The notes under the pieces were generated by a model that was given only the letters and a program-made list of their open reading frames with translations, made no database searches and had not been told where the DNA came from. From positions 1 through 40,400 of the forward strand of contig JACUUH010000018.1 in assembly GCA_014859375.1 (NCBI GenBank): 40,400 bases of DNA, in the 5' to 3' direction. A program made the translations under genes and the position numbers. The stretch is from Gammaproteobacteria bacterium. GTDB lineage: Bacteria > Pseudomonadota > Gammaproteobacteria > Nitrosococcales > Methylophagaceae. Of this stretch, positions 1 through 40,400 are shown in pieces (the first letter of the stretch is position 1; every line of letters starts with the position of its first letter).

Positions 1-49
1 ATTGTTCGTTATAGGGTAGCTGACTATTCTTATCCAGAACTGAGGTTAA
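1..49. repeat. Right end of a MITE-like element (copy A), truncated by window edge
   Basis: These 49 bases are identical to 29084-29132, the right part of the complete 126-bp element at 29007-29132. The terminal arm is 29-49, running from CTTATCC to GGTTAA. Similarity to the other copy stops exactly after TTAA, which marks the element boundary. The rest of this copy lies outside the window. Confidence 0.75.
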
Positions 50-146
50 ATAGGTCAGATACAGTCGCATTTCAAATTTTGGCTGATGATAGTTAGGTTG
101 CATACGTTAATTGAGTTATCTCTGACATTGCGTTTAATCAACTGAT

Positions 147-1436
147 TTAAGCTGTAATTTCGGCTGTTTCAGCAATAAAATTCTGATCAATATCAGGTAA
201 TGGCTGATCGTTAATCGCAGCTTCAAAGCCTTTTAAACGTTTATAAATAGACAGTAATTCGACGATAGTTGTCCATGATTTAACCAGTAATTGAAATGAA
301 TCTTCAACCTGATTAAAGGCATTACTGATTTGTTGCATTACCCCAAGGGTGAGGGCACCAGCAATAATTGATGGGCCGAGTGCAATCAAGGGTATCAATA
401 CACCTGCTTGTAGGTAGCCATAACGAACGACATTAAAATAGAGGTAGTGAAAATAGAGACGGAAGTAGTTTTGACGAACATTTGAAAATAGATCGGCAAG
501 TTTGATTGGTTCAGCTCTGTCGTCGTGGTCTTCACCATAGACCAGTTCTTTACGATAGGCTGCTTCAACCCGTTGGTTTTTAAACTCCAGACCGGGCAAT
601 TTAAAGCCGGCGATTGCAAGTAAAACGGTACCGATAATTGACCAGATAATGGCTACAAATACCAAAGCTTGTGACACTTCACCAATCAATGGCAGTGTTT
701 TGACATAGCCTGATAGTCCCCACAAGATCGGTAAAAATGCGATTAGCGTCATCACTGCATTTAAGAAATTAACACCCAGTGATTCAACGATAGAAGCAAA
801 GCGCATGGTGTCTTCTTGAATACGTTGTGATGCACCTTCAATTTGGCGGACGTGTGCCCATTTAGAGGTGTAATAATCGTTCATTGCGGTGCGCCAACGA
901 AAGACGTAGTGACTGACAAAAAAGTTATTCAATACGGCAACGGTAATGGCAATTAACGCAATCGTTGCAAATGTAAAAAGTTGTGAGTAATAGTCTTCAG
1001 CTGTAATTGAGTTAGGTGAGGTCAGTGCTTTTTGAATCAAGTTATAAAAGTTGCCATACCAGGCGTTGATCATAACGCTGACTTGCACTTGAAACCAGGT
1101 AATAAAGACAATCAGCCCTGAGCCGATAACAGACCATTTAGCCCATTTTTGACCACCGTAAATAACCCAGGCACCGATAAACAGGGCATAACAAAGCGCC
1201 ATATATTGATAGTGCCAGATAGTGAGTGCCTTTGTGTAGGCACTGTCGAAAGCAGCTTGTGCACTGGGATCAGCACCTTGAGCTAATGCCTCGGGGAAGT
1301 GAACACCAAACAGAGCACCCAAACTTAAATGTCCTAGGTCTTGTACCACACTATACCAGCCTAAAACACTGACTAATGCCCACAAGGCAAAGCTGATAAA
1401 GAATAACTTGGGTTTTGGGAAGAATGATAAAAACAC
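147..1436 (-). CDS. sbmA: SbmA/BacA-family peptide antibiotic transporter
   Basis: Inner-membrane transporter of the SbmA/BacA family, which imports proline-rich peptides, microcins and related compounds using the proton gradient. The 429 residues (E. coli SbmA is about 406) show an N-terminal membrane segment and several later hydrophobic spans. Family-typical stretches include FRWRTAMNDYYTSKW around residue 180 and QRIQEDTMRFA around 205. There is no ATP-binding domain, as expected for SbmA rather than an ABCD-type exporter. The start is GTG at 1436, preceded by an AGAGAG-like ribosome site. The gene stands alone, flanked by repeat-rich DNA on both sides. Family assignment is confident; the natural substrate is unknown. 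Confidence 0.9.
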   Translation of the reverse strand: MFLSFFPKPKLFFISFALWALVSVLGWYSVVQDLGHLSLGALFGVHFPEALAQGADPSAQAAFDSAYTKALTIWHYQYMALCYALFIGAWVIYGGQKWAKWSVIGSGLIVFITWFQVQVSVMINAWYGNFYNLIQKALTSPNSITAEDYYSQLFTFATIALIAITVAVLNNFFVSHYVFRWRTAMNDYYTSKWAHVRQIEGASQRIQEDTMRFASIVESLGVNFLNAVMTLIAFLPILWGLSGYVKTLPLIGEVSQALVFVAIIWSIIGTVLLAIAGFKLPGLEFKNQRVEAAYRKELVYGEDHDDRAEPIKLADLFSNVRQNYFRLYFHYLYFNVVRYGYLQAGVLIPLIALGPSIIAGALTLGVMQQISNAFNQVEDSFQLLVKSWTTIVELLSIYKRLKGFEAAINDQPLPDIDQNFIAETAEITA

Positions 1437-1531
1437 GATTTATTCTCTCTTTAAAATATGAATAATCTAAGGTTAATTAAGCCCAACGAAGGAGAAAAAA
1501 CGCTGTCATTCAAGTCGTCTTGAAAAACATC

Positions 1532-1629
1532 GTCATTGCGACCACTAGGCAAAGCCGTGGTGGTAAGGTAATCCAGTCCCAAAACCTGATTCAGCACCAG
1601 ATTGCCGCGGTCTACGACCTCGCAATGAC
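1532..1629. repeat. REP-like palindromic intergenic repeat
   Basis: A 98-bp unit starts with GTCATTGCGA and ends with the exact reverse complement TCGCAATGAC. This is the GTCATTGCGAG-type intergenic palindrome widespread in proteobacteria. Inner portions (GGTAATCCAG and AGATTGCCGCGG) are also characteristic of this repeat type. Confidence 0.65.
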
Positions 1630-1689
1630 AACTTTTTAAAACTCTTTACATCAAACACGGTTCAGTTCAGTAATCTTTTGACGGAAATC

Positions 1690-1900
1690 TATACCCAATC
1701 AACTTGAAGATGCTTACTACTTTTACCGTTCGTGGTCGACTGCATGGATGCAGGAGGTAGAGCAACGCAGGAGCAGTTGCCGAGAGCTTATCGAACCATG
1801 AACCTAAGTAAGCTAGCCCTTCGACTCCTCGACGAGCTCAGAGCTCAGGGTGAACGGAAATTTTTTAGCCATATCTGCATCTTCAATGATTACGGGTATA
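1690..1900. mobile_element. MITE-like element with imperfect 24-bp terminal inverted repeats
   Basis: The left arm (1690-1713, starting TATACCC and ending TTGAAGATGC) is matched by the inverted right arm (1877-1900, starting GCATCTTCAA and ending GGGTATA). The 211-bp interior contains GGATGCAGGAGGTAGAGC, a sequence I associate with intergenic repeats in marine gammaproteobacteria. It also holds a CTTCGACTCC...CAGGGTGAACGG segment resembling another REP class. No transposase is encoded, so this is a non-autonomous element or a nested repeat. Confidence 0.55.
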
Positions 1901-2066
1901 TACCCAAAATGCGAGTTGCTTATACTCTCGCACGGCTTCCGGCTAAAAAGCCGATATTTTTTAACCGAAATGAACGTTATTTTCTGCGTTTTTACTCTTT
2001 GCTCCTTAACACTAATCAACATGCTTAGAGTGTGTTTATGCACTTGAGTTCACTGGGTTTTGTTAA

Positions 2067-2795
2067 TTATTTCAAACGTTCTAAATACAAGGCTGTTGCG
2101 CCAGCTACAGCCGCTGGAATGACCAGGAAGTTTACAAATGGGATCATGGTTGCACCTAAAGTTGCTAAGCCAAAACCAAGGGTTAATAGTCGTTTTTGTT
2201 TGAGAATTTGACGTTGCTGTGCAAATAAAATCTGATGATTAGCCATTGGATAGTCGTGATAATCAAGTGCTAACATCCAGCTTGAAAAGGCGACCCACAA
2301 GACTGGTGCTACAAAATTAACGACTGGAATCCACGACAAAATAAATAAAGGAATCAGCCACATCAGAACATAAAGTAGTTTTCTAAGCTCATTCCACAAC
2401 ATTAAAGGCGTTTCTTTAATGATTTTTTGCCACGGTATTTCTGTTGGGGCTTGGCCTGCTAATTTGACTTCGACCGCCTCAGCTAATACGCCATTGAACG
2501 GTGCTGCCAATAGATTAGCGACAATCGAAAAAGTAAAAAACACAACCAAGCTAATTAAAGCAGTAAATAACGGCCAGATAATCCACATTAAGACAGCTAA
2601 TAACCATTCAGGCATCCATGTTGGCATCATGCTGTTCATCCAGTGATCAAACTTGGATATGCCTAACCAAATAGCAAAACTAAATAACACGGTGTTAATT
2701 GCGATTGGAATATAGGCGAATTTTCGAATGCCTTGTTGATGAATTAAGCCAAATCCCCTTAAAAGGTAACGCGCTCCTGCAAATAATTGAGTCAT
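2067..2795 (-). CDS. cysZ: CysZ sulfate transport protein
   Basis: Inner-membrane protein of the CysZ/EI24 family, which mediates sulfate uptake for assimilatory sulfur metabolism in E. coli. The 242 residues are close to the family length (about 253). The N-terminus (FAGARYLLRGFGLI) and the hydrophobic pairs at about residues 25-45, 65-100, 135-175 and 200-235 fit CysZ. The interior stretch NLLAAPFNGVLAEAVE is a family signature. It starts six bases after the stop of the upstream kinase gene, so it is probably cotranscribed with queF and the kinase. No cys-box or other cysteine regulon gene is visible nearby. Confidence 0.88.
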   Translation of the reverse strand: MTQLFAGARYLLRGFGLIHQQGIRKFAYIPIAINTVLFSFAIWLGISKFDHWMNSMMPTWMPEWLLAVLMWIIWPLFTALISLVVFFTFSIVANLLAAPFNGVLAEAVEVKLAGQAPTEIPWQKIIKETPLMLWNELRKLLYVLMWLIPLFILSWIPVVNFVAPVLWVAFSSWMLALDYHDYPMANHQILFAQQRQILKQKRLLTLGFGLATLGATMIPFVNFLVIPAAVAGATALYLERLK

Positions 2796-2800
2796 AGTAG

Positions 2801-4084
2801 TTAGTCTTTAAATGTTGATAAATAACCGCGTGCGATTTGTGCCGAACCGTAGGCTGCTTCGGTATGCTCAGCCGTTAAAAATGGCACATTTATATAGTGC
2901 TGGCGAATGGCTTGCCATGTTGTATTAACACTGCCTCCGCCGACTGTTGTAATCGATGTTAAAGGTGATGCACCTGCTTGTTCAAGACAGTGATAGGCAA
3001 GCTGTTCGATTCGTGCCATACCATCTAATAAACCATGTAAAAAGTCGATATCACTTTTGGGACGCGGACTTAAGATGCCTGGTTTGTCAGGATCATTAAT
3101 AGGAAAACGTTCGCCGTTAGTCAGCAGGGGATAATAATTGACAGTAGGTTTTTTGCTTAAATCAATGTGTTGACTAAGCTGCTGTAACTGGGTTGGGCTG
3201 AAATAGTGGGCTAATACAGCGCCACCCGTATTTGAAGCGCCACCGACTAACCATCTATTGCCAAGCCGATGACTATAAACCCCTTGTTCAGGAATAAATA
3301 CGGGTTTATCACTAATAAGTTTAACAACAAGGCTCGATCCCAATGAGGTGACAGCGTTACCGATATAGCTTGAGTTTGTAGCAATTAATGCAGCGATGCT
3401 GTCTGTTGTACCAGCAATAAGCTTGGGTTGATTTGTCAGCTGGAATTGATCAACTAATGTTGGTGATAGTTGGCCTATCACGCTACCAGAAGGTACGACA
3501 GTGGGCAATGCCGGGTTGAGGTGTAATGTGCTTATCCAATGTGGCCAACATCGCTCAATCGGATCATAGCCCGTTTTTAATGCATTATTTTCATCGGTAA
3601 CGCCAATATGCGCCCCAAGCTTGGCATTAATCCAATCTGCTTGATGCATCAATACTGTTTCGCTAGTAAATTGATGGTGTGTATTTAAATATAATAATTT
3701 AGCTAAGCCACTGCTGGCACCATGTGCAGCAGAGTGAGCTGGGGCTATGGTTTTAATACGCTGACTTTGTTTAACGGCACGATTATCGTTATACATCAAC
3801 AGTGGCGTTAACGCTTTGCCTTTTTTTGAAGCAACAAGAACAGAGCCAGACGTTGCATCGACGCAGATTGCTTCGATGTTAAAACCGTGAATTTGCCTGA
3901 TAACATTAGCTAAAACTGTTTTCACTGTTTGCCAGTGATAATCGGGATTGTGTTCGGTTGAGTTGATCTGTTGAGGATCAAATAGTTGTCTGCTCGTTGC
4001 TATGATGTTGCCAACGTTATCTATGGCGATAGCTCGACACCCTGAGGTGCCGAGATCGATGCCAATCGTTGCGTTATTGTCCAT
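2801..4084 (-). CDS. FGGY-family carbohydrate kinase, D-ribulokinase-like
   Basis: Sugar kinase of the FGGY family with an actin-like ATPase fold. IGIDLGTSGCRAIAID at the N-terminus is the phosphate-1 motif, and TVGGGSVNTTWQ near residue 370 is the adenosine motif region. YSHRLGNRWLVGGASNTGGA resembles the cyanobacterial and plant kinases shown to act on D-ribulose, so phosphorylation of D-ribulose (or a related pentulose) is inferred. The start is placed at the ATG at 4084 (427 residues). A longer frame to 4132 would overlap queF by about 34 bases and adds residues unlike the family. It lies 14 bases downstream of queF and six upstream of cysZ. A different pentulose or polyol substrate cannot be excluded. 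Confidence 0.8.
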   Translation of the reverse strand: MDNNATIGIDLGTSGCRAIAIDNVGNIIATSRQLFDPQQINSTEHNPDYHWQTVKTVLANVIRQIHGFNIEAICVDATSGSVLVASKKGKALTPLLMYNDNRAVKQSQRIKTIAPAHSAAHGASSGLAKLLYLNTHHQFTSETVLMHQADWINAKLGAHIGVTDENNALKTGYDPIERCWPHWISTLHLNPALPTVVPSGSVIGQLSPTLVDQFQLTNQPKLIAGTTDSIAALIATNSSYIGNAVTSLGSSLVVKLISDKPVFIPEQGVYSHRLGNRWLVGGASNTGGAVLAHYFSPTQLQQLSQHIDLSKKPTVNYYPLLTNGERFPINDPDKPGILSPRPKSDIDFLHGLLDGMARIEQLAYHCLEQAGASPLTSITTVGGGSVNTTWQAIRQHYINVPFLTAEHTEAAYGSAQIARGYLSTFKD

Positions 4085-4098
4085 AACGCAAGGCAAGA

Positions 4099-4488
4099 TT
4101 AAGGTAATTGAACAGGTGTTGGCGCAACCCAACCGGCTCTACGATATTCAGCAACCACGTTGGTATAGACGCCACCGCGCACATTGAATATGCCGGTAAC
4201 ACGCATAAAACGCGGATCAGTTGCTTTAACAAGGTCATCTAAGATCATATTAGTCACTTTTTCATGAAAAGCACCTTGGTTGCGGTATGACCATAGGTAT
4301 AATTTATACGACTTTAATTCAACGCATTTCAAATCTGGTACATAATCGATTTTGATTGTGGCAAAATCTGGCTGACCTGTTTTAGGGCAAATCGCTGTAA
4401 ACTCAGGTGTCTCGATGTGAATGCTATAATCGCGTTCTGGAAATTCGTTATCAAACGTTTCCAATTCTTTGCTTGGTTGTGTGGACAT
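4099..4488 (-). CDS. queF: NADPH-dependent 7-cyano-7-deazaguanine reductase QueF
   Basis: Cytoplasmic enzyme that reduces the nitrile preQ0 to the aminomethyl preQ1 in queuosine synthesis. At 129 residues it is the short, single-domain (unimodular, B. subtilis-like) form, not the roughly 280-residue E. coli form. Active-site landmarks are visible: Cys34 in [13 protein letters not shown] forms the thioimide with substrate, Asp41 is the general acid, and the substrate-recognition segment [14 protein letters not shown] (57-70) leads into FHE (74-76). It is the first gene of the apparent queF-kinase-cysZ unit and is divergent from zipA, with 60 bases between the starts. No preQ1 riboswitch is apparent in that gap. 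Confidence 0.95.
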
Positions 4489-4548
4489 AGGCTATCTCAA
4501 AATGATGTTAAAAACTGTTTATTATCCCTTAGTTGGCGGATTTTGTAA

Positions 4549-7433
<2,885 letters not shown>

Positions 7434-7442
7434 GAAGCAAGC

Positions 7443-8492
7443 ATGACCGCAATTGCAAATGCTATTAAGAAAGTAGCAACAGGCCCACATTTAAGTAAAG
7501 ACTTAACGATAGAACAAGCAAAACTCGCTATGTTGGAAATTTTGTCTGGCGAAGCTGATCCGGTTCAGGCGGCTGTGTTTTTTATTGGTTTACGTATGAA
7601 AACTGAAACCAATGATGAAAACCTGGGTTTGTTGCAAGCATTGCAGCAGTATACACATCAACAAAGTGCTAATGTCTCTGAGTTATTAACCTTTGCTGAT
7701 CCATTCAATGGTTATAACCGTCATTGTCCCATTATGGCCTTTTTACCGGCTGTATTAGCGGCATCTGGTTTAGCCACGCTATCTCAAGGTGTCAAAGAAA
7801 TGGGCCCAAAATTTGGGGTGACACATTCTCAAGTGTTGGCCTTTGCCGGAATGGATACCAATCAATCGGTAGAAACAGCGGTGAAACGAATTGAAAATCC
7901 AGAGTTAGCTTGGGCTTATGTCGATCAAGCGCAATCAAATCCTGCCTTATATGCGCTTGAAGATTTGCGAACCAAAATGATTAAACGGCCTAGTTTGGCC
8001 ACCTTGGAAAAATTGATCATGCCGATCAAAGCACAGCAAAAAAACCATTTGTTGGTAGGGTTTGTTCACAAAGCTTATCCAGAAATATTGGCGTGGTTAG
8101 CCAATCAAGCTGGTTTTGATACTGCATTGGTAATCAGAGGAATTGAAGGCGGAATATTGCCAACCTTACGCGAAATTTCAAACAATTATCGTGTTGATGG
8201 TGACACAGTCGAGGCATGTCCATTCGATCCAAAACAATTTGATATAGAGCAAACGACTCGGGGTGTTTTGCCACAATCATCCGAAGATGTAACGGCAGCA
8301 GAAACAGTTGAACTAAGCTTAGTAGCATTATCGGGACAAGCAGGCCCTGCATTTGATAGTCTGGTTCTGGGTGCAGCAATGAACTTATGGCATGTCGGTT
8401 TGCATCTCTCACAACGCCAAGCAGCCGATCATGTGCGTAATGTCATTAAAAGTGGTCGCGCTAAAGCCTATTTTGATGCAGGAATAGAGTGA
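7443..8492 (+). CDS. TrpD2/YbiB-like protein of the anthranilate phosphoribosyltransferase family
   Basis: The protein has the fold and length (349 residues) of anthranilate phosphoribosyltransferase: an N-terminal helical domain (1-75) and a C-terminal domain. The diphosphate-binding loop GTGGDG of true TrpD is replaced by DPFNGYNRH (about 87-95). The later KEMGPKFGVTHSQVL (about 119-133) corresponds to the TrpD HG-N-S region but lacks its residues. This points to the YbiB/TrpD2 group, whose E. coli member binds nucleic acids, and not to a tryptophan enzyme. Position directly behind ligA is compatible with a nucleic-acid role, but that is inference. No trp genes are nearby. Confidence 0.72.
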   Translation: MTAIANAIKKVATGPHLSKDLTIEQAKLAMLEILSGEADPVQAAVFFIGLRMKTETNDENLGLLQALQQYTHQQSANVSELLTFADPFNGYNRHCPIMAFLPAVLAASGLATLSQGVKEMGPKFGVTHSQVLAFAGMDTNQSVETAVKRIENPELAWAYVDQAQSNPALYALEDLRTKMIKRPSLATLEKLIMPIKAQQKNHLLVGFVHKAYPEILAWLANQAGFDTALVIRGIEGGILPTLREISNNYRVDGDTVEACPFDPKQFDIEQTTRGVLPQSSEDVTAAETVELSLVALSGQAGPAFDSLVLGAAMNLWHVGLHLSQRQAADHVRNVIKSGRAKAYFDAGIE

Positions 8493-8908
8493 TGATTTTT
8501 CAGCAACAATTTGACATCACAACATCAGGACGAAGTACAACTAATATTACTGATCAGATCCAACAGCTGGTTGCCCAGTCTGGTATTGAAATCGGTACAT
8601 GCCATGTCTTTGTACAACATACCAGTGCCTCGCTGATGTTGTGTGAAAATGCTGATCCTGATGTGCGGCGTGATTTAGAAACCTATATGCAACATATTGT
8701 GCCTGATGGTGATCCGATGTTTTTACATCAGGATGAAGGTCCAGATGATATGAGTGCTCATATCAGAACTGTATTAACCAAGCCTGATCTGACTATGCCG
8801 GTGGCTAACGGCCAGTGTGATCTGGGTATTTGGCAAGGTGTATATTTGTGGGAACATCGCACTCATCGTCATAATCGACGTCTGATCGTGACAGTAATGG
8901 GTGAGTAA
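8492..8908 (+). CDS. yjbQ: YjbQ family protein (UPF0047)
   Basis: Small cytoplasmic protein of 138 residues with the UPF0047/YjbQ fold, often annotated as secondary thiamine-phosphate synthase. Characteristic segments are CHVFVQHTSASLMLCENADPD and GQCDLGIWQGVYLWEHRTH, including conserved histidines of the presumed active or metal site. The start is taken at the ATG at 8492, which overlaps the TGA of the preceding gene by one base. AGGA at 8480-8483 is well spaced. The GTG three bases earlier is less likely. It is the last gene of the zipA operon. The in vivo role is unsettled for the family. Confidence 0.85.
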   Translation: MIFQQQFDITTSGRSTTNITDQIQQLVAQSGIEIGTCHVFVQHTSASLMLCENADPDVRRDLETYMQHIVPDGDPMFLHQDEGPDDMSAHIRTVLTKPDLTMPVANGQCDLGIWQGVYLWEHRTHRHNRRLIVTVMGE

Positions 8909-8988
8909 TAAACACTATCTAAACAACAGCTTGTAACACGCACAGATAATGATTGTCTTTATAGTTATATTAAATTGGGAATAATAGT

Positions 8989-9420
8989 ATGGATCCATTA
9001 CTAAATTTCAAGCCCAAGCTTTATTATCTTGCTGTTATTTACAGTCTTCTGTTCACCTTATTGGGTTTTTCATACAATGTGTGGCGTATGGAAATATCGG
9101 AACAAAATGACACCATACGCACAGCCTCGTTTGAAATGTTGGTTGAATTATCGTCATTAGAACAACTTATTTACATAGCCCATTACGATGGTGATTTGGA
9201 TGAAGGTAGTCCACGAAAGGGCTGGGTTAAAGTTGGACTGATTGCTGATCTCAGTGTTTTAACGGATCCAAGCGTCGAATTAACCGCTGGTGACTTGAGG
9301 AAAATCTGGGCACAAAATTGGGATAAAGTTGCTTACGATAACGATTCAGTCACAGATATTGTTAAAGCGATTGATAATGTCAGATCAGAAATTAAGCGTG
9401 TATTGAAATCACTCGAATAA
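8989..9420 (+). CDS. Hypothetical single-pass membrane protein
   Basis: A 143-residue protein of no family I recognise. One hydrophobic segment (about residues 10-30, YYLAVIYSLLFTLLGFSYNVW) is followed by a charged, mostly helical soluble part with many acidic residues. It is probably an N-terminally anchored inner-membrane protein. A GGGAAT sequence precedes the ATG. It lies about 100 bases upstream of the Fae homologue on the same strand, but whether they are cotranscribed cannot be judged. Confidence 0.6.
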   Translation: MDPLLNFKPKLYYLAVIYSLLFTLLGFSYNVWRMEISEQNDTIRTASFEMLVELSSLEQLIYIAHYDGDLDEGSPRKGWVKVGLIADLSVLTDPSVELTAGDLRKIWAQNWDKVAYDNDSVTDIVKAIDNVRSEIKRVLKSLE

Positions 9421-9456
9421 ACTGTTTATCCATACAAAGTAGTTTTAAGATAAATG

Positions 9457-9486
9457 TTGCTGGCTTGTTATTTATCAACATAGAAT
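9457..9486 (+). promoter_or_regulatory. Possible sigma-70 promoter of the Fae-homologue gene
   Basis: TTGCTG (9457-9462) and TAGAAT (9481-9486) are separated by 18 bases and lie about 36 bases upstream of the start codon. Match to consensus is moderate and there is no experimental support. Confidence 0.3.
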
Positions 9487-9521
9487 GATGTGTTTTTTTA
9501 CTATTTAGTTGGAGTTAATTT

Positions 9522-10073
9522 ATGTCAGAACCAGTATGGTTTAGAACCGCAGAAGCCACCGTCTTTGCCAGTGATGATCAAGGCACTGATGCAATGCCTG
9601 AAATCTTGATTGGTAGCACCAAAGGTCCAGCTGGTCATGCCTTTGCTAACTTGATGGGGCAAACAGAAGGGCATACACGCATGTTTGCCATTAGGGCGAC
9701 GAATCAACAAGTTAAACCTGCAACGATGATCGTTCCTAAAGTCACAATCAAATCAAGTGCATACGTTGAATTGTTCGGCGGCCCAGTGCAATCAGCCATT
9801 GCTGATGCTGTTTTAGATAGTGTGATTGAAGGTGTTATCCCGAAAGAGCATGCTGATGATCTATGTATTGTTGCGATGATTTGGATCTCTCCTGACGCCG
9901 CATCAAACCCAGATGTTGATCGTAAAGATTTGTATCGTACTAACTATGAAGCAATGAAATTAGCTATTTCACGTGCAATGACTGGTTCTCCAAGCATTGA
10001 TCAACTGATTGAAAATCGTAACAAGATTCATCATGAAATGTATAACCCAGAAACAGGTGAATCCCTCTGGTAA
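9522..10073 (+). CDS. Formaldehyde-activating enzyme (Fae) homologue with altered active site
   Basis: Fae catalyses condensation of formaldehyde with tetrahydromethanopterin in methylotrophs. The 183-residue product clearly belongs to this family: KPATMIVPKVTIKSSAYVELFGG, AVLDSVIEGVIPKEHADDL and NYEAMKLAISRAMTGSP align with Fae without large gaps. The conserved histidine of the family (His17 of the Methylorubrum enzyme, in an AHIDLIIG-like segment) is replaced here by Met25 in AMPEILIGS. It also has a longer N-terminus and C-terminus. It is therefore more likely a Fae2/Fae3-type paralogue than the main enzyme. A GGAG ribosome site precedes the ATG and a hairpin follows the gene. No other H4MPT-pathway gene is in the window. 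Confidence 0.82.
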   Translation: MSEPVWFRTAEATVFASDDQGTDAMPEILIGSTKGPAGHAFANLMGQTEGHTRMFAIRATNQQVKPATMIVPKVTIKSSAYVELFGGPVQSAIADAVLDSVIEGVIPKEHADDLCIVAMIWISPDAASNPDVDRKDLYRTNYEAMKLAISRAMTGSPSIDQLIENRNKIHHEMYNPETGESLW

Positions 10074-10091
10074 ACACTGCCTATACGATGT

Positions 10092-10134
10092 AAAGCCTCA
10101 TCTTTAATTGAGTACAATAAAAGATGGGGCTTAT
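10092..10134 (+). terminator. Terminator-like hairpin after the Fae homologue
   Basis: AAGCCTCATCTTT and AAAGATGGGGCTT form a 13-bp stem (with a G-U pair) around an AT-rich loop, starting about 19 bases after the stop codon. The downstream T run is weak. Confidence 0.5.
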
Positions 10135-10218
10135 CATAATCATGGTCTTAGAATATCGCTCTGGCTATACAATAAACGCATTAAAGCCTGTTAGCACCCC
10201 TGAATAAGGAGAGTAACA

Positions 10219-10314
10219 ATGACCTTGATACGACATGGATTTACGATTGACATTGAAACAACAAAAGATGATTCTTTCTTAATCAATGAAAGCGACGTCT
10301 TGGTAATGATTTAG
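10219..10314 (+). CDS. Possible 31-residue small protein
   Basis: A short frame with a strong ribosome site (AAGGAG, 10206-10211) and an ATG at 10219 ends nine bases before the SIMPL-protein start. The product is acidic and soluble (begins MTLIRHGF, ends DVLVMI). It resembles nothing I know. It could be a real small protein, a translation-coupling leader for the next gene, or a decayed gene end. Confidence 0.35.
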   Translation: MTLIRHGFTIDIETTKDDSFLINESDVLVMI

Positions 10315-10323
10315 GATGCAATT

Positions 10324-11043
10324 ATGCAAAATACTAGCAAACACAGTGCATTTATCTTAGGGTTTTTTCTATTCCTCGGTCTAACTTTATTAGGTTATTT
10401 ACTGGCTAAAGCTGCCATTGATGTCAAACAATTTGAACGCAGTGTTACGGTTAAAGGTTTATCTGAGCGCGACTATAATGCCGATATTGTGATTTGGCCT
10501 ATACAATTCACACTGGCAGAAAATGATATACAAACACTCTATAAGGAATTGGATGATGCAACTTTGAAAATTAAGGCATTTTTGATCAACAAAGGTATCG
10601 CTGCTGAAGAAATAAGTCTTTCAGTTCCAAATATCATAGATAAATCAGCCCAGCAGTATGGTAATGGTCAGCAAGCACCATTTCGTTTTACTGCAACGCA
10701 AACCGTGACTGTTTATTCGTCAAACATCGAAATAGTACGCCCAATCATGACGACATTATCCGAATTAGGCAAACAGGGAATAGTGCTTGCAGCCAATGAT
10801 TATCAGGCACAAACTGAATATTTATTTACGCAATTGAATGATGTTAAACCGGCAATGATTGAACAAGCTACGACTAAAGCACGTGAAGTTGCCGAGAAGT
10901 TTGCTTTAGACTCTCAAAGTAAATTGGGAAAAATAAAACGGGCATCACAAGGACAATTTTCCATTAGCTATAGAGATAAAAATAATCCTCATATCAAAAA
11001 GATACGTGTTGTATCTACGGTAGAATATTACCTATCGGATTAG
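10324..11043 (+). CDS. SIMPL domain (DUF541) protein, membrane-anchored
   Basis: The 239 residues comprise an N-terminal membrane anchor (about 8-30) and a periplasmic SIMPL/DUF541 domain from about residue 35 to the end. Recognisable features are the opening SVTVKGLSERDYNADIVIWPIQF and the later AREVAEKFALDSQSKLGKIKRASQGQFSI. E. coli relatives (YggE) are linked with oxidative-stress tolerance, but the biochemical role of the domain is not established. The downstream DUF1289 gene begins 20 bases later, so the two are probably cotranscribed. Confidence 0.82.
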   Translation: MQNTSKHSAFILGFFLFLGLTLLGYLLAKAAIDVKQFERSVTVKGLSERDYNADIVIWPIQFTLAENDIQTLYKELDDATLKIKAFLINKGIAAEEISLSVPNIIDKSAQQYGNGQQAPFRFTATQTVTVYSSNIEIVRPIMTTLSELGKQGIVLAANDYQAQTEYLFTQLNDVKPAMIEQATTKAREVAEKFALDSQSKLGKIKRASQGQFSISYRDKNNPHIKKIRVVSTVEYYLSD

Positions 11044-11063
11044 ACCACTAAAGCTAAATAATC

Positions 11064-11273
11064 ATGATAGAAATCACATCACCATGCATTAGACGCTGTT
11101 GTTTAGACAATAACGATGTGTGTATAGGCTGTTTACGGACCATGGATGAAATCTTGCAATGGAGTCAGGCTAGCAATAGCGTGAAAAGTGAAATAATGCA
11201 CCGTGTTGAACAACGTTGTTTACAACGTTTGTCTGAACAACAAGGGAATGAAAGTCTCCTCCAGACTAAATAA
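11064..11273 (+). CDS. DUF1289 (YdhL-like) small cysteine protein
   Basis: A 69-residue protein with the DUF1289 pattern: SPCIRRCCLDNNDVCIGCLRTMDEILQW, in which four cysteines (the PC, C, C-x2-C arrangement) probably bind a metal ion. The C-terminal half is helical. The function of this family is unknown. The gene follows the SIMPL gene closely and precedes a likely promoter region for the SulP gene. Confidence 0.82.
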   Translation: MIEITSPCIRRCCLDNNDVCIGCLRTMDEILQWSQASNSVKSEIMHRVEQRCLQRLSEQQGNESLLQTK

Positions 11274-11305
11274 ATACCTTGTTTTACTGTATAATCGTTC
11301 AATCA

Positions 11306-11321
11306 TTGTCAATTCTGACAA
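11306..11321. promoter_or_regulatory. Perfect 16-bp palindrome upstream of the SulP gene
   Basis: TTGTCA-ATTC-TGACAA is a perfect 6+6 inverted repeat in the AT-rich gap between the DUF1289 and SulP genes, about 30 bases before the SulP start. Its position suits a transcription-factor operator. No matching regulator is encoded nearby. Confidence 0.35.
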
Positions 11322-11351
11322 AATATAAAATCTGAAACAAAGGAAATAAAC

Positions 11352-12842
11352 ATGCTGTTATTAGCTAAACAAGACTGGCTGGGTAATATCCGTGGTGATA
11401 TTCTTGCCGGTATTGTCGTTGCTATTGCTTTGATACCTGAAGCGATTGCTTTTTCAATTATTGCGGGTGTTGATCCAAAAGTTGGACTTTATGCCTCATT
11501 TGCGATAGCCGTTATTATTGCGATCACAGGTGGTCGAGTTGGGATGATTTCAGCTGCTACCGCTGCCACAGCACTGTTGATGGTGACTTTAGTTAAAGAT
11601 CATGGTCTGCAATATCTTTTGGTCGCAACTATTTTGGCTGGTGTCTTGCAAATTGTGGCGGGCTATCTGAATTTGCATAAGTTTATGAGTTTTGTGTCCA
11701 AATCTGTGATGACTGGCTTCTTAAATGCACTTGCCATATTGATTTTTATGGCCCAGCTACCAGAATTGACCAATGTAACTTGGCAAACATATGCCTTAAC
11801 TGTCGCTGGATTAGGTATTATTTACTTATTTCCATTCGTACCTATGGTGGGTAAAATTTTACCATCACCACTAATCACGATTATTGTATTGACTGTTTTT
11901 GTCTATTTCATGGGATTCGATGTTCGTACTATTGGTGATATGGGACAACTACCTGATACCTTGCCTATTTTCTTATGGCCTGATGTGCCTTTAAATCTGG
12001 AAACCTTAGCCATTGTATTGCCATATTCGCTTTCTATTGCTGTGGTTGGTTTGTTAGAGTCATTAATGACCGCCAATGTTATTGATGAGTTAACCGATAG
12101 TGAAAGTGATAAAAAACGTGAATGTAAAGGTCAAGGACTTGCTAATATTGGTTCAGGCTTATTAGGTGGTATGGCGGGCTGTGCGATGGTTGGTCAATCA
12201 ATTATTAACGTTAAATCAGGTGGTCGTGGACGCTTATCGTCAATGGCGGCGGGTGTGGCGTTATTGATTTTAGTGGTATTTTTGGGTGATTTATTGTCGC
12301 TTGTACCGATGGCAGCACTGGTTGCTGTGATGATTATGGTATCAATTGGTACATTCAATTGGACATCGATTAAAGATCTTAAAACCAATCCGACAAGTGC
12401 CACAACAGTGATGATCGCTACCGTTATTGTCGTTGTGTGGACACATAATCTGGCATTAGGTGTGATCACCGGTATTTTGATTGGTTCTTTATTTATGGCG
12501 CAACGTTTGAGTCAGTTTATGTATATTAACTCGAGCTATGATGAAGCTAGTGATACCCGTACTTATAATGTTGTCGGTCAGATATTTTTTAATTCATCTG
12601 ATAAATTTATTGCTTTATTTGATTATAAAGAAGCAGTTGACAAAGTAATCATAGATGTTCATCGTGCTCACTTTTGGGATATCACGGCAGTAGGCGCTCT
12701 GGATAAAGTCGTTATTAAATTACGCCGTGAAGGTGCCGAAGTCAGCATAGTAGGTTTAAATGAGGCCAGCGAAACATTGTTGGACAAGTTTGCGGTTTAC
12801 GATAAACCAGATCAGATAGATAAAATCATGGGAGGTCATTGA
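11352..12842 (+). CDS. SulP-family inorganic anion transporter with STAS domain
   Basis: Inner-membrane transporter of the SulP (SLC26) family; members carry sulfate, bicarbonate or dicarboxylates. The 496 residues contain about 11-12 hydrophobic spans, the early signature [35 protein letters not shown] and a C-terminal cytoplasmic STAS domain (about 390-490). It starts at 11352 behind AAAGGAAA. Its stop overlaps the ribosome-site and start region of the following universal stress gene, so the two are translationally linked. Substrate cannot be read from sequence; bicarbonate or sulfate uptake are both reasonable in a marine methylotroph. Confidence 0.88.
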
Positions 12843-12844
12843 TA

Positions 12845-13714
12845 ATGACAACAACACCGAAGTGTATCTTGGCCTGCATAGACGGATCAGAACTGAGTAA
12901 TTCAGTTATCGATTACGCTATCTGGCTAGCACAAAATAGTCAGCTTAATCTGAAATTTGTTCATACGATCGAACATTCACACACTAGTGAAATAGCGCAT
13001 AAAGAAGGCAATCTGCTGCCCAATATGACCGAAAACCTTCTCAGTGAATTGTCTGATGAAGAACGGGCAAAAAGCAAGATATTAATTGCTGAAGGCAAAC
13101 TAATCTTGCAGGCTGCAATGGATAAGGCTGTGCAAGCAGGTTTAACGAATATAATAGTTAAACAACGTCATGGCAAATTATCGGAAGTATTGCAAGATTT
13201 GAAAGCTGAATATGCTTTAGCCGTGCTTGGTGCGAGAGGCGAAAACCATGCCGGTGAAAACCAAGGTTTAGGTTCGCAATTAGAGGCTGCTATTCGTGCA
13301 ATTCATAGCCCAGTATTTATTGTAAAAGGTGACTTTAAAACACCGACATCATTACTCTTTGCCTACAATGGCAGTCCGACATCGAAAAAAGCATTAGATG
13401 TACTTAAACAGGTTTCGTTTTTGAACAATGATCTTGCTATTCATGTCGTAGCCGTGCAAAAAACGGTTGAACAAGGTCAGGCTTTGATTGATGAGGCTTT
13501 GACATTATTGGCGGAATCTCATTTTACGAATGTTACAGGCAAAGCCTTGGTTGGTGAGATCATTGAACAACTGATTCAATATCAACAGCAAAATAAGATT
13601 GATGTGACAGCGATGGGTGCTTTTAGTCATGGTCAATTACATGGTTTCTTTTTCGGTAGTTTTACGACAAAAATGCTGTTAGAAAGTAAAACCAACTTTC
13701 TATTGAGTAGATAA
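12845..13714 (+). CDS. Universal stress protein with two tandem Usp domains
   Basis: The 289 residues form two Usp domains. The first (about 5-160) contains ILACIDGSELSNSVIDYA and ends VLGARGE...SPVFIVKG. The second (about 165-289) contains LLFAYNGSPTSKKALDVL and ends AMGAFSHGQLHGFFFGS. The GxGxG-like ATP-binding pattern is present but imperfect, so nucleotide binding is uncertain. The ATG at 12845 is chosen because GGAGGT (12831-12836) is eight bases upstream; the TTG at 12839 would be too close. Pairing of SulP transporters with Usp proteins suggests the latter may modulate transport, which is inference. Confidence 0.85.
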   Translation: MTTTPKCILACIDGSELSNSVIDYAIWLAQNSQLNLKFVHTIEHSHTSEIAHKEGNLLPNMTENLLSELSDEERAKSKILIAEGKLILQAAMDKAVQAGLTNIIVKQRHGKLSEVLQDLKAEYALAVLGARGENHAGENQGLGSQLEAAIRAIHSPVFIVKGDFKTPTSLLFAYNGSPTSKKALDVLKQVSFLNNDLAIHVVAVQKTVEQGQALIDEALTLLAESHFTNVTGKALVGEIIEQLIQYQQQNKIDVTAMGAFSHGQLHGFFFGSFTTKMLLESKTNFLLSR

Positions 13715-13742
13715 ATTCCTGCTTTGCTTTAAATATAAAAAA

Positions 13743-13777
13743 GCCACTAGCATTATTCTGCTAGTGGCTTTTTTTTT
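13743..13777 (+). terminator. Rho-independent terminator of the SulP-Usp operon
   Basis: A 10-bp perfect stem (GCCACTAGCA / TGCTAGTGGC) with a six-base loop is followed by nine T residues. It is also flanked by an A run upstream, so it could work in both directions. Confidence 0.93.
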
Positions 13778-13860
13778 CAACATCATTTTGATGGCGTTCG
13801 ATATGTAATATTTTAACTCTCAATACGTCTAATTAACAATAAATTTGGAGATGGCTAATT

Positions 13861-13956
13861 ATGACATTCAACGTTGCGCATATCGTTTTCATCGGTCACT
13901 TTAGTGTTTTTTTCTTATTTTTAGTTTTCTCAGGTTTTACCTTATTCAATGGCTAA
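13861..13956 (+). CDS. Possible 31-residue hydrophobic membrane peptide
   Basis: An ATG at 13861, preceded by TTTGGAGA at about 12-16 bases, opens a 31-codon frame rich in Phe, Leu and Val. It is predicted to be a single membrane segment (FSVFFLFLVFSGFTLF). It ends about 80 bases before the start of the PAS/GGDEF/EAL protein and has no recognised relatives. Either a genuine small membrane protein or chance; the ribosome site and extreme hydrophobicity favour the first. Confidence 0.4.
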   Translation: MTFNVAHIVFIGHFSVFFLFLVFSGFTLFNG

Positions 13957-14035
13957 CGTATCAATACTGTTACGCAGTCCTTGGCTGAAGATAAACTTTC
14001 GGGGCTTGTTGTTGTTGCTAACCTTTAGGGCCATT

Positions 14036-16276
14036 ATGAATATTATTAATAATGAAAATAGAGTGATGTATCGTTTGATTGCGGCATTTATCCTGGTTCT
14101 GTGTGGTGCTGTTTGGATCATAACGTCGCTAGCTGATGTAAGTCATAAAGTTGAACGTAATATGTCGATGTTAGTTCAAGATCATCTGCCAGAACTTGAC
14201 AGTATTTATACACTCCAATCCCATATCAAATCACTTGGCCTAATTTTATATAATTATTATGAAACGACAGATTCTTCTGACTATGCAACGAAATGGCAAC
14301 GTAATCAGCAAAACACCCATCAATTATTAGCTAATTTGGATCACGATTTTGCCCGTGATGTAAATGACTATCTGGATAATTTAAATACTATTGCAGATGA
14401 TTTTGATACGGAAATGCAGCATCCTCAGACGGATTGGGATGTACTTAGGAATTACTTGGCGGTTTACAGTCAAATCAGTGATGAGTTTGATGTGATGTTG
14501 AATATCCATATTCAATCCTTACAAGATAGCTTTAAGTATTACAGTGACAACACTGAATCATTGATAGCAAAAATGGTTATTTCACAAATGGTCTTTAGTG
14601 GTTTTGTGATTGTGTTTTTGCTCGTTTTTGCATTTGTATTAAAGCGAATGTTACAACAACATCGAATTAATCGTGAATTAGCACTTTATCCTGAGCGTAA
14701 CCCCAATCCTATTCTTAGACTAAACGCTACAGGCCAAGTGGTTTATCTCAATCCATCGGCAGTCGCACTGGCACAATCGTTGAATTGTGCTGAATTTCCA
14801 GAAAAACTACTTCCCGACACTGATAGTCAGTCGCCAGATAAGCTACAAGGTCGGCCGATAAATTATCAGTCGCTCAATTATCCTCTTGGCAATAAGTTAT
14901 TTTCGGCTATTTTCAACCATACTGATCAAGATGATTCGGTATATGCCTATTTATTAGATGTAACGGATCGTGTTAAGGCAGAAAATGAACTGCTTCACCG
15001 CTCCAATCATGACTTGTTGACCGGTTTACCAAACCGCAGAAAACTCGAAGAAACCTTAACATCGAAAACACAGGCATCACTTAATCCATTTAGTCTATTG
15101 TTCATCAAGGTCAGTCGTTTAGATTTGATCAATGCATCATTAGGCCATGAAATCAGTGATAAAGTGTTGCAAGCAATGTCACATCGTTTAGCACTGTTTG
15201 TTGATAAGCAATCAGAGCACGATTTAAATCTATATTCATTTGAATCAACAAGTTGGGTGATTATTTATAACAATACTGCCACACCGGCTGATGCTAAGGC
15301 GCTTGGCGATGATGTCGTTGGTTTATTTTTATCACCATTAACAATAGGTGATGGTGAGTTGAGCATGCAATGCATGGTTGGGATCACAACTTATCCGCAA
15401 GATGGTTGTTATTCTGATGAATTATTGCGTAATGCCGATGCCGCATTAAGGCAGGGTAACAAGGAAGCTTTAGCTGTTCGTTTATATAGCGAGGATTTAA
15501 CCGAACAAGCAACACGTTCATTGTACTTGGAGCAAGGACTAAAGCAAGCACTGAAAAAAGGTGAATTTAGCCTAAATATACAACCTAAAGTCGATGCACA
15601 TAGTCAGCACATTATTGGCGGGGAAGTCTTAATTCGTTGGTGTTATAACGATGTCTTTATTTCACCTGCGGAGTTTATACCGATAGCAGAGGAAAGCGAT
15701 TTAATTATTGCTATAGGGGAGTGGGTATTATTAACATCATGTAAACAGTGGGTTACATGGCATGATGAGGGGCTTGATCCGAAAAAGATAGCGGTTAATA
15801 TTTCAGCGCAGCATTTCATTCAGGCTGAGTTTGTCGATTATGTACATCACGTACTAACACTCAGCACAATACCTCCGGCAGCATTAGAGTTGGAAATTAC
15901 TGAAGAGGTCGCTTCGGTTAACCCGGAAAAATTAATCAAAACGATGATGGAGTTGAAACAACTTGGGGTCAGTTTAGCTATTGATGATTTTGGTACGGGT
16001 TATTCAAGTCTCAGCTATTTAATGCAGTTTCCGTTAGATACCTTAAAAATTGATAAATCATTTGTAACGAAAATGACAAACAGTGAGAATGATGCAGCGC
16101 TTGTCAGAATGATTATGTCGCTTGCCAAAGAATTAAAATTAGCGGTTGTTGCAGAAGGGGTAGAAACCGAACAGCAACATAAAGCTTTAGCCGATCTTGG
16201 CTGTGAATATATACAAGGTTATCATTTTTATCGGCCAATGCCGCTTGATGACTATCGCACATTGTTATTAAAGTGA
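14036..16276 (+). CDS. Membrane sensor protein with PAS-like, degenerate GGDEF and EAL domains
   Basis: Predicted cyclic-di-GMP signalling protein. Order in the 746-residue form: membrane segment (12-33), extracytoplasmic helical sensor (about 35-178), second membrane segment (180-202), PAS-like domain (216-310), GGDEF-fold domain (321-486) and EAL domain (493-746). The GGDEF site reads SFEST (401-405), so cyclase activity is improbable. The EAL domain keeps the catalytic pattern: EVLIR (Glu530), VNISAQHF, ELEITEE, DDFGTGYSS, LKIDKSF and AEGVETE. It is therefore likely a c-di-GMP phosphodiesterase. The start at ATG 14036 has AGGG five bases upstream. An in-frame ATG at 13949 would overlap the small hydrophobic ORF. 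Confidence 0.85.
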   Translation: MNIINNENRVMYRLIAAFILVLCGAVWIITSLADVSHKVERNMSMLVQDHLPELDSIYTLQSHIKSLGLILYNYYETTDSSDYATKWQRNQQNTHQLLANLDHDFARDVNDYLDNLNTIADDFDTEMQHPQTDWDVLRNYLAVYSQISDEFDVMLNIHIQSLQDSFKYYSDNTESLIAKMVISQMVFSGFVIVFLLVFAFVLKRMLQQHRINRELALYPERNPNPILRLNATGQVVYLNPSAVALAQSLNCAEFPEKLLPDTDSQSPDKLQGRPINYQSLNYPLGNKLFSAIFNHTDQDDSVYAYLLDVTDRVKAENELLHRSNHDLLTGLPNRRKLEETLTSKTQASLNPFSLLFIKVSRLDLINASLGHEISDKVLQAMSHRLALFVDKQSEHDLNLYSFESTSWVIIYNNTATPADAKALGDDVVGLFLSPLTIGDGELSMQCMVGITTYPQDGCYSDELLRNADAALRQGNKEALAVRLYSEDLTEQATRSLYLEQGLKQALKKGEFSLNIQPKVDAHSQHIIGGEVLIRWCYNDVFISPAEFIPIAEESDLIIAIGEWVLLTSCKQWVTWHDEGLDPKKIAVNISAQHFIQAEFVDYVHHVLTLSTIPPAALELEITEEVASVNPEKLIKTMMELKQLGVSLAIDDFGTGYSSLSYLMQFPLDTLKIDKSFVTKMTNSENDAALVRMIMSLAKELKLAVVAEGVETEQQHKALADLGCEYIQGYHFYRPMPLDDYRTLLLK

Positions 16277-16287
16277 GGTAATAGATT

Positions 16288-17109
16288 ATGACTATTCAAC
16301 CGTTTTTCTGCTCTTTCTGGCTAATAGTATTAGCGCTGTTACCTATAAGCAGTACGTTTGCTGATGATGAAAATTTATTAGCTAGCATTATCAATAGCGA
16401 ACATCGTAGTGCTGACAACCGTGCACGAGATAGTTTTCGCCATCCCTTAGACACCTTACAGTTTTTCGGCATTAAATCGGACATGACTATATTGGAAGTC
16501 TGGCCAGGTAAGGGCTGGTATAGCGAGATCCTTGCACCTTATAGTAAACACGGCGGTGGTCATTTTATTGCGGCTGGCTTTCCATTAAATGATGGTCCAC
16601 AGTGGCGACAAGATATGCAACGTGACTACCAGGATTATTTAGCTACATTACCGACGTATTATGATCAGGTTAAATTGGTTGAATTGGGACCGCCCTCATT
16701 TTGGACTCTGGGTGAAGCAAATAGTGTCGATGCAGTATTAACATTTAGAAACGTTCATAACTGGCTCAAGGGTGGTTATCAACAAGATATGTTTCGAGCC
16801 TTTTATCAGGTACTAAAACCTGGCGGTGTGCTTGGTGTTGTTGAACACCGTGCCGCCGAAGGTACGGATCTTGACACAATGAAGCAGTCTGGTTATATCA
16901 CAGAACAATTAGTGATAGAGATGGCTGAGCAAGCAGGTTTTGTATTGGAACAAAAATCTGACATCAATGCTAATCCTAATGATACAAAAGACTATTCAAA
17001 AGGTGTGTGGACTTTACCTCCAACATTACGTTTAGGTGATGAAAATAAGGCTCATTATTTAGCAATAGGTGAAAGTGATCGGATGACACTTAAGTTTAGG
17101 AAAAAATAG
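16288..17109 (+). CDS. Exported class I SAM-dependent methyltransferase-like protein (COG4798-like)
   Basis: The 273 residues start with a classical signal peptide (1-25, ending STFADD) followed by a Rossmann-type methyltransferase domain. Motif I is ILEVWPGKGWYSEILAP (68-84), resembling the WPG/YPG-GGYWTEILAP motif of predicted methyltransferases of the COG4798 group. Later landmarks are DAVLTFRNVHNWL (about 150) and LKPGGVLGVVEHRA (about 180). SAM is not known to be supplied in the periplasm, so the real cofactor and substrate are open. It begins 11 bases after the EAL-protein stop, so the genes probably share a transcript. Confidence 0.78.
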   Translation: MTIQPFFCSFWLIVLALLPISSTFADDENLLASIINSEHRSADNRARDSFRHPLDTLQFFGIKSDMTILEVWPGKGWYSEILAPYSKHGGGHFIAAGFPLNDGPQWRQDMQRDYQDYLATLPTYYDQVKLVELGPPSFWTLGEANSVDAVLTFRNVHNWLKGGYQQDMFRAFYQVLKPGGVLGVVEHRAAEGTDLDTMKQSGYITEQLVIEMAEQAGFVLEQKSDINANPNDTKDYSKGVWTLPPTLRLGDENKAHYLAIGESDRMTLKFRKK

Positions 17110-17111
17110 TG

Positions 17112-17135
17112 ATCATTCGGGTGAGTGATTATTTT
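17112..17135 (+). terminator. Weak terminator-like hairpin
   Basis: ATCATTC and GAGTGAT form a 7-bp stem (one G-U) with a GGGT loop, followed by TATTTT, three bases after the methyltransferase stop codon. Confidence 0.4.
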
Positions 17136-17215
17136 AGACGTGATAACGAAATACATATTATCTCGACCCATATTTACGTAAAATAGTCTTCAATTTAAGT
17201 AGTTAAAGGTTAACA

Positions 17216-17734
17216 ATGACTGAGTTTTTTAGTGAAAAATACGATGATGACGATGAGCTAATAAGTAAATCTCAGATCAAACGTGAGCTATTAGCTATAA
17301 AAGAGCTGGGTAGAGAACTTGTTGAATTGCCAAATAAAGATCTGGCTAAATTAAATCTGGATCAAGACCTATTAGATCACATTATCAAAGCCAAAGGATT
17401 GACCCATGGTGCATTAAAGCGCCAGATAGGTTTTATTGGTGGTTTACTTGCACATGAAGATACTGAACATATTTACGCTAACTTAACTAAATTACGTCAA
17501 GCCCATAACGGTGAAGTAAAGCAGTTTCATCAGATTGAACAATGGCGTGATCAATTGCTAGCAGGCGATGATGCTGTTATGTCGGTGTTGTTAAATCAAT
17601 TTGACGGTTTTGATATTCAGCATGTAAGGCAACTGGTTCGCAATGCGACTAAAGAAGCTAGTCAAAATAAACCGCCAAAATCTGCGAGGGTATTATTTAA
17701 GTATCTGCAACAGTGCCAAAGCCAACACGACTAA
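17216..17734 (+). CDS. darP: Ribosome-associated protein DarP (YjgA, DUF615)
   Basis: Late-stage 50S subunit assembly factor of the DUF615 family. At 172 residues it matches E. coli YjgA (183). Typical stretches are SKSQIKRELLAIKELGRELVELP and GALKRQIGFIGGLL near the middle, then LVRNATKEASQNKPPKSARVLFKYLQ at the end. AAAGG precedes the start. The stop codon overlaps that of the convergent histidine kinase gene by four bases, leaving no room for a terminator between them. Confidence 0.93.
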   Translation: MTEFFSEKYDDDDELISKSQIKRELLAIKELGRELVELPNKDLAKLNLDQDLLDHIIKAKGLTHGALKRQIGFIGGLLAHEDTEHIYANLTKLRQAHNGEVKQFHQIEQWRDQLLAGDDAVMSVLLNQFDGFDIQHVRQLVRNATKEASQNKPPKSARVLFKYLQQCQSQHD

Positions 17735-19086
17735 TCTTTGGGAAGCTGAATAACAAATTTAGCACCACCTAGGTAGCTATTTTGTAATGATATTTCACCA
17801 CCATAGGTTTCGATAATATCACTGGCGATGGCAAGCCCCAAACCTTGCCCTTCTACTTGAGTATCCATACGTTTGCCACGCTTTAGAATGTCTTCTTGCG
17901 CATGTTCAGGTATACCATTGCCATCATCATCAATGCGGATCTGTATGTGATTTTGCAAGCTTTGTAAGATGATGCTGGTTTGGCTATTGCAATATTTATA
18001 GGCATTCTCAAGCAAATTACCAAGCAGTTCATACATATCATCTTTGTCAGCATGAATATAGACATCTTTATCTATATCACATTGGCACTGAACGCCTTTA
18101 GTACGATAAACCTTATCCAGTGTACCCAGAATTTTATAGATAATTTCAGCAAGCGAGACAGGGGCAAGCAAGGTACTTTTACCTTCTGTTGCTGCTCGTT
18201 GTAATTGATAGTCAACCATCGCACTAATTCGATCAAGTTGTTCATGACCTGATTGTCTTAATGTCTCTATTTCGACATTACTATCTAATTCTCCTCTAAA
18301 CACGGATAGCGGTGTTTTTAAACTATGTGCCAGATCTGCCAATGAATTTTTATAACGTTCTCGACGTGACTGTTCATGATCTAAGAGTGTATTTATGTTT
18401 TGGGTTAGTTGGCAAAGCTCTTTCGGATAATTGTCTGCTAGTCGAGCTTTATCACCACTTTCAATGGCGTGAAGATCGATTGTTACATCATGAAGTGGTC
18501 GTAAACCCCATCGCAATATAAACGCCTGAGCAATCAGCAACATTAAACCAGTACCGCCTAGCCAATACCATAAGCTACGTTGAAATCCGGCTTTTTGTTG
18601 ATAAATTGCATTGAGATCTTCAGCAACATTAATGGTATAAGCAAATTGCTTTCCATAGTCATTTTCCCAGACAATACCATAAGCGAGATTGAGCAATTTA
18701 GAGCCATTTTGCAATTCGATAGTAGATAAATGTTGATTGGAAGGGCCAGGGTGATCGGGCAATGCGATAAACAAACCTAATGATGATTGCGATTGCCATA
18801 CGATGTGACGACCTGTAGTAATCTGGGCATATAAACCCGAGTTAGGCGTTGAAAATTCTGGCTCTGCCAACTGTTCTGGCATATGTATGTTGCCATCATT
18901 ATCAAAATCAGCAGCGGTAAGAATGGTATAAATATAGTTTTTTAAGCGTTTATGTTGTGCGTTTTCAGCACTGGCTTGGAATGCATTGTTTAAACTAAAG
19001 GCTGACACGCCTAGAAACGCGGTCAATACAAGACTTACTACCAGTAGTAGTCTATTGCTTAATGAAAGTTGTTGTTTATTGGTCAC
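17731..19086 (-). CDS. PhoQ-like sensor histidine kinase
   Basis: Inner-membrane sensor kinase of 451 residues. It has a membrane segment at 12-33, a periplasmic sensor of about 135 residues, a second segment at 171-190, a HAMP-like linker, a dimerisation domain with phosphoacceptor His254 in DLAHSLKTPL, and an ATPase domain (NLLENAYKY, DDGNGIP, GQGLGLAI). The arrangement and AHSLKTPL box resemble PhoQ. The periplasmic part includes an EF-like DFDNDGNIHMPE (60-71) that could bind a cation. It overlaps the response-regulator gene by 11 bases. The true signal is unknown. Confidence 0.88.
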   Translation of the reverse strand: MTNKQQLSLSNRLLLVVSLVLTAFLGVSAFSLNNAFQASAENAQHKRLKNYIYTILTAADFDNDGNIHMPEQLAEPEFSTPNSGLYAQITTGRHIVWQSQSSLGLFIALPDHPGPSNQHLSTIELQNGSKLLNLAYGIVWENDYGKQFAYTINVAEDLNAIYQQKAGFQRSLWYWLGGTGLMLLIAQAFILRWGLRPLHDVTIDLHAIESGDKARLADNYPKELCQLTQNINTLLDHEQSRRERYKNSLADLAHSLKTPLSVFRGELDSNVEIETLRQSGHEQLDRISAMVDYQLQRAATEGKSTLLAPVSLAEIIYKILGTLDKVYRTKGVQCQCDIDKDVYIHADKDDMYELLGNLLENAYKYCNSQTSIILQSLQNHIQIRIDDDGNGIPEHAQEDILKRGKRMDTQVEGQGLGLAIASDIIETYGGEISLQNSYLGGAKFVIQLPKD

Positions 19087-19756
19087 GAGTTAAGGTTAGA
19101 CGATAACCACGTCCACGCAATGTTTCAATAGGATTAAGCGTTTTATCAGGATCAATTTTATTACGCAGGCGTTTGATAAACACTTCAATCACATTGCTAT
19201 CTCTATCATGATCCTGCTCGTAAATATGATCGGTTAGTTCGGTTTTCGATAATACTTGCCCACTGTGCAACATTAAATAGTGCAATATGCGATATTCATA
19301 GGCTGTTAGGTCTAATGTCACATTATTATTGGTCACTTGCTGGCTTGTTGGGTTAAGTGCGATTGGTCCACAGCGTAATACAGAGCTTGACCAACCAGAA
19401 GCTCGTCGAGCTAATGCATTGATGCGTGCAGATAATTCTTCAATATGGAAAGGTTTGACCAGATAATCATCAGCACCTGACTCAAGTCCTTCCACTTTAT
19501 CTTGCCAGCGCCCACGAGCAGTCAAAATAAGAATAGGGAATTCTTTTCCGGCTTTACGTAATTTTTCAATGACTTCTATACCCGATAATTTGGGTAAGCC
19601 GAGATCGATGATCGCAACATCATAGGGATACTCTGTACCTAAAAACAATCCTTCTTCGCCATCAGATGCCGCATCAACTGTTAAATTTTGCTGTTGCAAT
19701 TGCTGTTTAATGCGTTCACGCAAATGGTTTTCATCTTCTACTAATAAAATACGCAT
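19076..19756 (-). CDS. OmpR/PhoP-family response regulator
   Basis: Two-domain DNA-binding regulator of 226 residues. The receiver domain (1-115) carries acidic pocket residues at ED8-9, phosphoacceptor Asp51 (IIDLGLP), Thr79 and Lys101 (LVKPF). The winged-helix domain (about 125-222) contains LTAYEYRILHYLM and RDSNVIEVFIKRLRNKI. It is PhoP-like. The start is taken at ATG 19756; a frame extended to 19792 would overlap the upstream PepSY-like gene and adds atypical residues. It precedes and overlaps its cognate kinase. Confidence 0.9.
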   Translation of the reverse strand: MRILLVEDENHLRERIKQQLQQQNLTVDAASDGEEGLFLGTEYPYDVAIIDLGLPKLSGIEVIEKLRKAGKEFPILILTARGRWQDKVEGLESGADDYLVKPFHIEELSARINALARRASGWSSSVLRCGPIALNPTSQQVTNNNVTLDLTAYEYRILHYLMLHSGQVLSKTELTDHIYEQDHDRDSNVIEVFIKRLRNKIDPDKTLNPIETLRGRGYRLTLTRDQ

Positions 19757-19760
19757 ACTA

Positions 19761-20054
19761 TTAAGCCGGAGGGCGACCGGAGGTAGCATCAAGACGATAA
19801 ATTTTTACAGTGCCATCATCATGTAATACTTTTATCTTAAAAACACTACCGGATTTATGTTTTTGTGTGTCGACAGATAACACTTTACCTTTAGTTTCAA
19901 TGCGTATTAGTTCGGCTGCAGACTCTTTTGTCAGTGGTAATTTGATTTCGTTAACACTATCACCTGGCTCAACATCATCAGGTAAACGTGCTGAATGCAC
20001 AGCAACTGAGCTTAACAATATAATAAAAGTAAAAAAATACCGGACAATGGACAT
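19761..20054 (-). CDS. Exported PepSY-like small protein
   Basis: A 97-residue protein with a signal peptide (about 1-20, FFTFIILLSSVAVHS) and a mature part resembling a PepSY domain: AAELIRIETKGKVLSVDTQ followed by FKIKVLHDDGTVKIYRLDATSG. The start at ATG 20054 has AAAGG upstream and fits the signal peptide. It ends four bases before the response regulator start, forming a three-gene unit with the two-component system. PepSY-like proteins beside PhoP/PhoQ-like pairs are recurrent and may modulate the sensor or be its target; that is inference. Confidence 0.8.
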   Translation of the reverse strand: MSIVRYFFTFIILLSSVAVHSARLPDDVEPGDSVNEIKLPLTKESAAELIRIETKGKVLSVDTQKHKSGSVFKIKVLHDDGTVKIYRLDATSGRPPA

Positions 20055-20105
20055 GGTTAACCTTTTTGTTTTGTGTGTATTCTTAACGGTATTATCAGAT
20101 AGCAC

Positions 20106-20146
20106 AAGACCCTTTGTATTAAATGTAAGCAATACAAAAGGGTCTT
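20106..20146. terminator. Long hairpin between cytochrome c and PepSY genes
   Basis: AAGACCCTTTGTATT (20106-20120) pairs with AATACAAAAGGGTCTT (20131-20146), leaving one bulged A, around a 10-base loop. It starts nine bases after the minus-strand cytochrome gene and probably terminates or stabilises its transcript, though the T run is short. Confidence 0.6.
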
Positions 20147-20154
20147 AGAGCATT

Positions 20155-20562
20155 TTATTTTGCTTTTTTAGGTTTTACTTCACCAATTGCACCATCAGAA
20201 CGTGCTTTCAAATAAGCGTAGAGATGGTCTCTACCTTCCATTACTTGGGTATTTGCTTTCCACGCAGGCATGCTACCAATAGTCCCGGTTTTACCTTCTG
20301 CTACAGTATGGAAAAACTGGTCTTTACTGATGACTTTTAAACTATCTGCCAAATTTGGTCCAACCATACCTTGGCCATAGGTACCGTGACAACGCGCGCA
20401 CCAGTTGCGGTATAGTTTAAAACCATTAAAACTACTTGCATCAAGCTCGTTGCCATTAGTAACCGTATACGGTTGTTCACCTGCATACGTCGGCAACGAA
20501 ATTACCCCTAAAAATAAGCTTAGAGCACCTGTTAATATGATTGATTTTTTGGTTAATTTCAT
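20155..20562 (-). CDS. Periplasmic c-type cytochrome, likely partner of a PQQ dehydrogenase
   Basis: A 135-residue monohaem cytochrome c. It has a signal peptide (1-27), the haem-binding motif Cys55-Ala-Arg-Cys58-His59, and a likely axial Met98 in GSMPAW. HLYAYLKARSDGAIGEVKP near the C-terminus is typical of small cytochromes that accept electrons from PQQ-dependent alcohol or methanol dehydrogenases (cytochrome c550/PedF and XoxG-like proteins). No dehydrogenase is encoded in the window, so the partner is inferred from the sequence type and the methylotrophic setting. The gene appears to stand alone, with its own hairpin downstream. Confidence 0.82.
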   Translation of the reverse strand: MKLTKKSIILTGALSLFLGVISLPTYAGEQPYTVTNGNELDASSFNGFKLYRNWCARCHGTYGQGMVGPNLADSLKVISKDQFFHTVAEGKTGTIGSMPAWKANTQVMEGRDHLYAYLKARSDGAIGEVKPKKAK

Positions 20563-20586
20563 TTTTACTTTCTCTCCATTGATAAA

Positions 20587-21168
20587 TTAATAGTGATGAC
20601 GATATGCTGGTGTGACGTTGACTGTTACCGGAATATATTTGCCAGGATGATGATCTGTTTGAGTGCTATATGTTTGACCTTTGTAACGATAGGTCACATG
20701 GTAGCCATCTAGCTGTTGTTCATTATGGTAACGTTGCGTCGCATGACATGATTGATCCGGTTGATAATGTTTACCAGCACGAGATGTTTGACCCAAATCT
20801 CTACCGACAGAACCACCTAATAACGTACCCGCAACCGTTAATGCTGTATTGCCTGAGCCGTTACCAAATTGATTGCCAATAACACCACCAATAATGCCGC
20901 CAGCGATGGTGCTGGTATATGAGTTTGTCCGAGAATGACGGTCATAAGAACGGTAACAGTCACGGACTGGTTCAGATACCCGAACGGTTCTGTAAATAGG
21001 CTCTACCCGAACAACCCGTGCCATTTGTTTATTATCACGATCGCTATGATTACGTTCGTAGTAATGATGATCATTATAACCACGGTCGCGGTAATCTTTA
21101 GCCAGTACCGCTGAAGAAGATAAAATTGAAACTGATGCTAAACTTGCAGTTGCCATTAAATTTTTCAT
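20587..21168 (-). CDS. Glycine-zipper 2TM-domain surface/periplasmic protein
   Basis: A 193-residue exported protein. The signal peptide is about residues 1-23 (SVSILSSSAVLA). A basic, Tyr/His-rich segment follows. The glycine-zipper domain (about 88-125, AGGIIGGVIGNQFGNGSGNTA...LLGGSVGRD) is of the Rickettsia 17-kDa antigen type. The C-terminus contains QLDGYHVTYRYKGQTYSTQTDHHPG, a sequence common after such domains. The start is set at ATG 21168 (GGAGGG upstream); the longer frame to 21408 overlaps hrpA. Probably an envelope protein; precise role unknown. Confidence 0.85.
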   Translation of the reverse strand: MKNLMATASLASVSILSSSAVLAKDYRDRGYNDHHYYERNHSDRDNKQMARVVRVEPIYRTVRVSEPVRDCYRSYDRHSRTNSYTSTIAGGIIGGVIGNQFGNGSGNTALTVAGTLLGGSVGRDLGQTSRAGKHYQPDQSCHATQRYHNEQQLDGYHVTYRYKGQTYSTQTDHHPGKYIPVTVNVTPAYRHHY

Positions 21169-21259
21169 ATCACAGCCCTCCGTTTTGTTAGCTGTTGATG
21201 CTAGGCTAACAAGGCAATACTGAATGGAAACTGAACTGAATTGAAAAACTTTTATAGCA

Positions 21260-24200
21260 TTAACATAACTGCCATTGTTTCTCGATGCGTTTGCTTGAGA
21301 TGGGATAGGCGGTTTTGAGTCCTTGTGCAAACAATGAAATGCGAAGCTCTTCAAGCATCCAACGATACTGTTCGAACTCTGTACTATGAATTTTATTAAC
21401 GTTAGCAATGTAACGCTGCCAATGCGGGGCTAATTCAATCATCCATTGTTTATCGCGGATAGGATCAGTTGCGAGCTTATCTAAACGATGTCCAATTGCC
21501 TGAAAATAAACAGGCAAACGTTTTAATGCGTAATCAGGGGTGTTATGAATGAAACCTTGATAGAGTAGATGGTTTAATTGTTCTCTAATATCGTTAACAG
21601 CATTAATCGCTGTCAGTGGTAGTCTGCCCGATAAACGTTTTGCAATTGCATGATATTCAGCCAGTGGCGTAGCAATTTGTTTGGCTAACTCAGTAGCGAT
21701 AGTGATTAAATCACTACGTTTATCGTTTAATCGTTGTTCAAATTCGGCTTTGGTGCGAAGTGGAGGCTGGTCTAATAAAAAACAGCGATCAAATGCGACC
21801 TGAATCAGATCGGTTTTGAGTTGTTGTGACGGTGTCAGACTGCTATCACTCAAGGGATCAGAAAATGGGGCCGGTGGCACATTGGTGTAATACAAACACA
21901 TTTGTTGGATGTTAGGTAAATGCTTATGCAGATAGTTAACTGAATCAGCCAGCTCCAACATAAATAATCGTCTTAAACCAACTGCTGTGGCAGTTTTTGC
22001 CTGTTTTTCCGTATCCATCAAGGTCAGATCGACCGATTGTTTTTTATCAACCAACGCTGGGTAGGCTGTCATTTCCAAGCCATTTTGAACGAGGGTTATT
22101 GACTCAGGTAATTGATCAAATGACCATGTATTTAAGCCCGACTTTTCATAATCGCTATCAGGAATTTGTCTAAAACTAGCCGCAGCTTGTTTCGCCCAAT
22201 CTTGTTTCAATTGCTTGAGATCACGACTTTCAGCTAATAATTTTCCTTGCTCATCAATCAAGCGGAAATTCATTTGTAAATAAAGTGGTAGCTCATCTTG
22301 ATTCCAATCTGAAACAGCGATCGCTACACCCGTTAATTTACGGAGTTGCTCAGATAAGGCCGGTAATAATGCACCAGAATCAGCAGACATGGCTTTTAAA
22401 CAATCGTCGGCATATTTGGGCACAGGAATAAAATGACGACGTTGTGACTTTGGCAAACTCTTAATCAACAAGATAACTTTATCGCGTAACAAACCAGGCA
22501 CCAGCCACTCATACCGTTCTGGATTAGTTTGATTTAATAACGATAATGGTATGGTCTGCGTGATGCCATCATACTGTTTACCTGGCTCAAAATGATATTC
22601 CAGCGATAAAGGCACACGGTTAACTAATAACTGGTCAGGAAAATTGTCAGCGGTGACAGTTTCAGCCTGATGTTGCATCAAATCATCACGCTTTAAAAAT
22701 AACAGTTGAGGATTGTTTTGTTCGGCTTTTTTACGCCATTTTTCAAAGCCAGCGCCATTAACAATATGAGCCGGAAGTCGTTGTTGATAGAACTCAAATA
22801 ACACGTGATCATCAACAAGTACATCACGACGACGTGCTTTTTGCTCAAGTAGCTCTATATTTTCAATGACATCCTGATTATGTTTAAAAAACGGTGCGCG
22901 ACAGAACCAATCACCTTGTACTAATGCATCACGAATAAAGATCTCGTGCGACATCTGCTGATCTATGGCACCAAAATGTACTCGCCTTCTGGCAACGATC
23001 GGTAAGCCATAGAGTGATACTTGTTCAAAGGCAACGACTTGTGCCGGTTTCTTTTCCCAATGTGGATCAAAATATTGTTTGCGAACTAAATCACCAGCAA
23101 CTGGTTCGATCCATTCTGGTTCAATTTTGGCAACAATACGGGCATATAAGCGACCGGTTTCGACCAACTCAGCAGCCATAATCCATTTGGGGCCTTTTTT
23201 ATGTAAGGCAGATCCTGGGAAAATGGCTAATTTGAGATTACGAGTGCCGGTATAGTCAGATTTATCGGTTTTAACCGCAATATTACTGAGCAAACCAGAT
23301 AACAATGCTCGATGAATTTCCTGGTAGTCAGCAGCGATTTGATTGGGTTTGAAGCCCATTTGCATGATCTGAACATGTAATTGCTGATGAATATCATGCC
23401 ATTCACGTAAACGTAAGAATGATAAAAAATTTTCTTTGCAGTATTTACGTAATTTGTTTTGGCTAAGGTGCTTTTTCTTATCGTGATAAAGATCCCATAA
23501 TTTTAAGAATGCTAAAAAGTCGGAGCGTTCATCCTGATATTTTTTATGTGCTTGATCAGCGGCTTGCTGTTTATCCATTGGCCGTTCACGTGGATCTTGA
23601 ATACTCAAGGCACTGGCAATGATCAAAACTTCTGTCACACAATGTAACGATTGTGCCGCTAAAATCATGCGCGCAATACGTGGATCGATCGGCAATGTTG
23701 CTAATTGACGACCTGTTTCGGTTAAACGTCTATTTTTATCAACAGCGCCTAATTCCTCCAATAAACGAAAACCATCGTTAATCATTTTTTGTGGAGGCGG
23801 GTTAATAAACGGGAATTTGGCCGGATCGCCTAATTTGAGCGACGCCATTTGCAATATGACTGACGCTAGATTAGTCCGTAATATTTCCGGATCGGTAAAA
23901 TCGGGGCGATTATTAAAATCATCCTGATCATAAAGTCGAATCGCGACACCTGCAGCAACACGACCACAACGACCAGAACGTTGATTAGCACTTGATTGGG
24001 ATATTTTTTCAATGGGTAAGCGTTGCACCTTATTGCGCACACTATAACGACTAATACGAGCATAGCCAGGATCAACTACATAACGGATCCCCGGAACTGT
24101 CAGTGATGTTTCAGCAACGTTTGTTGCCAAGATAATACGGCGATGCCCACCCGTTTTAAAAACTCGATTTTGCTCTGCTGCCGACTGTCTAGCAAATAGT

Positions 24201-25153
24201 GGTAAAACCTCAGTTTGTGGCGGGTGATGTTTGCGTAATGCTTCTGACACATCACGAATATCGCGTTCACCGGATAAAAACACCAACACATCGCCTTGGC
24301 CTTCACGACATAATTCATCAACAGCTTCAACGATGCCGCGAATCATATCGTAATCGCGTTGTTCTTCATCGTCACCGGCAGGAGGACGATAACGCACTTC
24401 AACGGGATAGGTTCGACCACTGACTTCGATTACTGGCGCATTGTTGAAGTGTTTGGAAAAGCGATCGGTATCAATGGTGGCGGAGGTGATAATAACTTTG
24501 AGATCAGGGCGTTTGGGCAGAAGCTGTTTTAAATAACCTAATAAGAAATCAATATTAAGGCTACGCTCATGTGCCTCATCGATGATGATAGTGTCATATT
24601 GATTTAGAAATTTATCATTTTGCGTTTCTGCTAATAAAATGCCATCCGTCATCAATTTGATATAGCTGCGATCGGCTTTAACTTGATCATGAAAACGTAC
24701 TTTATAACCAACCAAATCACCGAGTTCACTGTTAAGTTCTTCGGCAATCCGAGTGGCAACTGTTCTTGCCGCAATACGTCGTGGTTGGGTATGACCAATA
24801 AGTCCGGCAACACCACGGCCCAGTTCTAAACAGATTTTAGGAAGTTGTGTGGTTTTGCCTGAACCGGTTTCACCGCTGAGAATAATGACCTGATTGTCAT
24901 TGATTGCTTTTGCAATATCGAAACGACGATCAATAACCGGCAAATCGAGCTCAAAATTTGGCTTGGGTAGTTGCTGTTGTCGTAACTGACGGCGTTCAAC
25001 TGATTTTAGTATGTGTTCAGCAAGACTATTGAGTTGTTGAGGCGTGATCTCGTTTTGTTTACGAAGCTGTTGTAAACGACGCTGCAAAGGAAATTTATCC
25101 AGTAACATCGTAGCGTCTAGCAAGTGTTGTAGCTGATCAATTTGAGTGTTCAA
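21260..25153 (-). CDS. hrpA: ATP-dependent RNA helicase HrpA
   Basis: DEAH/RHA-type helicase of 1297 residues, the normal HrpA length. Visible motifs: Walker A GETGSGKTT (94-102), DEAH (192-195), SATID (motif III), and QRSGRCGRV (motif VI). These are followed by the HA2/winged-helix and OB regions and the long C-terminal DUF3418 extension found in HrpA but not HrpB. In E. coli HrpA processes the daa fimbrial mRNA and rescues stalled ribosomes. The gene is monocistronic in appearance, with a hairpin in the gap upstream belonging to the next gene. Confidence 0.96.
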   Translation of the reverse strand: MNTQIDQLQHLLDATMLLDKFPLQRRLQQLRKQNEITPQQLNSLAEHILKSVERRQLRQQQLPKPNFELDLPVIDRRFDIAKAINDNQVIILSGETGSGKTTQLPKICLELGRGVAGLIGHTQPRRIAARTVATRIAEELNSELGDLVGYKVRFHDQVKADRSYIKLMTDGILLAETQNDKFLNQYDTIIIDEAHERSLNIDFLLGYLKQLLPKRPDLKVIITSATIDTDRFSKHFNNAPVIEVSGRTYPVEVRYRPPAGDDEEQRDYDMIRGIVEAVDELCREGQGDVLVFLSGERDIRDVSEALRKHHPPQTEVLPLFARQSAAEQNRVFKTGGHRRIILATNVAETSLTVPGIRYVVDPGYARISRYSVRNKVQRLPIEKISQSSANQRSGRCGRVAAGVAIRLYDQDDFNNRPDFTDPEILRTNLASVILQMASLKLGDPAKFPFINPPPQKMINDGFRLLEELGAVDKNRRLTETGRQLATLPIDPRIARMILAAQSLHCVTEVLIIASALSIQDPRERPMDKQQAADQAHKKYQDERSDFLAFLKLWDLYHDKKKHLSQNKLRKYCKENFLSFLRLREWHDIHQQLHVQIMQMGFKPNQIAADYQEIHRALLSGLLSNIAVKTDKSDYTGTRNLKLAIFPGSALHKKGPKWIMAAELVETGRLYARIVAKIEPEWIEPVAGDLVRKQYFDPHWEKKPAQVVAFEQVSLYGLPIVARRRVHFGAIDQQMSHEIFIRDALVQGDWFCRAPFFKHNQDVIENIELLEQKARRRDVLVDDHVLFEFYQQRLPAHIVNGAGFEKWRKKAEQNNPQLLFLKRDDLMQHQAETVTADNFPDQLLVNRVPLSLEYHFEPGKQYDGITQTIPLSLLNQTNPERYEWLVPGLLRDKVILLIKSLPKSQRRHFIPVPKYADDCLKAMSADSGALLPALSEQLRKLTGVAIAVSDWNQDELPLYLQMNFRLIDEQGKLLAESRDLKQLKQDWAKQAAASFRQIPDSDYEKSGLNTWSFDQLPESITLVQNGLEMTAYPALVDKKQSVDLTLMDTEKQAKTATAVGLRRLFMLELADSVNYLHKHLPNIQQMCLYYTNVPPAPFSDPLSDSSLTPSQQLKTDLIQVAFDRCFLLDQPPLRTKAEFEQRLNDKRSDLITIATELAKQIATPLAEYHAIAKRLSGRLPLTAINAVNDIREQLNHLLYQGFIHNTPDYALKRLPVYFQAIGHRLDKLATDPIRDKQWMIELAPHWQRYIANVNKIHSTEFEQYRWMLEELRISLFAQGLKTAYPISSKRIEKQWQLC

Positions 25154-25179
25154 AAGTGTGGGAATATCTATAGCAAAAA

Positions 25180-25213
25180 TAATAGCCGGTTATTGTAACG
25201 TAACCGGCTAATT
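25180..25213 (-). terminator. Rho-independent terminator of the pentapeptide-repeat gene
   Basis: TAGCCGGTTA (25183-25192) and TAACCGGCTA (25201-25210) form a perfect 10-bp stem with an eight-base loop. Read on the minus strand it is followed by TTATTTTTG. It separates the pentapeptide gene from hrpA. Confidence 0.85.
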
Positions 25214-25246
25214 ATTATGAAATGTTAGAGTAGTACAGTGGTAGAT

Positions 25247-25708
25247 TTAGCAACCGTCGTTGTTAATACTGCCATCTGGCATGGTGGTATTACAGTAAGT
25301 GACACCACGTAAATTGGCATCACCCATCGTCGCACCAGTTAAGTCGGCACCAGTTAAGTCTGTAAACACCAGTTGAGCACCACTGAAGTTGACGTTTCTT
25401 AGATTAGAACCATTGAAGATCGCATAATCAAGCAGTGAAATAGACAGATCTGCGCCTTCTAAATTGGCATTATCTAACTTGGAGTGGGTAAACCAAACGC
25501 CTACTAGTTTGGCGTTACTTAAGTTTGCACCTTTGATATTTGATTCACTCATATCGGCACCACTTAAATCCAAACCACTTAAATCAGCATCACTTAAAGA
25601 ACAATGATGACATTGCTTGGTTTCTAATAAGCGATCTAAATAAATTTGATCATAGGCAAAAGCTGAGCTTGCAAATAATAGCCCTAACAGTGTGATTACT
25701 GACTTCAT
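25247..25708 (-). CDS. Exported pentapeptide-repeat protein
   Basis: A 153-residue protein with a signal peptide (1-18, LLFASSAFA). A CHHC pair (33-36) is followed by about 18 tandem A(D/N)LxX pentapeptides (38-130: DLSGADMSESNIKGANLSNA and similar), predicted to fold as a right-handed quadrilateral beta helix. The C-terminus carries two further cysteines (YCNTT...NNDGC). Such secreted repeat proteins are common and of unknown function. It lies four bases downstream of the nitroreductase gene, so the two are cotranscribed. Confidence 0.85.
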   Translation of the reverse strand: MKSVITLLGLLFASSAFAYDQIYLDRLLETKQCHHCSLSDADLSGLDLSGADMSESNIKGANLSNAKLVGVWFTHSKLDNANLEGADLSISLLDYAIFNGSNLRNVNFSGAQLVFTDLTGADLTGATMGDANLRGVTYCNTTMPDGSINNDGC

Positions 25709-25711
25709 CGA

Positions 25712-26323
25712 TTATTCTCCTGACGTAAATGGACTATGCAAAGCCCCGTTGAAAAACTGTTGAGATAATGGACGACGTTCTCGTGCTTTTAGTTCCCGTT
25801 CTAATTGCTCTTGATTTAGGCTGTCAAGTGGTGCTGGGTGTCCAATAGCAATCATCGCCCAAAGGTGTAGATCGTCAGGCAGTTCAAATGTTGTTCTGAT
25901 TTTATCAGCATCAAATCCACCCATCTGATGACTCATTAAGCCCATTGCAGTTGCTTGTAAACACATGCTGATTGATGCTGCACCGGTATCGTAGCCGACC
26001 CAGCGATTGTTTTTATCGTTATGGCTAAAGGTTGAGACAGATGCGGCAAGCACCAAAACGGATGCATTTTTTGCCCATTCCTGATTGCCTGGCACCAAAC
26101 AATCTAATGCTTTTTGCCACTGTGCTTGATCAACATGTTTATTCCAAATGATATAGCGCCATGGTGCGTCACCAAAACAAGAGGGTGCCCAACGTGCTGC
26201 TTCACATAATGCAATAACCTGTTCATTGCTCACTGCAACAGTAGGGTCATAAGCACGACCACTCCATCTTTCAGCCAATATAGTTGCAATTGCTTGTTCA
26301 GTTTCAGCTGGTTTTGCTATCAC
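25712..26323 (-). CDS. Nitroreductase-family protein
   Basis: FMN-dependent oxidoreductase fold of 203 residues. Typical features are the flavin-phosphate contact region RWSGRAYDPT (18-27), CEAARWAPSCFGDAPWRYI (about 41-59), the central DTGAASISMCLQATAMGLMSHQMGGFD, and IGHPAP near residue 173. It probably reduces nitro compounds, quinones or a related substrate with NAD(P)H; the substrate cannot be deduced. It is followed immediately by the pentapeptide gene, and is 17 bases downstream of yhbY, giving a likely three-gene unit. Confidence 0.88.
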   Translation of the reverse strand: MIAKPAETEQAIATILAERWSGRAYDPTVAVSNEQVIALCEAARWAPSCFGDAPWRYIIWNKHVDQAQWQKALDCLVPGNQEWAKNASVLVLAASVSTFSHNDKNNRWVGYDTGAASISMCLQATAMGLMSHQMGGFDADKIRTTFELPDDLHLWAMIAIGHPAPLDSLNQEQLERELKARERRPLSQQFFNGALHSPFTSGE

Positions 26324-26340
26324 AGTAGTATCCTTATCAA

Positions 26341-26634
26341 TTAACGCGGTAGTGAAATCTTTGGTTCTTTAGCTTTACGATAATAACCGCCAATATGCCC
26401 AATAATCATAACCAGATCAGAATTGGTTTTTGCGGCAATATCATTAAGCATAATGATACGATCAGAACGTTCTTGACCGCTAACACGTACCTTAATCAGT
26501 TCGTGTTGTTCTAATGCATTATCAATTTCTGTCAGCACTGTATCAGTTAAGCCTTTGTTACCAATAAGCACGACGGGCTTAATGGTGTGTGCCAAACCTT
26601 TTAAATAACGTTTTTGTTTATCATTAACTGCCAT
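26341..26634 (-). CDS. yhbY: RNA-binding CRM-domain protein YhbY
   Basis: Pre-50S ribosome-associated protein of 97 residues. The CRM fold is shown by KQKRYLKGLAHTIKPVVLIGNKGLTDTV, ALEQHELIKVRV and the C-terminal IIGHIGGYYRKAKEPKISLP; GxxG is represented by GNKG. The start at ATG 26634 fits the family. A frame to 26682 would add residues and overlap the divergent rlmKL start. The two divergent starts are 47 bases apart, so the promoters must overlap or interleave. Confidence 0.92.
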   Translation of the reverse strand: MAVNDKQKRYLKGLAHTIKPVVLIGNKGLTDTVLTEIDNALEQHELIKVRVSGQERSDRIIMLNDIAAKTNSDLVMIIGHIGGYYRKAKEPKISLPR

Positions 26635-26681
26635 GAGTGGCGTACCTGTATTAAAATGAACGATTATATCAGGATGCATCA

Positions 26682-28871
26682 ATGACTAAACATAAGTTTA
26701 CTGTAACTGCGGCTCGCGGAATGTTGCCTTTATTAGCAAAAGAATTGGCTGATATGGGAATGACCGATACCAAACAAGAACAAGGTAATATTCGGATTAC
26801 AGCAACCCTTGAAGATGCATACCGCATTTGTCTTTGGTCTCGTGTCGCTATTCGGGTCTTGATGCCCATTGCAACGTTTGCAGCAGCCACTACGGATGAG
26901 TTATATCAAGGCATTTATGCATTACCTTGGGAAGAGCATATTGATGCGCAAGGCAGTACCATTGCTGTTGACTTTAATAGCTTCCGTTCCAAAATTCACC
27001 ACAGCCAATATGGTGCTCAGCGCGTAAAAGATGGCGTGGTGGATCGTTTTCGAGATCAAACACAACAACGACCATCTGTTGATTTGCATCAGCCAGATTT
27101 ACGCATCAATGTATACCTCAAAAATAATCAGGCAATTGTCAGTATCGACTTGTCCGGTGAAAGTTTGCATAAACGTGGCTATCGCGTAACCACAACGGCA
27201 GCACCACTAAAAGAACATTTGGCAGCGGCAATATTACTTAGCGCAGAATGGCCGAGGTTAGCCAAGCAAGGCTGGGGATTAATCGATCCTATGTGTGGTT
27301 CTGGCACATTTTTGATTGAAGCAGCGATGATGGCGGCCGATATTGCACCGGGCAGTTTGCGTGATTATTTTGGCTTTTTGTATTGGAAACAACATGACAA
27401 ACACGCTTGGCAACGCCTAAAAGCGGAAGCGGAACGTCGCCGTCACAGTGGTTTGGCTCGTCTGCCTGTTATTATGGGGGGAGACGCTGATAGCAAAGCA
27501 GTTAAAGCCGCTTTAGACAATATTGCTGAAGCCGGTTTATCAGACCGGATTAACGTAGAACAACGTGAACTATTAGATTGGCCTGCGCTAGCTAGTAAAT
27601 TACCAGCCAGCGGCATGATTGTGTGTAATCCACCTTATGGTGAGCGTATGGGCAATGTTGCTGATCTTCATTATCTGTATGAAAGCCTTGGCAATATTGT
27701 TAGCGAATCTTTTCCGGGATGGCGTACAACGTTAATTACAGATAATGAAAAATTAGGTCAATTTACCGGACTGAGTTTATTTGAACAGTTTCCTTTTGAT
27801 AATGGACCAATAGCCTGTCAGGTTTTATGTTATCGAGCACCTCGACCAGTTTCAGCCAAAACACAGACTATTCAACAAGCAGTTGCACCTGAACTAACTG
27901 CCGTAACGCCTGTTGACTATGAGCTTTCAGATAGTGCTGAATTTTTTATAAATCGTTTTAATAAAAACCTAAAACATCTTGGTAAATGGGCGCGTAAAAA
28001 TGGCATTGAATGTTATCGTGTTTATGATGCTGACTTACCTGATTATGCGGTAGCCATAGATTTATATGGGAATTATGTTCATGTACAAGAATATGCACCA
28101 CCTAAATCAGTTGATCCGACAAAAGCAGTTCAACGCTTAAATGATGTGATGCATGTATTACCACAGCTACTAGATGTCCCCGCGTCACATATCGTATTAA
28201 AACTACGTCAGAAACAGCGTGGCACTCAACAATACGAAGCCCAATCATCTCAAAAACAACGGATAAAAGTGACGGAATCCAATCTATCGTTTTGGGTGAA
28301 TTTGACTGATTATCTTGATACAGGTTTATTTTTAGATCACCGAATTACACGACAAAAGATCATGCAGTTAGCGGCTGACCAAGATTTTTTAAACCTGTTT
28401 TCCTACACAGGTTCAGCAACAGTTTATGCTGCTGCCGGCAATGCTAAATCAACGACAACTGTTGATATGTCGAATACGTATTTGGATTGGGCTCAAGATA
28501 ATATGGCATTGAATGGCTTTAGTGGTCAGCAACATCATTTCATTCGAGCAAACTGTTTAGAATGGTTGCAGGCAGCTCAACAAGAACAACAGAAATATGG
28601 TCTGATATTTCTAGATCCACCGACATTTTCAAACTCAAGCAGAATGGAAGGCGTATTTGATATACAGCGAGATCATGTCAGCTTAATTGACATGGCGACA
28701 CATTTGTTAACTGATAATGGGGTTTTAATCTTTTCAACTAATCGACGTGATTTCAAGCTTGATCAACACGCCCTTGAAAATTTACAGATAAAAGATATTA
28801 GTAAAACGACTTTACCAAACGATTTTGAGCGGAATTCTAAAATTCATTACTGTTGGCAAATTACACACTAA
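26682..28871 (+). CDS. rlmL: Bifunctional 23S rRNA methyltransferase RlmKL
   Basis: Fusion enzyme that makes m2G2445 (RlmL part) and m7G2069 (RlmK part) in 23S rRNA. The 729 residues carry an N-terminal THUMP domain (about 45-155) and a UPF0020 methyltransferase domain with PMCGSGTFLIEAAM and the catalytic-type NPPYGER. The C-terminal RlmK domain has FLDHRITRQKIMQL, LNLFSYTGSATVYAA and LDPPTFSNSSRM. The length fits E. coli RlmKL (702). It is divergent from yhbY, another 50S-related gene. Confidence 0.95.
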   Translation: MTKHKFTVTAARGMLPLLAKELADMGMTDTKQEQGNIRITATLEDAYRICLWSRVAIRVLMPIATFAAATTDELYQGIYALPWEEHIDAQGSTIAVDFNSFRSKIHHSQYGAQRVKDGVVDRFRDQTQQRPSVDLHQPDLRINVYLKNNQAIVSIDLSGESLHKRGYRVTTTAAPLKEHLAAAILLSAEWPRLAKQGWGLIDPMCGSGTFLIEAAMMAADIAPGSLRDYFGFLYWKQHDKHAWQRLKAEAERRRHSGLARLPVIMGGDADSKAVKAALDNIAEAGLSDRINVEQRELLDWPALASKLPASGMIVCNPPYGERMGNVADLHYLYESLGNIVSESFPGWRTTLITDNEKLGQFTGLSLFEQFPFDNGPIACQVLCYRAPRPVSAKTQTIQQAVAPELTAVTPVDYELSDSAEFFINRFNKNLKHLGKWARKNGIECYRVYDADLPDYAVAIDLYGNYVHVQEYAPPKSVDPTKAVQRLNDVMHVLPQLLDVPASHIVLKLRQKQRGTQQYEAQSSQKQRIKVTESNLSFWVNLTDYLDTGLFLDHRITRQKIMQLAADQDFLNLFSYTGSATVYAAAGNAKSTTTVDMSNTYLDWAQDNMALNGFSGQQHHFIRANCLEWLQAAQQEQQKYGLIFLDPPTFSNSSRMEGVFDIQRDHVSLIDMATHLLTDNGVLIFSTNRRDFKLDQHALENLQIKDISKTTLPNDFERNSKIHYCWQITH

Positions 28872-28910
28872 ATTGTCAGATAATCAGATAATAAGACATA
28901 ACCTGCATAA

Positions 28911-28931
28911 TTAACCTCAATGTTGGATAAG
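28911..28931. repeat. Solo degenerate copy of the TTAACCTCA...GGATAAG arm
   Basis: Begins TTAACCTCAATG and ends TTGGATAAG, two mismatches from the left arm at 29007-29027. No paired right arm is visible before 29007. Confidence 0.55.
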
Positions 28932-28989
28932 ATACAGCGCTCAGTAGCCCTAGTGAGTTTAACAGTCTAATTACACTATAAAAAATATA

Positions 28990-29005
28990 GGGGCTATCCT
29001 AGATA
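28990..29005 (+). repeat. Candidate IS1595/IS1016-type left terminal inverted repeat
   Basis: GGGGCTATCCTAGATA resembles the GGGGCTGTC-type termini I associate with IS1016-group elements. It lies just before the MITE and the transposase fragment. No matching right end is visible. Confidence 0.4.
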
Positions 29006-29006
29006 A

Positions 29007-29132
29007 TTAACCTCAATTCTGGATAAGCACAGCCATCCAGCACCTTTGTTTTAGTGGTTTTACCAGCTATTTGTTGGTAAGTCATTGTTCGTTATAGGGT
29101 AGCTGACTATTCTTATCCAGAACTGAGGTTAA
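29007..29132. mobile_element. Complete 126-bp MITE with 21-bp terminal inverted repeats (copy B)
   Basis: The left arm (29007-29027, TTAACCTCAATT...GGATAAG) and right arm (29112-29132, CTTATCC...GAGGTTAA) are inverted repeats with one mismatch. The outermost four bases are TTAA at both ends, which could be a duplicated target or part of the repeat. The 84-bp core has no coding capacity. Its right 49 bases are identical to window positions 1-49. Confidence 0.75.
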
Positions 29133-29282
29133 GTTGGTATTCACAAAGTCGTCTTATTGAGTTATTTGTGGCAAGAGTTCGCTCGAACAGCCGCTTCCTT
29201 AGTTGGTGTAAATAAAACAACAGCAAGTTATTATTTTCAACGTCTGAGGCAATTGATCTATGACCATAGTGAAATGCACTAA
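29132..29282 (+). pseudogene. Truncated, frameshifted IS1595-family (IS1016-like) transposase fragment
   Basis: From 29132 one frame reads SWYSQSRLIELFVARV. After a shift of two missing bases near 29187 a second frame reads ARTAASLVGVNKTTASYYFQ and RLRQLIYDHSEMH, then stops at 29282. Together this matches the N-terminal helix-turn-helix region of IS1016-group transposases (LIELFVAGVTARTAA, VNKTTA, YYFHRLR). The DDE/DDN catalytic part is absent. The start codon is lost where the MITE abuts. Confidence 0.7.
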
Positions 29283-29368
29283 CATAGGATACCAGTTAGG
29301 AATGTTCCCTATCATATTGATATCCTTGATAGTATTTGTTTGTCACTTTATGTAGTCAACACGTTTCT

Positions 29369-31027
29369 TTAATTCATTTTTCGATATTTAATGCGTTCTG
29401 GCTGATGATCCTTGCCGAAGCGTTTACGGTAATCTTCAGCATATTCAGAATAGTTACCTTCAAAAAAAGTTACAGTTGAATCACCTTCATAGGCAATCAT
29501 ATGGGTACAAACGCGATCCAAAAACCAGCGATCATGTGAGATCACAACGGCTGAACCAGGGAAGGCGAGAATAGCTTCTTCCAGAGCGCGCAATGTTTCA
29601 ACATCAAGATCATTGGTGGGTTCATCCAGTAACAATACGTTGCCACCTTCTTTAAGCAACTTGGCCATATGCAAGCGATTGCGTTCACCACCAGATAAAT
29701 CTTTAACAAATTTTTGTTGATCTGAGCCTTTAAAATTGAAGCGACCACAATAGGCACGCGAAGGCGTTTGATAGTTTCCAACGGTGATAATGTCGTTGCC
29801 ATCGGAAATTTCTTGGAATACGGTGTTATTGCCATTTAATTCACGTGATTGATTGACATAGGCAAGTTGTACTGTGCTACCAAGTTCAATTGTGCCTGAA
29901 TCTGGCTGTTCTTCACCACTAATCATGCGGAACAGGGTCGATTTACCAGCACCATTGGGTCCGATAATGCCAACAATCGCGCCCGGTGGAATTGTAATGT
30001 TTAAGTTTTCAAACAATAACTTGTCACCATATGATTTAGTGACATTGTTTATTTCAATAACTTTATCCCCCAGACGTGGGCCCGGTGGAATGTAAATTTC
30101 TTGGGTTTCATTACGTTTTTGGAATTCACGCGAATTCATTTCTTCAAATGATTTTAAACGTGCTTTTGATTTTGATTGACGACCTTTAGCGCCCTGACGA
30201 ACCCATTCCAGCTCGGCTTGAATGGCCTTACGATGAGATGCTTCTTCTTTGGCTTCTTGTTGTAAACGTGCGTCTTTTTGTTCTAACCACGCAGAATAGT
30301 TGCCTTCATATGGAATGCCACGACCGCGATCAAGTTCTAAAATCCAGCCGGCAGCATTATCCAGAAAGTAACGATCATGGGTGATGGCAACAACAGTGCC
30401 AGGAAAGTCTTGCAGAAAACGCTCAATCCAGGCAATGGACTCAGCATCAAGATGGTTGGTTGGTTCGTCCAGCAACAACATATCCGGGTTATCGAGTAAT
30501 AAACGACACAATGCAACACGACGACGTTCACCACCTGACAACACTGCCACTTTAGCATCCCACGGTGGCAGACGTAAGGCATCAGCTGCACGTTCAAGGG
30601 CATTATCCAGGTTGTGACCGTCTTTGGCTTGAATCAGGTTTTCTAATTCGGCCTGTTTTTTGGCTAAGGCATCAAAATCAGCATCGGGTTCAGCATAGGC
30701 TGCGTAAATTGCCTCTAGATCATCACGTGCTTGTTTGACATCAGAAACAGATTCTTCAACTACCTCACGAACTGTTTTTGTATCATCAAGCTCAGGTTCT
30801 TGTGGCAAATAGCCAACCTTAATATCAGGCATTGGACGTGCTTCGCCAAGGTAGTCGTTATCAAGACCGGCCATGATTTTAAGTAATGATGATTTACCCG
30901 AACCATTAAGACCAAGCACCCCAATTTTGGCACCAGGGAAAAATGAGAGCGAGATATCTTTTAAAATTTCACGTTTAGGTGGAACAATTTTGCCAACGCG
31001 ATTCATACTGTATACGTACTGAGCCAT
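29369..31027 (-). CDS. ettA: Energy-dependent translational throttle protein EttA
   Basis: ABC-F protein that binds the ribosomal E site and gates entry into elongation according to ATP/ADP ratio. The 552 residues match E. coli EttA (555). The first ATPase has GLNGSGKSS (39-47) and LSGGERRRVALCRLL; an arm and linker region (about 240-320) includes GRQSKSKARLKSFEEM. The second ATPase has GPNGAGKST, LSGGERNRLHMAKLL and LLLDEPTNDLD. It is flanked by repeat DNA on both sides and appears monocistronic. Confidence 0.96.
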   Translation of the reverse strand: MAQYVYSMNRVGKIVPPKREILKDISLSFFPGAKIGVLGLNGSGKSSLLKIMAGLDNDYLGEARPMPDIKVGYLPQEPELDDTKTVREVVEESVSDVKQARDDLEAIYAAYAEPDADFDALAKKQAELENLIQAKDGHNLDNALERAADALRLPPWDAKVAVLSGGERRRVALCRLLLDNPDMLLLDEPTNHLDAESIAWIERFLQDFPGTVVAITHDRYFLDNAAGWILELDRGRGIPYEGNYSAWLEQKDARLQQEAKEEASHRKAIQAELEWVRQGAKGRQSKSKARLKSFEEMNSREFQKRNETQEIYIPPGPRLGDKVIEINNVTKSYGDKLLFENLNITIPPGAIVGIIGPNGAGKSTLFRMISGEEQPDSGTIELGSTVQLAYVNQSRELNGNNTVFQEISDGNDIITVGNYQTPSRAYCGRFNFKGSDQQKFVKDLSGGERNRLHMAKLLKEGGNVLLLDEPTNDLDVETLRALEEAILAFPGSAVVISHDRWFLDRVCTHMIAYEGDSTVTFFEGNYSEYAEDYRKRFGKDHQPERIKYRKMN

Positions 31028-31134
31028 TGTTTATCTCAATAAATTAAAAGACTGAATTCTACTCGTGATAACAGTATTTTGCTAACCGTTGCAAACCTGT
31101 AACCAATGAATTTGTTGTTAGGTTAATAGAGTCA

Positions 31135-31211
31135 GTCATTCCGCAAAAGCGGTAATCCAACGATAGCTAATAGTTTCACTACCCATCGATTCCCGCCTTC
31201 GCGGGAATGAC
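31135..31211. repeat. REP-like palindrome of the GTCATTCC...GGGAATGAC type
   Basis: The unit opens GTCATTCCGC and closes GCGGGAATGAC. Two internal hairpins are visible, CCGCAAAAGCGG (31141-31152) and CCCGCCTTCGCGGG (31192-31205). This is the common GTCATTCCCGCGAAGGCGGGAATCCA repeat of beta- and gammaproteobacteria, in an inverted pair. Confidence 0.7.
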
Positions 31212-31256
31212 AAAATATAATTTTTGCAGATTGATGTGTCATGGGTATAGTTTGGG

Positions 31257-33701
31257 TTATAACTTTACTCGTCGCAGTCTCAAGGCATTTGCAATGACCG
31301 ACACTGAACTCAGACTCATTGCAGCCGCAGCAAGCATCGGTGATAGCAATAAACCAAATACCGGATATAAAATTCCCGCAGCTATGGGTACGCCAAGTGA
31401 GTTGTAGATAAAGGCAAAAAACAGATTTTGGCGAATATTGCTCATGGTACTACGGCTTAAACGAATGGCTTTGACGATGCCACGCAAGTCACCCTTGACT
31501 AAGGTTACACCGGCACTTTCCATGGCAACATCAGTACCTGTTCCCATTGCAATACCAACATCGGCTTGAGCTAATGCCGGGGCATCATTTATGCCATCAC
31601 CAGCCATCGCAACAACTTTACCTTGTGCTTGTAACTGTTTGACAATAATAGCTTTATGTTCTGGTAATACTTCTGCTTGAACACTGTCAATACCAAGTTT
31701 GCCTGCCACTGCCATGGCTGTGGCATGGCTATCACCCGTTAGCATTACAACGCTGATACCTTCAGCATGTAAGGCTTTAATAGCTTCAGGCGTCGATTGT
31801 TTTACTGGATCTGCAACACCAATAAGTCCTGCTGCTTTGCCATCAATACTGACCAGCATCACAGTTTGGCCTTGTGCACGTAATGTATTTGTTTGATCTA
31901 CTAAATCATTGGCTTCAACGCCAATTTCTTGCAAGAGTTTACTATTACCCAACGCCACAGCATGATTATCAACCGTGCCGGTTACACCTTTGCCGGTGAT
32001 TGAGGCAAAGTCAGTGGTTGGCGATAGGGTGATATGACGATCTAATGCACCGGTGACAATGGCTTCAGCCAAGGGATGTTCGCTGGCACGCTCTAAACTG
32101 GCAGCAAGCTGTAATAAGTTTGTTTCAGAAAATGGCTGTTGCGCAATAACACTGACAAGTTTGGGTTTTCCTTCGGTTAATGTGCCTGTTTTATCAATTA
32201 CAATGGTGTCGACTTTTTCTAATACTTCCAAGGCTTCGGCATTTTTAATTAATACACCATTTAATGCACCACGACCGGTACCAACCATAATAGACATTGG
32301 TGTTGCTAAGCCTAAGGCACATGGGCAGGCAATAATCAAAACCGCAACAGCATTGATAATTGCATGAGCCATTTTGGGGTCAGGCCCAACACTATTCCAC
32401 ACAATAAACGTAACAATGGCGGCAACAACAACGGTTGGCACAAAATAACTGGCAACGGTATCGACCAGTTTTTGAATCGGGGCGCGTGAACGTTGTGCAT
32501 CGGCAACCATTTGCACAATTTGGGCTAATAAGGTTTCACTACCCACTTTTTGTGCTTGCATGATTAAGCTGCCAGTACCATTAACGGTTGCACCGATTAA
32601 TCTGTCATTAACGGCTTTTGCAACGGGAAGTGATTCACCTGTGACCATTGACTCATCGACGCTACTGTGACCCTCAAGGATGATGCCGTCAACGGGTACT
32701 TTATCACCGGGCCGTACCCTCAGTTTGTCGCCGACGTGAACCTTGTCAAGAGCAATATCCTGTTCATCTCCGTTATCTCGCACAATTCGAGCGGTATTGG
32801 GTGCTAATCCGAGTAGTAATTTGATAGCAGCATTGGTTTGGCTACGAGCGCGAAGCTCTAATACCTGGCCCAATAACACCAGTACGGTAATTACCGCCGC
32901 AGCTTCAAAATACACTGGGACTGTACCATCAGCATGTCTCATCAATGGCGGAAAAAGGGTTGGAAATAATAGAGCGACGACACTGTATGACCACGCCACT
33001 GATACACCTAAACCAATCAGGGTGAACATATTAAGATTGCGACTCGTCAATGACTGCACTGCACGTACATAAAATGGCCAGCCAGCCCAAACAACAACCG
33101 GTGTTGCCAAAATGCATTCAATCCATTGTATTTGGGACATGGTGACATCTGTTGGTAACCATTGTGGCGCCATATCAGCCAGCATCGCTACTATAAACAC
33201 CGGTAAGGCAAACACACTACCAATATAAAAACGACGTGACATATCATCTAGTTCGCTGGTGTCTTGTTTTGCTTCAACCGTCATTGCTTCTAATGCCATG
33301 CCGCATTTAGGGCAGGTTCCAGGATGATCTTGTATCACTTCGGGATGCATGGGGCAGGTATATTGAGTTGTGCTGGAAATAGGTGAGCTGGGTTCTAATG
33401 CCATACCACATTTAGGACAGTTTCCTGGCTCGTGTTGCGCTACATCAGGACACATCGGGCAAATATAAGCATTCGCTTTTTTGTTGGCTGGTGCGCTTTG
33501 TACAACAGGATCAGCCTGATTTGCATGACCACCACAGCAACTTTTGATTGTGTGTTTATCAGCACCATATTGCTCGGGTGATGCTTCAAATTTAGTTAAA
33601 CAGTTGGCACAACAAAAATAATAGCTCACATTATTATATGTAGTCTGATGTTTGGCGGTGTCAGTATCGACACTCATGCCGCAAACAGGATCAATTGCCA
33701 T
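31257..33701 (-). CDS. copA: Copper/silver-type P1B ATPase with YHS and heavy-metal-binding domains
   Basis: Metal-exporting P-type ATPase of 814 residues. N-terminal order: YHS domain (1-47, DPVCGM and FCCANC), Cys/His-rich link (CCGGH, 55-59), and two heavy-metal-binding zinc-ribbon-like modules ([20 protein letters not shown], 81-100; CPMHPEV...CPKCGM, 116-135). No classical GMxCxxC HMA domain is present. The ATPase core has TGES (354-357), the ion-binding CPC (459-461), phosphorylated Asp503 in [13 protein letters not shown] and GDGINDAP. The CPC and domain set suit monovalent Cu/Ag export. The start is ATG 33701 because it opens the YHS domain. Last gene of the cus operon, 11 bases after cusA. 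Confidence 0.9.
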
Positions 33702-33712
33702 GATTCTTATTC

Positions 33713-36700
33713 CTATAGAGTTGGTGTACGTTGTTTGTGTTGTAATACAAACCCATAGATAACAGGCAGTACCAATAAGTTCAATAAGGTCGCTGTTATC
33801 ATACCACCGACCATTGGCGCAGCTATACGTTGCATGATTTCTGATCCGGTACCACTTCCCCACATGATCGGTAACAGACCTACAATGATTGCTGTTGCAG
33901 TCATTATAATAGGGCGAACCCGTTCAGAAGTACCACTATAAACCGCTGCCATAATGTCGTGATGACTTAAGATTGTGGCTTGTTGATCATGCATTTTCTC
34001 ACGCCTATACTGAGCTACCTTTTGATCAATAAAGGTTAATACCAGCACACCCAATTCAGCGGTAACACCAGCCAAGGCAATAAAACCAACAGCAACAGCG
34101 ACCGAAAGATTAAACCCTAATAAATAGACTAGCCACACACCGCCTGCCAGAGCAAACGGAATGGTTAACATAATCAGCAAGGGTTCGCTGATATTACGAA
34201 AGTTGAGATAAAGTAGTAAAAAAATCAATAACAAGGTTATGGGAACAACGATTTGTAAGCGTTGTGCGGCGCGTTCCATATATTCAAACTGCCCTGACCA
34301 TGACAGCGTATAGCCAGCGGGAACACTGAGTTGTTGATCAATAATAGCTTTGGCTTTGTCAACATAACCACCAATATCATCGGTTTTAATATCAATATAA
34401 ACCCAGGCATTAGGACGAGCATCTTCACTCTTAATCACGGGTGCACCACGCCGTAATTGCATGGTAGCAACCTGAGCAAGTGGAATTTGTGCACCGGTCG
34501 GTGTTGCAATAAGAATACGTTTTAATTGATCAATATTGTCACGTAACTCACGTGGATAACGTAGATTGACCGGATAACGCTCCAAGCCTTCTACCGTTTC
34601 AGTGACATTAACCCCACCGATGGCGGTTTGAATGACATCTTGCACATCGGACACATGTAAGCCATAACGACCTAGTTGATCACGGTTGATATCAAAATCA
34701 ATGTAATAACCACCAGCGGCTTTATCACCAAATGCTGACAGGGTATCAGGCATGGTTTTAATAATCTGTTCAATATCCGATGCAATCTTCTCCAAAACAT
34801 GCAAATTAGGCCCACTTACCTTAATGCCAATCGGTGTTTTAATCCCGGTCGATAGCATATCGATTCGTGTTTTAATCGGCATGGTCCAGGCATTCGCTAA
34901 CCCCGGAAATTGAATAGCTTTATCCATTTCAGCCATTAATTGTTTGGTGGTTTTAGTGGGATCTGGCCACAGGTTTTTATCTTTAAGGGTAATTGTTGTT
35001 TCGAACATGGCGAGCGGGGCGGGATCAGTTGCTGTATCAGCTCGACCAGCCTTACCAAAAACATGGCTGACTTCAGGAAAGGTCATTATTATTTTATCGG
35101 TTTGTTGCAATAATTCACGCGCCTTGCTGATTGAGATACCTGGGTAGGTGGTTGGCATATACAAAATATCGCCTTCATCCAATGGTGGCATAAATTCACT
35201 GCCTAATTTTGATATCGGAATGATGGTGACAACCAGTATTGCAAGTGCAAGTATTAAGGTGATCCAACGCCAGCGCATAGCAAGCCGTAAACTGGGAGCA
35301 TGGATAAAATGCAGTAAGCGATTAAGTGGATTTTTAGCCTCGGGCATGATCTTGCCTCGGACGAAATAACCCGTTAATACCGGCACTAAGGTGATCGCTA
35401 AAATTGCTGCCGCAGCCATCGAATAGGTTTTAGTAAAGGCTAATGGTGCAAATAAACGGCCTTCTTGAGCTTCTAAGGTAAACACTGGCAAGAATGAAAT
35501 GGTAATAATCATTAAGGAAAAGAATAATGCTGGGCCAACTTCTTTAGTTGCATTAGCAACAGTTTGCCAACGCTCTGATGATGTTAGCTGTTGACCTTTT
35601 AGTTTGACAGCCTGTTCCAGATGTTTATGGGTGTTTTCGATCATGACAATGGCACCATCAACCATCGCACCAATGGCAATCGCAATACCACCTAACGACA
35701 TGATATTGGCATTAATACCTTGCCAATACATCACGATAAAAGCCATTAAAATTCCAATCGGCAACGAAATGATTGCAACCATAGCCGAGCGAACATGAAA
35801 TAAAAATAACATACAAATCAAAGCGACAACGATCGATTCTTCAATCAACTTTTCAGTCAAATTATCAACAGCACGATTGATTAATTTACTGCGGTCATAA
35901 ACGGGCACAATTGATACGCCAGCAGGCAAGCCTTTTTCCAATTCAGCTAATTTATTTTTAACATTTTCAATGGTTTTTAATGCATTTTCGCCATAGCGCA
36001 TGATAACAATGCCGCCAGCGACTTCACCTTCGCCATTAAAATCAGCAAGACCGCGTCGTAATTCCGGACCAAAGTGGACATTTGCCACGTCTTGCAGTCG
36101 AATAGGAATGCCATTATCACTAACACTGATTGCGATTGATTTTAAGTCATCTAATGATTGAATATAACCAAGACCGCGAACCATATATTCAGTTTCAGCC
36201 ATTTCAATCAGCTTACCGCCGACATCACGATTAGATCGTTGGATCGCTGTTTTGACCTTGGATAATGGAATGTTGTAATTGAGCAGGGCATTAGGATCAA
36301 CTTCCACTTGGTATTGTTTGACAAAACCACCAATAGAGGCAACTTCAGCCACACCATCAACGGTTTGTAGCGGATAACGTAAATACCAATCTTGAATTGT
36401 GCGAAGTTGAGCCAGATCATGACGACCACTGTTATCAACCAAAGCATATTCGTAGATCCAACCGACCCCCGTGGCATCTGGTCCAAGATTGGGCCTGACT
36501 TCTTTGGGTAATCGTGCGCTAACATAATTCAGGTATTCCAACACCCGTGATCGCGCCCAGTACATATCGGTATTGTCTTCAAAAATAATGTAAACAAATG
36601 ACAAACCAAAGAATGAATAACCGCGTACTGTTTTTGCCTTGGGCACAGCTAACATCGCTGTAGTCAGTGGATACGTCACTTGATCTTCGACCACTTGCGG

Positions 36701-36871
36701 CGTTTGTCCAGGATATTCTGTTAGCACAATCACTTGAACATCCGATAAATCAGGAATGGCGTCTAGCGGGGTATGTTTTAAGGCCCAGACACCAGCAACC
36801 ACTATCAACAGTGTTGCTAATAGTATTTGAAATTTTTCACGTAACGAGGTGGTGATAATCCAATTAATCAT
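33713..36871 (-). CDS. cusA: Heavy-metal efflux RND pump CusA
   Basis: Inner-membrane proton-driven pump of the HME-RND family, 1052 residues, the usual CusA length (1047). It has the opening [36 protein letters not shown], 12 membrane spans in two halves, two large periplasmic loops, and the intramembrane motif [26 protein letters not shown]. The second half contains [21 protein letters not shown]. Together with cusB and cusC it would form a channel across the envelope. Cu(I)/Ag(I) is favoured over Zn/Co/Cd because of the associated Cu-type ATPase and the HMBD-bearing CusB, but this is inference. It overlaps the end of cusB by eight bases. Confidence 0.93.
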
Positions 36872-38300
36872 GCTGATGCCCCCCAGCGACGCTATCTGAT
36901 TGCATCGGTAGAGTATGAGAACTCATATCCATTTGTTGTGGATCGTGCCTATTTTGTTCAGTCATTTCTGGCGGCTGCCTATCCGACTCAGACTGGTTGT
37001 TATCAGTGTTGCTATTGATAGATTCGGCTGAGATTGCTTCGAGCATTTTAGCTGTTGATTCACGTAATTTAGACTCAGAATCAATCAAGAATTGGCTGGA
37101 TGTCACAACCTCTTCACCAGCAGAAACGCCCTTAACTATCTGTGTTAAACCATTGGAAGATAAACCTATTTCGACTTCTCTTGGTTCAAACTTGCCTTGT
37201 TCACGTACCACAAATACTTGATTACGCTCACCAGATCGAATGACGGCTTCAGAAGGTACGGTAATGGCGTCACGTTGTTGTTGGGTGTGAATAATAACAT
37301 TGGCAAACATATCGGGTTTAAGTAACAAATCGCTATTATCAAAAACCAGTCTGACCTTGATGGTACGGGTTTTAGCTTCAGCATAGGGGTAGATATAAGA
37401 TAGTGAGCCTGTAAAGGTTTTGCCAGGAATACCAGTCAAGGTCATTTCCACTGAATCACCGACCTTGACCCATGGTAATTCCGATTCATAGACATCAGCA
37501 TAAACCCAAACTGTAGACAGATCAGCCAACATATACAGCTCGGTTTGAGGGCTAACATATTGACCTTCACGGGCACCGATATTGATCACAACACCATTAA
37601 ATGGCGAGTGGATATGAATGTTCTTTTTAATTTCGCCAGTTTGTTCCATATCCTTAATTTGGTGTTCAGGCACATCAAGAAACGCCAAGCGTTCACGCGC
37701 AGATTTGACCATTTGCCTAGCACCAAAACTAATATCCTCGAACGGACTTTTTTCTAATGTTTCAGCACTTTTAAGTGCCAGTAAATACTCTTGTGAGCTG
37801 GTCACTAACTTTGGTGAATAAATACTTAATAGCATCGTGTTGTTTTCAACGGTAGTACCGGTTTTGTCGATAAATAGTGTATCTATCCAACCTTCAGTTT
37901 TGGGATGAAGGCGGGTAATGTGTTCCTCGTCATAAGCGACACGACCAGCAGTTGAAATATCATGAGATAGCGGCATAACTGTTGCGGTAGCGGTTCTTAC
38001 CCCCATATTTTGAACAGTAACAGGATCGATTTCGACTGTGCCTGTCGGTTGATCGCTATTTGATTTTTTGCCATCGGCATAGACAGGAATGTAATCCATA
38101 CCCATATAATCCTTGGCGGGTGTGGGTGAGGTAATATCTGGATTCATCGGATTACGGTAAAACAAGGGCTTGGCCTCAGTCTTAACCATGTCTTGAGAAG
38201 AGGGTGATACATCGTGTTGTTTTACAAACCAATAAGCAGATAATGCGCCTAATGCAATGCCGGTAATTAATGTCAACGTAAACAAAGCAGGTTTATTCAT
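36864..38300 (-). CDS. cusB: Membrane fusion protein CusB with HMBD and His/Met-rich tail
   Basis: Periplasmic adaptor of the CusCBA pump, 478 residues. It has an N-terminal anchor (about 4-24), a heavy-metal-binding module (LFYRNPMNPDITSPTPAKDYMGMDYIPVY, about 46-74), then lipoyl/hairpin, beta-barrel and proximal domains (HSPFNGVVINIGAREGQYV around residue 210). The C-terminus is an unusual low-complexity tail rich in Gln, Met, His and Asp (MDMSSHTLPMQ...GGHQHD), a probable extra metal site. The start at ATG 38300 has GGAGAC upstream. The start lies within the end of cusC, giving translational coupling. Confidence 0.92.
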   Translation of the reverse strand: MNKPALFTLTLITGIALGALSAYWFVKQHDVSPSSQDMVKTEAKPLFYRNPMNPDITSPTPAKDYMGMDYIPVYADGKKSNSDQPTGTVEIDPVTVQNMGVRTATATVMPLSHDISTAGRVAYDEEHITRLHPKTEGWIDTLFIDKTGTTVENNTMLLSIYSPKLVTSSQEYLLALKSAETLEKSPFEDISFGARQMVKSARERLAFLDVPEHQIKDMEQTGEIKKNIHIHSPFNGVVINIGAREGQYVSPQTELYMLADLSTVWVYADVYESELPWVKVGDSVEMTLTGIPGKTFTGSLSYIYPYAEAKTRTIKVRLVFDNSDLLLKPDMFANVIIHTQQQRDAITVPSEAVIRSGERNQVFVVREQGKFEPREVEIGLSSNGLTQIVKGVSAGEEVVTSSQFLIDSESKLRESTAKMLEAISAESINSNTDNNQSESDRQPPEMTEQNRHDPQQMDMSSHTLPMQSDSVAGGHQHD

Positions 38301-39648
38301 AAATTGTCTCCTCACCAACAGTGGCGACTAATTTAGCTAAGGCTGATTGACCTTCACTAATAGTTTGCCATAGGCGGGTTTCGTAGTTGTATTGTGTGAT
38401 CTGGGCGCGGATCAGGTTGAGAAAATCGACTTTATTGACTTGATAACCTGCCAGCATTGAGGCCACTGTTTGCCGAGCCTGGGGGATCACGCCCGTTCTA
38501 AATAATAAAACCTGTTGTTGGGTGCGGTTATATTCTGCCAATGTTGCCGTTATATCGGCTTGTATTGCTAACCAACGATCGTGCAAAGCATAGTGCTGTT
38601 GTTTGACTTCGATACTACGTTGTGAAATGGCCATTTTTTGTTTGCTGTCAGCAAATATGGGCACATTGATACCAATACGTAGCGATAGCAGATCAGACCG
38701 ATTATCACCATTGGGATTGTTACCTTGTCGAAAACCATAAGTAGCACCAACACTAAAATCAGGCAATAAATCACGTTGTGCCAGTTCACGACGTGCTGTC
38801 GCGGCTTCGATCAATAAGCGTTGTTGCGCCAGTTCAGGTCGATTTGCCTGTGCCAGTTGCATAATGGCTGATGCAGATTTTAAGCTAGGTAGGTCTGTAT
38901 CAATATCCGTTAATGTGGGCAACTGGATCCTGCTATCAGTTGCCCGATTAAGCAAGGCATTGAGACGCGCTGCCTCTTGTTTTCGTTTACTATCCAGTTC
39001 GATGTTTTGATCGATCAGCTTTGATAGTTCCAGCTGTGCCAATAACACATCCTGCTGTAAACCCTGACCTACTTTATATTTGGTTTGAGCTATCTCAACA
39101 AACTGCTTTAACAGTGTTTTATTGATTTCGATAACCTCAAGCGATCGATCAAGGAAAAATAGCCGCCACCACAGCGTTTTAACATCACGATTGAGTTGAA
39201 GCCTGATTTCATCGACCTGACTGGTGGCAGCATTTGCCATATAACGTGCGATAGTTTCTTTTAATGCCAGCTTGCCGGGATAAGGGATTTGTTGGCTAAT
39301 ACCCAACTGCATTTGAGTCATGGGATCTTGTTCGAGATTAAAGGTGTCAGTCGGTAGATTGGCAGGGCTAAAACTAAGCATTGGATCAGGTAAACTGCCA
39401 ACTTGTGACGGTATCGTCGCCATTGCTTCAGCCCGAGCTGACATCTCGGCTAAACCTGGATTTTCCAGCTCAACATAGGCTAAAGCAGCCTCTAAGGTTA
39501 AGGATTGAGTATCAACAGTAACTAAATCAGCATTGTATTTTGCTATGGTCAAATCAAGATCATTAGCCTGCGCTAACGAAAAAATAGCTAAGCCAAAAGC
39601 CAGTAATAAAAATTTTCTAGTGATAGAAAAGGGTATATTCCACATCAT
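38293..39648 (-). CDS. cusC: Outer-membrane channel protein of the TolC/CusC family
   Basis: Outer-membrane efflux protein of 451 residues. It has a signal peptide (about 1-30, LLLAFGLAIFSLAQA) and two OEP repeats, each made of long helices: the first around GISQQIPYPGKLALKE, the second around LAQRDLLPDFSVGATYGFRQG. The opening ALAYVELENPGLAEMSARAEA is typical of CzcC/CusC-like proteins. The start is ATG 39648 with AAGGTG six bases upstream; a longer frame to 39717 lacks a ribosome site and spoils the signal peptide. No lipoprotein cysteine is seen at the cleavage site. Confidence 0.88.
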   Translation of the reverse strand: MMWNIPFSITRKFLLLAFGLAIFSLAQANDLDLTIAKYNADLVTVDTQSLTLEAALAYVELENPGLAEMSARAEAMATIPSQVGSLPDPMLSFSPANLPTDTFNLEQDPMTQMQLGISQQIPYPGKLALKETIARYMANAATSQVDEIRLQLNRDVKTLWWRLFFLDRSLEVIEINKTLLKQFVEIAQTKYKVGQGLQQDVLLAQLELSKLIDQNIELDSKRKQEAARLNALLNRATDSRIQLPTLTDIDTDLPSLKSASAIMQLAQANRPELAQQRLLIEAATARRELAQRDLLPDFSVGATYGFRQGNNPNGDNRSDLLSLRIGINVPIFADSKQKMAISQRSIEVKQQHYALHDRWLAIQADITATLAEYNRTQQQVLLFRTGVIPQARQTVASMLAGYQVNKVDFLNLIRAQITQYNYETRLWQTISEGQSALAKLVATVGEETIYE

Positions 39649-39774
39649 TTTGAACACCTTGATGGTGGTATCAATAACATCATCAATAACGGATGACACA
39701 CTACAGCTAACATTCAATTTAACTAAAATCGCGTATTGAAAAGCGATACTAAATTAAAAGCGCGACTTGATAAA

Positions 39775-40131
39775 TCAGAGTGAAATGGGGGGGCGTAATA
39801 GCGGGAAAGACTGTTGAGCCAGCGTAGCGACATCTAGCATCGCGTACTGAGCTTGAGCATAGTGACTAATGTTTAAATTAAAATTCTGGGCAGGAATGCC
39901 TAAGCTGGTAGAACAGCTACCATGAGTGTTTTTACAATTATGCTGATCTGAACAATGACCACATTTATTGTGCATAGTCTGGTGATCGTGATGGGTGTCC
40001 ATGGTCATAGTTGACATCGTTTGTGTTGTGCCAGACAGATTAATATCAGGCGCAACAGCAACTACCGTCATCGGTAAATACATCATGATAGTAATCAAAA
40101 CCAACAACAATCGCTTAGTCATACTAGTCAT
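39775..40131 (-). CDS. Small exported His/Met/Cys-rich protein heading the cus operon
   Basis: A 118-residue protein with a signal peptide (about 4-27). A short potential metal-ligand region (about 40-75) contains MTMDTHHDHQTMHNKCGHC, then SDQHNC and SCST; histidine, methionine and cysteine are concentrated here. The C-terminal third is ordinary. I do not recognise the family, although DUF2946-like proteins beside metal-efflux genes are similar in size and style. A periplasmic metal-binding or sensing role is inferred from residues and context. The start is uncertain: ATG 40131 or ATG 40122; no clear ribosome site exists for either. Confidence 0.7.
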   Translation of the reverse strand: MTSMTKRLLLVLITIMMYLPMTVVAVAPDINLSGTTQTMSTMTMDTHHDHQTMHNKCGHCSDQHNCKNTHGSCSTSLGIPAQNFNLNISHYAQAQYAMLDVATLAQQSFPLLRPPISL

Positions 40132-40156
40132 AGTAGCGTTTTGGACAAGACTATTC

Positions 40157-40186
40157 AATATATGGATGGTTGATGTATAGTCACAA
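40157..40186 (-). promoter_or_regulatory. Possible promoter of the cus operon
   Basis: Read on the minus strand, TTGTGA (40181-40186) and TATATT (40157-40162) are 18 bases apart and lie about 26-50 bases upstream of the first cus gene. A spacing longer than 17 is usual at promoters activated by MerR-type metal regulators, but I see no clear dyad of that class. Confidence 0.3.
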
Positions 40187-40321
40187 ACTTTTGGATTAAC
40201 GCTGATCAGTTGAGCGATTTGAGTTTTAGTTGGTTGAACTGCTTAAAGATTTCAAACCGACAGTCTCAATCAAGTGTGCAGCTGTCGTCCAAAAAATTTT
40301 AAATCAATGTGGTCTCTGTAA
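40187..40321. other. Short intergenic region between cus operon and acyltransferase gene
   Basis: No ORF with a plausible start is present. An open stretch on the plus strand reading LVELLKDFKPTVS...QCGLCN stops just before the repeat arm; it has no start and no family I recognise. Confidence 0.4.
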
Positions 40322-40342
40322 TTAACCTCAGTTCTGGATAAG
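40322..40342. repeat. Solo copy of the TTAACCTCA...GGATAAG arm, upstream of acyltransferase gene
   Basis: This copy matches the reverse complement of the arm at 29-49 and 29112-29132 exactly over 21 bases, and two more bases (AA) continue the match. The next bases differ from the interior of the known element. It ends 11 bases before the acyltransferase start codon. Confidence 0.65.
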
Positions 40343-40353
40343 AAGGGAAGAAT

Positions 40354-40400
40354 ATGGCTATTAAATCGGATTCATTCAGACCGGATATAAATGGACTGAG
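40354..40400 (+). CDS. Acyltransferase family 3 protein, 5' end only
   Basis: Only the first 15 codons are inside the window. The peptide includes SFRPDINGL, the almost invariant N-terminal motif of acyltransferase-3 (OafA/YrhL-type) membrane proteins, which O-acetylate surface polysaccharides. AAGGGAAG is 3-10 bases upstream of the ATG. The rest lies beyond the right edge. Confidence 0.65.
   Translation, partial: MAIKSDSFRPDINGL

Follow-up and report, generated by a model that had tools for sequence, protein, structure and literature searches.

The window, i.e. the whole stretch of 40400 nucleotides analysed here (C62:1-40400 of a 2.35-Mb assembly), encodes a protein of the formaldehyde-activating enzyme (Fae) family in which methionine occupies the column of the active-site histidine, and this replacement marks an old class of paralogues, probably what part of the literature calls Fae2, and is no novelty of the window gene. 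We propose that the protein is a Fae2-type paralogue from a His-less clade, made up of a Met class and a Glu class, that would have lost the histidine long ago, and that it would act in the tetrahydromethanopterin (H4MPT)-linked formaldehyde branch, as gene content across genomes suggests. H4MPT would still be bound and its condensation with formaldehyde sped up or channelled by another acid, for which Glu27 would be the obvious candidate. Its usual role would be that of a helper beside Fae1, with some lineages of one family showing only His-less Fae homologues. We put this reading forward tentatively: a Met-class Fae2-type protein that binds H4MPT, condenses it with formaldehyde via another acid and helps Fae1 has, in our judgement, slightly less than an even chance of being correct, and in its methanol-eating host this sister protein of Fae probably still does a useful job.

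The active-site column and the His-less classes

The ORF (Table 1), whose translation contains TDAMPEILIGSTKGP, matched the Pfam Fae profile (PF08714) with 198 bits against a cut-off of 27, residues 11-173 of the protein lying on positions 3-158 of the 159 in the profile, which bears out the nearly full-length Fae homology claimed in the original prediction. It also matched NCBIfam TIGR03126 (149 bits, cut-off 118). An AlphaFold model, for which 22 Met-class members served as input, had a pLDDT of 72 and a pTM of 0.73 with a poor stretch at residues 46-67, and in a structure search with this model all five matches at E <= 0.001 were chains of 1y60 and 1y5y, both of them Fae. The window protein is a member of the Fae family by profile and has the Fae fold by predicted structure. 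Its reading frame is intact, and the named records nearest to it, with 90-93% protein identity, are those of several other Methylophaga; one record equally close comes from an unclassified gammaproteobacterium.

Table 1 Features of the window gene and of the second His-less Fae homologue in the host genome
Feature	Position	Strand	Remark
His-less Fae paralogue (Met class, Fae2-type)	9522..10073	+	183 amino acids plus stop; ATG start
GGAG, likely ribosome-binding site	9511..9514	+	7 nt upstream of the ATG; read directly
Codons A24-M25-P26-E27	9591..9602	+	M25 (9594-9596) aligned with the canonical His, E27 with the canonical Asp
His51	9672..9674	+	Shared by all Met- and Glu-class rows; 57% of canonical rows have Phe
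K73-V74-T75	9738..9746	+	Column comparison of canonical, Met and Glu classes
Q90	9789..9791	+	Gln in 98% of the canonical, 100% of the Met and 100% of the Glu class
Glu-class AEPE paralogue, L002 (C25)	1471-2019	-	Second His-less Fae homologue of the host genome

The replacement itself was confirmed column by column, both by a phmmer search against solved structures, which paired A24-M25 with A20-H21 of the Methylobacterium extorquens Fae chain (PDB 1y5y) free of gaps, and by a MAFFT alignment of 232 sequences, in which the histidine of the host's canonical Fae, Met25 of the window protein and the glutamate of its sister copy all fall in one column. The canonical His-Ile-Asp thus reads Met-Pro-Glu in the window protein. 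Methionine is unable to serve as an acid or a base. The family histidine is presumably the one labelled His17; our literature search, with most subscription journals outside its scope, found no paper pairing 'formaldehyde-activating enzyme' with 'His17' and, among the papers and passages covered, no statement on a missing histidine in Fae paralogues. It had been left to be seen whether the same genome has a canonical fae, and it does: the host carries three Fae homologues, namely a canonical copy reading AHIDLIMG (L001), a second reading AEPEVIIG (L002) and the window copy reading AMPEILIG. Judged by its sequence, the AEPE protein could use the glutamate in its His column as an acid.

We collected 253 homologous ORFs from genome searches, genome contigs and plasmids, 232 of them unique, and in these the active-site column holds histidine (85), methionine (107) or glutamate (40) and no other residue. 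The sets were defined by this residue and then placed on a midpoint-rooted tree, where each of the two His-less sets forms a pure clade (support 0.65 for Met and 0.99 for Glu), as does their union (0.97, 147 sequences); the window protein, which has the AMPE motif, lies inside the Met clade. Although 77 of the 107 Met rows came from a contig search whose pattern contains AMPE, the 30 retrieved otherwise group in that clade too. The residue signature tracked the clades without exception across the 232 sequences. Since methionine is shared across a whole clade, it is a class property and not a matter of chance, and since the Met and Glu sets are pure clades within a joint one, the change at the histidine is old. 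Most simply, the histidine would have been lost once, long ago, in the ancestor of the Met plus Glu clade, a direction of change that we infer. The Met class is present in several proteobacterial groups, and its conservation comes close to that of Fae1: across 15 genomes (105 pairs) the median identity was 65% within the Met class as against 75% within canonical Fae, and in 21 of the pairs the Met class was the more alike of the two. A paralogue with an altered active site, as originally predicted, therefore stands as a description of the class; as a special feature of the window gene it does not.

Other columns were compared after four His-type rows reading AHIN or SHIN had been set aside, which left 81 canonical rows. 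The Asp column two places after the histidine holds glutamate in 100% of the Met and Glu classes, and the residue between the methionine and this glutamate is proline in 99% of the Met class (leucine in L166). Lysine is found in 100% of rows in all three classes (K73 in the window protein) and threonine in 98% of the canonical, 100% of the Met and 85% of the Glu class (T75); these two columns and that of Q90 are ones we take to be pterin-pocket positions of Fae, so that the window protein retains the Lys, Thr and Gln of the putative pocket. His51 as a stand-in acid is speculative. Archaeal Fae presumably has a histidine at this position alongside the catalytic one, and this joint occurrence makes the meaning of His51 ambiguous. 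A further Fae-like group (L080, L081, L083 and L084; match at about 1501-1941), to which the AHIN/SHIN motif belongs, keeps the histidine and has asparagine in the Asp column; in four genomes (G526, G545, G699 and G701) nothing but such a protein matched the window protein at E <= 0.001.

Co-occurrence with canonical Fae and H4MPT genes

Two orders were searched with the window protein, using genomes at least 95% complete, and a Met-class match was in every case accompanied by one in the canonical range (40/40 genomes in one order and 20/20 in the other), the latter being present only as two fragments in G1366. The histidine was read in all 20 of the canonical-range copies sampled, which came from 20 of those 60 genomes. 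Judged by gene content, the Met class in these two orders is accessory to canonical Fae. The rule that canonical Fae always accompanies the Met class, which had held in 60/60 genomes, was broken by a fuller search of one family of the second order, that of G737, which from its presence pattern and PMC4109929 is probably Methylophilaceae. This pattern has been seen once before, as the available part of PMC4109929 describes one Methylophilaceae ecotype that lacks true Fae and has Fae2 together with the remaining pathway.

In the G737 family a Fae match was found in 98 of 121 genomes, with a Met-class row in 96 among the matches listed. The absence of canonical Fae was deduced genome by genome as the match count minus the listed Met and Glu rows, and by this count 22 genomes had no match left over; a profile search of the same 22 found no full canonical Fae copy. 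One of them (G1464) was rejected as a canonical-Fae-less case and dropped on account of a 40-position Fae piece, 77% identical to a His-type copy, that lies next to the end of its locus and hence probably of the contig. Of the 21 genomes that remained, with no His-type Fae detected, 15 hold only the Met class, five hold Met plus Glu and one (G1493) holds only Glu, so that the Met class is present in 20 of them. All 21, and G1464 as well, carry mch, fhcD and mtdB (PF09176 domain), with fhcD incomplete in G1468. In contrast, none of these genes was found in the four Fae-less relatives examined from a total of 23, and all five canonical Fae holders examined had all three; across these 31 genomes a Fae homologue and the H4MPT genes thus occur together in 27/27 with Fae versus 0/4 without. 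Most of the 21 genomes are draft assemblies and three are single contigs, two of which have the Met class only (G1458 and G1504) and one Met plus Glu (G1422).

We also built a tree of the window protein and 42 Met-class copies, 21 from genomes counted as lacking canonical Fae (G1464 included) and 21 from genomes with it, canonical Fae in most of the latter being deduced from match counts. By branching alone, copies from the canonical-Fae-less genomes are scattered in several places among the others. MPE is present in 42/42 copies, and a search of these for residue changes tied to the loss of canonical Fae found only positions 16 and 44 to lean differently.

That 21 genomes keep the H4MPT genes without a detected canonical Fae argues for a role like that of Fae in the H4MPT branch, and it weakens the 'binding-only' and 'regulatory' roles that had been suggested for the window protein. 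Condensation of H4MPT with formaldehyde also proceeds uncatalysed, and a pathway kept without Fae1 is therefore no proof of catalysis. A stronger version of the proposal, in which the protein would be a true H4MPT-dependent condensing enzyme working via Glu27 or His51 and the sole feeder of the H4MPT pathway in several lineages of one methylotroph family that would have lost canonical Fae, is one that we regard with some doubt. The 21 genomes, with H4MPT genes and only His-less Fae detected, offer, together with the residue signature, a clean test case for the need of the histidine.

Mutants, gene neighbourhood and alternative roles

The published mutants, as described in the available portions of the papers cited, bear on these roles. 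In Methylobacterium aquaticum 22A a fae2 mutant was slower on methanol and gave a lower yield on methanol plus succinate, fae2 deletion in an mxaF-deleted background left growth like that of the parent, and a fae1 mutant did not grow on methanol with its paralogues intact (PMC7356819). In Methyloversatilis universalis FAM5, fae1 was likewise required on methanol despite intact paralogues, fae2, fae3 and double deletions had no growth defect, and fae3 was induced about tenfold on methylamine; for the fae1 fae2 double mutant the text and strain table of the paper disagree (PMC5023235). An AM1 fae mutant was not complemented by the fae3 of M. alcaliphilum, which probably belongs to a His-less class, and deleting this fae3 was reported, with data not shown, to cause no growth defect (PMC11748545); in the related M. 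buryatense two copies lie in the canonical range, besides one of the Met and one of the Glu class. The failure of fae1 mutants on methanol argues that the paralogues cannot replace Fae1 where both exist. Co-occurrence and mutants taken together are compatible with an enzyme that is slow or conditional and uses another acid, or with a pterin-bound helper.

The failure of resident paralogues to rescue fae1 mutants (PMC5023235 and PMC7356819) would also suit a binding-only relative that holds H4MPT, methylene-H4MPT or formaldehyde as a buffer, carrier or sensor tuning the C1 branch, as would a class-wide residue in the His column that cannot donate protons, and a role in sensing or signalling had already been put forward in the parts available of PMC3728764 and PMC4109929. 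In Azospirillum oryzae the Met-class gene follows a chemoreceptor gene. However, a chemoreceptor motif occurs in the fetched stretch of just 5/80 and 1/27 Met-class loci, raw counts that carry no background rate and are underestimates, as the pattern missed the Azospirillum case, and we rejected a chemotaxis link of the class as weak. Moreover, a fae1 fae2 hgd mutant retains taxis to methanol and formaldehyde in the account available from PMC10613068, and the H4MPT genes are kept in the 21 genomes described above. The Met-class gene lies directly 3' of fhcBADC, by annotation, in Azoarcus sp. KH32C and Aquabacterium olei, and this, with the slow fae2 mutant (PMC7356819, as available), weakens the original suggestion of a binding-only or regulatory protein further; we consider such a role possible but rather questionable.

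Neighbourhood was compared over two sets of Met-class loci. No neighbour was common to most of the 80 loci of the first set, which had flanks of up to 7 kb, and the neighbourhood of the window gene was not conserved. The commonest non-Fae neighbour cluster, present at 25/80 loci, is absent from the window, and a cluster found at 17 of the same 80 includes the window ORF at 13949-16276, which by eye encodes a common type of GGDEF/EAL signalling protein. In the second set, 27 further loci from 20 genomes and seven hand-picked plasmid matches, all outside the relatives of the window, fhc gene clusters share the stretch with the Met-class gene at four, two of which are the Azoarcus and Aquabacterium loci named above, and the Glu-class locus L237 likewise carries fhc clusters. 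Directly upstream of the window gene (8989-9420, + strand) lies an ORF for a 143-amino-acid protein whose N-terminal stretch is hydrophobic and which matched nothing in Pfam or NCBIfam at E <= 0.001. On the 3' side an imperfect inverted repeat, AAGCCTCATCTTT / AAAGATGGGGCTT at 10093-10132, was seen by eye with no T run; it is a possible terminator that is absent from the terminator scan output, and a promoter and terminator scan gave nothing above chance. Further away we noted by eye a metal-efflux cluster (31257-39717, - strand) comprising a P-type ATPase, an RND pump, an adaptor and an outer-membrane protein, beside which lies a small Cys/His-rich ORF (39775-40158).

Use of another pterin or of the reverse direction, i.e. 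C1 transfer between tetrahydrofolate and H4MPT or release of formaldehyde from methylene-H4F, has been proposed for Fae homologues in the parts available of PMC5023235, PMC6277846 and PMC11748545, and on one Methylobacterium plasmid the Glu-class gene adjoins genes resembling those of the N-methylglutamate pathway. Fae homologues nevertheless travel with the H4MPT genes (27/27 versus 0/4 of the 31 genomes), and we regard this role as unlikely. A decaying duplicate or sequence error without function, suggested by the missing histidine alone, is highly improbable given the intact frame, the 90-93% identity in several Methylophaga, the clade-wide methionine and the conservation across proteobacterial groups, and conservation of the class rules out a one-off mutation or pseudogene.

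Comparison with known systems

Our preferred reading, a Fae2-type helper in the H4MPT branch, can be set against the systems closest to it. Canonical Fae (Group 1; M. extorquens Fae1, 1y5y/1y60) shares with the window protein the family profile, the fold and the Lys, Thr and Gln columns, but is mostly 35-40% identical to it and lies outside the His-less clade. 'fae' as an annotation or methylotrophy marker gene mixes proteins with different active sites. The Glu class (AEPE), which may be what some authors call the methylamine-linked Fae3, is the sister of the Met class and likewise lacks the histidine and has glutamate for the aspartate, but it carries glutamate, not methionine, in the His column and is 41-48% identical to the window protein. 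The Fae2 of M. aquaticum 22A is probably of the same Met class: in our search the plasmid with '1p' tags had Fae in one place only, a Met-class copy with the AMPE motif and 58.5% identity. We infer its link to tag 1p31155, as the plasmid record shows no annotation there; Fae2 names are used inconsistently across papers. Some of groups 2-4 of Fae-like proteins, whose function is still called unknown in the part available of PMC11748545, are probably the counterparts of the His-less classes.
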